64,000 nucleotides of DNA from Polaromonas sp. Lineage in GTDB: Bacteria > Pseudomonadota > Gammaproteobacteria > Burkholderiales > Burkholderiaceae_C. Below the pieces are notes generated by a model that saw only the letters and a list, made by a program, of their open reading frames with translations, was not told where the DNA came from and did no database searches. Below are positions 1 to 64,000 of the stretch, piece by piece. The first letter of the stretch is position 1. Each line of letters begins with the position of its first letter. Position numbers and translations under genes: made by a program. The stretch lies in assembly GCF_010365105.1 (NCBI RefSeq), contig NZ_JAAFGZ010000015.1, forward strand, positions 1 through 64,000. Direction: 5' to 3'.

Positions 1-934
1 CGATGCGGTCTACGGCGGCGCGCACATCGGGGCGCTGGCGCAGGGTTTCGGCCGGAATGGCCAGCGCCAGGTCACTGGCCGCCTGCGGCACGGGTGCGGC
101 ATTGGCCAGCGCGCTGCGCAGCACGCCGGGCGACTGGCCGGTCAGCACCGCCAGGCTGCTGGCCGCCTGCGCGATGCCGGTGTCGAGCAAGGGAATCTGC
201 GCGGCGGTCTGCTCGCTGGCGGCAATGCCCTGCTCGACGTCGAGCGACGATGCCAGCCCGGCCTGGGCGCGCCAGCGGGTGAGCTGCAGCGTTTCCCGCT
301 GCGCTGCCAGGCTGCCCTGGGCAATCAGGCGCTGCGCCTGCAGCCCGCGCAGCTGCAGGTAGGCGAGGGCGACTTCGGCGGCCAGCGACACCTGCACATT
401 GCCCAGGCTGGCCGTGGCGGCCCGGACATCGGCGTCGGACGCGTTCAGGGCGCTGCGCCGGCCGCCGAACACGTCGGGTTCCCAGCTGGCATCAAAGCCG
501 GCCTGGAACAGGTTGCCCGCCTGGCTGCCGCCCGACTTGCTGCGCTGCGCCGAGGCCGAGGTGTCTACCCGGGGGGCGAGGCCGGCGGCGCTCACGTCGC
601 GCAGCGCGCGCGCCTGCTGCAGGGCGGCCTGCGCGGTGCGGATGTCAGTGTTGGCCTGCAGGGCACGGGTGACGAGCGCGGTCAGTTGCGGGTCGTTGAA
701 GCCCTGCCACCAGGCGGCCAGAGACAAGGCGTCTGCCGTGGCGGGGGCGTAGGGCGCACTGACTGACCATTCGGCGGGGACCGGTGTTTCGGGCAGCGCC
801 TGGGTGGATGATGTGATGGAGGCGCAGCCTGAAAGCAGCGCTGCCAGCGTCAGGGCCAGTGGGGCCAGGCGGGGCAGGGAATGGGTAGGCAATGGAGGGG
901 GCATCGGGTCAGACGGTGGGGCGGGCCAGGTCAT
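1..934 (-). CDS. RND efflux outer-membrane factor lipoprotein, NodT/OprM family (3' end outside window)
   Basis: Reading the minus strand from 934 gives an open frame to the window edge, about 311 codons, with no stop. It encodes an outer-membrane channel of tripartite efflux pumps, which couples to a periplasmic adaptor and an inner-membrane RND pump. A hydrophobic N-terminus ends in a lipobox (LLSGC, Cys37 from this start), so it is probably a lipoprotein. Next come the family hallmarks 'WWQGFNDPQL' and 'QANTDIRTAQAALQQARA', then long Ala/Gln-rich helices. A second in-frame ATG at 904 would give a more usual signal length, and neither start has a clear ribosome site. Family members are about 460-500 residues, so about a third is missing. 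The pump and adaptor genes would lie left of the window. The family call is firm; the transported substrate is unknown. Confidence 0.88.
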   Translation of the reverse strand, partial: MTWPAPPSDPMPPPLPTHSLPRLAPLALTLAALLSGCASITSSTQALPETPVPAEWSVSAPYAPATADALSLAAWWQGFNDPQLTALVTRALQANTDIRTAQAALQQARALRDVSAAGLAPRVDTSASAQRSKSGGSQAGNLFQAGFDASWEPDVFGGRRSALNASDADVRAATASLGNVQVSLAAEVALAYLQLRGLQAQRLIAQGSLAAQRETLQLTRWRAQAGLASSLDVEQGIAASEQTAAQIPLLDTGIAQAASSLAVLTGQSPGVLRSALANAAPVPQAASDLALAIPAETLRQRPDVRAAVDRI

Positions 935-1042
935 TGTGCTGCGGTCATGGTCGGGTAATCCCTTGTTGTTGATGAATTTATGTAAAGGTTGGGTTGGCTG
1001 TATTTTTTGATCTTTTGTCTGTGGGCGCTGCCTGGTTGGGCA

Positions 1043-1200
1043 GGCCGGGAATCGCCAGGCGGCGACTCACTTATCTTGGCTTCGCCAAAAATAGGTAAGC
1101 AAAAGAAAGGCGACCCGGAAAGTCGGATCGCCTTTATTTTGGTAGCTTTCTTTTGGCTATCGCCAAAAGAAAGCTACTTGCCGCCGGGCAACTCCCGGCC
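1043..1200. repeat. Nested palindromic element, ~158 bp, REP/MITE-like
   Basis: The gap 935-1323 holds no convincing gene. Within it, 1043-1063 and the reverse complement of 1180-1200 match at about 18 of 21 positions. The rest of the left half is also an imperfect reverse complement of the right half, centred near 1121, so the whole element can fold on itself. Smaller hairpins nest inside, notably TAGCTTTCTTTTGG (from 1143) against CCAAAAGAAAGCTA (ending 1176). From memory, similar 'GGCGACTCAC...AAGCAAAAGAAAGGCGACCC' sequences recur in Burkholderiales intergenic DNA and are often mis-annotated as small proteins. It could terminate or stabilise transcripts, or be a mobile element moved in trans; neither is shown. 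Confidence 0.75.
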
Positions 1201-1323
1201 AGCCCAACCCCGCAAAGCCCCAACAGCTCATCAACCAGCAGAGCCAAGCCAAACATTCACACTAAAAGAGCACTTTCACGCAATATCAGTAAGCGTAGGC
1301 AGCTATTCAAACCATAGCAAAAA

Positions 1324-2823
1324 TCACTGAAACGCCACTTCCGAAAAGCTCCGCAACTTGCGGCTGTGCAGTTGCGTGATCCCCTCGGCCCGCAGCAACT
1401 CCACCGCACGCATGCCGATGCGCAAATGCTGGTCCACCCGGTCGCGGTAGAACTGGTTCGCCATGCCGGGCAGCTTGATCTCGCCGTGCAGCGGCTTGTC
1501 GCTCACGCACAGCAGCGTGCCGTAAGGCACCCGGAAGCGAAAGCCGTTGGCCGCAATCGTCGCGCTTTCCATATCCAGCGCAATCGCCCGGCTCTGGCTG
1601 AAGCGGCGTTGCGGCTGGTTGCCCGGCAGCAACTCCCAGTTGCGGTTGTCGGTGCTGGCCACGGTGCCGGTGCGCATAATGCGTTTCAAATCCGTGCCAA
1701 CAGCCTGCGTCACGTCCTGTACCGCCTGCTCCAGCGCCTTCTGGATCTCGGCCAGCGCCGGAATCGGCACCCACAGCGGCAGTTCCTCGTCCAGCACATG
1801 GTCTTCGCGCACATAGCCGTGCGCCAGCACGTAGTCGCCCAGCTGCTGGCTGGTGCGCAGGCCGGCGCAGTGGCCGAGCATGATCCAGGCGTGCGGGCGC
1901 AGCACGGCGACATGGTCGGTGATGTTCTTGGCGTTGGCCGGGCCGACGCCGATGTTGACCATGGTGGTGCCGGTGCGGTCGGCGCGCAGCAAATGGTAGG
2001 CCGGCATTTGCGGCAGGCGCGGTGGTGCCAAGCCCAACTCGTCGCCTTCCTGTGCGCTCAGGCCGGTGCGCCGCGTCACCACATTGCCGGGCTCCACGAA
2101 GGCGATGTATTCGCTGGCCGGGTCGGCCATTTCGGCATGCCCCAGCCGAACGAATTCATCAATGTAAAACTGGTAGTTGGTGAACAGCACAAAGTTCTGG
2201 AACCACTGCGGCGACGTGCCGGTGTAGTGGCGCAGGCGCTGCAGCGAATAGTCCACCCGCGCTGCCGTGAACAGCGACAGCGGCAGCGGCTGGCCGGCAC
2301 TGGGCTCGTAGGTGCCGTTGGCAATGCCGTCGTCCATTGAAGCCAAATCGGGCAGGTCGAACACGTCGCGCATCAGCATGCGCCGGGCCGGGCTCATCGT
2401 GCCCTCGATGTGGTCGTTCTCGGCAAACGAAAAGTGGATCGGGATCGGCTGCGTGCTGGTGCCCACTTCCAGTTCGACCTCGTGGTTTTGCATCAGCAGG
2501 CGGAACTGCGCCAGGTAGTAGTCGCTGTACAGGTCAGGGCGCGTCAGGGTGGTTTCAAAGTGCCCCGGTCCGGCGACAAAGCCGTAGCTGAGCTGCAGGA
2601 TGTCGGGCGTCTCCAGGATGGCCCTGGCCACTGTCTCGGTGTGGATGCGGACAAACGGGTAGCAGGCCCGCACATGGCCGGGCAGCGTGTCACCGGCCAG
2701 GTAGCGCTGCATGGCGCTGCGCAGGTGGGCGATTTGCTGGTCGTAGATGGCGCGCACCTGCGCCAGCGCTGCAGCCGGGTCGCGGTAGCGGATGGGTGCG
2801 ATGAAAGGGGGCAGGTAGGGCAT
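1324..2823 (-). CDS. amn: AMP nucleosidase
   Basis: The 499-residue product matches AMP nucleosidase, which hydrolyses AMP to adenine and ribose 5-phosphate in the cytoplasm and helps set adenylate pool size. The N-terminal half (about residues 1-200) carries the Amn-specific region, with 'YPFVRIHTETVARAILETP' and 'SFAENDHIEG'. The C-terminal half is a nucleoside-phosphorylase-like domain with 'TMVNIGVGPANAKNITDHVAVLRP', 'MLGHCAGLR' and 'ALDMESATIAANGFRFRVPYG', where the Met-Glu-Ser segment contacts the nucleoside. Length is as expected for the family. It runs in the same direction as gor, 68 bp downstream of it, so co-transcription is possible, though the pathways are unrelated. No strong ribosome site precedes the ATG. 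Confidence 0.95.
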   Translation of the reverse strand: MPYLPPFIAPIRYRDPAAALAQVRAIYDQQIAHLRSAMQRYLAGDTLPGHVRACYPFVRIHTETVARAILETPDILQLSYGFVAGPGHFETTLTRPDLYSDYYLAQFRLLMQNHEVELEVGTSTQPIPIHFSFAENDHIEGTMSPARRMLMRDVFDLPDLASMDDGIANGTYEPSAGQPLPLSLFTAARVDYSLQRLRHYTGTSPQWFQNFVLFTNYQFYIDEFVRLGHAEMADPASEYIAFVEPGNVVTRRTGLSAQEGDELGLAPPRLPQMPAYHLLRADRTGTTMVNIGVGPANAKNITDHVAVLRPHAWIMLGHCAGLRTSQQLGDYVLAHGYVREDHVLDEELPLWVPIPALAEIQKALEQAVQDVTQAVGTDLKRIMRTGTVASTDNRNWELLPGNQPQRRFSQSRAIALDMESATIAANGFRFRVPYGTLLCVSDKPLHGEIKLPGMANQFYRDRVDQHLRIGMRAVELLRAEGITQLHSRKLRSFSEVAFQ

Positions 2824-2891
2824 GGGCTCAATCAGTTTGCGGTTTTGGCATTCAACGGCGGCAATGCACGGTTCATGCCGCCGTGCGGCAT

Positions 2892-4259
2892 TCAGCGCTT
2901 GAGCGCCTCGCGCATCGTCACGAACTCTTCGGCCATGGTTGGGTGGATGCCGATGGTGCTGTCAAAAATTGCCTTGGTCGCGCCGGCCTTCATCGCCACG
3001 GCAAAGCCCTGGACGATCTCGCCCGCGTCGGCGCCGACCATGTGCAGGCCGACCACGCGGTCGGTGGCGTCTTCGACGATCAGCTTCATCAGCGTGCGCT
3101 CGGTGCTGCCGCTCAGCGTGTGCTTGAGCGCCTTGAAGTCGCTTTTGTAAACGCTGATCTTGCCGAATTTTTCGCTGGCTTCGAGTTCCGAATAACCGAC
3201 CGTGCCGATGTTCGGATGGGTGAACACCGCCGTCGGTATGAAGTCGTAGCTCATGCCGCGCGGCTTTTTGCCGGCGGTCGGACCGAACAGCGCATCGACC
3301 ACGACCATGGCCTCGGCCAGCGCGACCGGCGTGAGTTGCACGCGCGCCGTCACGTCGCCCACGGCATAGATCGACGGTACCGAGGTCTGGTACTGGTCGT
3401 TCACTTCAATGGCGCCGGCCTTGCCCTGCACGACGCCTGCTGCCTGAAGACCCAGGCCTTCGATCAGCGGCACGCGGCCGGTGGCATACAGCACCGCATC
3501 GACGGTGATATGGCTGCCATCGAGCAGTTGCACCTGCAACGCTTTGCCCGCGCGAGCGATGGTGGCCACGTCGGTGTTGAGGTGCAGCGTCACGCCGCTC
3601 TTGACCATTTCGCCGGCAATGAAGCCGCGCACTTCCTCGTCAAAGCCGCGCAGCACCTGGTGGCCCCGGTAGAGCTGCGTGACCTGTGCGCCCAGGCCGT
3701 TGAAGATCGAGGCAAATTCGCAGGCAATGTAGCCACCGCCGACCACCAGCAGGCGCTGCGGGAAGGGCGACAGGTCAAACATCTCGTTCGAGCTGATGAC
3801 GTGCTCGCTGCCCGGAAACTCCGGAATGCTGGGTTTTCCGCCGGTGGCGATCAGGATGTTTTTGGCGCTGTAGTGCTGGCCGCCCACGTCCACCGTATGC
3901 GCATCGACCAGCGTGCCCCAGCCGTTGAGGGTGTGCACGCCCGCGCTTTTGAGCAACTGCACATAAATGCCATTGAGGCGCGAAATCTCGCGGGCGCGGT
4001 TGGACTTGAGGGTGTCCCAGTTCAGCACGGGCGCCTCGCCGACCCAGCCGAAGCCATGCGATTCCTCGAAGCTTTCGGCGAAATGGGCCGCGTAGCTGTA
4101 AAGCTTTTTCGGGATGCAGCCCAGGTTGACGCAGGTGCCGCCCATTTCGGCCACTTCGGCCAGCGCCACGCGGGCGCCGCGCTGGGCCGCCATGCGCGCC
4201 GCGCGTACGCCGCCGCTGCCGCCGCCGATCACGAACAGGTCAAAGTCAAAATCGCTCAT
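2892..4259 (-). CDS. gor: Glutathione-disulfide reductase
   Basis: A 455-residue flavoprotein that reduces GSSG with NADPH and maintains cytosolic glutathione. An FAD-binding GGGSGG lies at residues 12-17. The redox-active disulfide is in 'GGTCVNLGCIPKK' (Cys43 and Cys48). The NADPH domain has 'VVGGGYIACEFASIFNGLG'. A second FAD motif is 'YAVGDVT'. The C-terminal dimer domain supplies the acid/base pair 'HPTMAEE' (His439, Glu444). Dihydrolipoamide dehydrogenase is the main alternative; the compact N-terminus and 'SYDFIPTAVFTHPNIGTVG' favour Gor. AGGA lies a few bases before the ATG. It is followed on the same strand by amn and preceded by the PAP2 gene. Confidence 0.93.
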   Translation of the reverse strand: MSDFDFDLFVIGGGSGGVRAARMAAQRGARVALAEVAEMGGTCVNLGCIPKKLYSYAAHFAESFEESHGFGWVGEAPVLNWDTLKSNRAREISRLNGIYVQLLKSAGVHTLNGWGTLVDAHTVDVGGQHYSAKNILIATGGKPSIPEFPGSEHVISSNEMFDLSPFPQRLLVVGGGYIACEFASIFNGLGAQVTQLYRGHQVLRGFDEEVRGFIAGEMVKSGVTLHLNTDVATIARAGKALQVQLLDGSHITVDAVLYATGRVPLIEGLGLQAAGVVQGKAGAIEVNDQYQTSVPSIYAVGDVTARVQLTPVALAEAMVVVDALFGPTAGKKPRGMSYDFIPTAVFTHPNIGTVGYSELEASEKFGKISVYKSDFKALKHTLSGSTERTLMKLIVEDATDRVVGLHMVGADAGEIVQGFAVAMKAGATKAIFDSTIGIHPTMAEEFVTMREALKR

Positions 4260-4340
4260 GGGTTCCTTTTGTAGTCTGGCCCTGATTGTGCTGTTTTCAG
4301 ATGACCTTTTGATGGCGACGGCGTTGCGCGGGTGGAGGCC

Positions 4341-5177
4341 TCACGGTTGGCGCTGGCGGTAGCGCCAGAGTTCCAGCGCGCCTATGCACACCGCCAGCCA
4401 GGCCGAGCCGGAGGCAAAACCGGCCAGCACGTCGCTGGCAAAGTGGACCTGCAGCAGCACGCGGCTGCTGCCGGTGGTAAAGGCCAGCGCCGCTGCCAGC
4501 GCCCACACCGGCAGGTGAACGCTGGCAAAACGGGCGGGCAGCAGCCGCACCAGCAGATACGCCAGCATGCCGTAAGCCACGACCGAACCCGACGCATGGC
4601 CGCTCGGAAAACTCCAGCCATCGGCAAAGGACAGGGCGTTGTCATGCACGGGGCGGGTTCGTTCAAAAATGTTTTTCACCGTCCAGTTCAGTAGCGCATT
4701 GCCGACGAAGGCCAGCACCCAGGCCAGGCATAGCGCGCGCTGGCGCTGGCGCAGCAGCCACAGCGTGCCGGCGATGCACAGGCTGGTCAGCGTGAGCGTG
4801 TCGCCAAAGTGGGTCAGCACGGCAAATACCCGGAGCACGCCAATCGGCATTGTGGCGTGGATGGTGTCCGAGAACAATTGGTCCAGCTGGCCCAGCTTGC
4901 GGCCGTCGCCCAGGTTTTCGGCAATCTCGGCAAACAGGCTGGCGGCGCCAATGATCAGCCCGAAGCCCAGCGCCAGGTAGGCGAGCAGATAAGCCAGCGG
5001 CGGAAAGCGGCTGGTTTCACGGTGTACGCCGTAACGCTGCACCAATAGCCAAAAGCCACAGACGGCAAAAAGCAGCAACACCAGCGCGATGCCAAAGGCC
5101 GGCAGTGCATGGCTGGCGAGCGCCTGGACGGCATCGCGCACGGCGGGTGAATCAAGTGCCATGGGGCGTTCAGACAT
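4341..5177 (-). CDS. PAP2-family membrane phosphatase
   Basis: A polytopic membrane protein with the PAP2/VanZ-like acid phosphatase triad split over three motifs: 'KNIFERTRP' (K-x6-RP), 'SFPSGHASG' (PSGH) and 'SRVLLQVHFASDVLAG' (SR-x5-H-x3-D). These act on lipid phosphates such as undecaprenyl pyrophosphate or phosphatidate. Several hydrophobic segments precede the catalytic part. I start at the ATG at 5177 (MSERPMALDS), giving 278 residues. The frame is open to an ATG at 5273, but that extension is polar and would end 14 bp from the divergent dbpA start. The substrate cannot be told from sequence. Confidence 0.82.
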   Translation of the reverse strand: MSERPMALDSPAVRDAVQALASHALPAFGIALVLLLFAVCGFWLLVQRYGVHRETSRFPPLAYLLAYLALGFGLIIGAASLFAEIAENLGDGRKLGQLDQLFSDTIHATMPIGVLRVFAVLTHFGDTLTLTSLCIAGTLWLLRQRQRALCLAWVLAFVGNALLNWTVKNIFERTRPVHDNALSFADGWSFPSGHASGSVVAYGMLAYLLVRLLPARFASVHLPVWALAAALAFTTGSSRVLLQVHFASDVLAGFASGSAWLAVCIGALELWRYRQRQP

Positions 5178-5287
5178 CAAAAGTGCACGGAAATTGAAGG
5201 CGGCGTCATCGCCAAAGCTTACCGGGGTTTGCCGAGTCAGTCTTGCCGGGCGTTGGGAGATGGTGCGAATCACGATAATCAGGGAAT

Positions 5288-6709
5288 ATGACTACTTCTC
5301 CTACTGATTTCAGCGCCCTGTCGCTGCCGGCCCATGTGCTGGCCAACCTGACGCAACTCGGCTACACCCAGATGACGCCGATCCAGGCCGCAGCCCTGCC
5401 GGTCGCCTTGCTGGGCAAGGACCTGATCGCCCAGGCCAAGACCGGCAGCGGCAAGACCGCCGCCTTCGGCATCGCGCTGCTGGCCAACCTCAACGCCCGG
5501 CGTTTCGCCATCCAGGCGATGGTGCTGTGTCCGACGCGCGAACTGGCCGACCAGGTGACCACCGAAATCCGCCGCCTGGCGCGCGCCGAGGAAAATATCA
5601 AGGTCGTGACGCTGTGCGGCGGCGTCGCCCTGCGCAACCAGATTGCCAGCCTGGAACATGGCGCGCACATCGTCGTCGGCACGCCCGGCCGCATCATGGA
5701 CCACCTGGCGCGCGGCCATCTGGATTTGTCCGCGATGAACACGCTGGTGCTCGACGAAGCCGACCGCATGCTCGACATGGGCTTTTTTGACGACATTGCC
5801 ACCGTCGCCAAGCAGTGCCCGAAAGAGCGCCAGACGCTGCTGTTCTCGGCGACCTACCCGGAAGGCATCGCCAGGATCAGCCAGCAGTTCATGAAGAACC
5901 CGCAAACCATCACCGTGCAGGCGCAGCACGAGAAAAGCAAGATCCGCCAGCGCTGGTACCAGGTCGAGGACACCGACCACGACGAGGCGCGCCTCGAAGC
6001 CGTGGCCCTGGTACTGAGTCATTACCGGCCGGTCAGCACGCTGGCGTTTTGCAACACCAAGTCGCAATGCCGGGCGCTGGTGCAGCTACTGAAAGACAAG
6101 GGTTTCATTGCGCTGGCGCTGTTTGGCGAACTGGAGCAGCGCGAGCGCGACCAGGTGCTGGTGCAGTTTGCCAACCGCAGCTGCTCGGTGCTGGTGGCCA
6201 CCGACGTGGCCGCGCGCGGGCTGGACATTTCGCAGCTGGAAATGGTCATCAACGTCGATGTGACGCCGGACAGCGAAATCCACATCCACCGCATCGGCCG
6301 CACCGGCCGGGCCGACGAGGAAGGCTGGGCCATCAGCCTGGCGACGATGGACGAAATGGGCTCGGTCGGCAAGATCGAGGTGCTGCAAAAGACCGAGTCC
6401 GAATGGCACAAGGTTGAAGAACTGACGCCCACCGCCAAGGAGCCGCTGCGCCCGCCAATGGCCACGCTGCAGATCGTCGGCGGCCGCAAGGAAAAGATCC
6501 GCGCCGGCGACGTGCTCGGCGCGCTGACCGGCGAGGCCGATGGCTTCACGGTCTTTACCCGCGAACAGATCGGCAAGATCAACGTCAACGAGTTCTCGAC
6601 CTATGTGGCGGTGGACCGCAAGATTGCCGCCGACGCCCTGCACAAGCTGGCGATGGGCAAGGTCAAGGGCAAGAGCGTGCGGGTGCGGCTGATGGACGAC
6701 GAGGCTTGA
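5288..6709 (+). CDS. dbpA: ATP-dependent RNA helicase DbpA
   Basis: A 473-residue DEAD-box helicase. The motifs appear in order: Q motif region 'YTQMTPIQAAALP', motif I 'AKTGSGKTAAF', 'PTRELADQV', 'GTPGR', motif II 'VLDEADRMLDMGFF', motif III 'LLFSATYP', 'ATDVAARGLDI' and motif VI 'HRIGRTGR'. The last ~75 residues form the DbpA RNA-binding fold ('AGDVLGALTGEADGF', 'INVNEFSTYVAVDR'), which in Escherichia coli DbpA binds hairpin 92 of 23S rRNA. This separates it from RhlE and SrmB. The expected role is a late step in 50S subunit assembly. AGGGA lies only two bases from the ATG, closer than ideal. The gene is divergent from the PAP2 gene. Confidence 0.93.
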   Translation: MTTSPTDFSALSLPAHVLANLTQLGYTQMTPIQAAALPVALLGKDLIAQAKTGSGKTAAFGIALLANLNARRFAIQAMVLCPTRELADQVTTEIRRLARAEENIKVVTLCGGVALRNQIASLEHGAHIVVGTPGRIMDHLARGHLDLSAMNTLVLDEADRMLDMGFFDDIATVAKQCPKERQTLLFSATYPEGIARISQQFMKNPQTITVQAQHEKSKIRQRWYQVEDTDHDEARLEAVALVLSHYRPVSTLAFCNTKSQCRALVQLLKDKGFIALALFGELEQRERDQVLVQFANRSCSVLVATDVAARGLDISQLEMVINVDVTPDSEIHIHRIGRTGRADEEGWAISLATMDEMGSVGKIEVLQKTESEWHKVEELTPTAKEPLRPPMATLQIVGGRKEKIRAGDVLGALTGEADGFTVFTREQIGKINVNEFSTYVAVDRKIAADALHKLAMGKVKGKSVRVRLMDDEA

Positions 6710-6730
6710 AGCAGAAAAACGGTGTTTCAA

Positions 6731-6790
6731 GCATCAAATTGGCCGTTTGCGCACGTGCTGACTGCGTAAACAGCTATTAATAAAGTAGCA
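6731..6790 (+). repeat. Dispersed two-stem repeat, copy R1
   Basis: This is one copy of a short repeat that recurs across the window (R1-R9). Two elements define it: a first stem built on TTTGCGC...GCGTAAA (here with one G-T wobble) and, a few bases on, an AT-rich CAGCTATTAA...GTAGC second stem. A 'TTTCAAGC' box lies just upstream at 6725. It sits between dbpA and the SDR gene, and its last base is two bases from the SDR start codon, so the repeat provides that gene's translation-initiation region. Confidence 0.75.
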
Positions 6791-6792
6791 AA

Positions 6793-7566
6793 ATGAACCC
6801 TGACCTGCCTTCGTATGACGCCTTGCCGCCTGCACCTGGTCGGTCTGAAGCCGTCGGCGCCGCCGCGCTGGTGATCGGTGCCGGCGGCGGCCTGGGCGCG
6901 GCGCTGGTGGCGCGGCTCTCGGGTGCGGCGGGGGCGTCTGAGCGGTTTCAAACCGTGCTGGCGCTGGGCCGAAACAGTCTGCCGGCCATCGACTACGGCG
7001 ACGAAGCCAGCTTGAAATCCGCCGCCGACTGGGTGGCGGCGCAGTGCGCCGAGCAGCAGCTTGAACTGCGCCTGATCGTGGTCGCCAGCGGCTTTCTGCA
7101 TGGGCCGCAGGGCCAGCCCGAACGCAGCTTCAGCCAGCTGGACGCCGGCTACCTGACGCACGTGTTCCAGGTCAACGCCATCGGCCCGGCCCTGGTGATG
7201 AAGCATTTCCTGCCGCTGCTGCCCAAGCAGGGCCGCTGCGTGGCGGCTTTCCTGTCGGCCAGGGTCGGCAGCATCGGCGACAACGCGCTGGGCGGCTGGT
7301 ACGGCTACCGCGCCTCCAAGTCGGCGCTGAACCAGCTGGTCAAGACCGCGTCGATTGAAATGACCCGGCGCAACCGCCAGTCGGTCTGCGTCGCGCTGCA
7401 TCCGGGCACGGTCGATACCGCGCTGAGCCAGCCCTTCGCCAAGACCGGCCTGAAGGTGCGGCCGCCCGAGGAAGCCGCCAGCGACCTGGTCGGCGTGCTG
7501 AACGGCGCGACGCCCGCGGACACCGGCAAGCTGCTGGACTTCCACGGCCTGACGCTGCCTTTTTGA
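6793..7566 (+). CDS. Short-chain dehydrogenase/reductase (CsgA-like SDR)
   Basis: A 257-residue Rossmann-fold oxidoreductase. The N-terminal nucleotide motif is 'ALVIGAGGGLGAALVARL'. The catalytic Tyr-x3-Lys is 'YGYRASKSALNQL', with Ser supplied by 'FLSARVGSIGDN'. 'HPGTVDTALSQPF' after the catalytic motif is typical of the group annotated as C-factor/CsgA-like SDRs, which are cytosolic NAD(P)H enzymes of unsettled substrate. The start is the ATG at 6793, immediately after repeat R1; I see no purine-rich ribosome site in the usual place. It follows dbpA by 83 bp in the same direction. Confidence 0.85.
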   Translation: MNPDLPSYDALPPAPGRSEAVGAAALVIGAGGGLGAALVARLSGAAGASERFQTVLALGRNSLPAIDYGDEASLKSAADWVAAQCAEQQLELRLIVVASGFLHGPQGQPERSFSQLDAGYLTHVFQVNAIGPALVMKHFLPLLPKQGRCVAAFLSARVGSIGDNALGGWYGYRASKSALNQLVKTASIEMTRRNRQSVCVALHPGTVDTALSQPFAKTGLKVRPPEEAASDLVGVLNGATPADTGKLLDFHGLTLPF

Positions 7567-7579
7567 CTCGCATTGCAAG

Positions 7580-7636
7580 CCTTTTTGGCGGTTTGCGCAA
7601 TGGCTGTGGGCGTGAGCAGCTATTGAATTGAGAGCG
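7580..7636 (+). repeat. Dispersed two-stem repeat, copy R2
   Basis: The sequence 'GGCGGTTTGCGCAATGGCTG' followed by 'GGCGTGAGCAGCTATTGAATT' shows the same order of elements as R1. The stems are degraded: the second ends in GAGAGC instead of AATAGC. It begins about 14 bp after the SDR stop codon, which fits the family's preference for gene 3' ends. Confidence 0.65.
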
Positions 7637-7736
7637 CTAGGCTGCGTGCGGCCCGTTGGCCTGCCAGGCTGCGCTGCAGGCGGCAGCGTTTACTGCAACC
7701 GCCTTCAAAAATACTTGAGCTTGACTGCATCCAAAA

Positions 7737-7768
7737 GCGCTGCTGGCGTGTAGTACCTGTAGCAGCGC
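7737..7768. other. Hairpin in the DUF3455 leader region
   Basis: GCGCTGCT at 7737-7744 pairs perfectly with AGCAGCGC at 7761-7768 across a 16-base loop, about 55 bp before the DUF3455 start. There is no T-run after it, so it is not a standard terminator. It could be an operator or a leader-RNA structure. I see nothing else in the rest of this 255-bp gap beyond repeat R2 and the ribosome site. Confidence 0.4.
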
Positions 7769-7821
7769 AGAAAAGCTGCTGAAAACGTGTTTCACGTACT
7801 CAACATTTTTGGAGAACCACC

Positions 7822-8391
7822 ATGTCAACCCAACGCTTTTCCCTGTCCCTTGCCGCTGTTTCCGCCTCTGTCCTGCTGGCCGCCTGCGGCTCCATGGCGC
7901 CGATGACGCCGATGGCCTCATCGATGTTCATGCAGGACAGCCTGCCCGAGGCGGTCAAGGTGCCGGTCGGCCACAAGGTGGCGATGGAAACCGTCGGCGT
8001 GGGCGAGATCACCTACGAATGCCGCGACAAGGCCAATGCGCCCGGCATGACCGAATGGGTGTTTGTCGGCCCGAACGCCATGCTCAATGACCGCAGCGGC
8101 AAGCAGGTCGGCAAATACTACGGCCCGCCGGCCAGCTGGGAAGCGATGGACGGATCGAAAGTCACCGCCACGCAGGTCGCCGTTGCGCCCGCCGGCACCG
8201 GCAACCTGCCGTTCCAGCTGGTCAAGGCCAACCCGGCCATGGGCAGCGGCGCGATGACCGGCGTGAGCTACATCCAGCGCGTGGCCCTCAAGGGTGGCGT
8301 GGCGCCGGCCAGCGTCTGCAGTCCTGCCAGCAAGGGCACCCGGGAGATCGTGAAGTACCAGGCTGACTACATTTTCTGGAAAGCGGCCTGA
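7822..8391 (+). CDS. DUF3455 family lipoprotein
   Basis: A 189-residue exported protein with a signal peptide ending in lipobox LLAAC (Cys22). The remainder matches the DUF3455 pattern: 'LPEAVKVPVGHKVAMETVGVG', 'ITYECRDK', 'WVFVGPNAMLND', 'GKYYGPPASWEAMDGSKV', and a C-terminal 'YQADYIFWKA'. The family's function is not established to my knowledge. TGGAG precedes the ATG at a good distance. It lies upstream of an ECF sigma/anti-sigma pair in the same direction (120 bp gap), an association consistent with an envelope-stress or surface regulon, but that is inference. Confidence 0.85.
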   Translation: MSTQRFSLSLAAVSASVLLAACGSMAPMTPMASSMFMQDSLPEAVKVPVGHKVAMETVGVGEITYECRDKANAPGMTEWVFVGPNAMLNDRSGKQVGKYYGPPASWEAMDGSKVTATQVAVAPAGTGNLPFQLVKANPAMGSGAMTGVSYIQRVALKGGVAPASVCSPASKGTREIVKYQADYIFWKAA

Positions 8392-8511
8392 TTGCTGGGA
8401 CGGGACGCCGTTGTGCGTGTCGGCTAACATCAAACGGAAATTCCCCCGGCGGGCGGCGCATGAAGCGGCCGCAGCCGTTTCATTCCCTGTCAACGCCGAC
8501 CGAGCCTGCCT

Positions 8512-9087
8512 GTGACGATTGCGCCCGACACTGCCCCTTCCTTTGACTACGAGCAGGCCCTGCGCGGCTGCGCCCGGGACGACCGCCAGGCATTGCAGGA
8601 CATCTATCGCCAGGAAAGCCGCCATTTGCTGGGCGTGGCGCTGCGCATCGTGCGCCAGCGACAGCAGGCCGAAGACGTGCTGCACGATGCGTTCATGGCC
8701 ATCTGGACCCAAGCTGCCAGCTTCGACGCCACGCGCGGTTCCGGGCGTGGCTGGATTTACAGCGTGACCCGCAACCTGGCGCTCAACAGCGTGCGCAATG
8801 GCGCACGGGAGGTGCCGGTCGACGAGGAAACCGCCGAAGCGCTGGACGCGCAGGCCTCGATGGAGGCGCACCGCCAGCTGGCCGATGCCTTTGAAATGCA
8901 CGCCAGCCTGGGCCGGCTGAACGATTGCCTGTCGCGGTTGGAGCCGGCGCGGCGAAACTGCATTTTGTACGCCTATGTCGATGGTTGCTCGCACGGCGAA
9001 ATTGCCGCGCGCACCCAGACGCCGCTGGGCACCGTCAAGGCCTGGATCAAGCGCGGCATGGGCAGCCTGCGGGAGTGCATGGCATGA
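8512..9087 (+). CDS. ECF-type RNA polymerase sigma factor, group with RskA-like anti-sigma
   Basis: A 191-residue sigma-70 family protein lacking regions 1 and 3. Region 2 includes 'AEDVLHDAFMAIWTQAASFDATRGSGRGWIYSVTRNLALNSVRN' (split here by its sub-regions 2.2-2.4). Region 4 is the helix-turn-helix 'RRNCILYAYVDGCSHGEIAARTQTPLGTVKAWIKRGM'. The start is GTG at 8512 (MTIAPDTAPS). The next gene, 55 bp on, is a single-pass anti-sigma protein, so activity is probably controlled by sequestration at the membrane. ECF factors usually activate their own promoter, but I could not identify a matching -35/-10 pair upstream. Confidence 0.9.
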   Translation: MTIAPDTAPSFDYEQALRGCARDDRQALQDIYRQESRHLLGVALRIVRQRQQAEDVLHDAFMAIWTQAASFDATRGSGRGWIYSVTRNLALNSVRNGAREVPVDEETAEALDAQASMEAHRQLADAFEMHASLGRLNDCLSRLEPARRNCILYAYVDGCSHGEIAARTQTPLGTVKAWIKRGMGSLRECMA

Positions 9088-9142
9088 GCTGTTCATCAAT
9101 TCCAGCGCAGACTCATGAATGTGTGCCGCACAGGGGTCTGCC

Positions 9143-9886
9143 ATGAATCCGCTTGATCGTGATGAACTGGCTGGCGAGTATGTGCTGGGCACCTTGTCGG
9201 CCACGCGTCGCCGTGACGTTGAACAACGCCTGCCGGGCGACGCAGACCTGCGCCAGGCGGTGCAGCGCTGGCAGGAACAGTTGCTGCCGCTGGCGGCACT
9301 GGCCGATCCAGTAGAGCCTTCTGCCCGGTTGTGGGGCCGGATTGAAGCCAGCCTTGATGCCATTGCCGCACCGTCTGCGCCGCCGCTTGACGTCGTCACC
9401 AAACCCCGCCGTTCACGGCGTCTGGAGGCCGCCGGCTGGTGGCACAGCGTGAAGCTTTGGCGCGGCCTGGCTGGCACCGGTTTTGCTGCGGCTGCGGTAT
9501 TGGCCTCTGTGCTGGCGACGCGCCTGGGGGCGTTGCCACCGGTCGCGCCTGAATACCTGGTGGTGCTGGTGGCGCCTCAGGACAAGGCGCCAGGCTGGGT
9601 GGTTCAAGCCAGCAGCCCGCAATCGCTGAGCCTGATTCCGTTGGGACAGAGCGACGTGCCGGCTGAAAAATCATTGCAGTTCTGGACCAAGGGCGACAAC
9701 TGGAAAGGCCCTGTGTCGCTGGGCCTGGTCAAACCCGGCGAGACGGTACGCATCCCGCTGGACAAGCTGCCGCCACTGCAGCCCAACCAGTTGTTCGAAT
9801 TGACGCTGGAGCCCGCCAATGGCTCGCCGACCAACCGGCCCACCGGACCGATCCAGTTCATTGGCCGGGCCGTCAAGGTGACGTAA
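9143..9886 (+). CDS. RskA-family anti-sigma factor
   Basis: A 247-residue membrane protein. The N-terminal ~95 residues form the sigma-binding module ('LDRDELAGEYVLGTLSATRRRDVEQRL', then 'RWQEQLLPLAAL'). A transmembrane segment follows near residues 108-130 ('GTGFAAAAVLASVLATRLGAL'-like stretch). The C-terminal periplasmic domain resembles RskA ('YLVVLVAPQDKAPGWVVQA', 'KPGETVRIPLDKLPPL'). The HxxxCxxC zinc motif of ZAS anti-sigmas is absent. The ATG at 9143 is preceded by AGGGG; a start 24 bp upstream lacks this. It should hold the preceding ECF sigma factor inactive until a signal triggers release or proteolysis. Confidence 0.85.
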   Translation: MNPLDRDELAGEYVLGTLSATRRRDVEQRLPGDADLRQAVQRWQEQLLPLAALADPVEPSARLWGRIEASLDAIAAPSAPPLDVVTKPRRSRRLEAAGWWHSVKLWRGLAGTGFAAAAVLASVLATRLGALPPVAPEYLVVLVAPQDKAPGWVVQASSPQSLSLIPLGQSDVPAEKSLQFWTKGDNWKGPVSLGLVKPGETVRIPLDKLPPLQPNQLFELTLEPANGSPTNRPTGPIQFIGRAVKVT

Positions 9887-9911
9887 ACGCGGACCTTGCC
9901 GGGATTCAAGA

Positions 9912-9968
9912 GAAAAATGGCTCTTGCGCATAGTGGGCTTGCGCAAGACGCTATTAAAAAGCTAGCAA
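9912..9968 (+). repeat. Dispersed two-stem repeat, copy R3
   Basis: The first stem is clean: CTTGCGC near 9922-9928 pairs with GCGCAAG near 9941-9947. It is followed by GCTATTAAAAAGCTAGC. The copy lies in the convergent junction between the anti-sigma gene and livM, directly before a terminator. Confidence 0.75.
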
Positions 9969-9973
9969 AATGA

Positions 9974-10010
9974 AAAAAGTGCGCTGCAAGTTGCCTTGCG
10001 CGCACTTTTT
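9974..10010. terminator. Bidirectional rho-independent terminator
   Basis: AAAAAGTGCGC at 9974-9984 is the reverse complement of GCGCACTTTTT at 10000-10010, so the stem ends in a T-run in both directions. It separates the converging anti-sigma and livM genes and can serve both. Confidence 0.8.
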
Positions 10011-10025
10011 CCGGAACCGGCAACC

Positions 10026-10994
10026 TCAGGCCTGTTTGGCGTCCAGTTGTGCAGCGGCCTTGCGGCGCTCACGGAATGCCTGCAACTCGCCAACCACGCC
10101 CTTGCGGAAGGCCAGCACGCAGAGCACAAAGATCACGCCAATGATGACCGTGACCCATGAACCGACCTTGTCGGCCAGCAGGTTCTGCAGCGAAATCACG
10201 ATGCCCGCGCCCATTACCGGGCCAAAGAAGGTGCCGACGCCGCCGAGCAGCGACATCAGGATCACTTCGCCGGACATGGACCAGTGCACGTCGGACAGCG
10301 TGGCAAAGCCCATGACCAGCGTCTTGAGCGAGCCGGCCAGGCCGGCCAGCGCTGCTGACAAGGTAAAGGCCAGCAGCTTGTAGCGGTCCACCTGGTAGCC
10401 GAGCGAAATGGCGCGTGGCTCGTTTTCCCGGATCATCTTGAGCACCTGGCCAAACGGCGAGTTGACGATGCGCGTGATGAACAGGAAGCACAGCACGAAA
10501 ACAGCCACCACGAAGTAGTACATGGTGTTGTCTGGCCGGAGTGAAATCATGCCGAACAATTCGCCGCGCCGCACCCCCTGCAGGCCATCTTCTCCACCGG
10601 TGAACGGCGCCTGCAGGCAAACGAAATACACCATCTGGGCAATGGCCAGCGTGATCATGGCAAAGTAAATGCCCTGTCGGCGAATCGCCACCATGCCGAC
10701 CACCAGCCCGATCAGCCCGGCGCCCACGGTACCGGCCAGAATGGCTGTTTCAGGCGTCCAGCCCTGCGACTTGACGAACCAGCCGGTGATGTAGGCGGCC
10801 GAGCCGAAAAACGCCGCATGGCCGAACGACAGCAGGCCGGTAAAGCCCAGCAGCAGGTTGAAGGCGCAGGCAAACAGCGCAAAGCACAGCAGCTTCATGA
10901 CAAACACCGGATACAGCCCGATAAACGGCGCGACCAGCAGGAATGCCAAGAGTGCAATGTAGGTGATGCGGGTGATTTTTTTCGAAGTGTTCAT
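10026..10994 (-). CDS. livM: Branched-chain amino acid/urea-type ABC transporter permease, LivM family
   Basis: A 322-residue inner-membrane permease with many hydrophobic segments. LivM hallmarks are 'ACAFNLLLGFTGLLSFGHAAFFGSAAYI' (split over two helices), 'RRQGIYFAMITLAIAQMVYF', and the cytoplasmic loop 'MIRENEPRAISLGYQVDRYKLLAF' that contacts the ATPases. The start is ATG at 10994 (MNTSKKITRI) with GGAAA upstream. The frame is open for 54 more codons, but that part is translated repeat DNA (copy B1). It is the last gene of a cluster read livG-livF-binding protein-livH-livM. The imported ligand is probably an amino acid or small carboxylate. Confidence 0.9.
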   Translation of the reverse strand: MNTSKKITRITYIALLAFLLVAPFIGLYPVFVMKLLCFALFACAFNLLLGFTGLLSFGHAAFFGSAAYITGWFVKSQGWTPETAILAGTVGAGLIGLVVGMVAIRRQGIYFAMITLAIAQMVYFVCLQAPFTGGEDGLQGVRRGELFGMISLRPDNTMYYFVVAVFVLCFLFITRIVNSPFGQVLKMIRENEPRAISLGYQVDRYKLLAFTLSAALAGLAGSLKTLVMGFATLSDVHWSMSGEVILMSLLGGVGTFFGPVMGAGIVISLQNLLADKVGSWVTVIIGVIFVLCVLAFRKGVVGELQAFRERRKAAAQLDAKQA

Positions 10995-11073
10995 TGCGTG
11001 TTTCCAAAATTCAGCGCATGCGGTGCGGAGGCTTGTATTCCCAAGTTCCGGCCGCAGGACCGGCTTTGCCGGA

Positions 11074-11135
11074 CTGCAGGCGGGGCGGCCCCCTCGGGGG
11101 GAAGCGAACCACACGAAGTGGGGAGCGTGGGGGCC
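11074..11135. repeat. GC-rich interspersed repeat, copy B1
   Basis: The segment runs 'GGGGCGGCCCCCTCGGGG...' to '...GGGGAGCGTGGGGGCC' and is homologous, in reverse orientation, to 39822-39900. It fills most of the 145-bp gap between livH and livM. I recall the same sequence type as common in Comamonadaceae genomes. Its internal CCCCCTCGGGGGG can form a tight hairpin, so it may reduce transcription into livM. Confidence 0.7.
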
Positions 11136-11139
11136 ATGT

Positions 11140-12024
11140 TCACGCTTCTTTGCCAAACAAGCCAGCCGGGCGAACCATCAGCACCAGCACCATCACGACG
11201 AACACCACGATATTCGAGGCTTCGGGGTAGAAAACCCGGGTCATGCCTTCGATCAGGCCGAGTGCCAGGCCGGTGATGACCGAGCCCAGAATCGAGCCCA
11301 TGCCGCCAATCACCACCACCGCAAACACCACGATGATGAGGTTCGAGCCCATCAGCGGGTTGACCTGGATGATGGGGGCTGCCAGCACACCGGCCAGTGC
11401 GGCCAGAGCCGCGCCTGCGCCATAGGTCAGCATGACCATCATCGGCACGTTGATGCCGAAGGTCTGCACCAATGCAGAGTTTTCAGTTCCGGCGCGCAGA
11501 TAAGCGCCCAGCCGCGTGCGCTCGATGATGAACCAGGTGCCCAGGCAGACCACCAGCGACACCACCACCACCCAGGCGCGGTAGTTCGGCAGGATCATGA
11601 AACCCAGGTTGGTCGCGCCCGACAGCAACTCCGGCACCGGATAGGACTGGCCCGACGCGCCATACAGTTCGCGAAAAACGCCTTCGACAATCAGCGCCAG
11701 GCCAAAGGTCAGCAACAGTCCATACAACGGGTCGAGCTTGTACAGGTGTTTCAGGAAGAGTCGCTCGATCACCACGCCAAAGGCACCCACCAACAGCGGC
11801 GCCAGGAACAGGGCAAACCAGTAATTGATGCCGAATTTGTCGAGCATGATCCAGGCGGCAAACGCGCCCAGCATGTACAGCGCGCCGTGCGCAAAATTGA
11901 CGACGCCCAGCAGGCCAAAGATGACCGCCAGACCCAGGCTGAGCATGGCGTAAAAGGCGCCGTTGACCAGGCCCAGCAGTAGCTGGCCCAGAAATGCTTG
12001 ATAAGGAATACCGAAGATTTCCAT
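11140..12024 (-). CDS. livH: Branched-chain amino acid-type ABC transporter permease, LivH family
   Basis: A 294-residue polytopic permease. The N-terminus 'LLLGLVNGAFYAMLSLGLAV' and 'FGLLGVVNFAHGALYMLGA' are LivH hallmarks. 'RAGTENSALVQTFGINV' is the cytoplasmic coupling loop, and 'ALAALAGVLAAP' and 'VIGGMGSILGSVITGLALG' complete the pattern. It pairs with LivM to form the membrane channel. It lies downstream of the binding-protein gene, beyond a hairpin with a T-run, so permease expression is probably lower than that of the binding protein. Its stop codon sits five bases from repeat B1. Confidence 0.92.
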   Translation of the reverse strand: MEIFGIPYQAFLGQLLLGLVNGAFYAMLSLGLAVIFGLLGVVNFAHGALYMLGAFAAWIMLDKFGINYWFALFLAPLLVGAFGVVIERLFLKHLYKLDPLYGLLLTFGLALIVEGVFRELYGASGQSYPVPELLSGATNLGFMILPNYRAWVVVVSLVVCLGTWFIIERTRLGAYLRAGTENSALVQTFGINVPMMVMLTYGAGAALAALAGVLAAPIIQVNPLMGSNLIIVVFAVVVIGGMGSILGSVITGLALGLIEGMTRVFYPEASNIVVFVVMVLVLMVRPAGLFGKEA

Positions 12025-12056
12025 GGAGGTCCGTCAGTTCATGGCTTGAGATCAAT

Positions 12057-12093
12057 AAAAAAAGGCGGCCAGTCACAGCTGTGACCTGCCGCC
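12057..12093 (-). terminator. Hairpin with T-run after binding-protein gene 1
   Basis: On the minus strand, GGCGGCAGGTCACAG pairs with CTGTGACTGGCCGCC (12064-12093) with one internal mismatch and is followed by seven T (12057-12063). It lies between the binding-protein gene and livH. It probably acts as a partial terminator or 3' stabiliser that makes more binding protein than permease. Confidence 0.8.
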
Positions 12094-12105
12094 TTGGGAA
12101 TCAGC

Positions 12106-13299
12106 TTACTTTTTAGTCAGCGCACATTTGGACTCGGCCGCCGTGGTGAAGGCCTGCTCGCCCGGAATCGTGGAAACCAGTTTGTAGTAGTCCCATGGAG
12201 CGGTCGATTCCTTGGCTGACTTGACCTGGAACAGGTACATGTCATGGATCATCCGGCCGTCGGCACGGATCTGGCCCTTGTTGTAGAAGTCGTCGATCTT
12301 CATCGACTTGAGGGTGCTCATGACCTTGTCACCATCCGTGGTGCCAGCGGCCTGCACGGCTTTCAGGTAGGTCGTCGTGACCGAATAGTCGGCGGCCTGC
12401 AGGCTGGAAGGCATGCGCTTGTATTTCTCGAAGAAGCGCTTGGCAAACTTGCGCGAGGCGTCATCCTGGTTCCAGTACCAGCTGTCGGCCAGCTGCAGGC
12501 CTTCGGTGTTGGAGAGGCCCAGGCTGTGCACGTCGTTGATGAACACCAGCAAGCCGGCAATCTTCATGGATTTGTTGATGCCAAACTCACGCGCGGCCTT
12601 CATCGCATTGGTGAAGTCGCCGCCTGCATTGGCCAGTGCCAGAACCTGGGCCTTGGACGATTGGGCCTGCAGCAGGAAAGACGAGAAGTCGGATGCATTG
12701 AGCGGGTGACGAACCGCACCGACGACGGTGCCGCCGTTGGCCTTGACCACGGTGGACGCATCGCTTTCGAGCGAGTGGCCGAATGCATAGTCAGCCGTCA
12801 GGAAGAACCAGCTTTTGGCGCCAGACTTCACCAGGGCCGTGCCGGCCACCTTGGCCAGCGCCACGGTGTCGTAGGCGTAATGCACGGTGTAAGGCGAGCA
12901 GGCTTCATTGGTCAGGCGGGCCGAGCCAGGGCCAATGGCCATGAAAGGGCGTTTTCTTTCCTGGGCGATCTTGGCCATGGCCAGGGCCGTGCCCGAGTTG
13001 GTGCCGCCGATCAACATTGACAGGCCGTCGTTGTCAATCCATTCGCGGGCCTTGGAGCTGGCGATGTCAGCCTTGTTCTGGTGGTCGGCCGAGAGCACTT
13101 CAATCGGCCGGTTCAAGACCTTGCCGCCGAAGTCCTGCACAGCCCAATTGACCATTTCGGCGCCGGCAGGGCCGTCAATGTCGGCATACAGGCTGGACAT
13201 GTCGGTGATAAAACCGATTTTGACCGGGCCGGTGTTCTGCGCGGAAGCGACTGCAGCAAATCCGAGGGTCATCGAGAGGGCGAGTAGTTTGAGTTTCAT
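12106..13299 (-). CDS. ABC transporter periplasmic binding protein, LivK-like
   Basis: A 397-residue exported protein of the type I periplasmic binding fold used by HAAT transporters. The signal peptide is 'MKLKLLALSMTLGFAAVASA', cut before QNTGPVKIG. The mature part shows 'IGFITDMSSLYADIDGPAG', 'KAREWIDNDGLSMLIGGTNSG' and 'LTADYAFGHSLESDASTVV'. Within the group, 'SPYTVHYAYDT' and 'GQIRADGRMIHDMYLFQVK' resemble proteins often annotated as binding proteins for aromatic or other carboxylates and not classical leucine, but the ligand cannot be assigned. It is unusual in lying third in the cluster, after both ATPases. Confidence 0.9.
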   Translation of the reverse strand: MKLKLLALSMTLGFAAVASAQNTGPVKIGFITDMSSLYADIDGPAGAEMVNWAVQDFGGKVLNRPIEVLSADHQNKADIASSKAREWIDNDGLSMLIGGTNSGTALAMAKIAQERKRPFMAIGPGSARLTNEACSPYTVHYAYDTVALAKVAGTALVKSGAKSWFFLTADYAFGHSLESDASTVVKANGGTVVGAVRHPLNASDFSSFLLQAQSSKAQVLALANAGGDFTNAMKAAREFGINKSMKIAGLLVFINDVHSLGLSNTEGLQLADSWYWNQDDASRKFAKRFFEKYKRMPSSLQAADYSVTTTYLKAVQAAGTTDGDKVMSTLKSMKIDDFYNKGQIRADGRMIHDMYLFQVKSAKESTAPWDYYKLVSTIPGEQAFTTAAESKCALTKK

Positions 13300-13366
13300 T
13301 GTTTTGTCTCCTGGGTGGGTAGTGAAAAAAGTGGAAAAGTTGAAAAAAGGCGGACAGGCTTGTGGC

Positions 13367-14071
13367 CTACACGCCCAGGTATTCCTGCAGCATGCCCATG
13401 TTCTGGCTCAGCTCGGACTGGGCAAACTGCTTGACAATCTGGCCGTGCTCCATCACGTAGAAGCGGTCGGCCAGCGGCGCGGCAAAGCGGAAGTTCTGCT
13501 CGACCAGCACGATGGTGTAGCCCTTGGCCTTGAGCGCCAGGATCATTTCGGCCAGTTTCTGGACAATCACCGGCGCCAGGCCTTCGGAAATTTCGTCAAG
13601 CAGCAGCAGCCGCGCGCCGGTGCGCAGGATGCGCGCCACCGCCAGCATCTGCTGCTCGCCGCCCGACAGGCGGGTGCCGGGGCTGTTGGCGCGTTCCTTC
13701 AGGTTGGGGAACATGGCGTAGATCTCGTCGATGCTCATGCCGCCTGGTGCGATCGTTGGCGGCAGCATCAGGTTTTCTTCGGTCGAGAGGCTGGCGAAAA
13801 TGCCGCGCTCCTCGGGGCAGTAACCCACGCCCAGCCGGGCCACCTTGTGTGGTGCGAGCTTCAGGGCTTCCTCGCCGTTGATCCTGATCGAGCCCTTGCG
13901 CGCGCCGGTCAGGCCGACGATGGCGCGCAGGGTGGTGGTGCGGCCGGCGCCGTTGCGGCCGAGCAGGGTGACGACCTCGCCCTCGTTCACGGTCATGTTG
14001 ACGCCATGCAGGATGTGCGACTCGCCATACCAGGCGTGCAGGTCTTCGATGCGCAGAAATTCTTTGCTCAT
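13367..14071 (-). CDS. livF: Branched-chain amino acid-type ABC ATPase, LivF family, Walker A Lys-to-Arg
   Basis: A 234-residue cytosolic ATPase subunit. The Walker A reads 'GRNGAGRTTT': Arg44 stands where the nucleotide-binding Lys is expected, and the codon on the coding strand is CGC. Other motifs are intact: Q-loop region 'LGVGYCPEERGIFASL', signature 'LSGGEQQMLAVAR', Walker B 'LLLLDEISEGLAP', and 'VLVEQNFRFA' where LivF proteins commonly have Gln at the switch position. It lies two bases downstream of livG. Either the Arg is tolerated, or the LivG subunit does most of the hydrolysis. LivF of transporter 2 has a normal Lys. Confidence 0.92.
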   Translation of the reverse strand: MSKEFLRIEDLHAWYGESHILHGVNMTVNEGEVVTLLGRNGAGRTTTLRAIVGLTGARKGSIRINGEEALKLAPHKVARLGVGYCPEERGIFASLSTEENLMLPPTIAPGGMSIDEIYAMFPNLKERANSPGTRLSGGEQQMLAVARILRTGARLLLLDEISEGLAPVIVQKLAEMILALKAKGYTIVLVEQNFRFAAPLADRFYVMEHGQIVKQFAQSELSQNMGMLQEYLGV

Positions 14072-14073
14072 GA

Positions 14074-14841
14074 TCAGTGCGCTCCTTGCAGGGCGGTGTC
14101 CGCCGTGCCCATGTAGGCCTCGATGACCAGCGGGTTCTTCGACACATCGGCATACGGGCCGTCGGCAATGATGGCGCCGCGCTGCAGCACCGTGATGCGG
14201 TCGGCGATGGAAGACACCACGTTCATGTTGTGCTCGACCATCAGGATGGTGCGGCCGGCCGAGACTTTCTTGATCAGCTGCGTGACCCGGTCCACGTCCT
14301 CGTGGCCCATGCCCTGCGTGGGTTCGTCGAGCAGCATCAGCTCGGGCTCCAGCGCCAGCGTGGTCGCCAGTTCCAGTGCGCGCTTGCGGCCATAAGGCAG
14401 GCTGACCGTGAGCACGTCGGCAAACTGGCCCAGATCGACCTCATCCAGCAGGGCGCGGGCACGGTCGTGCAGGTGGTACAACGTACTTTCGGATTTCCAG
14501 AAATGAAACGAGGTGCCTTCGTTGCGCTGCAGCGCGGCGCGCACGTTTTCCAGCACCGTCATGTGCGGGAACACGGCGGAGATCTGGAACGAGCGGACGA
14601 TGCCGCGCCGGGCGGTCTGCGCCGGCTTTTCAAAGGTGATGTCGGTGCCGTTGAAGGTGATGCTGCCGCGCGTGGGCGTCAGGAACTTGGTCAGCAGGTT
14701 GAAGAAGGTGGTCTTGCCGGCGCCATTGGGGCCGATGAGCGCATGAATGTGCCCGCGCTGGACTTTCAGGTCCACATTGTTGACCGCAATGAATCCCTTG
14801 AATTCCTTGGTCAGGCTGCGCGTTTCAAGAATGAAATCCAC
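14074..14841 (-). CDS. livG: Branched-chain amino acid-type ABC ATPase, LivG family
   Basis: A 255-residue ATPase with a canonical Walker A 'GPNGAGKTTFFNLL', LivG-specific 'ARRGIVRSFQISAVFPHMTVLENV', signature region 'VSLPYGRKRALELATTLA', Walker B 'LMLLDEPTQGM' and H-loop 'ILMVEHNM'. I choose GTG at 14841 (VDFILETRSL) because CGGAGAG lies 11 bases upstream and family proteins begin here. An ATG at 14919 is in frame but its extension looks non-coding. It is the first gene of the minus-strand cluster, so the promoter should lie in 14842-15000. Confidence 0.9.
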   Translation of the reverse strand: MDFILETRSLTKEFKGFIAVNNVDLKVQRGHIHALIGPNGAGKTTFFNLLTKFLTPTRGSITFNGTDITFEKPAQTARRGIVRSFQISAVFPHMTVLENVRAALQRNEGTSFHFWKSESTLYHLHDRARALLDEVDLGQFADVLTVSLPYGRKRALELATTLALEPELMLLDEPTQGMGHEDVDRVTQLIKKVSAGRTILMVEHNMNVVSSIADRITVLQRGAIIADGPYADVSKNPLVIEAYMGTADTALQGAH

Positions 14842-15271
14842 TGGCAAATTGGCTCTCCGGCAGGTTGGGTTGACTTCACGGTGCGTCTGAAAACAGACAG
14901 CTTCGGCTTCGTGAAACACAGGCCTTTATCCTAGCCAGACCCCTCTGTGGAAGATACCGGGTTAGACCCTTAGGTAGTTTTTCGTAATGAAAGGTTAGTG
15001 TCAGGTTCCTTCTTTGATGGGTTCGCTGGATTGAAAGCGAAGCCTCGGAACCCGCAGATTGTTGGCCACGGTGCTTCCATGCAACAGCCTGCGGCGTGCG
15101 CCTTGCGCAGCCTCTGGCTGTGGTGGCTTGCTCCCAAGAGCAGCCAGCCAATCCATTCATGATTTTGGGTAAAAAGTGTCAATTCCGCTTTGCTGGCAAG
15201 CCCGGACAGCTATCAAATTTTTTTCACAACCTTTCATGGCCGTGCTGCTGCGCTGTGCGACGATGGCGCCC
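14842..15271. other. Divergent intergenic region between livG and the DUF6352 gene
   Basis: This 430-bp gap should hold promoters for both directions. I see a regulatory-looking motif at 14957-14980 (listed separately). At 15208-15223, CAGCTATCAAATTTTTTT resembles the AT-rich part of the R repeats without the first stem, so it may be a decayed copy. Short open frames here show no family features. The rest is unexplained. Confidence 0.4.
14957..14980 (-). promoter_or_regulatory. Possible regulator site upstream of livG
   Basis: The minus strand reads ACTACCTAAGGGTCTAACCC: an ACTACYTA box joined to the imperfect inverted repeat GGGTCTAACCC. A related ACTACTTA box with spaced GGGG/CCCC blocks lies before the second liv-type cluster at 23626-23660. 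Both could be bound by NarL/LuxR-family response regulators, which is inference from resemblance and position. Confidence 0.35.
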
Positions 15272-16342
15272 ATGCAAAATTTCTGGCCTTCCAGCGGATT
15301 CACCCCGCTTCAGCGCAACCCTCGCGGCTGGCTGCTGCCAACCGACGATTTCCTGCGGCTTTTCCTGGCCCGTCCGGAACTGGCGCCAGTGCCAGAATCC
15401 TGCCCGGCCGAACGGGCCTTGCATGCGGCCCTGCTGGCATGGCCGTCCAGGCCGGTCACGCCTGCCGACGTGCAGAAGGTGCAGGACCAGGATGTCGGCG
15501 ACAGCTACCAGTTCTTTTTGCGCTTTCGCGACGGCCTGCTGGCCGCCGGCACACTTGAAGCCTATTACCTGGGCCTGTTCGCGCGCGACGGAACGGGTCT
15601 CATCACCATCCCGCCGCTGTTCATCGACCTGCTGGCGCAGGCCATCACCCACAACCTGCTGCACGAATCGGGTGACGCCTACGAAGTGCGTGCCGGAGAA
15701 ATGCTGTTTCGCCCCCAGCGAATCAGCACGCAGGACGGCCAGGTGCTGAGCGGCGACCGTGCAGTGCTTGACCTGCTGAGCCAGACCGGCGGTGTGGGCG
15801 ACTTCGGGCGTTTCCTGGCTGAAGCCGGCGCGCCGCAACCAGGCATCAGCCTGCAGGTGCTCGGCGATGACAATGCGCCTGACTATTGGCTGCAGGCCGA
15901 GAAGCATGCCTTCCTGCTCGACCTGACGCATGAAATCACCCACGACCTGAGCCATGGCCTGGCTTTTACCCTGACCCGCGCACGCTCGGGGCTCAAGGCC
16001 ATTGCCAGCGTGCTGCAAAAATGGGTGTGGCATTTCCTGGGCGTCAGGGTCACCATCCGGCCGCTTCAGAAAATCGACGACAGCGCCTGGCGCTGGCATC
16101 TCGGGCTGGATGCAGAGGCGACCGCGCTGCTGAACGACCTGTACGAGGGCAGGGAGGTGGAACCTGCACGGCTGCAGCGCCTGGTCAGCCTGTTCCGGCT
16201 GGACTTTGCCGACACGCAGGAGATGCGTTCGGACGTAGCCGGCAAGCCCGTCTACCTGGGGTTGATGATGAATGCTGACGGCGTGCTCAGGCTCAAGCCG
16301 CAGAACCTGCTGGTGAACCTTCCGCTGCGGCCGTCGATGTAG
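15272..16342 (+). CDS. DUF6352 family protein
   Basis: A 356-residue protein that I recognise as DUF6352, found mainly in Burkholderiales. The opening 'FWPSSGFTPLQRNPRGWLLPTDDFLRLFLARPELAPVPESC' (in two blocks), 'LEAYYLGLF' and 'LIPPLFIDLLAQAI'-like segments are typical. There is no signal peptide, membrane segment or catalytic motif that I can name. Many members are described only as hypothetical. The start is placed at ATG 15272 (MQNFW); an ATG at 15263 is equally possible, and the frame is open back to 15176. It is not obviously linked to its neighbours. Confidence 0.75.
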   Translation: MQNFWPSSGFTPLQRNPRGWLLPTDDFLRLFLARPELAPVPESCPAERALHAALLAWPSRPVTPADVQKVQDQDVGDSYQFFLRFRDGLLAAGTLEAYYLGLFARDGTGLITIPPLFIDLLAQAITHNLLHESGDAYEVRAGEMLFRPQRISTQDGQVLSGDRAVLDLLSQTGGVGDFGRFLAEAGAPQPGISLQVLGDDNAPDYWLQAEKHAFLLDLTHEITHDLSHGLAFTLTRARSGLKAIASVLQKWVWHFLGVRVTIRPLQKIDDSAWRWHLGLDAEATALLNDLYEGREVEPARLQRLVSLFRLDFADTQEMRSDVAGKPVYLGLMMNADGVLRLKPQNLLVNLPLRPSM

Positions 16343-16548
16343 CCCAGGCTCCCGACCTGTGGGTGCCTGTGCGCCACGTTTTCCAACGCGTCGGCCATCG
16401 CCGTACCAGACGGCCGTCTGCCGTGAACATAGGGATATCAGCAGGCCGTGTGGTGACTGCGCGCCCTAAAATGGCGGCCAGCATGCTGACCGCCGCGCTG
16501 TACGCAGGGCCCGGCCTTCCTTCAGCAGATCCACCCTGGAGATTTTTC

Positions 16549-17511
16549 ATGTTCCGAAAGCTTTTTTCCTTTCTTTTCCTGGCCTGCGCGCTGACCGCTG
16601 CGCAAGCCCAGCCCTACCCGGCCAAGCCGATCCGCCTGATCGTGCCGTTCCCGCCGGGCGGTGGCACCGACATCCTGTCGCGCCTGGTGGCCAACAAACT
16701 GACGGAAGTGAGCAAATGGACGGTGATTCCCGACAACCGTGGCGGCGCGGGCGGCACCATCGGCATTGCAGAGGCTGCTCGCGCCGCGCCCACCGGTTAC
16801 GACATGGTGATGGGCCAGAAAGACAACATGGTGGTGGCGCCCTGGCTGTACAAGAATCTGAGCTATGACCCGACCAAGGACCTGGTGGCAGTAGCCCATG
16901 TGGCCTACACGCCGGTGGTGATCGTCACCAGTGTCAACTCGCGTTTCAAGTCGCTGGCCGACGTGGTGGCGGCTGCCAAGTCGGCGCCAGACCAGATCAC
17001 CTACGGCTCGCCGGGGAACGGAACCACCATTCACCTGGCCGGCGAAATCTTCAATACCGCCGCCGGTATCAAGCTGCGCCACATTCCCTACAAGGGCTCC
17101 AACCCGGCCATGATGGATGTGCTGGCCGGCAATGTGGACCTGATGGTGTCGTCGCTCCCTTCAGCCATGGGCCAGATCAAGGCCGGCAAGCTGCGCACCC
17201 TGGCCGTCACGTCGGCGCGCCGCAGCACCTCGTTGCCCGATGTGCCCACCGTGGCTGAACTCGGCTACAAGGATTTCGATGTCAGCACCTGGTACGGCCT
17301 GTTCATGCCAGCCGGCACGCCCATGGCCATCGTGGCCACCGTCAATGCCGAAGTCAACAAGCTGCTGGCAACGCCGGACATGAAAGCCGCCATCCATGCC
17401 CAGGGCGCTGAACTGCAGAGCATGACGTCCGCACAATTTTCCACCCTGCTCAAGGCTGATTACCAGAAGTGGAAGGGCATTGTGCAGGCATCGGGCGCCA
17501 CCATCGAGTAA
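16549..17511 (+). CDS. Tripartite tricarboxylate transporter substrate-binding protein (Bug/TctC family)
   Basis: A 320-residue periplasmic receptor. The signal peptide is 'MFRKLFSFLFLACALTAAQA'. Bug hallmarks follow: 'YPAKPIRLIVPFPPGGGTDILSR', 'VIPDNRGGAGGTIG', 'YGSPGNGTTIHLAGE', 'HIPYKGSNPAMMDVLAG' and 'LPDVPTVAELGYKDFDV'. These proteins capture carboxylates for TctAB permeases, and Burkholderiales carry many without adjacent permease genes, as here. GGAG precedes the ATG. The 206 bp upstream hold no other gene that I can see. Confidence 0.93.
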   Translation: MFRKLFSFLFLACALTAAQAQPYPAKPIRLIVPFPPGGGTDILSRLVANKLTEVSKWTVIPDNRGGAGGTIGIAEAARAAPTGYDMVMGQKDNMVVAPWLYKNLSYDPTKDLVAVAHVAYTPVVIVTSVNSRFKSLADVVAAAKSAPDQITYGSPGNGTTIHLAGEIFNTAAGIKLRHIPYKGSNPAMMDVLAGNVDLMVSSLPSAMGQIKAGKLRTLAVTSARRSTSLPDVPTVAELGYKDFDVSTWYGLFMPAGTPMAIVATVNAEVNKLLATPDMKAAIHAQGAELQSMTSAQFSTLLKADYQKWKGIVQASGATIE

Positions 17512-17601
17512 GGATGGCGCGGCTTTAGCGCGCAAACGCCAGAGATGGCGCGCTGTAGCATAAAATCAGCTGTTCAGCCCATTTTTAACCCGGAGTTTTC
17601 C

Positions 17602-17763
17602 ATGTCCAAGAAAATCAGAGTCGAGGCCGACATCTGCGCCGCCAAGCCAGTGCCGCCAAAAGGCTACACCATCACCACTGGCAACGGCCAGAAGATCAGC
17701 CTTGAGCGTGGTTCACACACCCGCAGCAAAAAGAACCCTGGCAAGCGCCCGCATCAGGGTTAA
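17602..17763 (+). CDS. Small basic protein of unknown function (53 aa)
   Basis: A 53-residue protein starting MSKKIRVEAD. GGAG lies before the ATG and a strong terminator follows, so it is likely a real gene. The middle part 'KGYTITTGNGQKISLERGSH' looks like a small beta structure. The C-terminus is Lys/Arg-rich (RSKKNPGKRPHQ). There is one Cys. I do not recognise a family. Its own terminator and its position after the Bug gene (90 bp gap) suggest a separate short transcript. Confidence 0.6.
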   Translation: MSKKIRVEADICAAKPVPPKGYTITTGNGQKISLERGSHTRSKKNPGKRPHQG

Positions 17764-17800
17764 GCCAAGGGACTGGTTCGGGCCTTTTGTGCCCGGCCAA

Positions 17801-17856
17801 AAAGAAACCCGGACTACCGAGGCGCGATCCGCATCGGTTGTCCGGGTTTCTTTTTT
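17801..17856. terminator. Rho-independent terminator between small protein gene and icmF
   Basis: AAAGAAACCCGGACTACCGA pairs with a TCGGTTGTCCGGGTTTC arm across a short GC loop and ends in TTTTTT. The A-run on the left lets it work for icmF on the minus strand as well. Confidence 0.85.
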
Positions 17857-17889
17857 CAGCGCCGGATTCAGGACCGGCGCTGGTGAGGC

Positions 17890-20800
17890 TTACATATTTC
17901 GCCGGTACTGCCCGCCGACTTCAAACAGCGCATTGGTGATCTGGCCGAGCGAACACACGCGTACCGCGTCCATCAGCACGTCAAACACGTTCTGGTTTTC
18001 AATCACCGCCTGCTGCAGACGCTTGAGCTGCGTCGGCGCTTCGTTGGCGTGGAGCGTGTGGAAGTCTTCCAGGCGCTTGAGCTGGCTCTGCTTTTCTTCA
18101 TCCGTCGAGCGGGCGAGCTCTAACTTGTCATGCACCGCGTCGCCATGCGGGTTGCGGAAGGTGTTGACGCCAATGATCGGCAGCTCGCCGGTGTGCTTGA
18201 GCATCTCGTAGTGCATCGACTCGTCCTGGATGCGGCCGCGCTGGTAGCCGGTTTCCATGGCGCCCAGCACACCGCCCCGGTCGGCAATGTTCTGAAACTC
18301 GGCCAGCACGGCTTCTTCGAGCAACTCGGTCAGTTCCTCGATGATGAACGCGCCCTGGCTCGGGTTCTCGTTCTTGGCCAGACCCCATTCGCGGTTGATG
18401 ATGAGCTGGATCGCCATGGCGCGGCGCACGGAGTCTTCGGTTGGCGTGGTGATGGCTTCGTCGAAAGCGTTGGTGTGCAGCGAGTTGCAGTTGTCGTAGA
18501 TCGCAATCAGCGCCTGCAGCGTGGTGCGGATGTCGTTGAACTGGATTTCCTGCGCGTGCAGGCTGCGGCCTGATGTCTGAATGTGGTATTTCAGCTTCTG
18601 GCTGCGCTCATTCGCGCCGTACTTTTCCTTCATCGCCACGGCCCAGATGCGGCGCGCGACGCGGCCCATCACGGTGTATTCCGGGTCCATGCCGTTGCTG
18701 AAGAAGAACGACAAGTTGGGCGCGAAGTCGTCGATGTGCATGCCGCGCGCCAGATAGGCTTCGACAAAGGTGAAGCCGTTCGACAGCGTGAAGGCCAGCT
18801 GGCTGATCGGGTTCGCACCGGCTTCGGCAATGTGGTAGCCGCTGATCGACACGCTGTAGAAGTTGCGCACGTTGTGATGCACAAAGTATTCGGCAATGTC
18901 GCCCATCACCTTCAGGCTGAACTCGGTGCTGAAAATGCAGGTGTTCTGGCCCTGGTCTTCTTTCAGAATGTCGGCCTGCACCGTGCCGCGCACATTGGCC
19001 TGTACCCATTCGCGGATCTTGGCGGTTTCGGTATCGGTCGGCTCGCGGCCGTTGTCCACCTTGAACTTGTCCAGGTTCTGGTCGATGGCGGTGTTCATGA
19101 ACATCGCCAGAATGCTGGGTGCCGGGCCGTTGATGGTCATCGACACGCTGGTCGTCGGGCTGCACAGGTCAAAGCCGCCGTACAGCACCTTCATGTCGTC
19201 GAGCGTGGCGATGGACACGCCCGAATTGCCGACCTTGCCGTAGATGTCCGGGCGCGGGTCCGGGTCGTTGCCATACAGCGTGACCGAGTCAAAGGCGGTG
19301 GACAGGCGCTTGGCGGCCATGCCGTCGCTCAGCAGCTTGAAGCGCCTGTTGGTGCGGAACGGGTCGCCTTCGCCGGCAAACATGCGGGTTGGGTCTTCGC
19401 CTTCCCGCTTGAAGGCAAAGGTGCCGGCGGTGTAGGGGTAACTGCCCGGCACGTTGTCCAGAATCAGCCATTTCAGGATTTCACCGTGGTCTTCGTAGGT
19501 TGGCAGGCAGACCTTGCGGATGGTGGTGCCGCTCAGCGATTTGCTGGTCAGTTGGGTGCGGATTTCCTTGTCGCGAATCTTGACGACATATTCGTCGCCG
19601 GCGTAGGCTTTTTGCATCTCTGGCCACTGAGCCAGCAGTTTTTTGGCGGCGGGTTCCTGAGTCTGCTCGCGCTCCACCGCCAGGGCAATGACTGCTTCCA
19701 CGGCATTTTTCTTGTCTGACTTGCTGGCAGTGAGCATGCCGGAGGTGGCGCGCAGCTGCTGGATTTGGCGGGCCAGCGCGGCTTGCTCGTGACCGCGCTT
19801 TTTGTAGCTGCGCACGGCGTCGGTGATCTCGGCCAGGTAACGTGTGCGGGCGGCGGGCACGACCGGCGTCTGGTTGGTGCTGTGGCGCACATTGACCAGC
19901 GGCAGCGTGCCGTCGGTCAGGTTCAAACCCAGTGCGCCCAGACGGGTTTTGAGCGCCTGGTAGAGCGCGGTCACACCGTCATCGTTGAAGCGCGCGGCCA
20001 TGGTGCCGAACACGGGCATCTGGTCGGCCGGCGTGTTCCAGGCTTCGCGGTTGCGCTGGACTTGCTTGGACACGTCGCGCAGGGCGTCAAGCGCGCCCTT
20101 GCGGTCAAACTTGTTGATGGCGACAAACTCGGCAAAGTCGAGCATGTCAATTTTTTCCAGCTGGCTGGCCGCGCCAAACTCGGGCGTCATCACGTACATC
20201 GGCACATCGACATGCGGAACGATGGCGGCGTCGCCCTGGCCGATGCCGGAGGTTTCCACGATGATCAAATCAAAGTCGGCGGCCTTGCAGGCGGCAATCA
20301 CGTCAGGCAGCGCCTTGCTGATTTCGGAACCAAAGTCGCGCGTGGCCAAAGAGCGCATGAACACGCGCTGACCCTGGCTCCACGGGTTGATGGCGTTCAT
20401 GCGGATGCGGTCGCCGAGCAGCGCGCCGCCGCTCTTGCGCCGTGACGGGTCAATACTGATCAGGGCTACGCGCAACTGGTCGCCCTGGTCGAGCCGCAGG
20501 CGGCGGATCAGCTCGTCGGTCAGGCTGGACTTGCCCGCGCCGCCGGTGCCGGTGATGCCCAGAACCGGTATGGTTTTAGTAGCAGCTTGTGCCCGCACGG
20601 CTTGCACAATGGCGTCATCGGCCTTGTTTTCTTCAAGTGCGGTGATGAGCTGGGCCAATGCGCGCCAGGCCATCTCGTCGTGGCCTTCAATGGCTTCAAC
20701 GCGGCTGGGTGCATAACCGCTGATGTCCTTGTCGCAACGCATTACCATCTCGCCAATCATGCCGGCCAGGCCCATGCGCTGGCCGTCCTCGGGGCTGAAG

Positions 20801-21183
20801 ATGCGCGCCACGCCGTAGGCCTGGAGTTCACGGATTTCCGGCCCGACGATCACGCCGCCGCCGCCGCCGAACACCTGGATGTGCTCGCCGCCCCGGCTTT
20901 TCAGCAAGTCCACCATGTACTTGAAATACTCCACATGCCCGCCCTGATAGGAGCTGATGGCGATGCCCTGCGCGTCTTCCTGCAAGGCTGCCGTCACGAC
21001 CTCGTCAACGCTGCGGTTGTGGCCCAGGTGAACCACCTCGGCACCCATGCCCTGCAGGATGCGCCGCATGATGTTGATGGCAGCGTCGTGGCCGTCAAAC
21101 AGGCTGGCGGCGGTGATGAAGCGCACCTTGTTGGTGGGGCGGTAGCTGGCAAGTGCCTTGTAGTCGGCGGACAGATCGGTCAT
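17890..21183 (-). CDS. icmF: Fused isobutyryl-CoA mutase (IcmF)
   Basis: A 1097-residue adenosylcobalamin enzyme that interconverts isobutyryl-CoA and n-butyryl-CoA. Three parts are visible. The N-terminal B12 domain has '[16 protein letters not shown]' (His32 as lower axial ligand) and 'FGGGGGV'. A MeaB-like G-protein chaperone begins at '[12 protein letters not shown]' (211-220). The C-terminal mutase domain has '[14 protein letters not shown]'. Gln precedes 'NTCIF' where methylmalonyl-CoA mutases carry the carboxylate-binding Arg ('RNTYI'), which favours a non-carboxylated substrate. AGGAG lies nine bases before the ATG at 21183; an upstream in-frame start at 21207 lacks it. A related pivalyl-CoA activity cannot be excluded. 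The linker before the G-domain may derive from a repeat (20556-20620). Confidence 0.95.
20556..20620 (-). repeat. Possible decayed R repeat inside icmF
   Basis: On the coding strand, TTGTGC-(11 nt)-GCACAA is followed by GCTGCTACTAAAACCATA. This has the order and spacing of R3 and R7 (TTGCGC-(n)-GCGCAA, then GCTATTAAAA). It encodes about residues 188-208, the linker between the B12 domain and the G-protein domain. The stem differs from R3 by paired changes, but the second stem is weak, so chance cannot be ruled out. Confidence 0.4.
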
Positions 21184-21244
21184 GGAAAGCGTCTCCTGTA
21201 GGGGCACGACAGTGGAATGGAATGTGCCTGAACGCTATGATATT

Positions 21245-21260
21245 ACGTTTACGTAAACGT
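21245..21260. promoter_or_regulatory. Perfect 16-bp palindrome upstream of icmF
   Basis: ACGTTTACGTAAACGT is self-complementary over all 16 bases and lies 62 bp upstream of the icmF start, where an operator would be expected. It resembles ACGT-rich sites proposed for MerR-family LiuR regulators of branched-chain acyl-CoA genes in proteobacteria, as I remember them. That would suit an isobutyryl-CoA enzyme. The regulator is not in the window. Confidence 0.6.
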
Positions 21261-21318
21261 CAATCAAAAAACGTGTTGATTTCCTGAAAATCCGGAGCGA
21301 CGGCTTTGGCGGGCCTTC

Positions 21319-21999
21319 TCAAGTGTCTTCCTTGCTGGTCTGGCCTGCCTGCAGCTTTTTTAGCGGCAGCATGTGGTCGATTGCATATTTCACCAGTCCT
21401 GCGTGGCCGGTGATGCGCAGCTTGCGGCGTAAATTGAGGCGATGGGTTTCCACCGTGCGCACCGACATGCCCAGTTCCCGGGCAATCTGCTTGTTCGAGT
21501 AGCCGCAGGCCAGCCACGCCAGAGTGGCCGACTCCTTGGGTGTCAATGGGCTTGCGGCTCCGCCGGGCACCGAAAAGCCTTCAAGGTAGTGCTGCAGTTC
21601 GGGGCTGAAAAAGGTCTCGCCTGCATACACGGCGCGGATCGCATTGACCAGCTCCTGGGCTGGGGCGTCTTTGAGCACATAGCCTTTCGCGCCCGACTCA
21701 ACTGCTCGCTTGACATACTCGACGCTGTTGTGCATCGACAGCACCAGCACATCAATGTCCGGAAAATGGAGCTGAAACAAGCCGGTCAGCTCGATCCCGC
21801 TGGCACCGCGCATGCTGATGTCGGTGAGCACGATGTGCGGCGCGTCAATCTTGCCCAGGTCAGCGGCCAGTTGCATGGCCTCGTCAACACTGCCGGCCTC
21901 CCCCACCACCCGGATATCGTCAGTGGCCTCCAACCGCATGCGCACACCGTCGCGCACGAAAGGATGGTCGTCGATCAGAATGAGTCGAATCTTGTCCAT
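21319..21999 (-). CDS. NarL/LuxR-family response regulator
   Basis: A 226-residue two-component regulator. The receiver begins 'KIRLILIDDHPFVRDGVR' (acidic pair Asp10-Asp11), with phospho-acceptor Asp60 in 'HIVLTDISMRG' and the conserved Lys in 'GYVLKDAPAQE'. The C-terminal LuxR-type helix-turn-helix is 'LTPKESATLAWLACGYSNKQIARELGMSVRTVETHR' in two parts. ATG 21999 is the proper start; the frame is open to 22047. It follows its kinase by 20 bases. The pair is divergent from liv-type transporter 2, the likely target. Confidence 0.93.
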   Translation of the reverse strand: MDKIRLILIDDHPFVRDGVRMRLEATDDIRVVGEAGSVDEAMQLAADLGKIDAPHIVLTDISMRGASGIELTGLFQLHFPDIDVLVLSMHNSVEYVKRAVESGAKGYVLKDAPAQELVNAIRAVYAGETFFSPELQHYLEGFSVPGGAASPLTPKESATLAWLACGYSNKQIARELGMSVRTVETHRLNLRRKLRITGHAGLVKYAIDHMLPLKKLQAGQTSKEDT

Positions 22000-22019
22000 C
22001 TTGTTGTGTTCTTTTCGTA

Positions 22020-23447
22020 TCAATCGGCATTTGCCGTGTCCAGCCATGCCTGGACTTCGGTGCCGTCATCATCTGCATAGATTTTCAGCGTGCCGCCCAG
22101 GCCTTCCATGCGCTCGCGCATGTTGCGCAAGCCGATGCCGTTACTGTGGTCAGTTTGTATTTGCCGCAGGTCGAAGCCCTTGCCATCGTCCTTGATCGAC
22201 AGGCTGATCTGGTGGCGATGGTAGACCAGCTTGACCCGCACGTTGGCGGCGCCCGAATGCAGCTTGGCATTGGTGAGCGCTTCCTGCGAAATACGGAACA
22301 GCGAGGTGCTTTGATTCACCGGGATGGCGCATGGTCTGCCATGCGTGGAAAACCGGATATTGATGCTGCATTGTTCCTGCACTTCACTGGTCAGCACTTC
22401 GATGGCCGGGCCCAGCCCGAAATCGTCGAGCAAAGCAGGGCGCAGGCCGTGAGAAATCCGGCGTACTTCGAAAAGTGCCACGCTTAGCCGTTCCAGTCCA
22501 CGCTTGAGCGGAGCGATGATCTGCAGATCGGTCGAGGCGGCTTTTGCCGCTGTCCCTGGCGGCGCTGCTTGCGTATCCTCGGTTGCCTGACTTGCCGCAG
22601 TCAACCGGTTTTCCAGTTGAAGCTGCGCAGTTTCCAGAAAAAATTTTGACGACACCAGTACCTGGACAATGCCGTCATGCAATTCTCTGGCTACTCGCAA
22701 CCGCTCCTCCTCCTGCGAATTCACCACCCGCTGCGCCAGGTGACGCAGCTTGGCGCCTGACTCTTTGTTGTCGCTGATGTTGAGCGCCAGTCCAGCCATG
22801 CCCATCAAAATGATTGAAACGATAGCAATCGTATACATGCGGATTTCGGTTTCACGGATGTTGCCCTGTGCCCGCGCGTCTATTTTTTGCAATGCCTGTT
22901 CGATATCGTCAAGGTACAAACCGGTGCCCAGCATCCACCCCCAGGCCTGCACCGGCTCCACATAGCCGAGCTTGAAGGAAACCTGCTGCGACGATGGCTT
23001 TTCCCAGTAGTAGCGCACGATGCCGCCGCCGTTGCGGGTCGCTTCCAGCAGCTTTTGAATGGGCGAGTCGCCAAACGGATCCTTCATATCCCAGAGATTC
23101 TTGCCTACCAGGTCTGGCTGACGGGGATGAACCAGGTTGTTTCCTTTCATGTCATAGACAAAAAAGTAACCGTCTTTTCCGTACTCCAGGCGGCCCAGGA
23201 TGGCCATCGCCTCCGCCTGACGCAGCGGGTTGGATGCGTCCTTGACCAGCGGCGCTATCGAACTCTGGGCCAGTTTGACATGAGCCCGCAGCTCGGCTTC
23301 GCGGCTGGCCAGATAAGTCGATTCGACCAGATCGCGTTCCTGCTTGGCCAGCTTTACCGTCTGGGTGTGCACCGTAACGATTACCGAGCCCAAGGCGATG
23401 CTCATCGGCACGATCGACAGCAAAAATATTTTGAGCCGAAGCTGCAT
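22020..23447 (-). CDS. Membrane sensor histidine kinase with extracytoplasmic Cache domain
   Basis: A 475-residue kinase. The first transmembrane helix is near residues 5-27. A periplasmic single-Cache domain follows ('GRLEYGKDGYFFVYDMKGNNLVHP', 'GWMLGTGLYLDDIE'), then a second helix around 195-217. The HisKA_3 dimerisation box is 'EEERLRVARELHDGIVQVL' (His257), and the ATPase domain has 'SLSIKDDGKGFDL' and 'GIGLRNMRERMEGLGG'. Cache domains of this type bind small organic acids or amino acids, which suits control of the adjacent importer. The start at 23447 (MQLRLKIF) sits just before the first helix; the frame is open to a GTG at 23498. No clear ribosome site decides between them. Confidence 0.9.
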   Translation of the reverse strand: MQLRLKIFLLSIVPMSIALGSVIVTVHTQTVKLAKQERDLVESTYLASREAELRAHVKLAQSSIAPLVKDASNPLRQAEAMAILGRLEYGKDGYFFVYDMKGNNLVHPRQPDLVGKNLWDMKDPFGDSPIQKLLEATRNGGGIVRYYWEKPSSQQVSFKLGYVEPVQAWGWMLGTGLYLDDIEQALQKIDARAQGNIRETEIRMYTIAIVSIILMGMAGLALNISDNKESGAKLRHLAQRVVNSQEEERLRVARELHDGIVQVLVSSKFFLETAQLQLENRLTAASQATEDTQAAPPGTAAKAASTDLQIIAPLKRGLERLSVALFEVRRISHGLRPALLDDFGLGPAIEVLTSEVQEQCSINIRFSTHGRPCAIPVNQSTSLFRISQEALTNAKLHSGAANVRVKLVYHRHQISLSIKDDGKGFDLRQIQTDHSNGIGLRNMRERMEGLGGTLKIYADDDGTEVQAWLDTANAD

Positions 23448-23841
23448 GTGAAGGTCCACAAAACGCCCCGCCATCAGCATGCGCAAGCTGCGCACCACAG
23501 TGGCCGGATCCGCAAGCCATACTTTACTTCAGCATCGGCTGACAAGTCATTGTGCATCTGCGTGATGGCTGGAACCGCAGTCTGCCTGCTGTCAGCCTGA
23601 GGCTGCCTCGCCGAAATATTTTAAGTAGTAATGCGTAGGGGAAAACAGAAAGTTACCCCTGGGAAAAGAATTTCATAATCTCACACGCGGCGCAATGCGT
23701 GAAATGCGCAAGCCGGTATTCGCAGGAACAGCAGCGGCCCGGCAAGCATCAATACCGCAGACGGCCAAGCCCCTGCGTATTGGACATTGGTTGGCGCCGC
23801 ACTGATTTTTCTTGTATCACTAACTTTCAATGGAGACACCC
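23448..23841. other. Divergent intergenic region, kinase / liv-type transporter 2
   Basis: This 394-bp gap separates the kinase and binding-protein genes and should hold both promoters. The recognisable features are the motif at 23626-23660 and the ribosome site TGGAGAC before 23842. No other gene or structure is supported here. Confidence 0.4.
23626..23660. promoter_or_regulatory. Possible response-regulator binding site upstream of transporter 2
   Basis: The segment contains AGTAGTAATGCGTAGGGG followed, 14 bases on, by CCCCT: GGGG at 23638-23641 faces CCCC at 23656-23659. In reverse complement it holds ACGCATTACTACTTA, tandem ACTA-like boxes typical of NarL/LuxR-family sites. It lies midway between the kinase gene and the binding-protein gene. 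Regulator assignment is inferred. Confidence 0.4.
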
Positions 23842-25044
23842 ATGAACCTACGTTTTGCCAAATTGGCGGTTGCGTCAGCCGTCCTGAGTTTTACCGGCAT
23901 GGCCATGGCGGCCGATCCGATCAAAATCGGTGTGGCCGGTCCGTTTACCGGGGGCTCGTCGTCCATGGGCGTGAGCATGCGCGACGGTGTTCGGCTGGCA
24001 ATAGATGAGATCAACAAGGCCGGCGGCGTGATGGGGCGGCAACTGCAGGCGGTGGAGCGCGACGACGAAGCCAAGAACGAGCGCGGCGTGCAAATTGCCC
24101 AGGAGCTGATCAACAAGGAAAAGGTTACTGCCACCGTGGGTTACATCAACACCGGCGTCGCACTGGCTTCCCAGCGTTTCTTCCAGGAAGCCAAGATCCC
24201 GGTGATGAACAATGTGGCCACCGGCAGCCTGATCACGCAGCAGTTCAAGGACCAGCCTGAAAACTATATCTTCCGCAATGCGGCGCACGACAGCATCCAG
24301 GCCCCGATGATCGTGGAAGAAGCCATCACACGGCGCGGCTTCAAGAAGGTCGCCATCCTGGCCGACTCAACCAACTACGGCCAGCTCGGCCGCGCCGACC
24401 TGGAAACCGCGCTCAAGGCCAAGGGCATCACCCCCGTAGCCATCGAGAAGTTCAACATCAAGGATGTGGACATGACGGCGCAGCTGCTCAAGGCCAAGGA
24501 AGCCGGCGCAGAAGCCATCCTGACCTACGGCATCGGCCCCGAACTGGCGCAGATCGCCAATGGGATGACCAAGCTGGGCTGGAAAGTGCCAATGGTCGGC
24601 AGCTGGACGCTGTCGATGGCCAACTACATTGACAATGCCGGCCCCGGCGGCGAGGGCGCGCGCATGCCGCAAACCTTCATCCAGGAGCCGACCACGCCCA
24701 AGCGCCAGGCGTTCATCATCAACTACTTGAAAACCTTCACCCCGAAGAACCAGCGCATTGACTCGCCAGTGTCTGCCGCGCAGGGCTACGACTCCATCTA
24801 CCTGCTGGCAGCCGCCATCAAGCAGGCCAATTCGACCGACGGCCCGAAGATCAAGGCAGCGCTGGAAGACCTGAAGACGCCGGTCGAAGGCGTGATCACC
24901 ACCTACAACAAGCCGTTTACGGCCAAGGACCACGAAGCCATCACGGCCAACATCCCCGTGTTCGGCGAGGTCAAGGGCCAGCGCGTGGTGTATGCCTATT
25001 CGGATGACCAGAAGAAGGCTTCCGAAGTGCGCATCAAGAAGTAA
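23842..25044 (+). CDS. livK: ABC transporter periplasmic binding protein, LivK family
   Basis: A 400-residue exported binding protein. The signal peptide is 'MNLRFAKLAVASAVLSFTGMAMA', cut before ADPIKIGVAG. The mature protein has 'GPFTGGSSSMGVSMRDGVRLA', 'NKAGGVMGRQLQAVERDD', 'TATVGYINTGVALASQRFFQ' and 'DSTNYGQLGRADLE'. ATG 23842 has GGAGAC upstream. It leads the transporter 2 cluster (livK, livH, livM-livG fusion, livF) and is followed by a terminator-like hairpin before the permeases. The divergent Cache kinase suggests ligand-dependent induction. The ligand itself cannot be read from sequence. Confidence 0.93.
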   Translation: MNLRFAKLAVASAVLSFTGMAMAADPIKIGVAGPFTGGSSSMGVSMRDGVRLAIDEINKAGGVMGRQLQAVERDDEAKNERGVQIAQELINKEKVTATVGYINTGVALASQRFFQEAKIPVMNNVATGSLITQQFKDQPENYIFRNAAHDSIQAPMIVEEAITRRGFKKVAILADSTNYGQLGRADLETALKAKGITPVAIEKFNIKDVDMTAQLLKAKEAGAEAILTYGIGPELAQIANGMTKLGWKVPMVGSWTLSMANYIDNAGPGGEGARMPQTFIQEPTTPKRQAFIINYLKTFTPKNQRIDSPVSAAQGYDSIYLLAAAIKQANSTDGPKIKAALEDLKTPVEGVITTYNKPFTAKDHEAITANIPVFGEVKGQRVVYAYSDDQKKASEVRIKK

Positions 25045-25067
25045 GCTGAAGAAAACTGTTGAAAGCA

Positions 25068-25099
25068 AAGCACCGCGCCAGCTGACGCGGTGCTTTTTT
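25068..25099 (+). terminator. Hairpin with T-run after livK
   Basis: AAGCACCGCG at 25068-25077 pairs perfectly with CGCGGTGCTT and is followed by a T-run. It separates livK from livH by structure but not direction, so it probably terminates most transcripts and lets fewer continue into the permease genes. The first liv-type cluster has the same arrangement. Confidence 0.85.
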
Positions 25100-25158
25100 A
25101 TTGTCCGCTGCCGTTGTGCGCAGCCTGACCCGACCGATTTTTTTGCGGAATTGAATAT

Positions 25159-26034
25159 ATGGAAATCCTGCTCCAACTCATTTACAGCGGTGTCGCGCTG
25201 GGCATGATCTATGCAGTCATCGCCTTCGGCTACCAGCTGACCTTCCAGACCTCCGATACCCTGAACTTTGGCCAGGGCGATGCACTGATGCTGGGCGCCA
25301 TGGTCGGCCTGACGCTGGTCAACATGGGCGTGAACTACTGGCTGATGCTGCCGCTGGTGATCGTGTTCGGCCTGTTTCAGGGCGGACTGGTCGAGCGCAT
25401 CGGCGTGCGCCCGGCGATCAAGATCAAGAGCGAATTCGGCTGGATCATGTCCACCATTGCGCTGGGCATCATCTTCAAGAACATCGCCGAAAACATCTGG
25501 GGCCGCGACGACCTGAAGTTTCCCTCGCCGCTGCCTGAAGCACCGCTGAAAGTATTGGGCGCCAACGTGCTGCCCATGGAAATCCTGGTAGTGGTGGGCG
25601 CTGTGCTGATGATGCTGGCGGTCGAGTTCTTCAACCGCAAGACGATCTACGGCAAGGCCGTGGTGGCGACCTTCAACGACCGTGATGCAGCCAAGCTGAT
25701 GGGCATCAACACCGGCCTGGTGATCACCTTTTCGTATGCGCTGTCGTCAGCCACCGCCGCTTTTGCCGGTGCCCTGATCGCGCCACTGACGCTGACCGGT
25801 GCCACCATGGGCTCGGTGCTGGGCCTCAAGGCCTTTGCCGTGGCCATCATCGGCGGGCTGACCAGCGGCCTGGGCATCATCGTCGGCGGCATCATCCTGG
25901 GTGTTGCTGAAACCACCACCGGCTTTTACCTGTCCACCGGCTACAAGGACGTTCCCGGCCTGGTGCTGCTGCTGCTGGTGCTGGCCTTCAAGCCGGCCGG
26001 ACTGTTCGGCAAAAACGCGATCAAGAAAGTTTGA
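25159..26034 (+). CDS. livH: Branched-chain amino acid-type ABC transporter permease, LivH family
   Basis: A 291-residue polytopic inner-membrane protein. 'LIYSGVALGMIYAVIAFGYQL' and 'TSDTLNFGQGDALMLGAM' are in the LivH N-terminal position. 'VVATFNDRDAAKLMGINTGL' is the ATPase-coupling loop, and 'AIIGGLTSGLGIIVGGIILG' and 'VLAFKPAGLFGK' end the protein. It forms the channel with the LivM half of the next gene, whose start lies two bases after this stop codon. That spacing indicates translational coupling. Confidence 0.92.
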   Translation: MEILLQLIYSGVALGMIYAVIAFGYQLTFQTSDTLNFGQGDALMLGAMVGLTLVNMGVNYWLMLPLVIVFGLFQGGLVERIGVRPAIKIKSEFGWIMSTIALGIIFKNIAENIWGRDDLKFPSPLPEAPLKVLGANVLPMEILVVVGAVLMMLAVEFFNRKTIYGKAVVATFNDRDAAKLMGINTGLVITFSYALSSATAAFAGALIAPLTLTGATMGSVLGLKAFAVAIIGGLTSGLGIIVGGIILGVAETTTGFYLSTGYKDVPGLVLLLLVLAFKPAGLFGKNAIKKV

Positions 26035-26036
26035 CG

Positions 26037-27965
26037 ATGAACCGCAAGACCCTTTTGGCCGCCATCCTCGGGCTGGCCCTGCTGGCGGCTGCACCGCTCA
26101 TCACCAGCAATTCGTACTACATCCACATGATCGGCACGATCATGATCTACGCCATCCTGCTCTACGGGCTGGATATCGTGGTCGGCTACACCGGCCAGGT
26201 CTCGCTGGGCCATGCCGGGCTGTTCGGTATCGGCTCCTACACCGCTGGCGTGCTGTTCATCAAGCTGGGCGCGCCGCTGTGGCTGATCATCCCGGCCAGT
26301 ATCGCTGTGACCGCCGGCTTTGGCGCGCTGCTGGCGCTGCCGGCGCTGCGCGTGACCGGCCCTTATCTGGCAATGGTGACGCTGGCGTTCGGCACCATCA
26401 TCCAGATATTGATCAACGAGATGACCTTCCTCACCGAAGGCCCGCTCGGCATCACGATCCCCAAGCCCACGATCTTTGGCGAAAAGCTCACCGAGCACGG
26501 CTTTTACTGGCTGGTGTTCGCGCTCATGGTGGTGTCGCTGGTCGTGGTGGACCGTATCCTGAAGTCACAACTCGGCCGCGCTTTCGAGGCGCTGCGCGGC
26601 AGCCCGGTGGCGTCCGACTGCATGGGCGTGTCGGTCTACCGCTACAAGGTCTATGCCTTCGTCATCAGCGCGGGTTTTGCCGGCCTGGCCGGTTGCCTGT
26701 ATGCGTATTCGGAGCAGTACATCTCGCCCAACAGCTACAACTTCGAGCTGACAGTGCTGTTTTTGCTGGCCGTCATCATGGGCGGGCGCAAGACCCGCTC
26801 GGGCGCCTTGCTGGGCGCGGCCATCATCGTGATCCTGCCCAAGCTGCTCGATGACCTGGAACTGTTCCGCATCGTGGCCGCAAGCCTGGCGGTCCTGATG
26901 CTGGTCGGCGGCATCATCGGCGTCGCGAAGAAAATCACCACGCCCCGGGCCATGGCCATTCCGGTGGTCGGCACGATTGCACTGGCCGGCTTTGCCTTCT
27001 GGCTGCAGTCGATCACCGACTGGCGGCTGAGCATTTTCGGCCTGATGATCCTGTTTGTCGTCTATTACCTGCAAAACGGCATCGTGGGCTTTGTTCGCGC
27101 GCTGTTCCATGTGCGCAAGCCGGTCGTCCGGCACGGCCAGGCTGACATGGGCAAGGACGCGATTTCGGTCGCGGCCGGTTCCCAGACGGCAGAAAAGGGC
27201 GGCAACCTGCTGACGGCCCAAGGCATTTTGATGCAGTTCGGTGGCTTGAAAGCCATCAACCAGGTCGATCTGCATATCAGGCGCGGCACCATCCACGGCC
27301 TGATCGGACCGAACGGCTCGGGCAAGAGCACGATGATGAACGTGCTCACCGGCATTTATGTGCCCACGGCCGGCAGCATCGACTTTGCCGGGCGTTCGGT
27401 GGTCGGACGCACCTCGTCCGACATTGCGCTGTCGGGCATTGCTCGCACCTTTCAGAACGTGCAGCTGTTTGGCGAAATGACCGCGCTGCAAAACGTGCAG
27501 GTCGGCCTGCACCACACCTTCGACAGCAATATCGTCGATGTGGCGCTGCACACGCCGCGTTACCGGCGCGAGGAAACATCGGCCATCCAGCGCGGCATGG
27601 GTCTGCTGGCTTTTGTCGGCCTGGCTGATCTGGCCGACGAGGAAGCGCGCAACCTGCCTTATGGCAAGCAGCGCCTGCTTGAAATTGCCCGGGCGCTGGC
27701 GCTGGACCCCCAGCTGCTGCTGCTCGACGAGCCTGCCGCCGGCCTGACCGCGCCCGACATCAAGGAGTTGATCGACATCATCCGCAAGATCCGCGACCAC
27801 GGCATCACCGTGATCCTGATCGAGCACCACATGGATGTGGTGATGGGCCTGTGCGACACCGTCTCGGTGCTCGACTTCGGCCAGAAAATCGCCGAAGGCA
27901 AGCCGGCCGATGTGCAGGCTGATGAAAAAGTGATCGAGGCTTACCTCGGCGGTACGGTCGCATAA
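26037..27965 (+). CDS. Fused ABC permease-ATPase (LivM-LivG)
   Basis: A 642-residue fusion. Residues 1 to about 300 are a LivM permease ('GYTGQVSLGHAGLFGIGSYT', 'RVTGPYLAMVTLAFGTI'). Additional hydrophobic segments follow ('TTPRAMAIPVVGTIALAGFAF'-like and 'LSIFGLMILFVVYYL') and a short polar linker near 365-385. The LivG ATPase then has Walker A 'GPNGSGKSTMMNVL', 'GIARTFQNVQLF', 'NLPYGKQRLLEIARAL', Walker B 'LLLLDEPAAGL' and H-loop 'VILIEHHMDVV'. Translation starts at ATG 26037. The fusion fixes permease and ATPase at one to one; cluster 1 keeps them separate. Such fusions occur elsewhere in Burkholderiales. Confidence 0.93.
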   Translation: MNRKTLLAAILGLALLAAAPLITSNSYYIHMIGTIMIYAILLYGLDIVVGYTGQVSLGHAGLFGIGSYTAGVLFIKLGAPLWLIIPASIAVTAGFGALLALPALRVTGPYLAMVTLAFGTIIQILINEMTFLTEGPLGITIPKPTIFGEKLTEHGFYWLVFALMVVSLVVVDRILKSQLGRAFEALRGSPVASDCMGVSVYRYKVYAFVISAGFAGLAGCLYAYSEQYISPNSYNFELTVLFLLAVIMGGRKTRSGALLGAAIIVILPKLLDDLELFRIVAASLAVLMLVGGIIGVAKKITTPRAMAIPVVGTIALAGFAFWLQSITDWRLSIFGLMILFVVYYLQNGIVGFVRALFHVRKPVVRHGQADMGKDAISVAAGSQTAEKGGNLLTAQGILMQFGGLKAINQVDLHIRRGTIHGLIGPNGSGKSTMMNVLTGIYVPTAGSIDFAGRSVVGRTSSDIALSGIARTFQNVQLFGEMTALQNVQVGLHHTFDSNIVDVALHTPRYRREETSAIQRGMGLLAFVGLADLADEEARNLPYGKQRLLEIARALALDPQLLLLDEPAAGLTAPDIKELIDIIRKIRDHGITVILIEHHMDVVMGLCDTVSVLDFGQKIAEGKPADVQADEKVIEAYLGGTVA

Positions 27966-27977
27966 GGAAACATCACC

Positions 27978-28700
27978 ATGTTGAGTATCAAAAATCTGGA
28001 AGCCGGTTACGGCAAGGTGCAGGTCCTGCACGGCATTTCGATGGAAGTGCCCAAGGGCAAGGTGGTCACGCTGATCGGCTCGAATGGCGCCGGCAAGACC
28101 ACCACCATGCGCGCCATCTCGGGAATGATCCAGCCGACTGCCGGCGAGATCAACCTGCACGGCAAGCGCATCGATGGCCTGGAGTCCTACACCATTGCCA
28201 AGCAGGGCCTGGCGCATTCGCCCGAAGGCCGGCGCGTGTTCGCCACCATGAGCGTGACCGACAACCTCATCCTGGGCGCCTTCCCGCGCCTGACCGGCAG
28301 CCGCCCCAAAGGTGACGTGGCGGGTGACCTGGAACGCGCCATGGAGCTGTTTCCGCGCCTGAAGGAGCGGCGCCTGCAACTGGCCGGCACGCTGTCGGGC
28401 GGCGAGCAGCAGATGCTGGCCATGGCGCGCGCCGTGATGCTGAACCCCGAGATCGTGCTGCTCGACGAGCCGTCGATGGGGCTGGCGCCCATCCTGGTCG
28501 AGGAAGTGTTCCGCATCATTGCCGACCTGAAGTCACGCGGTGTCACCATGCTGCTGGTCGAGCAGTTTGCCGCTGCCGCGCTGAAGGTGGCCGACTACGG
28601 CTATGTGCTGGAAAACGGCCGCATTTCGGTGCATGGCGAAGCTTCCAAGCTGCGCGACGACCCGGCGGTGAAGGCCGCCTACCTGGGAGGCGGGCATTGA
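27978..28700 (+). CDS. livF: Branched-chain amino acid-type ABC ATPase, LivF family
   Basis: A 240-residue ATPase with standard Walker A 'GSNGAGKTTTMRAI', 'GLAHSPEGRRVFATMSV', signature 'LSGGEQQMLAMARAV', Walker B 'IVLLDEPSMGLAP' and 'MLLVEQFAAAAL'. It pairs with the ATPase domain of the fused gene 12 bp upstream. Its Walker A Lys is intact, in contrast to LivF of cluster 1. Repeat R4 begins about 16 bases after the stop. Confidence 0.94.
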   Translation: MLSIKNLEAGYGKVQVLHGISMEVPKGKVVTLIGSNGAGKTTTMRAISGMIQPTAGEINLHGKRIDGLESYTIAKQGLAHSPEGRRVFATMSVTDNLILGAFPRLTGSRPKGDVAGDLERAMELFPRLKERRLQLAGTLSGGEQQMLAMARAVMLNPEIVLLDEPSMGLAPILVEEVFRIIADLKSRGVTMLLVEQFAAAALKVADYGYVLENGRISVHGEASKLRDDPAVKAAYLGGGH

Positions 28701-28715
28701 TTCCAGAGCAGCAAA

Positions 28716-28785
28716 TGCTATTGAAAAAATAGCTGCTGATGCAAGCTGGTATCGCGCAAAGGGCCTGAAACGCTTGAAAAAATGT
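28716..28785 (-). repeat. Dispersed two-stem repeat, copy R4
   Basis: GCTATTGAAAAAATAGC forms a perfect second stem. On the minus strand the upstream part reads TTTTTTCAAGCGTTTCAGGC, then CCTTTGCGC, in the family order. It lies between the convergent livF and PPK2 genes, where no other terminator is visible, so it may end both transcripts. Confidence 0.75.
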
Positions 28786-28826
28786 ATTCTGGAAGCCCTT
28801 GGCCTTGCCAGGCCGCTGTCTGTTTT

Positions 28827-29750
28827 TCAAACCACCTTGAGGCCCTTGAGCGCCGGGTCTTCGGGCGGGTAGCGCAGACCAAGTTTTTCCAGCGCCTGGC
28901 GAACGAGCAGGGCGACCATCATGTTTCGGTGGGTCTTGGAATCGGCCGGCACCACCGTCCAGGGCGCCCACGGCGTGCTGGTGGCATTGAGCAGGTCTTC
29001 ATAAGCCTGCTGGTAGGCCTTCCACTGCTTGCGCGCCTCCAGGTCGCCCATGGCAAACTTCCAGTGCTTGGTGATGTCGTCAATCCGCTCCTGCAGCCGC
29101 TCGCCTTGTTCCTTGAAGCTGATGTGCAGCATGAACTTCAGGATCACCGTGCCGTTTTCAGTGAGCATGCGCTCGAAGTCGTTGATCTGCTGGTAGCGCT
29201 GGGCAGTTTGTGCCGGCGTGATCCAGCCCTGGACCGGCGGCACCAGCACGTCTTCGTAGTGGCTGCGGTTGAAGATCATGATCTCGCCGGCAGCCGGCAC
29301 CTTCTGGTGGATGCGCCACAGGTAATCACGGGCGCGTTCGTCTTCGCTGGGTGCTTTCCAGGCCGCCGTGTGCACGCCCAATGGCGTCATGCGGCTGAAC
29401 ACACCGCGCAGCGTGCCGTCCTTGCCCGAAGTGTCCGTGCCCTGCAGCACCACCAGCAGCTTGAAGCGCCGGTCGGCATAAAACAGGTTTTGCAGCCCGT
29501 CGAGCTCAAGCGCCAGGGTGTCCACCGTTTCCTTGTCGCGGGACTTGTCATCCGATGAAAACGGCTTGGCGCCGGGGTCGAAATCGGCCAGGCTGCAAGT
29601 CTTGCCTTTCTTTTTTCCGTTGCCGGGTTCGACCTCCGGTGGCACCTGCCAGTGCAGCAGCTTTTCGGCCAGCGTCTTGCGTTCTTCCTTGCCAGCCGGG
29701 GTGTCAGGTCCGTTTTGTCCATAGGGGGCGTCAGCCGTTTTTGCATTCAT
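28827..29750 (-). CDS. ppk2: Polyphosphate kinase 2 family protein (PPK2)
   Basis: A 307-residue protein with the single PPK2 domain. Walker A is 'LQGTDTSGKDGTLRGVF', Walker B is 'IMIFNRSHYEDVLVPPV', and the lid region is 'ISFKEQGERLQERIDD'. PPK2 enzymes transfer phosphate between polyphosphate and nucleoside mono- or diphosphates; the class (ADP-, AMP- or dual-specific) cannot be fixed from this reading. ATG 29750 (MNAKTADAPYG) has GGAAA before it; the frame is open another 68 codons upstream, but that part overlaps the divergent rhodanese gene. The ~75-residue N-terminal region is polar and Lys-rich. Confidence 0.9.
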   Translation of the reverse strand: MNAKTADAPYGQNGPDTPAGKEERKTLAEKLLHWQVPPEVEPGNGKKKGKTCSLADFDPGAKPFSSDDKSRDKETVDTLALELDGLQNLFYADRRFKLLVVLQGTDTSGKDGTLRGVFSRMTPLGVHTAAWKAPSEDERARDYLWRIHQKVPAAGEIMIFNRSHYEDVLVPPVQGWITPAQTAQRYQQINDFERMLTENGTVILKFMLHISFKEQGERLQERIDDITKHWKFAMGDLEARKQWKAYQQAYEDLLNATSTPWAPWTVVPADSKTHRNMMVALLVRQALEKLGLRYPPEDPALKGLKVV

Positions 29751-29901
29751 CAGGGTTTCCAGAAGATGAGGAGAATGGGCTGATTTTGCGCGCCAGTGCC
29801 CCCGGCAGCCTGAACGAATACACTTATTTTCATGCCAGAGGCCGCGCCGTTCGCGTGGCGGGAATAGGCTGGCCCTGGCCTTCACCATGACAGGAATTTT
29901 C

Positions 29902-30342
29902 ATGAAAACCGATGCAATAACCCATGCCGCAGACGCCGGCGTGCAAGCGGCCACCGGCTATGCCGGCGACATCGCGCCAGCGATGGCCTGGCAATGGCAG
30001 CAAGCGGGCCAGGCCGTGCTGGTCGATGTGCGAACCGATGCCGAACGCGAATGGGTCGGTTTCGTCCCGGGCGCCGTTCCGGTGGCCTGGAAACAGTGGC
30101 CAGGCATGGCACTGAATGCCGGCTTTGACGAGGCCTTGAAAGCGGCGGTTCCTGCGGGTACCAGGGTCGTGCTGCTGTGCCGAAGCGGCGTTCGTTCGGT
30201 GGCCGCTGCCCGCCGCGCCACCGAACTGGGGCTGGAGGCCTACAACATTCTTGAAGGTTTTGAAGGCGATGCTGACGGGCAGGCCCAGCGCGGCCAACGG
30301 GGCGGCTGGCGCATGCGGGGCCTGCCCTGGATGCAGAAATGA
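29902..30342 (+). CDS. Rhodanese-like domain protein
   Basis: A 146-residue single rhodanese domain. 'AVLVDVRTDAEREWVGFVPGAVPVAWKQW' opens the fold, and the active-site loop is 'VLLCRSGVRSVAAAR' with the catalytic Cys. 'YNILEGFEGDADGQ' and a 'GWRMRGLPW' tail are common in the small sulfurtransferase subgroup. It can take sulfane sulfur onto Cys; the physiological partner is unknown. I start at ATG 29902, with AGGAA upstream; the ATG at 29887 is in frame but lacks a site. Divergent from ppk2. Confidence 0.88.
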   Translation: MKTDAITHAADAGVQAATGYAGDIAPAMAWQWQQAGQAVLVDVRTDAEREWVGFVPGAVPVAWKQWPGMALNAGFDEALKAAVPAGTRVVLLCRSGVRSVAAARRATELGLEAYNILEGFEGDADGQAQRGQRGGWRMRGLPWMQK

Positions 30343-30490
30343 TGGCCGGATGAGGGGTTTTTAGCGCTACGCGGCAAGCATTCTTTTACGAGGTGCGGGT
30401 ACAACAACCTGTTAGATATAGCAGGGGTTGATGCGTGACTATTTGTGAGAAAGTTTTCAATAAGTCTGTTTTTAACAAAGGAACAGTCTT

Positions 30491-31738
30491 ATGCAAGTAC
30501 TCGATCGCACCACCCGTCCCGGCCCTGTCACTCACCGCAACCCACCCCTGTTGCCGCGCCTTCAAGAACGCTTTGAACAAAAATTCATGGCCCACTGGGA
30601 AAGCCAGTGGGGGGGGAAACCCATCCTGCATGGCAGCAACCCCGGACCCAACTCGATCCGGCTCGATGGCAATGACTACCTGGGCATTGCAGGCCATCCG
30701 GACATCGTCCGGGCGCAGATTGCCAGCCTGCAGCACAACAACGAAAGCGTGATCCAGTCGGGCGTTTTCCTGCTCGACGCCCATCCGTGCCGGACCCTTG
30801 AAGCGTCGCTGGCGGCCTGGGTCGGCAAGGAAGACGGTTTCGTCTGCCAGTCGGGCTATTCGGCCAACGTCGGCCTGCTGCAGGCGATTGCCGACGAGCA
30901 GACACCGGTTTACCTCGACAGCCTGGCGCATACCTCGCTCTGGGAGGGCGCGCGTGCGGCACGTGCGCCGGCGCATGCGTTTCGCCACAACGACCCGGAG
31001 CACCTGTCGCGCATGATCGAGCGCCATGGGCCGGGCGTGGTGGTCGTCGACTCGGTGTACAGCACCACCGGCGCGCTGTGCCCGCTGGTCCGCATGGTCG
31101 AGGTGGTCGAGCAGCATGGCTGCACCATCCTGGTCGATGAGTCGCATTCGCTGGGGACCCACGGCCCGCAGGGCGCGGGGCTGTGCGCCGAACTGGGCTT
31201 GACGGACCGCGTGCATTTCATCACCGCCAGCCTGGCCAAGGCGTTTGCCGGCCGCGCCGGTTTTTTCACCATTCCGGCCGCCATGCGCTATTACGTGCTG
31301 CACAACAGCTACCCGAACATCTTCAGCTCCTGCCTGTTGCCGCACGAGATCGCCGGCCTGGCGGCGACGCTGGAGGTGGTGCGCGGCTGCAACGCCGAGC
31401 GGGTGCGGCTGCATGCCAACACGCGCCGGCTGCGCGCCAGCCTGTCAAGCATGGGCTACCCGATCCACCAGGGCAGCCAGCAGATCATTGCGCTGGAAAC
31501 CGGTACCGAGCCGGCCACCATGGTGCTGCGCGACCAACTGGAGGCGCACCAGCTTTTCGGCGCGATTTTCTGCGCCCCGGCCACCAGCCGCAACCGCGCC
31601 ATGGTGCGGCTGACGCTCAACGCCGGCCTGACCGAAGCCGAGATGGAACGCATCGAGCAGACGGCGCGCACGCTGCTGCCGGTGCTCAAGCCCTGGGACT
31701 GGCCAATTGCCCGGCGCGCCCGCACCGAACAGGTATGA
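30491..31738 (+). CDS. cqsA: Alpha-hydroxyketone quorum-sensing autoinducer synthase (CqsA/LqsA/JqsA family)
   Basis: A 415-residue PLP enzyme of the alpha-oxoamine synthase fold. It matches Vibrio cholerae CqsA in segments absent from KBL or BioF: 'AHTSLWEGARAARAPAHAFRHND', 'RHGPGVVVVDSVYSTTGALCPL', 'LVDESHSLGTHGPQGAGL' and 'VHFITASLAKAFAGRAG', where Lys250 should bind PLP. These enzymes condense an acyl-CoA with an amino compound to make aminoketones that become CAI-1 or LAI-1-type signals. AAGGAA precedes the ATG. It is tail to tail, two bases apart, with a regulator and a CqsS-like kinase, so signal synthesis and sensing are linked here. The acyl chain used cannot be predicted. Confidence 0.93.
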   Translation: MQVLDRTTRPGPVTHRNPPLLPRLQERFEQKFMAHWESQWGGKPILHGSNPGPNSIRLDGNDYLGIAGHPDIVRAQIASLQHNNESVIQSGVFLLDAHPCRTLEASLAAWVGKEDGFVCQSGYSANVGLLQAIADEQTPVYLDSLAHTSLWEGARAARAPAHAFRHNDPEHLSRMIERHGPGVVVVDSVYSTTGALCPLVRMVEVVEQHGCTILVDESHSLGTHGPQGAGLCAELGLTDRVHFITASLAKAFAGRAGFFTIPAAMRYYVLHNSYPNIFSSCLLPHEIAGLAATLEVVRGCNAERVRLHANTRRLRASLSSMGYPIHQGSQQIIALETGTEPATMVLRDQLEAHQLFGAIFCAPATSRNRAMVRLTLNAGLTEAEMERIEQTARTLLPVLKPWDWPIARRARTEQV

Positions 31739-31740
31739 CG

Positions 31741-32730
31741 CTAATCTTCCGGCAAGCGCCTTTCGCCATGGTTGGCCTGGAAACGCGCGTAGCTGGTGCT
31801 CAAGCCCGGGCTGAATGGCTCGCCGATGGCAAAAAGGGCCGCGTGAAGCCGGCCGGCTTCGCCGGTCACAACGAACGCTTCGCAAGGCGCCGACTGATGG
31901 CCGTCGCCCAGCGCCAGCTGCAATTCCAGGTCAATCAGCCTGCGGCCGCTGCGAATGTCCTGAACGACGCTCGCATCCCAGCCCTGCGACAGGGCCATCT
32001 CGGCAAGTTCACCCAGGTTGCCGGCAGGCTCCAGCTGCAGCCAGCTGGCCTGGCCTTGGGCGTTGAGCGCCAGCATGCCAAACGGTGCGCCAATGACGAC
32101 ATGTTCGGTCCAGCCCTGCCGCTGCGTAACATTTTGCAATGCCTGGAAAATTACCGGGTCGGCCAGCAGCGCCAGCTGGTCTGGCGACAGCGTGGCGCAC
32201 CAGATCTGCTGGTAGCGCTGGTCGGCCTGATGGCGCAGGTCCTCGACGGCGCGCGTCAGGCAGGCGCGCAGGTCCGGCGACTGCTTGGGAATGAACTGGT
32301 TGATCAGCCCCCGGTTGAAAGCCGAAACCGCCAGCTGCTCGTCAGCGCGGCCGGTGAGCAGGATGCGTGAACCCGGCCAGTCCTGCAACTCGCCCAGCAC
32401 CCGCAGGCCGCTCATGGCCGGCATGGCGTAGTCCACCACGGCAACCTGCACCAGCCCGAAGCGCCCGGCCCCGTCGACCTGCCAGTAGTGCAGGATTTGC
32501 GGGATCAGCAGGGCGCCTTCGCGCCAGCGGCGGATGATTTCCTGCTGCAGCCAGGCGTCGTTTTCGCGCTGCGCGCTGTCTTGCTTGAGCAGGTCAATGC
32601 AGGCGATGGGCCGCAGGAACAGCTGAACGTGCCATTCGGGCGGCATGACCTCGCCCAGCATTTCCAGGTAATCGGGGTCATCGTCGAGAAAAACAACGCC
32701 GCCGGGCCGGCGATAAAGGGGAAAAGACAT
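31741..32730 (-). CDS. Response regulator with extended receiver, LqsR/JqsR-like by context
   Basis: A 329-residue regulator. 'GVVFLDDDPDYLEML' gives the acidic pair, 'VAVVDYAMPAMSGLRVL' the phospho-acceptor (Asp100), 'ILLTGRADEQLA' the switch Thr and 'FIPKQS' the Lys. Asp100 is about 40 residues later than usual, because residues ~45-85 form an insert. The C-terminal ~190 residues match no DNA-binding domain I know; they include 'GAPFGMLALNAQGQASWLQLEP', which looks PAS-like. ATG 32730 (MSFPLYRRPG) is the likely start. The kinase gene is 47 bp upstream on the same strand. LqsR of Legionella and JqsR of Janthinobacterium have the same genomic setting, but orthology is not proven. Confidence 0.85.
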   Translation of the reverse strand: MSFPLYRRPGGVVFLDDDPDYLEMLGEVMPPEWHVQLFLRPIACIDLLKQDSAQRENDAWLQQEIIRRWREGALLIPQILHYWQVDGAGRFGLVQVAVVDYAMPAMSGLRVLGELQDWPGSRILLTGRADEQLAVSAFNRGLINQFIPKQSPDLRACLTRAVEDLRHQADQRYQQIWCATLSPDQLALLADPVIFQALQNVTQRQGWTEHVVIGAPFGMLALNAQGQASWLQLEPAGNLGELAEMALSQGWDASVVQDIRSGRRLIDLELQLALGDGHQSAPCEAFVVTGEAGRLHAALFAIGEPFSPGLSTSYARFQANHGERRLPED

Positions 32731-32777
32731 GGTGCTGGGCTTTGTCAAGGAAATTGAAATGCAGGCATCGGCAGCGT

Positions 32778-34115
32778 TCAGGCCGGCGCGAGCGGCAGCT
32801 CCAGCGTGAAGACAGCGCCGATGGCGTAACCTGACTTCACCTGGATGCGGCCCCCTGCGCTGCGCACCACCTGCTGGCAAAAAGCCAGGCCCAGGCCATG
32901 CCCGGTGCTGCGGTTGCTGGAGAAAAAGGGCTTGAAAATATGCGCCAGCAAGGCCGGATCGACACCAACGCCGTCATCTGCCACGGCAATGCGCCCGCCG
33001 TTGGCTCCGCAGTCAACCGTGATGCGCAGCGCACCGGCGGCATATGCCGAATCGGCGGCGGCCAGGGAATGCAGGGCGTTTTTCATCAGGTTCATCAGCA
33101 CCTGGGAGAACTGCGCCGGAGAGCCGCAAAAGCTGAAGTCATGGTGGATGTCCACCCTGACGCACTCGCGCTGGCGGCTGGAGCTGTAGGGATAGGCCGC
33201 GACGGTTTCGCTGACCAGGCCGGCAGCGCCGATGGCTTCGCTGTAGTGCGGCAGCTGCAGCAGCTTGGCATTGGCAATCTGGGTGTCGATCTGGTGGTTC
33301 ATGGCGCGTACCAGGGTCTGCAGGCGCTGTCCCAGCTGCTCGAGCTTGGCGGCGCGAGGATGCGCCTGCTCGCGCCGGATTTCCATTTGCAGCGCGTCCC
33401 CGATCAGCGATGCCGTGGACAGCGGCGTGCGCAGCTCGTGCGCCATGATGCCCATGGTGGCCAGCGTGTGCGCCAGCTGGTCGCGCCGCAGGTTGGCCGA
33501 CGACAGGCCGAGCAGCAGCGCGCAGGTCCAGCTGAAGGCGATGACCACCGCATCGACGGGGTTGGCCTGCAGGCCGTTCGGCATCAGCCAGGCAAACAGC
33601 GCCCACGACAGCAGGGCACCACTCACGGTGCCTGCCGTGGCGATGCGCCAGTCGGTCAGTTGGTAGTAGCACACCATCATCGTGCAGATGGTGGCCAGCC
33701 AGGCGCCGCTGCCGGCATTGCAAAAGTACATCCAGCTGAAAAAAAGCGGAATTTCGATCCACAGGACCAGCGTGATGAGCCGCTGCGTGGCAGGCTTGGA
33801 AAAATCCCGGCTCAGCCCGGGCAGCAGCAGCGTGGCGGCCAGCAGGCCCATCAGGCCGCGCAGCCACAGGTTTTCGTAGGGCTGCACCAGCCAGCGTGAC
33901 CAGATCCAGCCGAACACGGGCTGGCCCAGCATCGCTACCAGGCCCAGAAGCCGCATGCGCCACGGCGATGCATGCAAAATCGGCTCCAGCGGCGCGAGTG
34001 TCCCGCGACCTGGTGCATGCTTTAAAAATTGTGAGGTGCGGCGAATTTTGTTCCATCTGGCGTTCGGCCAGAGCCTGCGTATCGACCCATAAACTTCTCT
34101 GGCCCTTTGGATCAT
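32778..34115 (-). CDS. CqsS/LqsS/JqsS-like membrane sensor histidine kinase
   Basis: A 445-residue kinase whose membrane part resembles CqsS, the CAI-1 receptor: 'MRLLGLVAMLGQPVFGWIW' and 'QPYENLWLRGLMGLL' match the first helices of V. cholerae CqsS, and six hydrophobic segments run to about residue 205. The kinase core has 'MGIMAHELRTPLS' (His226), 'NLMKNALHSL', 'VADDGVGVDP' and 'GHGLGLAFCQQVV'. The C-terminal receiver of CqsS is absent; the separate regulator downstream probably replaces it. The start is uncertain: ATG 34115 lies only 27 bp from the divergent LuxR gene, while TTG 33977, with GGAG six bases before it, gives 399 residues closer to the CqsS N-terminus. Confidence 0.88.
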   Translation of the reverse strand: MIQRAREVYGSIRRLWPNARWNKIRRTSQFLKHAPGRGTLAPLEPILHASPWRMRLLGLVAMLGQPVFGWIWSRWLVQPYENLWLRGLMGLLAATLLLPGLSRDFSKPATQRLITLVLWIEIPLFFSWMYFCNAGSGAWLATICTMMVCYYQLTDWRIATAGTVSGALLSWALFAWLMPNGLQANPVDAVVIAFSWTCALLLGLSSANLRRDQLAHTLATMGIMAHELRTPLSTASLIGDALQMEIRREQAHPRAAKLEQLGQRLQTLVRAMNHQIDTQIANAKLLQLPHYSEAIGAAGLVSETVAAYPYSSSRQRECVRVDIHHDFSFCGSPAQFSQVLMNLMKNALHSLAAADSAYAAGALRITVDCGANGGRIAVADDGVGVDPALLAHIFKPFFSSNRSTGHGLGLAFCQQVVRSAGGRIQVKSGYAIGAVFTLELPLAPA

Positions 34116-34142
34116 TGTCTCTGTTCTTCCCCTTTATCACCG

Positions 34143-34811
34143 ATGCAACTACCTGCTAACTTTGACAGCATCTGCCTGGACGGCATCATGAGCGACTGGC
34201 TGTCGTCCCTGCGTGAAAACTCGGTCGAGGCGCTGGTGGTGCTGGGTCCCGACCCGTTCGCAGGACAGGAGTGCCGGCTGGTGCTGGCCGTGCATCCGCC
34301 GCGTCTGGTCGAAGCGGCGCAGGCGCTGGCGGCCAGCCAGGACTTCGGCGCGCCCTGGCGCGACTCCGATGCGCCGCTGGTGGCCTGGCAGGACATTTCC
34401 CGGTCGGCTTTCGGGGACACGGGCCAGTGGCGCAGGTTGTGGCTGGCGCATGGCTTTCAGAGTGTCGTGCGCATCGCCTTTCCGCTGACCGTGGGCCGCG
34501 CGTTCGAATGCTACCTGTTCAGCGCGCGCCAGTGGCCTGACCGCAGCGAGCCGTCGCAGCTGGCCTGGTCGGCGCTGAACATCTGGCCGCTGCTCAAGCG
34601 CGCGCTGGCCCAGGCGCGCAACCCGCTGAGCCCGCGTGAACTGGAATGCCTGGAAATGGCGTTCCAGGGCATGACCGCGCGCAAGACCGGCGAGATGCTG
34701 GTGTGCAGCGAACGCACCGTCAACTTTCACCTGGCCAACGCCATGGGCAAGCTCAAGGTGGACAACAAGCTGGCGGCGGTGCAGCGCGCCTGCTGGTTCG
34801 GCCTGATCTGA
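34143..34811 (+). CDS. LuxR-type helix-turn-helix regulator next to the quorum-sensing locus
   Basis: A 222-residue protein. The C-terminal ~65 residues are a LuxR DNA-binding domain ('LSPRELECLEMAFQGMTARKTGEMLVCSERTVNFHLANAM' in two blocks). The N-terminal ~155 residues lack the receiver acidic pair and, as far as I can see, the acyl-homoserine-lactone pocket signature; 'FPLTVGRAFECYLFSARQWPD' suggests a GAF/autoinducer-like sheet but is not diagnostic. ATG 34143 is the first in-frame start giving a sensible N-terminus. It is divergent from the CqsS-like kinase and could be its transcriptional output or an independent signal sensor. Confidence 0.82.
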   Translation: MQLPANFDSICLDGIMSDWLSSLRENSVEALVVLGPDPFAGQECRLVLAVHPPRLVEAAQALAASQDFGAPWRDSDAPLVAWQDISRSAFGDTGQWRRLWLAHGFQSVVRIAFPLTVGRAFECYLFSARQWPDRSEPSQLAWSALNIWPLLKRALAQARNPLSPRELECLEMAFQGMTARKTGEMLVCSERTVNFHLANAMGKLKVDNKLAAVQRACWFGLI

Positions 34812-34897
34812 TCCCGCGCGGCGGGGTACCCCATGACTGGAAAACCTTCATCGATCAGGTGCTGGCCGTGGCACAAACCTGTTCATAATTCAGCCCC

Positions 34898-35665
34898 ATG
34901 ACTTTCCTTGCGCTTGATGTGGGTAACACCCGCCTGAAATGGGCCCAGTACGACGCTCCGGTGCTGGGCGCCAAGCTGCTGGCCCATGGCGCGGTGTTCC
35001 TGGAAAACATCGACCGGCTCGCCGAGGAAGACTGGCATGGGCTGGCCGAGCCTTCAGCCATCCTGGGCTGCGTGGTGGCGGGCGACGCCATCAAGCGGCG
35101 CCTGGCCGAGCAGATGGAAATCTGGGACGTTCTGCCCCGCTGGGTGATTTCGAGTCCGGAGGAGGCCGGCCTGAGCAACGGCTACGACCATCCGGCGCGG
35201 CTCGGCTCCGACCGCTGGGTGGCCATGATAGGCGCGCACCACCGGCTGCTGGCGCGCGGCATCCGCAAGCCCTGTCTGGTGGTGATGGTGGGCACCGCCG
35301 TCACGGTCGAGGCCATCGACGCATCGGGCAGGTTTCTGGGCGGCATCATTTTGCCCGGCCACGGCATCATGCTGCGCGCGCTCGAGTCGGGTACGGCCGG
35401 GCTGCATGTGCCGACCGGCGAGGTGCGCGACTTTCCGACCAACACCAGCGATGCGCTGACCAGCGGCGGCACCTTTGCCATTGCCGGCGCAGTCCAGCGC
35501 ATGGTCGACAACCTCACGCGCCACTGCGGCGAGGCGCCCGAATGCATCATGACCGGCGGCGCCGGCTGGAAAATGGCGCCCAGCATGACGGTCGGCTTCG
35601 AACTGGTCGACAACCTGATCTTCGACGGCCTGCTGGAGATTGCCTCCCGGCGTTTCAAGGTTTGA
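34898..35665 (+). CDS. coaX: Type III pantothenate kinase
   Basis: A 255-residue CoaX, which phosphorylates pantothenate in the first committed step of coenzyme A synthesis. The phosphate-1 motif is '[14 protein letters not shown]' (residues 3-16), adenosine-motif regions include '[13 protein letters not shown]' and '[16 protein letters not shown]', and '[15 protein letters not shown]' and '[20 protein letters not shown]' are typical. Length is normal. Its stop codon merges with the left edge of repeat R5. Confidence 0.95.
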
Positions 35666-35731
35666 TGCTATTTAATTAATAGCATCTTGTGCCCGTGGAT
35701 AAAGCGTGGAAGGCTGTTTTTATTCATATTT
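35664..35731 (-). repeat. Dispersed two-stem repeat, copy R5
   Basis: GATGCTATTTAATTAATAGCATC is a hairpin with a perfect nine-base stem (written here as two arms, GATGCTATT and AATAGCATC). The minus strand carries ATAAAAACAGCCTTCCACGC before it, matching the family order with a degraded first stem. It occupies the convergent gap between coaX and the wax ester synthase gene. Confidence 0.75.
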
Positions 35732-35766
35732 GATGCGTATGAAGTGCGTGCCGCAACAGTCCGCCT

Positions 35767-37224
35767 TCATGCCCGGTCCCACGGCAGCATCAGCGTCACC
35801 ATCGACAGCCGGGCAAACTCCGGCATGAATTCGTCAACGATGCGCTGCGGCTCGGGGCACAGCGCGCTGTCGGTGATGACGCCGAACTGAACGCCGCCAC
35901 CGTAGCTCAGGATCGACACGCCCAGCCCGACATCGCCCGACTGCGGCACCCAGAACATAGTCTGCTCCAGCGTGGCGCCGCAGAACCGCAGCTTTTCGCC
36001 CGGCCCCGGGACATTGGTCATCACCGCCGTGGTCTTTTTCGAGAAGATGTCGAGCATCGCGTCCTGCGCAGGTTTGGGCAGCAGGCCCGCCACAGCCAGC
36101 AGGCCAAAGGCCAGCAACGGCTGGTAGCTGCCCTTGAGCGCGGCCATGCGCCGGCGCACCTCGTAGACCCGCTCGACCGGGTTGTCCATGCCGATGGGCA
36201 GCAGCAACGGCGCCAGGCCAAAGTGGTTGCCCAGCGTGGGGCTGGGCGATGGCTGCCGCAGGTTGACCGGCACCATGGCGCGGATGTTCTGGCCGTCCAC
36301 GTCGTCGCCGTGCGACTTCAGGTATTCGCCAAGCGCGCCGGCCAGGCAACTGAGCAGCACATCGTTGAGCGAGCAGCCCAGCACCTTGCCAACCGCCTTC
36401 ACCTCATCCAGCGGAAGCGGCTGGCACCAGGCGACCTGCTTGCGGCCGCAGGACTTGCCTTTGAGCCGCGTGGCCGAGTCGTCCGGCATCAGTGCCAGCG
36501 CGGCCGAATCGCCCGCCACCTGCAGCAGCAGCCGGGCCGTGTCCAGCGAGCCCTTTACGCCCGCCTCGATGCCGCGCTCGAGCCCCAGCCCGCCGCCCGG
36601 CTGGTTCAGCCGGCCGAACGAACGCGCCGCGCCGTCGCCCAGCGCATCGAGCGCCCGGACCGCCAGATGCGTCAGCGGCGTGAGCACGCTGCCGACCATC
36701 CACGCCTGCGCGTCCTGGGGTGCGGCTGCCGCGCCCTGTTCGCCGGGAACGGGCGGCGGCGCGCCGCCATCGGCCATGGACATGATCACGCCGAGCAGCG
36801 CAATGCCGTCGGCAATGCAGTGGTGGATGCGCAAGATCATCGCGCTGCCGCGCACGCCCTCGGGGCTGATGTAGTGCTCGATCAGGTGGAACTGCCAGAG
36901 CGGCCGGTGGCGGTCCAGCGGCTGGCTGGCGAGTTCGGCCACGCGCGCCTGCAGGGCTGATTCTTCGGCGCCCGGGACGCAGGCCGGCAGCTTTTCACGC
37001 AGCACATGGCGCGCCAGGTCAAAGTGGCGGTCAGCCATCCAGGAAGCACCGGTCGCGTCCTGCACCGCGCACTGGCGGAAACGGTCGTAGCGGACCAGGG
37101 TGTTTTCAATGCGTTCGCAGACTGCCGCGTACTTCACGCCAGGGGCCAGCTGCCACACGCCGGTGATCTGCATCAGGTTGCCCGGGTTGTCCATGCGCAG
37201 CCAGGCGGTGTCAACCTTGCTCAT
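35767..37224 (-). CDS. Wax ester synthase / acyl-CoA:diacylglycerol acyltransferase (WS/DGAT)
   Basis: A 485-residue acyltransferase that esterifies fatty alcohols or diacylglycerol with acyl-CoA to make storage lipid. 'MSKVDTAWLRMDNPGNLMQI' is the characteristic N-terminus, so I start at ATG 37224 although the frame is open to 37359. The catalytic HHxxxDG is 'HHCIADG' at 134-140. Later conserved blocks are 'LNDVLLSCLAGALGEYL', 'AMVPVNLR', 'LGNHFGLAPLLLPIG' and 'VMTNVPGPGE'. It is divergent from acyl-CoA-binding protein, which would supply substrate, and the window also encodes a fatty acyl-CoA reductase at 56.9 kb. Relative use of alcohol and DAG acceptors cannot be told. Confidence 0.94.
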   Translation of the reverse strand: MSKVDTAWLRMDNPGNLMQITGVWQLAPGVKYAAVCERIENTLVRYDRFRQCAVQDATGASWMADRHFDLARHVLREKLPACVPGAEESALQARVAELASQPLDRHRPLWQFHLIEHYISPEGVRGSAMILRIHHCIADGIALLGVIMSMADGGAPPPVPGEQGAAAAPQDAQAWMVGSVLTPLTHLAVRALDALGDGAARSFGRLNQPGGGLGLERGIEAGVKGSLDTARLLLQVAGDSAALALMPDDSATRLKGKSCGRKQVAWCQPLPLDEVKAVGKVLGCSLNDVLLSCLAGALGEYLKSHGDDVDGQNIRAMVPVNLRQPSPSPTLGNHFGLAPLLLPIGMDNPVERVYEVRRRMAALKGSYQPLLAFGLLAVAGLLPKPAQDAMLDIFSKKTTAVMTNVPGPGEKLRFCGATLEQTMFWVPQSGDVGLGVSILSYGGGVQFGVITDSALCPEPQRIVDEFMPEFARLSMVTLMLPWDRA

Positions 37225-37497
37225 GCGTTCATCCGGCAAGTACGCTCGCCAAGGCGGGGGGTCGGCAGGTTTTTCCGGCTTTCGGAGCGCTGTTTGTTTC
37301 GGCAGGATACGGGCTGGTCTTTTGCCTGCCGAAGACCCTGTAACGCGTGTGACCATCAATCATTCCCCCTGTGCAAAACCGCTCCGGACTGGAGAGGCCC
37401 GCCTATTTTGCGGGGAACTTGTCGCTAAGATAACCGGCAGTTACCCGAAGCCTTCCCTTCGGGGACTCACTGCAAAAAATCGAACGGAGCATTTCCC
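37225..37497. promoter_or_regulatory. Shared promoter region of WS/DGAT and acyl-CoA-binding protein genes
   Basis: The two genes start 273 bp apart in opposite directions. CCCGAAG and CTTCGGG form a short hairpin around 37444-37463, about 35 bp before the acyl-CoA-binding protein start. I could not identify a convincing -35/-10 pair. Shared control is inferred from the divergent layout. Confidence 0.35.
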
Positions 37498-37752
37498 ATG
37501 TCAGACCTGAAAGCGGCTTTTGACCAAGCCATGCTGGATTCCAAAAACCTCAGCGAGCGGCCCGACAATGCCACGCTCCTGAAGCTTTACGCGCTCTACA
37601 AGCAGGGCAGCGCGGGCGACAACCTGGAGAAAAAGCCTGGCTTCAGCGACATGGTGGCGCGCGCCAAATGGGACGCCTGGAGCCGGCTCAAGGGAACGTC
37701 GCAAGACGAGGCGATGCAGCAGTACATCGACCAGATCAAGGAACTCGGTTGA
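37498..37752 (+). CDS. Acyl-CoA-binding protein
   Basis: An 84-residue four-helix ACBP. Signature residues occur in 'LKLYALYKQGSAGDN' (Tyr and Lys that contact the CoA) and 'AKWDAWSRLKGTSQDEAM'. It holds long-chain acyl-CoA in the cytosol and delivers it to acyltransferases. 'GGAGCATTTCCC' places a ribosome site before the ATG. It is divergent from WS/DGAT, a sensible metabolic partner. Confidence 0.95.
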   Translation: MSDLKAAFDQAMLDSKNLSERPDNATLLKLYALYKQGSAGDNLEKKPGFSDMVARAKWDAWSRLKGTSQDEAMQQYIDQIKELG

Positions 37753-37763
37753 TCCGGCTTTCG

Positions 37764-37832
37764 TCAAAAAAATCATAAAAAAAGCCTTTTCCGCAGGCAG
37801 GGCCGTCGTATTTAGCTATTGATTTGATAGCT
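37764..37832 (+). repeat. Dispersed two-stem repeat, copy R6
   Basis: AAAAAAAGCCTTTTCCGCAG leads to TAGCTATTGATTTGATAGC, which has a five-base perfect second stem. It starts 11 bp after the ACBP stop and ends 20 bp from the stop codon of the convergent Bug gene. Confidence 0.7.
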
Positions 37833-37852
37833 TATCCGTGCGCCCGGCGGTT

Positions 37853-38830
37853 TCAGTCGGCCTTGATGTTGGCCAGCTTTATCACGCGGCTCCACATGGT
37901 GCGTTCGCTGGTGCCCAGCGCAGCGAGCGCCGGGCCGTCCATGGCGACGGCCTTGGCACCCTGGTCTTCGGCGCGCTTTTTGAAATTTTCCGATTCCACC
38001 ACCTGCCGGATGGCCAGCGACAGCCGGCCCTGCAGGTCGGCGCTCAAGCTGTTCGGGCCATACACCGCAAACCACGAGGTCGCAACCAAGGGTACGCCGG
38101 CTTCGGTGGCGGTCGGCACACTGGGCAGGGCCGCCAGGCGCGTGCGGCCGGTCACCATCAGCGCCTTGAGCTTGCCGGCGCGGATGTGCGGCAGCAGCGG
38201 CGGCGGCGTGGTGATGGTGAAGTCCACCGTGCCGGCCAGCAGGTCGTTCAGCGCCGGGCCGGTGCCACGGTACGGGATGTGCACCATGAAGGTCTTGGTC
38301 AGGTCCTTCAGCAGTTCGGTGGTGACATGCTGCAGCGAGCCGTTGCCGCTGGACGCGTAGTTGACCTTGGCCGGATGGGCCTTCACGTATTTCAGGAAAT
38401 CGGCAAACGTGTCGGCCGGAAAATCGGCGCGTACCACCAGCAGTTGCGGCGCGTCGATCAGGTGGCCCAGCGGCTTCAGGCTGGTGGCCGGGTCGAAGCC
38501 TGCAACCGGCTGGATCAGCGGCGTGATGCACTGGTAGCCTGAATACTGCACCAGCAGGCTGGTGCCATCGGCCGGCCCGCGCGCCACCAGCTGGCCGGCG
38601 ATGTTGCCGTTGCCGCCGCCCCGGTTGTCCACCACCACCGCCGTCTGCAGGATGCGGCCCAGCGGCTCGGCCAGCATGCGCGCGGCAATGTCGGTGGTGC
38701 CGCCGGCCGCCGTGGGAACCACCAGCGTCAGTGTCTTGCCGGCAAGCTGCGCGCGCACCGGGTTCAGCCAGGCGGCCGCGCTCAGTGTTGCAACGGTGGT
38801 CATGAGGGTTCTGCGGGAAATAGGGTTCAT
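37853..38830 (-). CDS. Tripartite tricarboxylate transporter substrate-binding protein (Bug family)
   Basis: A 325-residue periplasmic receptor. The signal 'MNPISRRTLMTTVATLSAAAWLNPVRA' carries twin Arg, so Tat export is possible. Bug motifs are 'LVVPTAAGGTTDIAARML', 'VVDNRGGGNGNIAGQLV', 'VNYASSGNGSLQHVTTELL', 'HIPYRGTGPALNDLLAG' and 'LPSVPTATEAGVP'. ATG 38830 has AGAGACAG upstream. It ends a minus-strand row of LysR, CoA-transferase, lyase and Bug genes, so it may import the acid degraded by those enzymes. Confidence 0.92.
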   Translation of the reverse strand: MNPISRRTLMTTVATLSAAAWLNPVRAQLAGKTLTLVVPTAAGGTTDIAARMLAEPLGRILQTAVVVDNRGGGNGNIAGQLVARGPADGTSLLVQYSGYQCITPLIQPVAGFDPATSLKPLGHLIDAPQLLVVRADFPADTFADFLKYVKAHPAKVNYASSGNGSLQHVTTELLKDLTKTFMVHIPYRGTGPALNDLLAGTVDFTITTPPPLLPHIRAGKLKALMVTGRTRLAALPSVPTATEAGVPLVATSWFAVYGPNSLSADLQGRLSLAIRQVVESENFKKRAEDQGAKAVAMDGPALAALGTSERTMWSRVIKLANIKAD

Positions 38831-38891
38831 GTCTGTCTCTGGGTTGGTTTGTTGTCGGGTGATGGGTCGGGCCGGGGCCCGGGCTGCACGC

Positions 38892-39914
38892 TCAGGCGAA
38901 CTGCGCGCGCAGCGACGCCACGAAGCTTGGTGCCGGATGCAGGTCGGTGATGCGTCCGGCCTTGGCGACCTGGCCGGGCACGTCATGGCCGACGATCTGC
39001 GGCATCATGCGCGCCACGGCCAGCAGCTTGGGCAGGTTGATGCCGGTGTCGTAGCCCATCGCGTCGAGCATGTGGATGGCGTCCTCGCTGGTCACGTTGC
39101 CGCTGGCGCCGGGCGCATACGGGCAGCCGCCCAGGCCGCCGAGCGAGCCGTCCAGGCGCGTGATGCCGCTTTGCACGGCGGCCAGCACATTGGCCAGGCC
39201 CATGCCGCGCGTGTTGTGAAAGTGCAGGGTCAGCTGCAGGGCCGGAAAATGCTGTTGCAGCGCCTCGGCCATGCGGCTGACCTGTGCCGGATGCGCCATG
39301 CCGGTGGTGTCGCAAATCGTCAAGCCGCGCACGCCCAGACCGGCAAAGCGCTCGGCCCAGCGCAGCAACTCGCCCTGTGGCACATCGCCTTCCATCGGGC
39401 AGCCGAAGCCGCACGACAGCGAGACATTGATGGGCGTGCCGCCATCGACATGGCGAATCACCTCCGACAGCGCCGCAAAACTTTTGTCGCGCGGCATGCG
39501 CAGGTTCGCCAGGTTGTGCGTCTCGGACACCGACATCACCAGGTTCAGTTCGTCGGCGCGCGATTCGAGCGCCCGCTCGGCGCCGCGCAGGTTGGGCACC
39601 AGCACGGTGTATTCGACGCCCGGTGCGCGGTGGATGCGGCCCATGACTTCCTCGGCATCGCGCAGCATCGGGATGGCCTTGGGCGAGGTGAAGGATGTCA
39701 CCTCGATCTTGGCGTAGCCACACTCGCCGAGCGCATCGACCAGCGCGACCTTGTCGTCGGTGGCGATGAAGCGGGCTTCGTTCTGGAAGCCGTCGCGCGT
39801 GGCGACTTCGTTAAAGAACAGGGCCCCCACGCTTTTCACTGCGTGTAATGCGCTGCCCCCCGAGGGGGCTGTGCTTGCTTGGGGCGGCCCTGCGCGGCGC
39901 ACGATGCGTGTCAT
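38892..39914 (-). CDS. Hydroxymethylglutaryl-CoA lyase family protein with repeat-derived N-terminus
   Basis: A 340-residue HMGL-like aldolase. Conserved parts are 'RDGFQNE', 'EVTSFTSPKAIPMLRDAEEV', metal ligands in 'LTLHFHNTRGMGLANVL', and the catalytic-loop Cys in 'GGLGGCPYAPGASGNVTSED'. The family cleaves HMG-CoA, or related 3-hydroxyacyl-CoAs such as citramalyl-CoA, to acetyl-CoA plus a keto product. The ATG at 39914 overlaps the CoA-transferase stop as ATGA, supporting it as the start. Residues ~5-31 (RRAGPPQASTAPSGGSALHA and on) are encoded by repeat B2 and replace the usual short leader. A CoA-transferase plus lyase fits activation and cleavage of a branched dicarboxylate. Confidence 0.9.
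   Translation of the reverse strand: MTRIVRRAGPPQASTAPSGGSALHAVKSVGALFFNEVATRDGFQNEARFIATDDKVALVDALGECGYAKIEVTSFTSPKAIPMLRDAEEVMGRIHRAPGVEYTVLVPNLRGAERALESRADELNLVMSVSETHNLANLRMPRDKSFAALSEVIRHVDGGTPINVSLSCGFGCPMEGDVPQGELLRWAERFAGLGVRGLTICDTTGMAHPAQVSRMAEALQQHFPALQLTLHFHNTRGMGLANVLAAVQSGITRLDGSLGGLGGCPYAPGASGNVTSEDAIHMLDAMGYDTGINLPKLLAVARMMPQIVGHDVPGQVAKAGRITDLHPAPSFVASLRAQFA
39822..39900 (-). repeat. GC-rich interspersed repeat, copy B2, inside the lyase gene
   Basis: The reverse complement ('...AGCCCCCTCGGGGGGCAGCG...' to '...AAAAGCGTGGGGGCC') is homologous to 11074-11135, and includes an extra segment between the GGCCGCCCC and CCCCCTCGG blocks. It lies entirely within the first ~31 codons of the HMGL-like gene, in frame. 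Confidence 0.75.
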
Positions 39915-41146
39915 TGGCTTGCTCCTGCAACGATGCCCTGGTCTTTCAGGGTCTTGATCTGTTCGGGCGACAGGCCCATCTCGCTCAGCACGGCGTCGGT
40001 GTCCTGGCCAATGCCGGGTGCGTTGCGGCGGTGGCTGCCCGGCGTGCGTGACAGCTTGGGCACGATGCCCGGCACGGCCAGCAGGCTGCCGTCGTCCATG
40101 CGCACTTCGTCCAGCATGCCGCGCGCCCGGTAATGCGGGTCGGCGGCGATGTCGGCCACGGTGTAGATGCGGCCGGCCGGCACCGCGACGGCGTCCAGCG
40201 CCGCCAGCACCTCGTCCACCGTGCGCTGGGCGGCCCACTGGCCGATGGCGTCGTCGATTTTTTCCACCTGGGCGACGCGGCCGGCGTTGTCGGCCAGCGC
40301 CGGGTCCGCGCCCAATTCAGGGCGGCCGATGGTATTCATCAGCCTTTTAAAAATGCTGTCGCCATTGCCGGCAATGAGCGCATAGCCCGCGTCCCGGCAG
40401 CGGTAGGCATTGCTGGGCGCGATGCCGGGCAGGGCGCTGCCGGCCGCGCCGCGCACCGCGCCGAACGCGCTGTATTCGGGCAGCAGGCTTTCCATGCAGT
40501 TGAACACTGCCTCGTACAGTGCCACGTCGATCACCTGGCCTTGCCCCGAGCGCTGGCGCTCCTGCAGCGCCAGCAAGATGCCGATCACGCCGTGCAGTGC
40601 GGCCAGCGTGTCGCCGATGCTCACGCCGACGCGCACCGGCACCCGGCCGGGCTCGGCGGTCAGGTGGCGCAGGCCGCCCATGGCCTCGGCCACCACGCCG
40701 AAGCCCGGCTTGTCGCGGTAGGGACCGGTCTGGCCGTAGCCGCTGATGCGCAGCATGATCAGGCGCGGATTGAGTTTGAGCAGCGCGTCGGGGCCGAGGC
40801 CCCAGCCTTCCATCGCGCCGGGGCGGAAGTTTTCGATCAGCACGTCCGATTCAGTGGCCAGCCGGCGCACGATGTCCTGCGCCGCCGGTTGCTTGAGGTC
40901 CAGCGCAATCGAGCGCTTGTTGCGCGACTGCACCTGCCACCACACCGAGGTGCCGTCTTTCAGCAGCCGCCACTTGCGCAGCGGGTCGCCTGCGCCGGGC
41001 GTCTCGATCTTGATGATGTCGGCGCCAAAGTCGGCCAGTGTCTTGGCGGCGAACGGGCCGGCAATCAGCTGGCCAAGTTCCAGCACCTTCAGGCCGGCCA
41101 GCGGACCGGGGACGGGTGAGGGGGTTGAGCAGTCTTGGGTAGGCAT
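39911..41146 (-). CDS. CaiB/BaiF (family III) CoA-transferase
   Basis: A 411-residue protein of the family III CoA-transferase fold. 'LAGLKVLELGQLIAGPFAAKTLADFGADIIKIE' is the conserved start (in two blocks), 'NKRSIALDLK' and 'SDVLIENFRPGAMEGWGLGPD' follow, and the nucleophilic Asp should be in 'GVSIGDTLAALHG'. These enzymes move CoA between organic acids. It shares ATGA with the lyase gene, indicating translational coupling, and follows a LysR gene by 33 bp. Substrates are probably a small dicarboxylate and succinyl-CoA, by analogy only. Confidence 0.92.
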   Translation of the reverse strand: MPTQDCSTPSPVPGPLAGLKVLELGQLIAGPFAAKTLADFGADIIKIETPGAGDPLRKWRLLKDGTSVWWQVQSRNKRSIALDLKQPAAQDIVRRLATESDVLIENFRPGAMEGWGLGPDALLKLNPRLIMLRISGYGQTGPYRDKPGFGVVAEAMGGLRHLTAEPGRVPVRVGVSIGDTLAALHGVIGILLALQERQRSGQGQVIDVALYEAVFNCMESLLPEYSAFGAVRGAAGSALPGIAPSNAYRCRDAGYALIAGNGDSIFKRLMNTIGRPELGADPALADNAGRVAQVEKIDDAIGQWAAQRTVDEVLAALDAVAVPAGRIYTVADIAADPHYRARGMLDEVRMDDGSLLAVPGIVPKLSRTPGSHRRNAPGIGQDTDAVLSEMGLSPEQIKTLKDQGIVAGASQ

Positions 41147-41179
41147 GGCGGCGAGTGTGCCGCCGCAGGCGCGGGCCGT

Positions 41180-42115
41180 CTATTCCTGCTTTGCCGTGCC
41201 GGCGTTCGCATTTTGCGAAGGCCCGGCCAGAAAATCCAGCAGCGACAAGATGCCCGCGTCCAACTGGCCCTTTGCACAGGCCACCAGCAGGCGGCGCTGC
41301 GCCCACGGATCGGCCAGCGGACGCCAGCGGATGTTCATGGCCTTGACCATCGGCAGGCAGGTCGCCTTGGGCAGGATGGCAATGCCCAGCCCAGAGGCCA
41401 CCATGTGGCACACGGCATCGAAACTGCGCACCTGCATGCGCAGCCTGAACGGCCGGTGCGCGGCCAGCGCCGACTGTTGCTGCTGCTGCAGCATCGCTGC
41501 GCCGGCGGTCAGGCTGATCCATTCCTCGTCCAGCGCATCGGCAAAGGCCAGCGGTGTCTTGGTTCCGGCGAGCCGGTGCCCGGCGGGCAGCACCAGCACC
41601 AGCTCATCCTGGCGAAACAGCCGTGTGTCCAGCCCGTCGGTGGCTGGCCCCTCGACAAACACGGCCACATCGGTGCGCCGTTCACGCAGCGCGGTGGCCA
41701 CGGCGTCGGACACCTGTTCCTCCACGTCGATCTGCACCTGCGGATGCAACTGGCCGTATTGCGCCAGCAGGGGCGGCAAAAACTGGCTGATGGCTGCGCT
41801 GCTGGCGCACAGGTGGATGTGGTGCGCGGTGCCCCGGCGCAGGTCGGCCAGCTCGGCGCCGAGCTGGTCCATGGTTTGCAGCAGCCTCAAGCCGTGCTTG
41901 ACGAAGACGCGTCCGGCGGCGGTCGGCTGCAGGCCGCGCGCATGGCGGTCAAACAGGGGCTCGCCCAGCGCATCCTCCAGTTCCCGGATGCGCCGGCTGG
42001 CCGCGCCCAGCGCCAGGTGCGCGCCGCGTGCCGCTGCCGTCAGGCTGCCGGTCTGGGCACATTCCACCGCCAGGCGGATCGACACCAGGTCAAACCGGGC
42101 AAGGTTGTAGCGCAT
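41180..42115 (-). CDS. LysR-type transcriptional regulator
   Basis: A 311-residue LTTR. The N-terminal winged helix is 'FDLVSIRLAVECAQTGSLTAAARGAHLALGAASRRIRELEDALG' (residues ~9-52), followed by the linker helix 'EPLFDRHARGLQPTAAGRVF' and a C-terminal effector domain with 'HHIHLCASSAAISQFLPPLL'. It runs in the same direction as the CoA-transferase, which is less usual for LysR genes, and probably controls that row. The effector is unknown. Confidence 0.92.
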   Translation of the reverse strand: MRYNLARFDLVSIRLAVECAQTGSLTAAARGAHLALGAASRRIRELEDALGEPLFDRHARGLQPTAAGRVFVKHGLRLLQTMDQLGAELADLRRGTAHHIHLCASSAAISQFLPPLLAQYGQLHPQVQIDVEEQVSDAVATALRERRTDVAVFVEGPATDGLDTRLFRQDELVLVLPAGHRLAGTKTPLAFADALDEEWISLTAGAAMLQQQQQSALAAHRPFRLRMQVRSFDAVCHMVASGLGIAILPKATCLPMVKAMNIRWRPLADPWAQRRLLVACAKGQLDAGILSLLDFLAGPSQNANAGTAKQE

Positions 42116-42130
42116 GGCTGGCCTGGTTGT

Positions 42131-42478
42131 TCAGGCGGTTTTCTTGCGGTGACCTGTTTTTTTGGCCGCCACCTTGGGTACGTCGGCCTTTTTGGCAATC
42201 AGCGTATCGAGGTTCCTGACAATCTCGGCTTCTATTTTTTCCTTGAAGGCGCCCAGCAGGAAACCCAGCTTCGCTGCCAGTTCGAAACCTTCTTTCGTCA
42301 CGCTCAGCGTGCCGTGGACGCCGGTCCGGCTGAAACTGACGAGGTCGCTGGTGGTGCCTTCTTCATAGGTGCATTCCATGCCAAATTCCGCTTCGGCCTG
42401 CTCGGCCCATTTGAAGGCGATCAGGCGTGCTTCATGCAACCCCAGAGTGTGTTCGCGATGAATGTGAATGTCAGCCAT
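42131..42478 (-). CDS. Polyhydroxyalkanoic acid system family protein
   Basis: A 115-residue protein of the small PHA-system family (PHA_gran_rgn type). 'ADIHIHREHTLGLHEARLIAFKWAEQAEAEFGMEC' (in two parts), 'GVHGTLSVTKEGFELAAKLGFLL' and 'IEAEIVRNLDTLI' match it. The tail is Lys-rich (KKTGHRKKTA). Members occur near PHA genes and are thought to associate with granules or their regulation; biochemical function is not established. ATG 42478 has GGAG before it; the open frame upstream runs through a tandem repeat and is not protein-like. Confidence 0.85.
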   Translation of the reverse strand: MADIHIHREHTLGLHEARLIAFKWAEQAEAEFGMECTYEEGTTSDLVSFSRTGVHGTLSVTKEGFELAAKLGFLLGAFKEKIEAEIVRNLDTLIAKKADVPKVAAKKTGHRKKTA

Positions 42479-42572
42479 GGGTTCTCCGGGTAGGTAATGG
42501 GTCAGGATGGTTTGCCGCCTGCCACCAGGGCAATCGGGCAGACCACTGGACCGCATCATAAAACTGCAGCGC

Positions 42573-42620
42573 GAGACAGCGAGACAGCGAGACAGCGAGA
42601 CAGCGAGACAGCGAGACAGC
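42573..42620. repeat. Tandem repeat, six exact GAGACAGC units
   Basis: Six contiguous identical 8-bp units with GC preceding them. The array ends 95 bp upstream of the PHA-system start codon, so it lies in that gene's promoter or leader. A perfect short array implies recent slippage; unit number probably varies between strains. Confidence 0.95.
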
Positions 42621-42724
42621 CCTGCGGCGAAATGTTGACAACTATTTTTGAAAAATCGGGAACGGCATAAAACGTTGAATTCGTTCAAAGTGTAAATTTT
42701 TATGAAAACTGTTAACCTAGAGTC

Positions 42725-42752
42725 GTAAAGCGCTTTCAATTCAACGCTTTAC
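42725..42752. promoter_or_regulatory. Inverted repeat upstream of the PAS kinase
   Basis: GTAAAGCG (42725-42732) is the exact reverse complement of CGCTTTAC (42745-42752), separated by 12 bases. It lies ~190 bp before the kinase start, in AT-rich DNA. It could be an operator half-site pair or a short hairpin; there is no T-run. Confidence 0.4.
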
Positions 42753-42938
42753 ATTGCTGTTGATTTTGCTGAATTGGCGCTAACCAGCCGTCCGCAGAAT
42801 ACCTCAGCACATCGTTCCTGCAGGCCGGCTGGCCTGTGCCTTCAACGCCAGCGGCATTTCGCCACGGACACATGCAAAGCGGCCCACAGGTCGCGGGAGC
42901 CCATTCAATGACCTGTTTTTCCCCTTCACGGTCTGGAC

Positions 42939-45761
42939 ATGACGACTGAAAGCGAGCCGATGGGCTATTCCATCACCGCCTCGCTCCTGGCGGGTGTGCT
43001 GGAGTCGGCCATGGACGCCATCATCACGGTGAATGCGCGGCAAAAAATCATCCTGTTCAACGAGTCGGCCGAGAAGATGTTTGGCTGGTCCCGGCAGGAA
43101 GTGCTGCAGCAGCCGCTCGAAAGATTGATTCCTGGACGCTTTCGCCATAACCATGCCGGGCAGATCGATCAGTTTGGAACCAAGGGCACGACGCTGCGGA
43201 GCATGGGAAACCTGGCCACTGTCATTTATGGGCTAAGGGCCAATGGAGACGAATTTCCAGTCGAGGTCTCGATCTCGCAAGTCGATACGCCCGAAGGCAA
43301 GCTGTACACCGCGATTGTGCGAGACATCACCGGCCTGCACGCCTCGCAGGCTCGACTCAAGCTGCTGGAAGTCAGCATTTCCCACTTGAACGACATGGTG
43401 GTCATCACCGAAGCCGAGCCGGTGGGTGTACCGGGGCCGCGCATCGTTTTTGTCAATGCCGCGTTTGAGCGCCACACCGGTTACAGCCGCGAAGAGGTGA
43501 TTGGGAAAACGCCGCGCCTGCTGCAGGGCCCGCTGACACAACGGACCGAACTCGACCGTATTGGCGCAGCCCTCAGGAATTGGCAGCCGGTGCGGGTCGA
43601 ACTGATCAATTACACCAAAAGCGGACAGGCTTTCTGGGTCGAAATCGACATCGTTCCCGTCGCCGATGCCAAGGGCTGCTTCACCCACTGGGTTTCGGTG
43701 CAGCGCGACGTCACCGAGCGCAAGCGGGCCGGGCAGGCGCTGGTGGACAGCGAAAGGCGCTATGCCACGCTGTTTGCCTCGGCACCGTTGCCGATGTGGG
43801 TGTTCGAGCCGGCGGGCGGCCAGCTTCTGAAGGTCAACCAGGCCGCCACTGATGAGTATGGCTATTCGGAAGCCGAGTTCATGGCGATGACGCTGTCCGA
43901 CATTCACACCGGCACCGAACCGGCGTGCCTGCCCCATGATTCAGCCGATGCCGCGCAGAAGCGGCAGGGGCCGTACCCGCATCGGCGCAAGGACGGTTCA
44001 CAGTTTTTCGTTGATGTGATGGCCCGGGCGATCGAGTTCGACGGTCAGCCGGCGTGTTTCCTGCTGGCGCTGGACACCACGGCCCAGGTCAGGGCCGAAG
44101 CGGAGGTGCGCGAGCATCTGTTCACCCTGCAGCGTGCCGCCGACGCTGCCCAGGCGATCACCGTGCACCTGACCATCGACGGCATGGTGCAGGAACTGGC
44201 GGACCAGGCACGCGGCGTGATCGGCGCACACCAGGCGGCGGTCAGCCTTGCCGTGGATGGCGACTGGACAAATGCCGTTCATGCGCTTTCGCTGTCCGGC
44301 GACTATTTACCCTGCCGCAGCCAGTTGCCGCTGGCCCACGGCAGCAGCATCTACACCCGTGGCACCAACCGCACCCGTCCGGTCCGCCTGACACAGGCCG
44401 AAGTGCAGACGCATCCCGGCTGGTGCCAGGTCGGCAGCCCTGCCGACCGGGACCGCATGATGCGCGGCTGGCTGGCCGTGCCCCTGACAAGCCGCGATGG
44501 CCGGCATATCGGCGTGCTTCAGTTGTCTGGCAAGTACGAAGGCGATTTCACCCAGCAAGATGAGTACGTCGCGACAGAAATGGCACAGCTGTCGTGCATT
44601 GCCATAGAAAATGCCCGCCTTATGCAGGAGGTCAGCCAGCTCAACACCGGGCTGGAGAAGAAGGTCGGCGAACGCACGGCCGCGCTGGCGCACCAGGAGG
44701 CGCTGTTTCGCGCCCTGGCCGAGCAGGCGCCGCAGATCATCTGGACCACCGACCCGAACGGCGAGGTCACCTACCTGAACCACGCATGGTTCGATCTGAT
44801 GGGCGGTACGCTGAAAGACTGGAGGGGGTGGCAGTGGACCGCCGCGCTCCACCCCGAAGACATCGCCGATCTGAAGCAGAACTGGACACTGGCGCGGGCA
44901 GGCAACCTGCCTTTTGCCGGCATTCGGCGCTGGATGTGCCATGACGGCAGCATTCACACCATGGCGTACCGCGCTTCCCCGGTGCTTGACGCGCAGGGCG
45001 CAGTGTCCTTCTGGGTTGGCATTGACGCCGATGTGACCGAGTTCAAGCTGATCGAGGAGGCCCTGCGCCGGTCCAACGAAGAGCTTGAAGCCTTTTCCTA
45101 TTCGGTGTCGCATGACCTGCGCGCGCCGCTGAGCACCATCAACGGCTTCAGCTCCCTGCTGGCCCGGCAGCTGACGGCAGACGGCAACGAAAAGGTCAGG
45201 CATTGCCTGACACGTATCCAGCAAGGCGTGGCGAAAATGGGCGGCCTGATCGAGGACTTGCTGTCGCTGGCGCGGGTAACGCGTACCCGCCTGTGCTACC
45301 AGCAGGTCGATCTGTCCGCCATGGCGCGCCGTATTCTGGACGAGTGGCAAGTGCGCCAGCCGGAGCGTGTGGTCACAACGCAGATTCAAGACGGCCTGCT
45401 GGCCCAGGGGGACGAAACGCTGCTCAGGGTGGTCATGGAAAACCTGCTGGGCAATGCCTGGAAATTCAGCGTCCGGAAGGCCGAGGCGCGGATCAGCGTC
45501 GGCCAGCAACTGGATGCCGCCGGCCAGCCGGTGTTTTTTGTCCGTGACAACGGCGCCGGGTTTGACATGGCGCATGCAGAAAAGCTGTTCCTGCCCTTCG
45601 AGCGCCTGCATACACTGTCGGAATTCCCCGGGTCCGGCATCGGCCTGGCCACCGTCAGCCGCATCATCGGGCGCCACGGCGGCCGGCTGTGGGCTGACGC
45701 CTCACCCGGGCTCGGGGCGACGTTTTACTTCACGCTTCCCCGGCAGGCGCTCACTGCCTGA
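42939..45761 (+). CDS. Multi-PAS/GAF sensor histidine kinase
   Basis: A 940-residue soluble kinase with no membrane segment. PAS 1 spans about 15-130, PAS 2 about 140-265 ('IVFVNAAFERHTGYSREEVIGKTPRLLQG'), PAS 3 about 270-390 and a GAF domain about 410-565. PAS 4 covers about 585-705 ('IIWTTDPNGEVTYLNHAWFDLMGG'). The HisKA box is 'AFSYSVSHDLRAPLSTINGF' (His725), and the ATPase has 'VMENLLGNAWKFSV', 'VRDNGAGFDM' and 'GSGIGLATVSRIIGRHGG'. There is no receiver domain, and no regulator gene is adjacent. PAS 2 lacks the flavin-binding Cys of LOV domains. A coiled stretch near 565-585 links GAF to PAS 4. Signal and partner are unknown. Confidence 0.92.
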   Translation: MTTESEPMGYSITASLLAGVLESAMDAIITVNARQKIILFNESAEKMFGWSRQEVLQQPLERLIPGRFRHNHAGQIDQFGTKGTTLRSMGNLATVIYGLRANGDEFPVEVSISQVDTPEGKLYTAIVRDITGLHASQARLKLLEVSISHLNDMVVITEAEPVGVPGPRIVFVNAAFERHTGYSREEVIGKTPRLLQGPLTQRTELDRIGAALRNWQPVRVELINYTKSGQAFWVEIDIVPVADAKGCFTHWVSVQRDVTERKRAGQALVDSERRYATLFASAPLPMWVFEPAGGQLLKVNQAATDEYGYSEAEFMAMTLSDIHTGTEPACLPHDSADAAQKRQGPYPHRRKDGSQFFVDVMARAIEFDGQPACFLLALDTTAQVRAEAEVREHLFTLQRAADAAQAITVHLTIDGMVQELADQARGVIGAHQAAVSLAVDGDWTNAVHALSLSGDYLPCRSQLPLAHGSSIYTRGTNRTRPVRLTQAEVQTHPGWCQVGSPADRDRMMRGWLAVPLTSRDGRHIGVLQLSGKYEGDFTQQDEYVATEMAQLSCIAIENARLMQEVSQLNTGLEKKVGERTAALAHQEALFRALAEQAPQIIWTTDPNGEVTYLNHAWFDLMGGTLKDWRGWQWTAALHPEDIADLKQNWTLARAGNLPFAGIRRWMCHDGSIHTMAYRASPVLDAQGAVSFWVGIDADVTEFKLIEEALRRSNEELEAFSYSVSHDLRAPLSTINGFSSLLARQLTADGNEKVRHCLTRIQQGVAKMGGLIEDLLSLARVTRTRLCYQQVDLSAMARRILDEWQVRQPERVVTTQIQDGLLAQGDETLLRVVMENLLGNAWKFSVRKAEARISVGQQLDAAGQPVFFVRDNGAGFDMAHAEKLFLPFERLHTLSEFPGSGIGLATVSRIIGRHGGRLWADASPGLGATFYFTLPRQALTA

Positions 45762-46884
45762 GCGGCAGATGGCCGGATTCGGCCATGGCGGCCCAAGCGG
45801 GCAGGGGGTCGGCCTTCAGGCGTGCATCACGCTCGGCCCGGGGCAGCGCGGCCAGCTGCCTGACAGCGCCGTAGAAGCGTTGCCAGTCGCGGCCTTCGCG
45901 TTCAAACAAGGCTTCGAAAGCCGGCACCCCTTCGTCATACGCCGCCTGGGCGCCAAAGGACGCATTGTTGGCGCGCGCCACCCACGGGTCGTAGCCGGCA
46001 TAACCGTCCCAGGTGGCCCGCAGCTCGGCATACTTTTCCCTGAAATGCTGCATTGCTATTTTTTTAAGAGCTAGCTGCGCCCGTGGGTCCTGCGCAGAAG
46101 CCTTGTTTGACTCATAAATGGCGGTCAATTCCCGGCGTGTGGCCGCCGCCAGTGCCCGGAACTGCCGACGCCGCCCGTCAAAGCGCTGGTAGGCCTGGCG
46201 GGCGTCGTCGTTCCCCTTACCGGCAGGCGCGTCCAGCCAGCGCTCCACGCCCAGCCGCTCGACAGCCGTGGCGAACGATTCGTTGAACCCGGTGTCGCCG
46301 GGGGCGTAGGCCACCTGGTGCGCCAGCTCGTGAAACACCAGCCGCGCCAGTTCGCCGTCCGGGTAGCCAATGAAGGTGCTCAGCAGCGGGTCGCCGCCGG
46401 CCCAGTTCATCCAGCCCAGCGTGGAATAGGCCGGCACGCCATAGACGCTGGTTTCCAGTCCCTGAGCGGCCAGCCGGTCCGCCTCCGCACGGGCCTCGGC
46501 CTCGCTGAAATACCCCCGGTAGCCGACGCAGCCGGCCACCGGAAAACACCAGGTCCTGAGCGTCAGCGACAGCTCGGGCGCCGCCACCACGTTCCAGACG
46601 ACGGCGCTGCGGTGCAGGTCGGCATAGCGCTGGTAGCTCGGGTTGTCGGGCAGCCCGAGTTCGGTCACGGCAAAGCGGCGGATGCGCTGCGCCAGCGCCA
46701 GCCGGGTTTTCAGCGGCGCCGGCGTCTGCGCATCGCCCAGCCAGTCGTTCACCGGGCGGGCGGCATTAAGCATCGTCAGGTGGCCGTTGACCGACTGCCA
46801 GTAGTAGCCCAGATCGGCGCAGCCCGCCAGGCTGGCTGCCGTCAGGGCGGCAGCCAGCAGCTGGTGGCGTCGGGTCCAGGCCAT
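45751..46884 (-). CDS. Predicted zinc aminopeptidase lipoprotein (COG4324) with an internal repeat
   Basis: A 377-residue lipoprotein (signal, lipobox SLAGC with Cys22). The metal site is 'LVFHELAHQVAY' (His185, Glu186, His189), with Glu202 of 'FNESFAT' as likely third ligand. 'YYWQSVNGHLTMLNAARPV' and 'YGVPAYSTLGWMNWAGGDPLL' are family signatures. Residues ~260-278 (ESNKASAQDPRAQLALKKIA) are encoded by an in-frame copy of the R repeat. The stop codon overlaps the convergent kinase gene by 11 bases. It lies 16 bp downstream of the molybdopterin oxidoreductase gene. Substrate and activity are unproven for the family. Confidence 0.88.
   Translation of the reverse strand: MAWTRRHQLLAAALTAASLAGCADLGYYWQSVNGHLTMLNAARPVNDWLGDAQTPAPLKTRLALAQRIRRFAVTELGLPDNPSYQRYADLHRSAVVWNVVAAPELSLTLRTWCFPVAGCVGYRGYFSEAEARAEADRLAAQGLETSVYGVPAYSTLGWMNWAGGDPLLSTFIGYPDGELARLVFHELAHQVAYAPGDTGFNESFATAVERLGVERWLDAPAGKGNDDARQAYQRFDGRRRQFRALAAATRRELTAIYESNKASAQDPRAQLALKKIAMQHFREKYAELRATWDGYAGYDPWVARANNASFGAQAAYDEGVPAFEALFEREGRDWQRFYGAVRQLAALPRAERDARLKADPLPAWAAMAESGHLPLRQ
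46054..46112 (-). repeat. Dispersed two-stem repeat, copy R7, in frame in the aminopeptidase gene
   Basis: On the coding strand, CTGCGC-(n)-GCGCAG forms a perfect first stem, and is followed by CTAGCTCTTAAAAAAATAGC. The order and spacing match intergenic copies R3 and R9. It is translated without a stop. Confidence 0.75.
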
Positions 46885-46900
46885 GTCCGGGTGTTCCTTC

Positions 46901-49003
46901 TCAAGCCGCCTGCACCTGCACCAGGCAGTCGTAGAACACCGGCCCGCGCCCCAGGTCGGTCAGGCGCTGGCTGGTCAGCTGGTTGACGTTGGTGCCGTCC
47001 AGGCCGAGCTTGCGCCACCAGATGCCCAGGCCATTGACCACGCCGGGCCGGGCGCGCAGCGAGACCTCTGCCTTGACCCGGTAGTCGCCGCGCGCATTGA
47101 ACACCCGCACCACGGCGCCGCTGGCAATGCCGCGCGCGGCGGCATCGTGCGGGTGCATTTCCAGCACCGGCTCGCCCTCCATGGCGCGCAATGTCTTGAC
47201 ATTGACGTAGGTCGAATTCATGAAGTTGCGCGCCGGCGGCGAGATCATGGCCAGCGGAAAGTCGGCCGACGAGCCGGCGGCCTCATGGTTGGGCAGATGG
47301 TCGGGCAGCCCGTCCAGGCCCTGCGCGGCCAGCCGTTCGCTGAAGAACTCGCATTTTCCCGACGGCGTGGGAAAGCCGCCGTCGGCAAACGGCGCCTCGG
47401 GCAATGGCAAGGTCGCAAAACCCTGGTCCAGCAGCGTCTGAAAGTCCACCCGGTCGCCAAAAGCCGCGCGGCACAGCGTCTCGTCGTCGTCCCGGAAGCA
47501 CGGCTCGGCAAAGCCCATGCGCGCGGCCAGTTCGCGAAACACCTGGGTGTTCGGCCGGCTCTCGCCCAATGGCGCAATCGCCGGACGGTTGAGCAGCACG
47601 TCGGTGTGGCCGTAGGTGGTGTGGAGGTCCCAGTGCTCCAGTTGCGTGGTGGCCGGCAGGATGAAATCGGCCTGGTCGGCGGTGTCGGTCTGGAACTGCT
47701 CCAGCACGACCGTGAACAGGTCGTCGCGCGCCAAGCCCTGCGCCACCCTGGCGGACTCGGGCGCCACCGCCAGCGGGTTGCTGTTGTAGACGATCAGCGC
47801 TTCGATCTTCGGGCCGAAGGCAGGCGAGCCTGGGCGCAACAGGTCGTCGCCGATGGTGCTCATGTTCACGGTGCGCGGCGTGCGCCCGGCCAGCAGGTCG
47901 GGCCGCTGCAGCGCCGCACGGTCCAGCGGAAACAGGCTGGACGAACTCATCAGCAGGCCGCCGGCCCGGTGCCGCCAGGCGCCAATCAGCGCCGGCAGGC
48001 AGGCCACGGCGCGGGTGGCATTGCCGCCGCCGCGCACCCGCTGCATGCCGTAGTTCAGGCGGATGGCCGCCGGCTGCCGGTCCACAAAACACTGGCCGTA
48101 GTCGCGTGCCAGGGTGCGGATCTGTTCGGCCGGCACGCCGCACACACCACCAGCGCGCTCTGGGCTCCACTGCAGCGCGCGCTCGCGCAGCGCCGGCCAG
48201 CCCAGTGTGTGGCGGGCGATGTAGTCATGGTCGAGCCAGTCGTGGGTGATCAACTCGTGCATCAGCGCCAGCGCCAGCGCGGCATCGGTTCCCGGCAGCA
48301 GGGCGATGTGTTCATGGCATTTTTCGGCGGTTTCGCTTTTGCGCGGGTCGATGCAGACCAGCCGGGCGCCATTGCGCTTGGCCACTTGCGCATAGCGCCA
48401 GAAATGCAGGTTGCTGCCAATCGAATTGCTGCCCCAGATGATGATCAGTTTCGAGTCAGCAAAGAACTCCACCCGCATGCCGACCTTGCCGCCGAGCGTC
48501 TGCGTCAGGCCTTCGGCGCCGGCCGCTGCGCAGATGGTGCGGTCGAGCAGCGACGCACCCAGCCGGTTGAAGAACCGCCCGGCCATCGCTTCACCCTGCA
48601 CCTGGCCCATGGTGCCGCAGTAGCTGTAGGGAACAATCGCCTCCGGGTTTCGCGCGGCAATGGCTTTCAGGCGTTCGGCAATCTCGCCCAGCGCTGTGTC
48701 CCAGCTGACCGGCTCGAAGCGGCCGCTGCCCTTGGGGCCGGCGCGCCGCAGCGGGCTCAGCAGGCGTTCGGCATGGTAGGTGCGCTCGGTGTAGCGCGAC
48801 ACCTTGTTGCACAGCACGCCGCCGGTCTGCGGATGGTCGGGGTTGCCCTGCACGCGAATGGCTACGCCGTTTTCCACGGTGGTCAGCAGCGAGCAGGTGT
48901 CCGGGCAGTCGTGCGGACAGGCGCCGCGCACCTGCAGGCTGGCCGGTTGCGGCGCACGGGCCGACGGGGTTGCCGCAGGAAGCGGGATGGAATTTGAATG
49001 CAT
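46901..49003 (-). CDS. Molybdopterin-dependent oxidoreductase (DMSO reductase family)
   Basis: A 700-residue Mo-bisMGD enzyme. The N-terminal [4Fe-4S] motif is 'CPHDCPDTC' plus Cys65 (Cys29, 33, 37, 65). 'NPDHPQTGGVLCNKVSRY' and 'RLLSPLRRAGPKGSGRFEPV' belong to the formate-dehydrogenase-like subgroup often called 'molybdopterin oxidoreductase family protein'. In the place of the Mo ligand, 'DRTICAAAGAEG' offers one Cys, but assignment is uncertain. 'MSTIGDDLLRPGSPAFGPKIEALIVYNSNP' (in two parts) and 'WDLHTTYGHTDVLLNRP' follow. There is no Tat signal, so it is cytoplasmic. No electron-transfer subunit is adjacent. Substrate unknown. Confidence 0.9.
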   Translation of the reverse strand: MHSNSIPLPAATPSARAPQPASLQVRGACPHDCPDTCSLLTTVENGVAIRVQGNPDHPQTGGVLCNKVSRYTERTYHAERLLSPLRRAGPKGSGRFEPVSWDTALGEIAERLKAIAARNPEAIVPYSYCGTMGQVQGEAMAGRFFNRLGASLLDRTICAAAGAEGLTQTLGGKVGMRVEFFADSKLIIIWGSNSIGSNLHFWRYAQVAKRNGARLVCIDPRKSETAEKCHEHIALLPGTDAALALALMHELITHDWLDHDYIARHTLGWPALRERALQWSPERAGGVCGVPAEQIRTLARDYGQCFVDRQPAAIRLNYGMQRVRGGGNATRAVACLPALIGAWRHRAGGLLMSSSSLFPLDRAALQRPDLLAGRTPRTVNMSTIGDDLLRPGSPAFGPKIEALIVYNSNPLAVAPESARVAQGLARDDLFTVVLEQFQTDTADQADFILPATTQLEHWDLHTTYGHTDVLLNRPAIAPLGESRPNTQVFRELAARMGFAEPCFRDDDETLCRAAFGDRVDFQTLLDQGFATLPLPEAPFADGGFPTPSGKCEFFSERLAAQGLDGLPDHLPNHEAAGSSADFPLAMISPPARNFMNSTYVNVKTLRAMEGEPVLEMHPHDAAARGIASGAVVRVFNARGDYRVKAEVSLRARPGVVNGLGIWWRKLGLDGTNVNQLTSQRLTDLGRGPVFYDCLVQVQAA

Positions 49004-49108
49004 GCCTGCACTTTATAGCGATTGGCCAGCGTTTCCGGCCATTTGCCCGGGAAACCCTGATGCCGGGTTCGCCCGGACCGGTGAAATGGCCTGTACCAAT
49101 AATGCTTT

Positions 49109-49137
49109 TTGATACAGTCGTACAAATTCAATACAAC
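49109..49137 (+). promoter_or_regulatory. Candidate sigma-70 promoter of the orphan binding-protein gene
   Basis: TTGATA (49109-49114) and TACAAC (49132-49137) are 17 bases apart, matching five and four of six consensus positions. They lie in AT-rich DNA between the divergent oxidoreductase and binding-protein genes. The implied leader is only about ten bases. Confidence 0.4.
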
Positions 49138-49154
49138 TTGTGGAAATTCAAGCC

Positions 49155-50291
49155 ATGACGCTGACACGCAGAAAATTTTCCATCAGTTCGGGCGCAGCCC
49201 TGCTGGCCGGCTTTGCCACCGTGCGCGCCCAGTCCGAAGGCCGCATCGTCCTGGGTCAGTCGGCCGCCTTCACGGGTCCCGCCGCACAGCTGGGTATCCA
49301 GTTTCACCAGGGTGCCAGGGTTTATTTCGACCAGGTCAATGCCCAGGGTGGCATTGGCCGGCAGCAGATCGAGTTGCGCAAGCTGGACGACGGCTACGAA
49401 CCGGCCCGCTGCGCCGAAAACACCAAAAAATTCATTGCCGACGACGTGTTCGCGCTGTTTGGCTACATCGGAACACCGACCAGCGTGGTGGCGCTGCCGA
49501 TGGCGGTGAAGGAAAAAATTCCCTTCATCGCGCCGTTCTCCGGCGCCATGGCCCTGCGCGAACCGTTCAGCCGCTATGCCTTTCATGTGCGGGCGTCGTA
49601 CAACGACGAAACCGCGCTGATCGTGAAACAGCTGACCAATCTGGGGCTGAAGAAAATCGCCGTGTTCTACCAGAACGATGCCTACGGCAAGGCCGGCCTG
49701 GACGGTGTCAACCTGGCGCTGGGGCGCCTGAGCCTCAAGCCGGTGGCCCAGGCCACGGTAGAGCGCAATTCGGTCGATGTGGCGCAGGCCGTCAAGACCC
49801 TGGTCGCCGCCGGGCCTGATGCGGTGGTGCAGATCGGCGCCTACAAGGCCTGCGCGGCCTTTATCCGCGAGGCCCGCAAGGCTGGCTACGGCGGCACCTT
49901 CTACAACGTGTCGTTTGTCGGCACGCAGGCGCTGGCCGACGAACTGGGCAAGGAAGGCGCGGGCGTGGTGGTGTCGCAGGTCGTGCCGTCGCCCTACAAC
50001 CCGGCACGTCCGATTGCGCGCGAATTCGCCGACGCGGTGAAGGCCGTGGGCAACAAGGACGTGCAGGCCAACTTTTCCAGCATGGAGGGCTACCTGGCCG
50101 CCAAGCTTTTCACCGAGGGCCTCAAGCGGGCCGGAAGCAAGACGACCCGCGAATCGCTGATGGCCGGCCTCGAGAGCATCGGCACCCAGTCCTTTGGCGG
50201 TTTTGCGGTGTCGTTCGGACCCGGCGACCATGTGGCGTCGAGCTTTGTCGAACTTTCGATGCTGACCGGCGACGGACGCGTGCGGACCTGA
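49155..50291 (+). CDS. ABC transporter periplasmic binding protein (LivK-like), orphan
   Basis: A 378-residue type I binding-fold protein. The signal 'MTLTRRKFSISSGAALLAGFATVRA' has a Tat-like RRKF motif. The mature part shows 'GQSAAFTGPAAQLGIQFHQGA', 'NAQGGIGRQQIELRKLDDGYEP' and 'FGYIGTPTSVVALPMAVKEKIPF' (in blocks), and 'YQNDAYGKAGLDGV'. No permease or ATPase gene is nearby, a frequent situation for this subgroup in Burkholderiales. ATG 49155 is the start; an upstream GTG in frame adds five residues. Ligand unknown. Confidence 0.9.
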   Translation: MTLTRRKFSISSGAALLAGFATVRAQSEGRIVLGQSAAFTGPAAQLGIQFHQGARVYFDQVNAQGGIGRQQIELRKLDDGYEPARCAENTKKFIADDVFALFGYIGTPTSVVALPMAVKEKIPFIAPFSGAMALREPFSRYAFHVRASYNDETALIVKQLTNLGLKKIAVFYQNDAYGKAGLDGVNLALGRLSLKPVAQATVERNSVDVAQAVKTLVAAGPDAVVQIGAYKACAAFIREARKAGYGGTFYNVSFVGTQALADELGKEGAGVVVSQVVPSPYNPARPIAREFADAVKAVGNKDVQANFSSMEGYLAAKLFTEGLKRAGSKTTRESLMAGLESIGTQSFGGFAVSFGPGDHVASSFVELSMLTGDGRVRT

Positions 50292-50327
50292 GCGGCCGGT
50301 CAGACCCGCCCGGCGGGTGGCGCAAGC

Positions 50328-50355
50328 AAAGCCTGACCCGTTCAGGCTTTTTTTT
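50328..50355 (+). terminator. Rho-independent terminator
   Basis: AAAGCCTGA and TCAGGCTTT form a nine-base perfect stem with a short CCCGT loop, followed by T residues to 50355. It ends the orphan binding-protein transcript. Confidence 0.9.
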
Positions 50356-50465
50356 GCCCGCTGGCCAGCCATCGTCGGGCGGGAGAGTCAGTTATGCTTG
50401 AAAGCAGATCCGGGCTGCGTGCGTGCGTCGCCGGTCAGCATCCCAAGCTTTTCATTTTCTGTTTT

Positions 50466-50561
50466 GTCATGGCGGGCCTGACCCGCAATTCATGTCCTTG
50501 CCAGGTTGGCATGGATCCGGGGTGCTGAAACCCCGGACCTGATCCGGTGCCGGGACGACAC
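50466..50561. repeat. Degenerate palindromic repeat of the TGTCATTCCCGC...GGGAATGACA type
   Basis: It opens GTCATGGCGGGCCTGACCCGC, contains ATTCATGTC and CATGGATCCGGGG, and closes CCGGTGCCGGGACGACA, the plan of the widespread proteobacterial repeat built on GTCATTCCCGCG...GGATCCCCGGATCAAGTCCGGGGATGAC. Two internal hairpins are visible: GCGGG(CCTGA)CCCGC, and CCGGGGTGCTGAAACCCCGG. It is decayed relative to the form I remember. Confidence 0.65.
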
Positions 50562-50611
50562 AGACTCCTGTCATTGCGCGTTAACTTTGAAAAAAGGCCT
50601 GAGTCGTTACG

Positions 50612-51478
50612 ATGCTTTTTTCTTTTTCAAGCCTGTTGGCGCTCGTTCGCCTGATGCGGCCGCACCAGTGGGTCAAGAACGTCTTTGTGTTTGCCGGACT
50701 GGTGTTCAGCCAGCGCTGGGACGTTCTTGCACTGGACTTTTCGGTCCTGCAGGCTTTTGCCGCCTTCTGCTGCGTTTCCAGCCTGGTGTACATCCTGAAC
50801 GACTGGCATGACCGTGCCAGCGACGCCCTGCATCCGGTCAAGCGCAAGCGTCCGCTGGCCAGTGGCGCGGTGACGGCTGTTCCTGCGCTGCTGCTTGCCG
50901 CCGCGCTGCTGGCCGCTGGCGTTGCGCTGGCCGCCGGCAACCGCACGCTGCTGCTGCTGCTGGCGCTGTATGTGGCGCTGAACATCGCGTACTCATGGGG
51001 CCTGAAGCAGGTGGCGGTGGTCGATGTGTCCATCATTGCGGCCGGTTTCATGCTCAGGCTGCTGGCCGGAACGGTCGCGGTCGGGATTCCGCCTTCGCGC
51101 TGGCTGCTGCTGACCGGGATTTTCATGACGCTGTACCTGGGCTTTTGCAAGCGCAAGGCCGAAAGCTTCCAGGAAGAATCCAGCCAGCGGGCGGTGATGG
51201 CGGGCTACCCGCCAGCGCTGATCGACACCTTCATCGCCACCACCATGACGGCGACGCTGACCACCTACAGCCTGTTCACCACCAGTCCCGAGGCGCAGCT
51301 CCAGCACGGCCAGCGGCTGATGTACACCGTGCCGGTGGTGGTTTTTGCGCTGCTGCGCTACACCTACCAGGTGCATCGCGGCCAGGGCGAGGACGTGGCG
51401 CGCGACCTGCTGCGCGATGGCTGGCTGCTGGGCGCCGGCGCGTTGTGGCTGTTCATTTTTCTGAGCCAGCGGTTTTGA
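50612..51478 (+). CDS. UbiA-family prenyltransferase, decaprenyl-phosphate phosphoribosyltransferase-like
   Basis: A 288-residue polytopic enzyme. 'LVRLMRPHQWVKNVFVFAGLVF' and the first Asp-rich motif 'NDWHDRASDALHPVKRKRP' match the branch annotated as decaprenyl-phosphate phosphoribosyltransferase, which moves ribose 5-phosphate from PRPP onto a polyprenyl phosphate. A second region 'VDVSIIAAGFMLRLLAGTVAVG' and 'FCKRKAESFQEESSQRAVMAGY' (in two parts) support it. Its stop overlaps the start of the next gene. In this cassette it may make a lipid-linked pentose for the glycosyltransferase at 52.6 kb; DprE1/DprE2 epimerase genes are not in the window. Confidence 0.85.
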   Translation: MLFSFSSLLALVRLMRPHQWVKNVFVFAGLVFSQRWDVLALDFSVLQAFAAFCCVSSLVYILNDWHDRASDALHPVKRKRPLASGAVTAVPALLLAAALLAAGVALAAGNRTLLLLLALYVALNIAYSWGLKQVAVVDVSIIAAGFMLRLLAGTVAVGIPPSRWLLLTGIFMTLYLGFCKRKAESFQEESSQRAVMAGYPPALIDTFIATTMTATLTTYSLFTTSPEAQLQHGQRLMYTVPVVVFALLRYTYQVHRGQGEDVARDLLRDGWLLGAGALWLFIFLSQRF

Positions 51479-52446
51479 CGGCGTACAAGCAGCGCCCCGA
51501 GCCAGACCCGTCGCCATCACGCCCACAGGTCAGACTGCCGGTCAAGCAGTTGCTGCTGGTGCTGGGTCTGGTGGCCACGGTGTATGCGGCGGCGCTGCTG
51601 GTCTGGGGCGACAGCCCGCGCACGTCGCTGGCCCGCCTGTGGTCGCTGAACGGTTTGCTGGCAGCCAGCCTGTGCGTGCTGAACTACGGCCTGCGCGGCC
51701 TGCGCTGGCGCTTCTGGATGGCGCATTACGGGCGCCACTTCGGCCTGCTGCAGGGGCTGCGGCTGTACCTGGCTGGCTATGCGTTCACGCCCACGCCGGG
51801 CAATGTCGGCGAGGCCGTCAGGGGCCTGGTGCTGGCGCGCGAACCCCTGAACCTGCGGCAAAGCCTGGCCCTGTTTGGCGCAGAGCGCCTGGCCGACCTG
51901 CTGTGCCTGCTGCTGCTCTGCCTGCCTGCCGCCGCCTGGGCCTGGGAGCAGGGCGTGGTACAGCGGATGCCAGCCTGGGTGGTGTGGCCGCTGCTGGGCG
52001 GTGCGGTCGCGGCAATGCTTGGGGCTGCTGTGCTGTTCAGGTTGCGGTCGGGCGGGCTTCGGCTCCCTGGCTGGCTGCAGGACGCCTGGACGTGCCTGCG
52101 CCTGCGGCCGCTGGCCTGGTTTGGCCTGACGCTGGCCGCCTGGGCTGCGCAGGGCGTGGCGGTCTGGCTTGTCTGCAATGACATGGGCCTGTCGCTGGGG
52201 CTGGCGACGGCGACAGGTTTTTATGCCGTGGCCATGGTCGGCGGCGCCTTGTCGGCCCTGCCGGCGGGCCTGGGTGGCACCGAGGCGGTGCTGACCGGGC
52301 TGCTGGTGGCCTATGGCGCAGCGGCAGGCAGCGCCCTGGGCATGACCGTGATGGTCCGGCTGCTGACGCTGTGGCTGGCCGTGGCCATGGGCCTGCTGGC
52401 CTTGCTTTATAGTGCGGCCATCGCCCGGGACATCAGTTTTCGCTAG
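51475..52446 (+). CDS. Lysylphosphatidylglycerol synthetase-type transmembrane (flippase-like) domain protein
   Basis: A 323-residue polytopic membrane protein of the UPF0104/AglD-like family. 'LNYGLRGLRWRFWM', 'LYLAGYAFTPTPGNVGEAVRG', 'ERLADLLCLLLLC' and 'GALSALPAGLGGTEAVLTGLL' are conserved. Such proteins are proposed to translocate lipid-linked sugars or lipids. I start at TTG 51475, which overlaps the upstream stop as TTGA, because no in-frame ATG exists before the first helix; the frame is open further upstream but there lies inside the prenyltransferase gene. The tight spacing supports one operon. Confidence 0.78.
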   Translation: MTAYKQRPEPDPSPSRPQVRLPVKQLLLVLGLVATVYAAALLVWGDSPRTSLARLWSLNGLLAASLCVLNYGLRGLRWRFWMAHYGRHFGLLQGLRLYLAGYAFTPTPGNVGEAVRGLVLAREPLNLRQSLALFGAERLADLLCLLLLCLPAAAWAWEQGVVQRMPAWVVWPLLGGAVAAMLGAAVLFRLRSGGLRLPGWLQDAWTCLRLRPLAWFGLTLAAWAAQGVAVWLVCNDMGLSLGLATATGFYAVAMVGGALSALPAGLGGTEAVLTGLLVAYGAAAGSALGMTVMVRLLTLWLAVAMGLLALLYSAAIARDISFR

Positions 52447-52570
52447 CTGTTTTCCATTTCATTTTTTTCTCTATCGACTGCGTTGCGGCACGTCATCGCC
52501 AGCCGGTCCCTGGACTGCTGCGTGCCTGTTGCCTGTCTGCAGCTTTCCTGCTGTTTATCCGATCCTTGCC

Positions 52571-54121
52571 ATGTCCCACCATCCTGTCATTGCTTCTTCC
52601 CCGCAGGCGGTTTCTGCCACGCTGAGCCGCTGGCTGCTGGTCGCCGGGCTGGCGTCGCTGCTGCTGCGCTTCTGGATTGCGGCCACCTTTCCGATTTCCG
52701 GCGACGAGGCGTTTTTCTACTGGTGGGGCGTTTACCCCGACTGGGGCTACTCCGACCATCCGCCGATGGTCGGCTGGCTGATTGCGTTGATGCGCGCCAC
52801 GCTGGGCGACAGCGTCGTGTCGATTCGCCTGCCGGCGGTGTTGCTGCCGCTGGCGCTGGGCGCGGCGCTGTGGTGGGCGCTGGCGCCGCTGGACCGGGTG
52901 CGGGCAGCCTGGGCGGTGTTGCTGTTCTGGCTGGCGCCGCTGAACTGGCTCTACGCCATCATCACCACCGACACGCCGCTGATCTTCTGGTCGATGCTGT
53001 CGGTGGCTGCCTTGATGCGGGCCGACCAGCGCATCCGTCTGGACCGCGCTGCCTACGGGCTGTATGCCCTGTCAGGCGTGTTCCTGGGCTGTGCTTTTTT
53101 GTCGAAGTATTTCTCGGTGGTGCTGGGGCTGACCTACGGGCTGTACTTTTTGCTTTACCGCCGCGAGCGGTTGGCAGGCCTGGCCCTGCTGGTAGCCTGC
53201 GCCTTGCCCGGCCCGGCCATCAACATTGCCTACAACGCGTCGCACGGCTGGTCGAACATCATGTTCAACGTCTACAACCGCAACCAGGATGCGGCGTTCG
53301 AATGGCGCAAGCCGCTGCTGTATGTCGGCATGATGGTTTACCTCGCCACGCCGGTGGCGGTCTGGCTGGCTGTGAAGCACCGCCAGGCGCTCAGGGCCAG
53401 CGCCCGGTCGCATCGCCTGCTGGCCTGCCTGGTGGTCGTGCCCCTGCTGTTTTTCATGTTGCTGTCGGCCAAAAAAGTCATTGGCCTGCACTGGGTGCTG
53501 TCGTTTTACCCCTTCGGTTTTGCCTGGCTGGCGTTTGCCCTGCCGGCCGACCGCCTCAAGACCTGCGCCAAAGGACTGGCGCTGTTTGCCGGCCTGCATG
53601 TCCTGGTGGTCGCCGGACTGTACCTGACGACGCTGGACACCTGGCGCAATGCCAAGATCTATCCGCAAATCGTTCGAAGCGTCAAGACGGCCGAAATCCT
53701 CCGGCAGGCCGACCGCCCGGGCGCGGTGCTGATGGCCGACTCCTACACCGCCGCGTCAATCTATGGTTTCGAGCGCCGCCAGTACATGCCGGTGTTCGGC
53801 GTGGGCCGGTTCCATGCGCGGCAGGACGACATGCTGGTGGATTTTTCGCTCTACCAGGGCAGGGCCGTGCGAATCCTCACGCCCGACAAGCCCGACCCGG
53901 AAGCCTTCAAGCCTTACTTTGACAGCGTCGCCGTGCAGGGCTTTATCCAGGACGGCGTGCCGTTCTACGTGGTCGAAGGCAGCGGATTCAATTACCCGGC
54001 CTACCGCCAGGGCGTGCTGGGCGAGGCCTTCCGGCAGTTCTACAACATACCGGCCTGGCTGCCCATGACCGGTTGCCCGTTTTGCGAGCGCTACTGCGGC
54101 CAGGTGCGCTGCCCGCGCTGA
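52571..54121 (+). CDS. Glycosyltransferase family 39-type membrane protein (ArnT/PMT-like)
   Basis: A 516-residue polytopic GT-C enzyme. The first periplasmic loop has the catalytic acidic motif 'ISGDEAFFYWWGVYPDWGY', followed by 'SDHPPMVGWLIALMRATLG' and 'TDTPLIFWSMLSVAAL'. Such enzymes transfer sugars from polyprenyl phosphate to lipid A, proteins or polysaccharide. Within the cassette, its donor could be the product of the UbiA-like enzyme. The C-terminus is unusual: 'TGCPFCERYCGQVRCPR' with four Cys. ATG 52571 (MSHHPVIASS) starts just before the first helix; the frame is open to 52412. Confidence 0.87.
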   Translation: MSHHPVIASSPQAVSATLSRWLLVAGLASLLLRFWIAATFPISGDEAFFYWWGVYPDWGYSDHPPMVGWLIALMRATLGDSVVSIRLPAVLLPLALGAALWWALAPLDRVRAAWAVLLFWLAPLNWLYAIITTDTPLIFWSMLSVAALMRADQRIRLDRAAYGLYALSGVFLGCAFLSKYFSVVLGLTYGLYFLLYRRERLAGLALLVACALPGPAINIAYNASHGWSNIMFNVYNRNQDAAFEWRKPLLYVGMMVYLATPVAVWLAVKHRQALRASARSHRLLACLVVVPLLFFMLLSAKKVIGLHWVLSFYPFGFAWLAFALPADRLKTCAKGLALFAGLHVLVVAGLYLTTLDTWRNAKIYPQIVRSVKTAEILRQADRPGAVLMADSYTAASIYGFERRQYMPVFGVGRFHARQDDMLVDFSLYQGRAVRILTPDKPDPEAFKPYFDSVAVQGFIQDGVPFYVVEGSGFNYPAYRQGVLGEAFRQFYNIPAWLPMTGCPFCERYCGQVRCPR

Positions 54122-54154
54122 GGTTGCCGCGCAGCCCATGGCTGCCCGTCGCAG

Positions 54155-54221
54155 GCAAAAATAGCAGTAAAAAAGGCCGTTTCCGCAAGTACAGCATGCG
54201 TTGACAGCTATTAAAAAGAGA
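54155..54221 (+). repeat. Dispersed two-stem repeat, copy R8
   Basis: GGCAAAAATAGCAGTAAAAA, then GGCCGTTTCCGC, then GCGTTGACAGCTATTAAAAA show the family order, with a partial first stem and a decayed second stem. It lies between the convergent glycosyltransferase and TPR-protein genes. Confidence 0.65.
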
Positions 54222-54271
54222 GTGTCTTGTTGGCTCTGCCCAGGCTTGCCGGCGCCAGCCCGGCCAGCGTT

Positions 54272-55045
54272 TCAGTCCTGCAGTTCCACCCGGGCCATAT
54301 CCACGTCCAGTCGCTCCATGGCATCGAGCGCTTCGCAGGCTGCGGCCTGCTCGTAGAGCCGGGTGGCCTCTTTCATCCGCTTGTCGCCTTCAAGCATGAC
54401 CATGCCGTTGGCATATTCGGTCATGGCGATGGCCGAGCCGGGATTGAGCTTCAGCGCTTCCCTGAACAGGGTCAGGCCGGTGTCCTTGCGGGCGCCGTAG
54501 GTCATGCTGCCGATCAGCGAGCCGACCTTGTCGATCACCTCGGCATGAAAGGCGGCCAGCGCGATATGCGCATCGGCATGCCGGGGCGCGAGTTGCAGGG
54601 TCTGCTCCAGCGCAGTCTTGACCTTGCTGCCCAGTCCCTGCGCCAGCGCTTTCGCCACGCTGATGCCCTGGCCGTAGCGTCCCAGGGCGTAAGCCTGCCA
54701 GTACCAGGCATTCGGATTTTTCGGGTCGGCTGCCTGCTGCGCCTCGGCCCGTTGCGCCGCTTCCAGGAACAGGTCGAGCTTGGATTTTTCCTTGTTTTCC
54801 AGGTAATTGGCGTAGATGCAGGTGGCCTTGTTGGCCACCGTGATGCCATCGCCGCCGGCTTTCAGTCCGGCCTCGGCCGCCTTCTGGAATTCGCCGTTGT
54901 GAAACAGCACCCAGGCCTTGAGCACCGCTGCATCCGTGGGCAGCGGTTCACAGTCGCCCTGGTGCAGCCGGGCCCAGTTTTGCGTCAGGCTGGCTGTGTC
55001 AAAGGCATAGGCGCCGGGATGGGTGAAAGGGTTCCATTTGGCCAT
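54272..55045 (-). CDS. Tetratricopeptide-type protein of unknown function
   Basis: A 257-residue helical protein. 'VLKAWVLFHNGEFQKAAEAGL', 'AWYWQAYALGRYGQGISVAKAL' and 'GLTLFREALKLNPGSAIAMTEYANGMVML' (in parts) look like TPR helices, and the whole resembles proteins related to the regulator-of-microtubule-dynamics TPR fold. There is no signal peptide. ATG 55045 (MAKWNPFTHP) follows AAGGAG. It is 55 bp downstream of a TetR gene on the same strand, which may control it. Role unknown. Confidence 0.78.
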   Translation of the reverse strand: MAKWNPFTHPGAYAFDTASLTQNWARLHQGDCEPLPTDAAVLKAWVLFHNGEFQKAAEAGLKAGGDGITVANKATCIYANYLENKEKSKLDLFLEAAQRAEAQQAADPKNPNAWYWQAYALGRYGQGISVAKALAQGLGSKVKTALEQTLQLAPRHADAHIALAAFHAEVIDKVGSLIGSMTYGARKDTGLTLFREALKLNPGSAIAMTEYANGMVMLEGDKRMKEATRLYEQAAACEALDAMERLDVDMARVELQD

Positions 55046-55100
55046 GTTGTTGTCTCCTTGCGTCATTTTTATGCAGTCTTGCAGCCCGTGCCGCAATGCT

Positions 55101-55772
55101 TCAGGCCGGCAGGCTTGCCGGGCTGCTGTAAGCGCCCGCCAGGCTTTGCAGATGGCTTTTCTCGGCGGGCTCCAGATAGGGTATCAGCAGGCTCAGCACA
55201 TGGAGCGCGCCGCGCATCAGGGCCGACTGGGCATTCTCCGGCTCCAGGGCATGGCGCGGATTGCGCACATATTCAAAGCTCAGCCAGTAGGTCAGCAGGA
55301 CCACCATGCTGGTGGCCGTGGCATCGACTTCGCGCGAATCCATCGCCATGGCGCCAGACCGGCCCATGCCGCCGAGCATGGTCCTGACGGCGCGCGCCTT
55401 GTTCTTGAGCACCCACTGGAAATGCGTCTCCAGCCGCCGGTTCTTGCTCAGCAGGTCGTTCAGGTCGCGGTACAGAAAGCGGTGCTGCCAGATCAGCTCG
55501 AACAGCGTGTGCATGAAAAACCAGGCGTCCTCGACGTTGCGCACGCCGTCGCTGGCATTGAGCAGTTCATTGAGCGCCTGCTCGTAGCGGTCAAACAGCG
55601 AGTTGATCAGCTCGTCCTTGGCCGGGTAGTGGTAGTAAAGATTGCCCGGGCTGATGCCGAGTTCGGCAGAAATCAGGGTGGTCGATACATTGGGCTCGCC
55701 AAACCGGTTGAACAGTTCGAGCGTGACCTCCAGGATGCGCTCGGCGGTGCGACGCGGCGCTTTTTTCACCAT
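55101..55772 (-). CDS. TetR-family transcriptional regulator
   Basis: A 223-residue regulator. The helix-turn-helix is in 'ERILEVTLELFNRFGEPNVSTTLISAELGISPGNLYYHYPAKDELI' (residues ~11-56, shown in two parts). The C-terminal ligand domain begins 'FDRYEQALNELLNASDGV' and has 'IWQHRFLYRDLNDLLSKN', a form I associate with the subgroup found near PHA or fatty-acid genes in Burkholderiales. Phasin and fatty acyl-CoA reductase genes are close by, so lipid-linked control is plausible. Confidence 0.88.
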   Translation of the reverse strand: MVKKAPRRTAERILEVTLELFNRFGEPNVSTTLISAELGISPGNLYYHYPAKDELINSLFDRYEQALNELLNASDGVRNVEDAWFFMHTLFELIWQHRFLYRDLNDLLSKNRRLETHFQWVLKNKARAVRTMLGGMGRSGAMAMDSREVDATATSMVVLLTYWLSFEYVRNPRHALEPENAQSALMRGALHVLSLLIPYLEPAEKSHLQSLAGAYSSPASLPA

Positions 55773-55883
55773 AGTTGTCCCTGTTTGTTTTGTTCGCTGA
55801 CTCTACCCCAGCGGCCCGTGGGAAGGAATCAGGAAAACCGCATGCAGGGCATTCGAGCGAGAAAGATTTCTGGGCGTACCGTC

Positions 55884-55911
55884 GAAAAATAGGGACATGA
55901 CGTCCCTTTTC
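55884..55911 (-). terminator. Likely terminator of the phasin gene
   Basis: On the minus strand, AGGGACGTCATGTCCCT (stem AGGGAC/GTCCCT) is followed by ATTTTT. It lies ~95 bp after the phasin stop codon and before the TetR gene. Confidence 0.6.
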
Positions 55912-56003
55912 CATTTTTGCGGAGCTGTCCGCCCTCAGGCCGTCATTGCGCCTCAAGCATCGACTGCGTGCCAAACCCATCGCAGGCGCGTGCCAGCTGT
56001 AAG

Positions 56004-56624
56004 TTATTCAGCTGCGCTTGGCACGGCGCCTGTACTGCCCTGGGCGGGCGCGGCGGCCGATTTTTTGGTTGCGCGTTTGGCGGCTGGCCGCGCGGCTTTT
56101 TTGGCCGCAGGCGTAGCGGCCTGCAGCTTGGCGGTCTTGGCTGCGGCCTGGGCGCGTGGCTTGGCGGCTGGTTTTGCCGCCGGCCTGGCGGGCGAGACTG
56201 CGGCCGCACCAGCGCCCTTCAGTTTGCGCACCTGCTGGTCGAGCAGGTCGATGCGTTCTGCCAGTGCGTTCACGTCCCGGGCCAATGGCACGCCGAGTTT
56301 GCCCAAAGCCTTGGCCACGCGCTCCTCGAAAATGTTTTCCAGCTTGTCCCAGCGGTTGCCTGCCTTGGACTGGATGTCGCTGGCCATGTCGCTCATGCGA
56401 CTGGTGGCTTCGTTGATCTTTTCTTCGGCGCTGGCCTGGGTCTTGCGCTGGATCGCCATGCCTTCCTTGACCAGGGTGTCGAACACCTTGCTGCCTTCCT
56501 CTTGTGCCTTGGAAAAAGCCCCCAACCCGGCCAGCCAGATCTGCTGGGCAGAGTCCTTGACGGCGCTGGAGAGTTGGGGGCCGGTTTTTTGGGCGGCGCT
56601 CATTTTTTGCAGTTTCTTGACCAT
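56004..56624 (-). CDS. Phasin, PhaF/PhaI type, with basic repeat tail
   Basis: A 206-residue granule-associated protein. Residues ~15-125 form the phasin domain ('AVKDSAQQIWLAGLGAFSKAQEEGSKVFDTLVKEG' in two parts; 'ARDVNALAERIDLLDQQVRKL'), which coats polyhydroxyalkanoate granules. The last ~75 residues are Ala/Lys/Pro-rich repeats (KPAAK, AAKKAA), like the histone-H1-like tail of PhaF that binds DNA and helps partition granules. ATG 56624 has AGGAG upstream. It is divergent from the fatty acyl-CoA reductase gene (234 bp gap). Confidence 0.92.
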   Translation of the reverse strand: MVKKLQKMSAAQKTGPQLSSAVKDSAQQIWLAGLGAFSKAQEEGSKVFDTLVKEGMAIQRKTQASAEEKINEATSRMSDMASDIQSKAGNRWDKLENIFEERVAKALGKLGVPLARDVNALAERIDLLDQQVRKLKGAGAAAVSPARPAAKPAAKPRAQAAAKTAKLQAATPAAKKAARPAAKRATKKSAAAPAQGSTGAVPSAAE

Positions 56625-56858
56625 GAAAGTCTCCTGGAGGGTTGGATGAATAAAGGACTGCGGCCCATCGCCGCACACCATGAAGAATGTAAGCCTGTGG
56701 CGTGCCGGTGTTTAGGGACAGGCTTCTAGATCGTTAGGCGGGTCGCTCTATGCAATTGCGCTGGATGGGGCCGGGTTCGCGGGTTTGTGCTGAATGAAGA
56801 AAGCCGCAAAGCTGAACAAAATGAAAATTTTGTCAGCCACGTCAATGCGGAGAATTCA

Positions 56859-58853
56859 ATGAACTATTTCGTCACAGGCGCCACCGGTTTCATCGGCAAG
56901 CGGCTGGTCAGGAAACTGCTGGAGCGCAAGGGCAGCAAGGTCTATTTCCTGATCCGGCCCGAGAGCGCGGGCAAGGTGGCCGGACTGCGCGACTTCTGGG
57001 GCGTGGGCGCTGGCCGGGCGATTCCGGTGCATGGCGACCTGACGGGCAAGAAACTTGGCGTGAAGGCCGAGGAAATCAAAAAGTTGAAGGGCGAAATCAG
57101 CCATTTCTACCACCTCGCGGCAGTTTATGACCTGGAGGCCGACGAGCCAAGCCAGATCGCCGTCAACATCGACGGCACCCGCAACACGGTCGAGTTTGCC
57201 AAGGCGATCGATGCCGGGCATTTTCACCATGTCAGCTCGATTGCGGCAGCCGGCCTGTACGAAGGCGTGTTCCGCGAGGACATGTTCGAGGAGGCGGAAA
57301 ACTACGAGCATCCGTATTTCAGGACCAAGCACGAGAGCGAAAAAATCGTCCGCAGCGAATGCAAGGTGCCGTGGACGGTATTTCGCCCGGCCATGGTGGT
57401 GGGCCACAGCGTGACCGGCGAAATGGACAAGGTCGACGGGCCGTACTATTTCTTCAAGCTGATCCAGCGCATCCGCAAGCTGCTGCCGTCCTGGATGCCC
57501 ATGGTCGGCCTGGAAGGCGGCCGGATCAATATTGTTCCGGTCGATTTCGTCGTCGATGCGTTGCACCATATCAGCCACCAGGACCGGGTCGGCGGCAAGT
57601 GCTTTCACCTGGTGGACCCGGTCGGCTACCGCGTGGGCGATGTGCTCGACATCCTCAGCAAGGCGGCGCACGCGCCGCGCATGAACCTGTTTGTCAACGC
57701 CGCCTTGTTCGGCTTCATTCCCAGGGCGGTCAAGAAAGGCCTGATGGCGCTGGCGCCGGTGCGGCGCATGCGCAACGCCATCATGGCCGACCTGGGCGTT
57801 CCTGAAGACATCCTGACGTTCGTCAATTACCCGACGCGTTTTGACTGCCGCGAAACCCTGGCGGCGCTCAAGGGCAGCGGGATTGCCTGCCCGAACCTGA
57901 ACGACTATGCCTGGCGGCTGTGGGACTACTGGGAGCGGCATCTGGACCCGGACCTGTTCATCGACCGATCGTTGCGCGGCACGGTCGGCGGCAAGGTGGT
58001 GCTGGTCACCGGCGGCTCGTCGGGTATCGGCCTGGCGACGGCGCACCGGTTTGCCGAAGCCGGCGCCACCACGATCATTTGCGGCCGCGACCAGGACAAG
58101 CTCAATGAAGCCTGCCAGGAAGCCGAGGCCAGGGGTCACCGTTTCATCGCCTATCCGGCCGACATTGCCGACATGGCCGACTGCGACCGCTTCATCAAGA
58201 CGCTGATTGATGCGCATGGCGGCGTCGATTTCCTGATCAACAATGCCGGGCGTTCGATCCGCCGCGCCATCGAAGGCAGCTACGAGCGTTTTCATGATTT
58301 CGAGCGCACCATGCAGCTCAATTATTTTGGCAGCCTGCGCGTGACCATGGGCCTGCTGCCCGGCATGGCGCAAAGGGGCGCAGGCCATGTGGTCAACATC
58401 AGTTCCATCGGCGTGCTGACCAATGCGCCGCGCTTTTCCGCCTATGTGGCCAGCAAGGCCGCGCTGGACGCCTGGACGCGCTGCGCATCGAGCGAGTTTG
58501 CCGACGTGGGCATCAGCTTTACCACCATCAACATGCCGCTGGTTCGCACGCCGATGATAGCGCCGACCAACCTGTACAACAACGTGCCGACGCTGGCGCC
58601 CGAAGAAGCGGCCGAACTGGTGGCGCAGGCCTGTATCTTCAAGCCGGTGCGTATCGCCACCCGCCTGGGCATTGCCGGGCAGGTGCTGCATGCCTTGATG
58701 CCGCGCATCGCCCAGATCGCGATGAACACCAGCTTTCGCATGTTCGCCGATTCATCGGCCGCGAAGGGCGAGAAGGGCGCCAGGGATGACAAGGCCAAGC
58801 TGTCCCCCGAAGCGCTGGCGATGCAGCAGATGATGCGCGGGGTTCATTTCTGA
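56859..58853 (+). CDS. Bidomain fatty acyl-CoA reductase, alcohol-forming (Marinobacter FAR type)
   Basis: A 664-residue fusion closely resembling the Marinobacter enzyme Maqu_2507, which reduces acyl-CoA or acyl-ACP to fatty alcohol with NADPH. The N-terminal extended SDR (~1-370) has 'YFVTGATGFIGKRLV', 'FHHVSSIAAAGLYEGVFRED' and the catalytic Tyr-x3-Lys 'YFRTKHESEK', plus 'VTGEMDKVDGPYYFFK'. The C-terminal SDR (~375-640) has 'VTGGSSGIGLATAHRF', 'NNAGRSIRRAIE' and 'YVASKAALDAW'. GGAG precedes ATG 56859; the frame is open to 56787. With WS/DGAT at 36 kb it completes a wax ester route from acyl-CoA. Confidence 0.93.
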   Translation: MNYFVTGATGFIGKRLVRKLLERKGSKVYFLIRPESAGKVAGLRDFWGVGAGRAIPVHGDLTGKKLGVKAEEIKKLKGEISHFYHLAAVYDLEADEPSQIAVNIDGTRNTVEFAKAIDAGHFHHVSSIAAAGLYEGVFREDMFEEAENYEHPYFRTKHESEKIVRSECKVPWTVFRPAMVVGHSVTGEMDKVDGPYYFFKLIQRIRKLLPSWMPMVGLEGGRINIVPVDFVVDALHHISHQDRVGGKCFHLVDPVGYRVGDVLDILSKAAHAPRMNLFVNAALFGFIPRAVKKGLMALAPVRRMRNAIMADLGVPEDILTFVNYPTRFDCRETLAALKGSGIACPNLNDYAWRLWDYWERHLDPDLFIDRSLRGTVGGKVVLVTGGSSGIGLATAHRFAEAGATTIICGRDQDKLNEACQEAEARGHRFIAYPADIADMADCDRFIKTLIDAHGGVDFLINNAGRSIRRAIEGSYERFHDFERTMQLNYFGSLRVTMGLLPGMAQRGAGHVVNISSIGVLTNAPRFSAYVASKAALDAWTRCASSEFADVGISFTTINMPLVRTPMIAPTNLYNNVPTLAPEEAAELVAQACIFKPVRIATRLGIAGQVLHALMPRIAQIAMNTSFRMFADSSAAKGEKGARDDKAKLSPEALAMQQMMRGVHF

Positions 58854-58882
58854 ACGGAGGTCGGCGCTGGCAGGTACCAAGT

Positions 58883-58943
58883 ATGCTATGAAAAAAATAG
58901 CAATAAGCGCTTATACAACAAGCGGATAAGCCATTATTTTCAT
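58883..58943 (-). repeat. Dispersed two-stem repeat, copy R9
   Basis: GCTATGAAAAAAATAGC forms the second stem. Next to it, TAAGCGCTTATA and GGATAAGCCATTATTTTCA supply the first-stem half. It fills the convergent gap between the fatty acyl-CoA reductase and tolC-like genes. Confidence 0.75.
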
Positions 58944-58954
58944 GGATTTCGGGT

Positions 58955-60337
58955 TCAGGGCATGAGCCAGGCGTTGATCTCGTCGATAACCTCGGTCCTG
59001 GGGCCGCCGGCCAGCGCCTGCAGCCGCACGCGGGAAATCAGGTACACATAGCGCGCCTGCGCCAAGTCGCGCCGGGCCTTGGCTGCTTGCTGCTCGGCAT
59101 TGAGTGTGTCGTTCAGCGTGCGGCTGCCGGCCTCGAAGGAGCGCCGGTTGGAAAGGACGACCTGTCCGGTGGAGCGAACCGCCTGCTCCAGCGCCCGGAC
59201 CTGCAGCACGCCTTCGGTCACGCCGCGAAACTCCTTGTGAACCCGCACGCCCAGGTCGCGGCGCAGCGCTTCGAGCGATTGCTCTGCGCGTTCCTTGTCT
59301 GCCAGCGCCTGACGGATGGTCGAGTTGACATAGCCGCCGGCAAACAGCGGCACGCTGAGTTGCAGGCCGATGGATTTGTTGGTGTAGCGGTTGTTCACGC
59401 TGGTCACCGTATCGCTCTCGTTGCGCGAAAGCTGCGCAACGGCATCGAGCGTCGGGTAGTGGCCAGCCTCTGCTTTTTCCACTTCAAAGCGCGCGGTTTC
59501 GACCTGTGCCTTGAGCGAACGGATTTCCGGGCTGCCGGCCTCGGCGCGCTCGGTCCAGTCTTCCAGCCGGTTTGGCGACGGCGGGCCCAGCACCAGCTTG
59601 CCGGCGTCCAGCGTGGCGAGTGAATCCACCGGCTGGTTGACCAGCGTCTGCAGCTGCCGGCGGGTGAAGTCCACGTTCTGCCGCGCTTCGAGTTCCTGCG
59701 CCACGTTCAGGTCGAGCACCGCCTGCGCCTCGTCGATGTCGGTGCGGGTGCCGGCGCCAGCGGCAAAGCGCTTCTTGGCCGCATCCAGCTGGGTGGTGTA
59801 GGCGGTTTTTTCCGTCAGCACCAGCGCCAATTGCTCTGCGGTCAGCAAGGCCTCGAAATAGGCACCGCTCACGCGCACGGCGACGTTCTGCACTTCGCGC
59901 TCCAGGATGGCATTGGCATCCTCGACCTGCGCCTGCGCCTGCCGGTAATCAGCCATCTGGTACTTGCGGAACAAGGGCTGGCGAAGCGTCAGGGCCGCGC
60001 TGCTGCTGTTGTAGTTCCGGTCGGTCGTGACGGGCTTACCCAGGAAATTGGGTTCGGTGCTTTCCAGCGCGTTGCGGTTGCGCGAGGCGCTGGCCGAAAG
60101 GTTGGGCAGCAACTGCGCGCGTGTCTGCGGAATGCGCTCGCTGCGCGCAGCGGTGGCTGCCCGGGCAGCGCGCAGGCTGGCGTCCTGCTCCATGGCTGCG
60201 TGGTAGGCCTGCGACAGGTCAAGCGACCAGGCCGATGTACACAGCGGTGCGCAGACGAGTGCGGCAAGCAGTGCCGAGCCGTTCAAGGCGCGGCGCGAAG
60301 TTTTGTAAATGGCTGATGTCACCGTGTCATTCCTCAT
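58955..60337 (-). CDS. Type I secretion outer-membrane protein, TolC family
   Basis: A 460-residue outer-membrane channel. A signal peptide ends near 'CAPLCTSAWS'. 'LDLSQAYHAAMEQDASLRAARAA' starts the first repeat, 'ALTLRQPLFRKYQMADYRQAQAQ' and 'GAGTRTDIDEAQAVLDLNVAQELEA' follow, and the second half repeats the pattern ('SVPLFAGGYVNSTIRQALADKE', 'GSRTLNDTLNAEQQAAKARRDL'). It would form the exit duct of the secretion system. Its start overlaps the end of the HlyD gene by 11 bases, so the genes are coupled. Confidence 0.93.
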   Translation of the reverse strand: MRNDTVTSAIYKTSRRALNGSALLAALVCAPLCTSAWSLDLSQAYHAAMEQDASLRAARAATAARSERIPQTRAQLLPNLSASASRNRNALESTEPNFLGKPVTTDRNYNSSSAALTLRQPLFRKYQMADYRQAQAQVEDANAILEREVQNVAVRVSGAYFEALLTAEQLALVLTEKTAYTTQLDAAKKRFAAGAGTRTDIDEAQAVLDLNVAQELEARQNVDFTRRQLQTLVNQPVDSLATLDAGKLVLGPPSPNRLEDWTERAEAGSPEIRSLKAQVETARFEVEKAEAGHYPTLDAVAQLSRNESDTVTSVNNRYTNKSIGLQLSVPLFAGGYVNSTIRQALADKERAEQSLEALRRDLGVRVHKEFRGVTEGVLQVRALEQAVRSTGQVVLSNRRSFEAGSRTLNDTLNAEQQAAKARRDLAQARYVYLISRVRLQALAGGPRTEVIDEINAWLMP

Positions 60338-61682
60338 TCATCGAGGCTGCAATGCGCTTGGTCAGCGGGTGCAGCAGGTAGGTCAACATCGAGCGCTCGC
60401 CGGTTCTTAACACCACTTCGACCGGCATGCCCGGCTGCATCTGGCGCTTGCCCAGTTTCGTCAGGCCTTCGGGCGTCACGACAACGCGCGCCAGGTAGTA
60501 ACCCGCGCCGGTCTGCGGGTCGGTCAGCAGGTCGCCCGACACCGACAACAGCTTGCCCTGCACCACCAGCTGGGGCGAGTGCGCAAAGGACGCGAAACGC
60601 ACATCGACCGGCATGCCGGCATGCACGCTGTCAATCAACTGAGGCAGGATACGGGTTTCAAGCAGCAGCGACTCATTGGCCGGCACGACATCCAGTATCT
60701 TTTGTCCAGGGCCAATCACGCCGCCAACGGTTTGCGCCGCCAGCGCCACCACCTGGCCTGCTGCGGGGGAGCGTATTTCGGTGCGCGACAGGTCATCCTG
60801 TAATGCAAGGAATTTGCCGGCATCGCTCAACACTTCGCGTGTCACGTCGGCCAGCTGCGTCTCGACCTCCTTGCGGTATTCCTGCTGGCGGGCAATGGCG
60901 CGCTGCCGCATTTCGGCCATGGAGCTGCGTGAGCGGATGGTATTGCCCTGCAGCTCCGTCATCGAGGTGCTGGATTCGGAAACCTGGCGCTCCAGTTCGA
61001 GCTGACGGTTGCGCGGCACATAGCCGTCCTTGACCAGACCGCGCGTGTTGGTCAGTTCTTCATTGAGCAACGAGAGCTGGTTTCGCCGGCTGACCATCAT
61101 GCCTTCGTAGGCCACGGTCAGCCCCTGCTGCCCCTGGATGCTTTCCTGGATGGACTGCAGGTCGGCCTGCAGCGCTGCCTTGCGTGAGCGGAACAGCTGC
61201 TCCTGGTTCATCATTTGCTGCTTGATCAGCGGGTCGCCGGCGGCGGCCACCAGGTCTGGGTGAAAGCTGATGGCGGACTGGCCTGCCTGCTCGGCCAGCA
61301 GGCGGCCCTGCATGGCGCGCAGGCCCAGGTAACGCTGGCGTACCGCCTCGAAGTTGGCTCTGGCCGCCGCGTCGTCAAGCTTCATCAGCAGCTGACCCTC
61401 CTTGACCTGGTCACCTTCGCCGACCAGCACTTCCTTGATGATGCCGCCGCTCAGGTGCTGTACCGACTTGCGCTTGGTGTCGATGGCCACGTGTCCCTGG
61501 CTGGGCACGCCCTCGTCCAGCGGCGCCAGTGCGGCCCACAGCAAAAAGCCGCCAAAGCCGATGCCAAGGGCCCACAGGCCGACTCGACCCGCGTGGCCCA
61601 GGTCTGGCGAGGGGGCCTTGTTGGCCCCGGTTTCCGGTAGGGCAGGGACGGGCGGGTGTTTCAGGATGTTGGATGTAGCCAT
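60327..61682 (-). CDS. Type I secretion membrane-fusion protein, HlyD family
   Basis: A 451-residue adaptor. After a ~30-residue cytoplasmic part, one transmembrane helix ('VGLWALGIGFGGFLLWAALAP') is followed by 'LDEGVPSQGHVAIDTKRKSVQHLSGGIIKEVLV' (lipoyl half), a long coiled-coil region (~100-290), the second lipoyl half 'IRSPAAGQVVALAAQTVGGVIGPGQKILD', and 'KRQMQPGMPVEVVLRTGERSMLTYLLHPL', typical of PrtE/HlyD. It bridges the ABC exporter and the TolC channel. ATG 61682 (MATSNILKHP) is the natural start. Confidence 0.93.
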   Translation of the reverse strand: MATSNILKHPPVPALPETGANKAPSPDLGHAGRVGLWALGIGFGGFLLWAALAPLDEGVPSQGHVAIDTKRKSVQHLSGGIIKEVLVGEGDQVKEGQLLMKLDDAAARANFEAVRQRYLGLRAMQGRLLAEQAGQSAISFHPDLVAAAGDPLIKQQMMNQEQLFRSRKAALQADLQSIQESIQGQQGLTVAYEGMMVSRRNQLSLLNEELTNTRGLVKDGYVPRNRQLELERQVSESSTSMTELQGNTIRSRSSMAEMRQRAIARQQEYRKEVETQLADVTREVLSDAGKFLALQDDLSRTEIRSPAAGQVVALAAQTVGGVIGPGQKILDVVPANESLLLETRILPQLIDSVHAGMPVDVRFASFAHSPQLVVQGKLLSVSGDLLTDPQTGAGYYLARVVVTPEGLTKLGKRQMQPGMPVEVVLRTGERSMLTYLLHPLTKRIAASMNEE

Positions 61683-61734
61683 GGCAGGTTTCGGTGAAAG
61701 AGGGAAATAAAAAAAGCGGCAGTCTGGCGATGCG

Positions 61735-63486
61735 TCATGCAGGCTGAGGCGACTCAAGGGCAGGAGCGGGTGGCGCCGGCGGTGCCGACGGCCTGGACGC
61801 CTTGGCCGGCCTGAGCGTTGCCAACACCGTGTCCTTGGGGCCATCGGCAAAGATTTCGCCGTCGCGCAGCAGGATGAGCCGGTCGGCCACGGCAATCGCG
61901 CCCGGACGATGAGTGATCAGGATGACGGTTTTTCCCTTCGCTTTCAGCGCCTGGACGGTTTGCAGCAGCGCAGTCTCGCCGGCGTCGTCCAGGTTGGCAT
62001 TGGGCTCGTCCAGCACGATCAGGGCCGGTTCTCCATAAATCGCCCGTGCCAGTCCGACGCGTTGCCGCTGTCCGCCTGACAGCAGGCCGCCTGCTTCGCC
62101 AATCGGCGTGTCATAACCTTTCGGGAAGCGCAAGATCATTTCGTGCATGCCGGCGCAGCGCGCTGCCTCGATCACCTTGGCTGAATCGACATTGCCCAGC
62201 CGTGCAATGTTTTCTGCAATCGAACCCTCGAACAGCTCTACATCCTGCGGCAGGTAACCCAGGTGCGGACCGAGTTCGGTGCGGCTCCAGCGTTCCATCG
62301 GCATGTCGTCCAGCAGCACTTCTCCAGCAAGATCTGGCCAGATACCGACCATGGCCCGTGCCAGGGTGGACTTGCCCGATCCTGACGGGCCAAGAACGGC
62401 GACAACCGTACCCGCTGGAACGGCAAACGAGATGTTTTTAAGGATGGGCGTCTCCCGGCCTTCGGCGCTGGCCACCACGCGGCGCAAGGTGATGGCGCCT
62501 GTGGGTGCCACGCGGCTCAGGGCTGGATCGCGCTCAGGGTAGTCGAGGAGCAGCTTTTCCAGTCGCCCGAATGCGGCGCGGCTCGTGACAAAGCCGCGCC
62601 AGGTTCCCACCAGCTGGTCAATCGGCGCCAGCGCCCGTCCCATCAGTACGTTGGCGGCAATCATGGCGCCGGGAGACAGCTGGCCGTCAATGACCAACAG
62701 CGCGCCTGCACCCAGTGCCAGTGACTGCTGGCTGTAACGTATGAATTTGCTCCAGGCGGTGACGCGGTGCGTCAGGCCCAGGGCGGAGGAGTTCTTGCCC
62801 ATCCAGATCTGGTGCTTCTGGTTCCAGCGTTTTTGCAGGTTGCCGATCATGCCCATGGACTCGAGTACCTCGGCATTGCGCAGCTTGCTTTGCAGGTAGC
62901 TGTTGGTTTCGCTGGCCGCCGTGGCCGCCTCTTCAGCGGGCGCCACGGTATGCCGATGCCCAAACCAGGCCAGTGCCGCCTGCACCACAGCAAAAATCAG
63001 CGACAACATACCCAGCCACGGATGCAGGAGGAAAGTGACTGCAATATAGATGGGCGCCCACGGAGCATCAAACAGCGCAAAAATTCCATTGCCGGTGAGA
63101 AATTGCCTGATCTGGATCAAATCTCCGAAAGCCCGGGAAGGCGACGTGGAGGACTGGCTCAGGTAGGCCTCAAAGCTGGCGTTGAAAACACGCGTGCTGA
63201 GCTGCTCGTCAAAGCGCATGCCGGCCCTGACCAGCACCCGTGAGCGCAGCCATTCCGAGCAGGCCATCACGCCAAACAAAAACAGGGTGATCAGCGACAC
63301 CGCAACCAGCGTGAGCTCGTTCTGGCTTGGGATCACCCGGTCGAACACCTGCAGCATGTAAATGGTGGGCGAAAGCATTAGCAGGTTGCTCAAAAAGCTC
63401 AAGATGCCGACGATCAGGAATTCCTGCCTGAATGCCCACAGGGTGGCAGTCAGTTCGCTGCGCTGGAAGAAGGCGATTTTTTTCAT
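61735..63486 (-). CDS. Type I secretion permease/ATPase, PrtD family
   Basis: A 583-residue ABC half-transporter. The membrane domain (~20-310) has 'ILSFLSNLLMLSPTIYMLQVFDRVIPSQNELTLV' (in parts). The ATPase has Walker A 'LGPSGSGKSTLARAM', 'YLPQDVELFEGSIAENIARLG', signature 'LSGGQRQRVGLARAIYG', Walker B 'LIVLDEPNANLD' and H-loop 'VILITHRPGAI'. It drives export of an unfolded substrate with a C-terminal signal, usually an RTX protein or protease. A second PrtD-like subunit gene lies 26 bp upstream, so the exporter may be a heterodimer. Confidence 0.93.
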   Translation of the reverse strand: MKKIAFFQRSELTATLWAFRQEFLIVGILSFLSNLLMLSPTIYMLQVFDRVIPSQNELTLVAVSLITLFLFGVMACSEWLRSRVLVRAGMRFDEQLSTRVFNASFEAYLSQSSTSPSRAFGDLIQIRQFLTGNGIFALFDAPWAPIYIAVTFLLHPWLGMLSLIFAVVQAALAWFGHRHTVAPAEEAATAASETNSYLQSKLRNAEVLESMGMIGNLQKRWNQKHQIWMGKNSSALGLTHRVTAWSKFIRYSQQSLALGAGALLVIDGQLSPGAMIAANVLMGRALAPIDQLVGTWRGFVTSRAAFGRLEKLLLDYPERDPALSRVAPTGAITLRRVVASAEGRETPILKNISFAVPAGTVVAVLGPSGSGKSTLARAMVGIWPDLAGEVLLDDMPMERWSRTELGPHLGYLPQDVELFEGSIAENIARLGNVDSAKVIEAARCAGMHEMILRFPKGYDTPIGEAGGLLSGGQRQRVGLARAIYGEPALIVLDEPNANLDDAGETALLQTVQALKAKGKTVILITHRPGAIAVADRLILLRDGEIFADGPKDTVLATLRPAKASRPSAPPAPPAPALESPQPA

Positions 63487-63512
63487 GGGATGTGTGTTTT
63501 CACGTTCTGGAT

Positions 63513-64000
63513 TCAGGCAGTGGCAAGGGGAGCGGGGCGCGGCTGCCTGGGAGCCTGTGCTGCCTGGGTCGCCTGTTCATTGGCTTTTTTCAGTGCTGCC
63601 ATCACATCATCTCGAGGGCCGAAGGCCTGCATGATCCCGTCCTGCAGGATCATCATTTTGTCGGCCACGGCCAAAACGCTTGTGCGGTGCGTCATGACCA
63701 CAAAGGTCGTGCCGCGTGCTTTCAACTCGACAATCGCGGCGGCCAATGCCGCATCGCCTGCCTCGTCCAGGCTTGAATTGGGCTCATCTAGAACCACCAA
63801 TACCGGGTCGCCATAGATCGCGCGGGCCAAAGCCACTCGTTGCCGTTGCCCGCCTGACAGCCTGGCGCCGTCGCGACCGACCTGACTTTCATAGCCTTGG
63901 GGCAGGCTCGTGATGAAGTCGTGCAAGCCTACTGCCTTGGCCGCTGTGGTCACCTTGGCCATACTGACTTCACCGAAGCGTGCAATGTTTTCAGCCATGC
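63513..64000 (-). CDS. Second type I secretion permease/ATPase, C-terminal part (cut by window edge)
   Basis: About 162 C-terminal residues of a PrtD-like ATPase; the frame remains open at the right edge. Visible are 'AENIARFGEVSMAKV', signature 'LSGGQRQRVALARAIYGDP', Walker B 'LVVLDEPNSSLDEAG' and H-loop 'FVVMTHRTSVLA'. The transmembrane domain and Walker A lie beyond the window. Its similarity to the next gene suggests tandem duplication. Tail 'QATQAAQAPRQPRPAP' is Gln/Pro/Ala-rich. Confidence 0.92.
   Translation of the reverse strand, partial: MAENIARFGEVSMAKVTTAAKAVGLHDFITSLPQGYESQVGRDGARLSGGQRQRVALARAIYGDPVLVVLDEPNSSLDEAGDAALAAAIVELKARGTTFVVMTHRTSVLAVADKMMILQDGIMQAFGPRDDVMAALKKANEQATQAAQAPRQPRPAPLATA

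What the first reader, a model, noticed from the sequence alone, without database searches (positions are those of the whole stretch)
30491..34811. Alpha-hydroxyketone quorum-sensing locus with an extra LuxR-type regulator
A CqsA-family synthase is tail to tail with a regulator and a CqsS-like kinase, and a LuxR-type regulator is divergent from the kinase. Cqs (Vibrio), Lqs (Legionella) and Jqs (Janthinobacterium) systems are known; this version differs in that the kinase lacks a receiver domain, the regulator has an unusual receiver and unknown output, and a LuxR-HTH protein without receiver or obvious AHL pocket adjoins. It may be an underexplored Comamonadaceae variant.
Basis: partly seen in the sequence, partly recalled or inferred. 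Interest (0 to 1): 0.85.

Follow-up and report, generated by a model that had tools for sequence, protein, structure and literature searches.

The report
Ketone quorum sensing with LuxR output
A Polaromonas-like bacterium carries a cell-to-cell signalling locus of the Legionella/Janthinobacterium kind to which a LuxR-type gene switch has been added, and conserved DNA sites suggest that this switch links the signal to the genes it controls.

Summary
30491-34811 encodes a CqsA/LqsA-type synthase (A), an LqsR-family regulator (R), an LqsS-type kinase (S) and a LuxR-type protein (X, start 34143). Two claimed differences, a kinase without receiver and an odd regulator, are normal for Lqs/Jqs. The LuxR gene is the real difference and is conserved: in the locus in 28 of 31 synthase-bearing genomes of the family.

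New evidence: a lux-box-like palindrome, CCTGTCA-N4-TGACAGG, lies upstream of A in 85 of 88 X+ loci (at most 2 mismatches) but in 0 of 12 X- loci, 9 of which are from other families. Its spacing to a -10-like hexamer is fixed. A second copy overlaps X codons 4-9, held by codon choice. Of 76 genomes searched, only X+ ones have perfect copies; 28 of 29 distal ones lie outside called genes. In the own genome the relaxed box occurs once, before A. No X+ genome of 34 has a LuxI above cut-off. R and X persist together in 6 genomes without A and S.

Best reading: X is the lux-box-reading output and feedback regulator, probably controlled by R. No wet evidence.

The parts
30408..30425 (.). lux-box-like palindrome upstream of the synthase gene (CCTGTTAGATATAGCAGG; 3 mismatches to the group consensus CCTGTCAN4TGACAGG)
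   Evidence: the only CCTGYYAN4TRRCAGG in the 4.5-Mb own genome
30456..30461 (+). -10-like hexamer TTCAAT of the synthase promoter; 38-40 nt from the box centre in 80 of the 82 promoters that have it
   Evidence: position read; promoter function inferred
30491..31738 (+). A: CqsA/LqsA/JqsA-type alpha-hydroxyketone autoinducer synthase
   Evidence: NF005526 590.9 bits, cut-off 428; PDB CqsA
31741..32730 (-). R: LqsR-family response regulator; D16, D17, D100, T126 and K149 kept
   Evidence: 6sy9 by sequence and fold; alignment A2
32778..34115 (-). S: LqsS/CqsS-like histidine kinase without receiver; start uncertain (34115 or further in)
   Evidence: its relatives form a family with the kinases of A-R-S clusters elsewhere
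34113..34118 (+). -10-like hexamer CATTGT of the X promoter (YATTGT 23-40 nt before the X start in 93 of 106 X genes)
   Evidence: position read; promoter function inferred
34143..34811 (+). X: LuxR-type regulator (GerE HTH, LuxR-receptor fold)
34152..34169 (.). second lux-box-like site inside X, codons 4-9 (CCTGCTAACTTTGACAGC = PANFDS)

Best explanation
This is an Lqs/Jqs-type quorum-sensing circuit with an added LuxR-type output. A makes an alpha-hydroxyketone-type signal; S senses it and controls the phosphorylation of R (inferred from homology). No DNA-binding domain was found in R. X, a LuxR-fold protein in genomes without a LuxI, binds a lux-box-like palindrome (CCTGTCAN4TGACAGG) in front of A, where the fixed spacing to a -10-like hexamer suggests activation and so positive feedback, and binds a second copy overlapping its own first codons, downstream of its promoter, which suggests self-repression and perhaps control of the divergent S-R unit. 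In relatives the same box marks further targets (ShlB-type exporters, GH5 glycosidases, R-body genes and others). R most likely governs X, as PqsE binds RhlR, so that R-X is the output module and A-S an exchangeable input. Shown by sequence: genes, folds, boxes, their conservation, R-X co-retention. Inferred: that X binds the boxes (about 0.85), the signs of regulation (about 0.6), that R acts through X (about 0.5). The confidence below is for X as the box-reading output of this circuit; the first two rivals overlap with it in part.
For: Box upstream of A in 85 of 88 X+ loci with at most 2 mismatches (63 perfect) against 0 of 12 X- synthase loci with at most 3; spacing to TTCAAT 38-40 nt in 80 of 82. 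Box in X held at DNA level: Pro4 is CCT in 105 of 107 distinct X genes against 2-22% CCT at 8 other conserved Pro columns; Phe7 is TTT in 100 of 101 against 2-47% at 5 other Phe columns. Perfect boxes: 0 in 42 genomes without a close X against 29 distal ones in 15 of 34 X+ genomes, 28 of 29 outside called genes, none of the 29 stretches with a LuxR-type HTH gene of its own. Own genome: one relaxed site, before A. LuxR receptor fold of X; LuxI above cut-off in 0 of 34 X+ genomes, and found in both positive controls. In 2 of 5 X- stretches looked at, a one-mismatch box follows an unrelated luxR-type gene, by 10 and 265 bp. R is in the same locus as X in 34 of 34 X+ family genomes, 6 of them without A and S. 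A perfect box stays beside R in 5 of 10 loci that lost A. R-X has the highest partial distance correlation of the pairs tested, 0.65.
Against: No DNA-binding, phosphotransfer, expression or chemical data. The X- synthase loci are mostly from other families (9 of 12; in the own family L048, L049, L050), so common descent could explain part of the box-X link. R also stands without a close X in 6 of 40 R-bearing family genomes, so R has other roles or the link is loose. 8 of 9 A-R-S clusters from other families have no LuxR-type HTH in the stretch read. 3 of 88 X+ loci lack a recognisable A box (L052, L072, L060). The window's two boxes are degenerate (3 mismatches each); 74 of 5000 random 160-bp stretches of the window score as well. 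One-mismatch boxes also occur in genomes without X: 28 sites in the 42, and 3 of the 5 X- stretches looked at have no LuxR-type HTH gene. Near-fixed codons occur at a few other X columns too (Phe126 TTC 98%, Asn208 AAC 98%), though in the usual codon. The R-X correlation exceeds R-S only slightly (0.653 against 0.625, 22 loci, no significance test). X could bind a small molecule itself.
Confidence: 0.7

Rival explanations
1. X is a cytoplasmic receptor of its own: it binds the alpha-hydroxyketone (or another small molecule) in its LuxR-type N-domain and controls the boxes without R; R and S form a second, parallel branch.
For: X has the fold of ligand-binding LuxR receptors; no LuxI above cut-off in 34 of 34 X+ genomes, so its ligand, if any, is unlikely to be a home-made AHL of the LuxI kind; the synthase promoter carries its box. 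LuxR proteins with non-AHL ligands are known (abstract start of PMC10134790).
Against: X is kept in 6 family genomes and in L107, L109 and L117 that show no A, each time with R beside it; the A-X partial distance correlation is the lowest of all pairs, 0.21.
Confidence: 0.25
2. X only fine-tunes the locus (feedback on A and itself) and the pathway output runs through R by an unknown route, as in Legionella.
For: R stands without a close X in 6 of 40 family genomes, and LqsR-family regulators act in lineages where no LuxR partner is reported (PMC10653808 passages). In the window's own genome the relaxed box occurs only before A; 19 of 34 X+ genomes have no distal perfect box.
Against: 29 distal perfect boxes in 15 of 34 X+ genomes, 28 outside called genes, some before the same kinds of gene in different genomes.
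Confidence: 0.2
3. The LuxR gene is an unrelated neighbour that happens to be conserved by synteny.
For: The block Rhod-A-R-S-X-CoaX is syntenic over much of the group, which by itself would keep neighbours together.
Against: Box in front of A found with X (85 of 88 against 0 of 12) and repeated inside X; R-X kept side by side where A and S are gone.
Confidence: 0.04

Closest known systems
Lqs system of Legionella pneumophila (LqsA, LqsR, LqsS)
   Same: Synthase family; LqsR-type regulator (fold match); kinase separate from the receiver (passage)
   Different: Gene order; a conserved LuxR-type gene and lux-box-like sites; no hdeD. No LuxR-type gene in the lqs locus is mentioned in the passages read
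Jqs system of Janthinobacterium (JqsA, JqsS, JqsR)
   Same: Synthase, kinase and LqsR-type regulator in one locus of a betaproteobacterium (PMC3566124, PMC5080296, passages)
   Different: Jqs targets carry TTGAN6/7TCAA; here that motif is within 300 bp of A in 3 of 88 X+ loci, and the box is CCTGTCAN4TGACAGG. No LuxR-type gene in the jqs cluster in the passages read
Cqs system of Vibrio (CqsA, CqsS)
   Same: Synthase family (PDB 3hqt) and kinase type
   Different: Phosphorelay through LuxU/LuxO and no LqsR homologue in the cluster (passages); CqsS is a hybrid kinase (recalled)
LuxI/LuxR AHL quorum sensing and its lux box
   Same: X fold and HTH; box of the form CCTGT-N8-ACAGG, as in ACCTGTAGGATCGTACAGGT (PMC4444344 passages)
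   Different: No LuxI above cut-off in 34 X+ genomes; X lacks a PF03472 sequence match
PhcX of Ralstonia (LqsR family decoupled from Lqs)
   Same: An LqsR-type regulator outliving its synthase and kinase (PMC10653808 passages)
   Different: There it sits by phc genes; here the surviving regulator mostly keeps a LuxR-type partner. 'LuxR' has no occurrence in that paper's main text
RobA and other LuxR-family regulators in the quorum-sensing circuit of Vibrio parahaemolyticus
   Same: LuxR-HTH proteins without a recognised autoinducer domain placed in or below a circuit that includes CqsA (PMC8276238 passages)
   Different: No LqsR-type regulator, lux box or link to a cqs locus in the passages read (terms 'adjacent' and 'lux box' 0)

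Membership tests
CqsA/LqsA/JqsA synthase | Score above the curated cut-off of NF005526 | tested here: met
   590.9 against 428 bits
CqsA/LqsA/JqsA synthase | Nearer to CqsA than to BioF/KBL/SPT/ALAS | tested here: met
   PDB CqsA E 2e-104, next family 5e-39
CqsA/LqsA/JqsA synthase | Makes an alpha-hydroxyketone or aminoketone | not testable with these tools
   Needs mass spectrometry
LqsR-family response regulator | Fold of LqsR, output domain included | tested here: met
   6sy9 E 9e-21, TM 0.74/0.79, 346 alignment columns
LqsR-family response regulator | Receiver active site (acidic pair, phospho-Asp, Thr, Lys; roles recalled) | tested here: met
   D16, D17, D100, T126, K149 invariant in the 36 rows of A2; the R genes of L167 and L168, which deviate, and those of L160-L166 were not in A2
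LqsS/CqsS-type kinase | Histidine kinase core, no receiver | tested here: met
   HATPase_c above cut-off, HisKA 24.9 against 26.9 bits, no receiver hit
LqsS/CqsS-type kinase | Six transmembrane helices | tested here: inconclusive
   A crude hydropathy scan gave four segments, two of them overlapping
LqsS/CqsS-type kinase | Senses an alpha-hydroxyketone | not testable with these tools
   Needs a binding or reporter assay
AHL-type LuxR receptor | LuxR HTH | tested here: met
   GerE 57.6 bits, cut-off 23.5
AHL-type LuxR receptor | Autoinducer-binding domain by sequence (PF03472) | tested here: not met
   No hit at E up to 1; hhalign with five LuxR proteins aligned the HTH only
AHL-type LuxR receptor | Autoinducer-binding domain by fold | tested here: met
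   QscR, RhlR and SdiA over the full length, TM 0.47-0.53 for most
AHL-type LuxR receptor | Partner LuxI in the genome | tested here: not met
   0 of 34 X+ genomes above cut-off, 4 with a sub-threshold hit; not found in the own genome
lux box | About 20-bp palindrome CCTGT-N8-ACAGG near a promoter, bound by a LuxR protein | tested here: inconclusive
   Sequence and position met; binding not testable here

The most novel reading that the evidence does not exclude
LqsR-family response regulators, whose output has been unknown, act by controlling a LuxR-type transcription factor. In Comamonadaceae this R-X pair is a portable output module that reads lux boxes and can be fed by different inputs: the alpha-hydroxyketone pair A-S; in Ramlibacter a cluster of a haem-oxygenase-like enzyme with a CqsS-like hybrid kinase; and, with another LuxR, a LuxI-type synthase. 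AHK and AHL quorum sensing would thus share one promoter code.
Probability: 0.35. Interest if true: 0.87.

Novelty: new variant of a known kind. Interest (0 to 1): 0.74.

Why it matters
What LqsR-type regulators do after phosphorylation is unknown: the passages read report an output domain like a degenerate GGDEF with no cyclase activity found (PMC10653808). A conserved LuxR-type partner with defined operators makes that directly testable in harmless bacteria. It would also join two quorum-sensing classes usually kept apart, and gives a promoter site by which regulons of such circuits could be predicted.

Tried and rejected
Synthase as BioF/KBL/ALAS: rejected. Kinase and regulator as the new features: rejected, they match Lqs/Jqs. 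LuxR as a chance neighbour: thought unlikely. The Janthinobacterium JAI motif as the operator here: 3 of 88 X+ and 1 of 12 X-, rejected. X as partner of a LuxI elsewhere in the genome: rejected. Co-variation of the X recognition helix with box variants: looked at by eye only, no consistent rule, dropped. Mapping AHL-contact residues onto X: hhalign aligned only the HTH, left open. Legionella LvbR as a parallel: the passages read do not give its family, left open. A PHROGs scan of X gave only an HTH match.

Counting notes. One search counts include duplicate genomes; removes seven (L085, L105, L106, L132, L144, L145, L157) and the sub-stretch L079, leaves out two loci at contig edges (L059, L130), and does not include the window; one search adds the window. 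One search left out 7 of 108 X genes whose start did not fit the motif search, and its mismatch counts ignore the last base of the site. One search used 107 distinct X genes (L047, L051 and L068 left out). The 80 named loci are the best 80 of 165 and were chosen by X, so they say nothing on how often X is absent. Of the 11 of 80 that are not full, L139 and L156 are cut by contig ends, L158 probably too, and L124 looks broken in assembly; these are not used as losses. 'R strong' means E at most 1e-117. The gene calls are simple; stretches without calls of over 1 kb lie around the box in L187, L189, L203 and L204 and could hide genes. The 29 distal boxes leave out those before A, inside X, and beside R in G272 and G162. 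One search's list was cut by the tool; the genomes without a close X that had sites are all in the lists.
Full report
What is there. The window lies in a Polaromonas-like genome: of the 25 nearest named relatives of X (73-94% identical), 24 are called Polaromonas and one a Burkholderiales MAG; the own genome G000 has 4.5 Mb in 68 contigs. The four genes are as described. A is an alpha-hydroxyketone autoinducer synthase by the curated NCBI model (590.9 against 428 bits) and nearest to CqsA among solved structures. R is an LqsR homologue by sequence and by predicted fold (pLDDT 94.9; 6sy9 E 9e-21, next hit 2e-6). S is a histidine kinase without receiver. X carries a GerE HTH, starts at 34143 by conservation, and its model has the fold of LuxR receptors such as QscR, RhlR and SdiA.

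What is ordinary. Lqs-like clusters in Polaromonas, Ralstonia eutropha and Burkholderia xenovorans were reported by 2012 (PMC3376566, passages), Jqs in 2013 (PMC3566124, passages), and the spread and decoupling of LqsR in betaproteobacteria in 2023 (PMC10653808, passages). A kinase separate from its receiver and an LqsR-type regulator of unknown output are part of that picture.

The LuxR gene belongs to the locus. Among 299 genomes of the family, 31 have a synthase above cut-off. 34 have a full-length X relative (E at most 1e-50); in 28 of them the synthase is in the same locus, in 27 measured loci 2.4-2.7 kb from X, with R and S between in the order A(+) R(-) S(-) X(+) (for 27, the window itself for one). 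The three synthase genomes without X are G009, G093 and G129; G093 is 55% and G009 89% complete. In 80 named loci chosen by X, 69 have all four genes in that order; they include Polaromonas, Ramlibacter, Hydrogenophaga and Caenimonas. In 250 genomes drawn from the order, a full-length X appears in 2, both of the own family; the other 35 genomes with hits match in the C-terminal part only.

Pieces are lost in a nested way. In 6 of the 34 X+ genomes A and S are not in the locus but R and X stand side by side, divergent (L041-L046); none of the six has a synthase above cut-off. In named loci L094, L112, L114 and L149 A is not there but R, S and X are. R is strong in 40 of 299 genomes (E at most 1e-117): all 34 with X, and 6 without a close X. 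In G070 (contig C11), G254, G176 and G243 it stands without A, S and X in the stretches read; G070 has a second, distant R-X tandem elsewhere (L047). In G009 and G112 R stands with S. The receiver site of R is invariant in all 36 aligned rows, the six without A and S included. That A was lost, and not gained later, is suggested by a perfect box left 17-151 bp beyond the 3' end of R in L041, L043, L112, L114 and L149; L042, L044, L045, L046 and L094 have none there (L094 has a site with 2 mismatches).

Operator in front of A. Reading the upstream regions showed a long palindrome. Counted without known duplicates within 160 bp of the aligned start, CCTGTCAN4TGACAGG is perfect in 63 of 88 X+ loci, has 1 mismatch in 13 and 2 in 9, and is missing in 3 (L052, L072, L060); in 12 synthase loci without X the best match has 4 or more mismatches. 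Nine of those 12 are from other families, so descent and X are not fully separated; the three from the own family are L048, L049 and L050. Mononucleotide shuffles of 260-bp upstream regions reached the observed value in at most 1 of 200 trials for every X+ locus with 2 or fewer mismatches. The box's left end lies 61-113 bp before the start, median 83, and its centre is 38-40 nt from a TTCAAT hexamer in 80 of the 82 promoters that have that hexamer, of 86 with a box. The form CCTGT-N8-ACAGG is that of the lux box. In the window the copy at 30408-30425 is degenerate (3 mismatches), a score that 74 of 5000 random 160-bp stretches of the window reach, so on its own it would not convince; but the relaxed pattern CCTGYYAN4TRRCAGG occurs once in the whole own genome, exactly there, and in 19 of 20 genomes without X not at all (one site in G024).

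Operator inside X. The conserved peptide PVNFDS at codons 4-9 of X is written CCT GTC AAC TTT GAC AGT in many relatives, the same palindrome. In 107 distinct X genes Pro4 is CCT in 105, while at 8 other conserved Pro columns CCT makes 2-22%; Phe7 is TTT in 100 of 101 against 2-47% at 5 other Phe columns; Asp8 is GAC in 104 of 104. Some other columns are nearly fixed too (Phe126 TTC 98%, Asn208 AAC 98%, Asp207 GAC 94%), but in the codon that these genes prefer, whereas CCT and TTT are not. So the DNA, not only the protein, seems constrained. The site lies downstream of a YATTGT hexamer found 23-40 nt before the start in 93 of 106 X genes, which suggests self-repression, and in front of the divergent S-R unit. 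The three genomes of genus g70 (L044-L046) do not keep it well.

Regulon. Over 76 genomes searched (14 of them again) perfect boxes are absent from 42 genomes without a close X (34 with neither X nor a strong R, 8 with other combinations); with one mismatch these 42 have 28 sites. The 34 X+ genomes have 29 perfect boxes away from the locus, in 15 genomes. Of these 29 stretches (L187-L215) 28 have the box outside called genes (simple codon-based calls, some gaps). None of the 29 holds a LuxR-type HTH gene of its own. Recurring neighbours: ShlB-type exporters in G105, G047 and G042 (Pfam) and by gene order in G164; GH5 glycosidases in G099 and G200; phosphonate-type binding proteins in G164 and G200; R-body genes about 0.5 kb away in G047 and G164 (RebB by Pfam in G164); the gap next to an M16-type peptidase and near an RsmD-like gene in G134, G097, G198 and G272 (by protein starts; Pfam for G134 only). 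G272 has lost A and S but kept R and X.

No LuxI. PF00765 is above cut-off in 0 of 34 X+ genomes (4 with a sub-threshold hit, none in the own genome) and is found in both positive controls, G132 and G035. Of 5 stretches with a one-mismatch box from genomes without X (L216-L220), 2 have a LuxR-type gene ending 10 bp (G076) and 265 bp (G013) before the box, which gives modest support for LuxR-type proteins as its readers.

Does R act through X? For: R is in the locus of X in 34 of 34 genomes; co-retention without A and S; the highest partial distance correlation (0.653 on 22 loci, CoaX as control; R-S 0.625, S-X 0.541, A-S 0.413, A-R 0.348, A-X 0.213); and other LuxR genes beside LqsR-family genes: an S-R-LuxR operon beside A in family f8 (L171), the tandem R-X in G070, and luxR, luxI and R in G132 and G035 (L167, L168). 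Against: R without a close X in 6 of 40, and no LuxR-type HTH in the other 8 A-R-S clusters fetched from the order (L170, L172, L176-L181, some on short contigs). PqsE bound to RhlR (PDB titles) shows that another protein can bind a LuxR receptor.

Literature. Ten searches listed no paper whose title or abstract start links a LuxR-type gene to a CqsA/LqsA locus. Passages only were seen, of eight papers; a ninth, PMC4338825, was searched for six terms and held none of them. The nearest is PMC8276238: LuxR-family regulators acting on the quorum-sensing circuit of Vibrio parahaemolyticus, none with an autoinducer domain. Most subscription papers are not held, so absence in print is not shown. The LuxR-solo review PMC10134790 has no occurrence of CqsA, hydroxyketone or Polaromonas.

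Verdict. The locus is real, and the added LuxR-type gene is a conserved part with clear candidate operators. The most likely mechanism is a feedback and output switch on lux-box-like sites fed by the alpha-hydroxyketone pathway. Binding, signs of regulation, signal chemistry and the R-X contact remain to be tested at the bench.

Noticed in passing
L107:3780-9907, L109:3813-9912 (Ramlibacter); part in L117: R and X kept, and where A and S would be: a perfect box, a haem-oxygenase-like enzyme (PF14518), a CqsS-like membrane hybrid kinase with two receivers and Hpt, and a receiver-kinase protein. Looks like another signalling input, perhaps with an unknown synthase.
   Followed up: partly
L221/L204 (G200 contig C9, about 70984): The same type of hybrid kinase (41-43% identical) starts about 1 kb from a perfect box in a genome that also has the full A-R-S-X locus.
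   Followed up: no
L167:7676-10687 (G132) and L168:7109-10136 (G035): LqsR-family gene directly behind a LuxI-type AHL synthase, with a luxR gene on the other strand; the regulator has lost receiver residues, the phospho-Asp included in L167.
   Followed up: partly
L171:7657-12199 (G305, another family): Synthase divergent from a kinase-LqsR-LuxR operon; this LuxR has an Autoind_bind match (32.3 bits, cut-off 23) and an N-domain not alignable with X, so a LuxR gene may have joined an A-R-S cluster more than once.
   Followed up: partly
L160, L161, L163 (genus g71): R without A, S and X, with an amidase-like gene (named by eye) between R and CoaX; G254 has a second R elsewhere (L162).
   Followed up: no
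L112, L114, L149, L041, L043: A perfect box stays beside the 3' end of R where A was lost, so it may still work there.
   Followed up: no
window 30408-30425 and 34152-34169: Both boxes of the window carry a CCTGCTA half-site; close relatives share this at one or both boxes. A shifted specificity of X in this clade is possible but unexplained.
   Followed up: no
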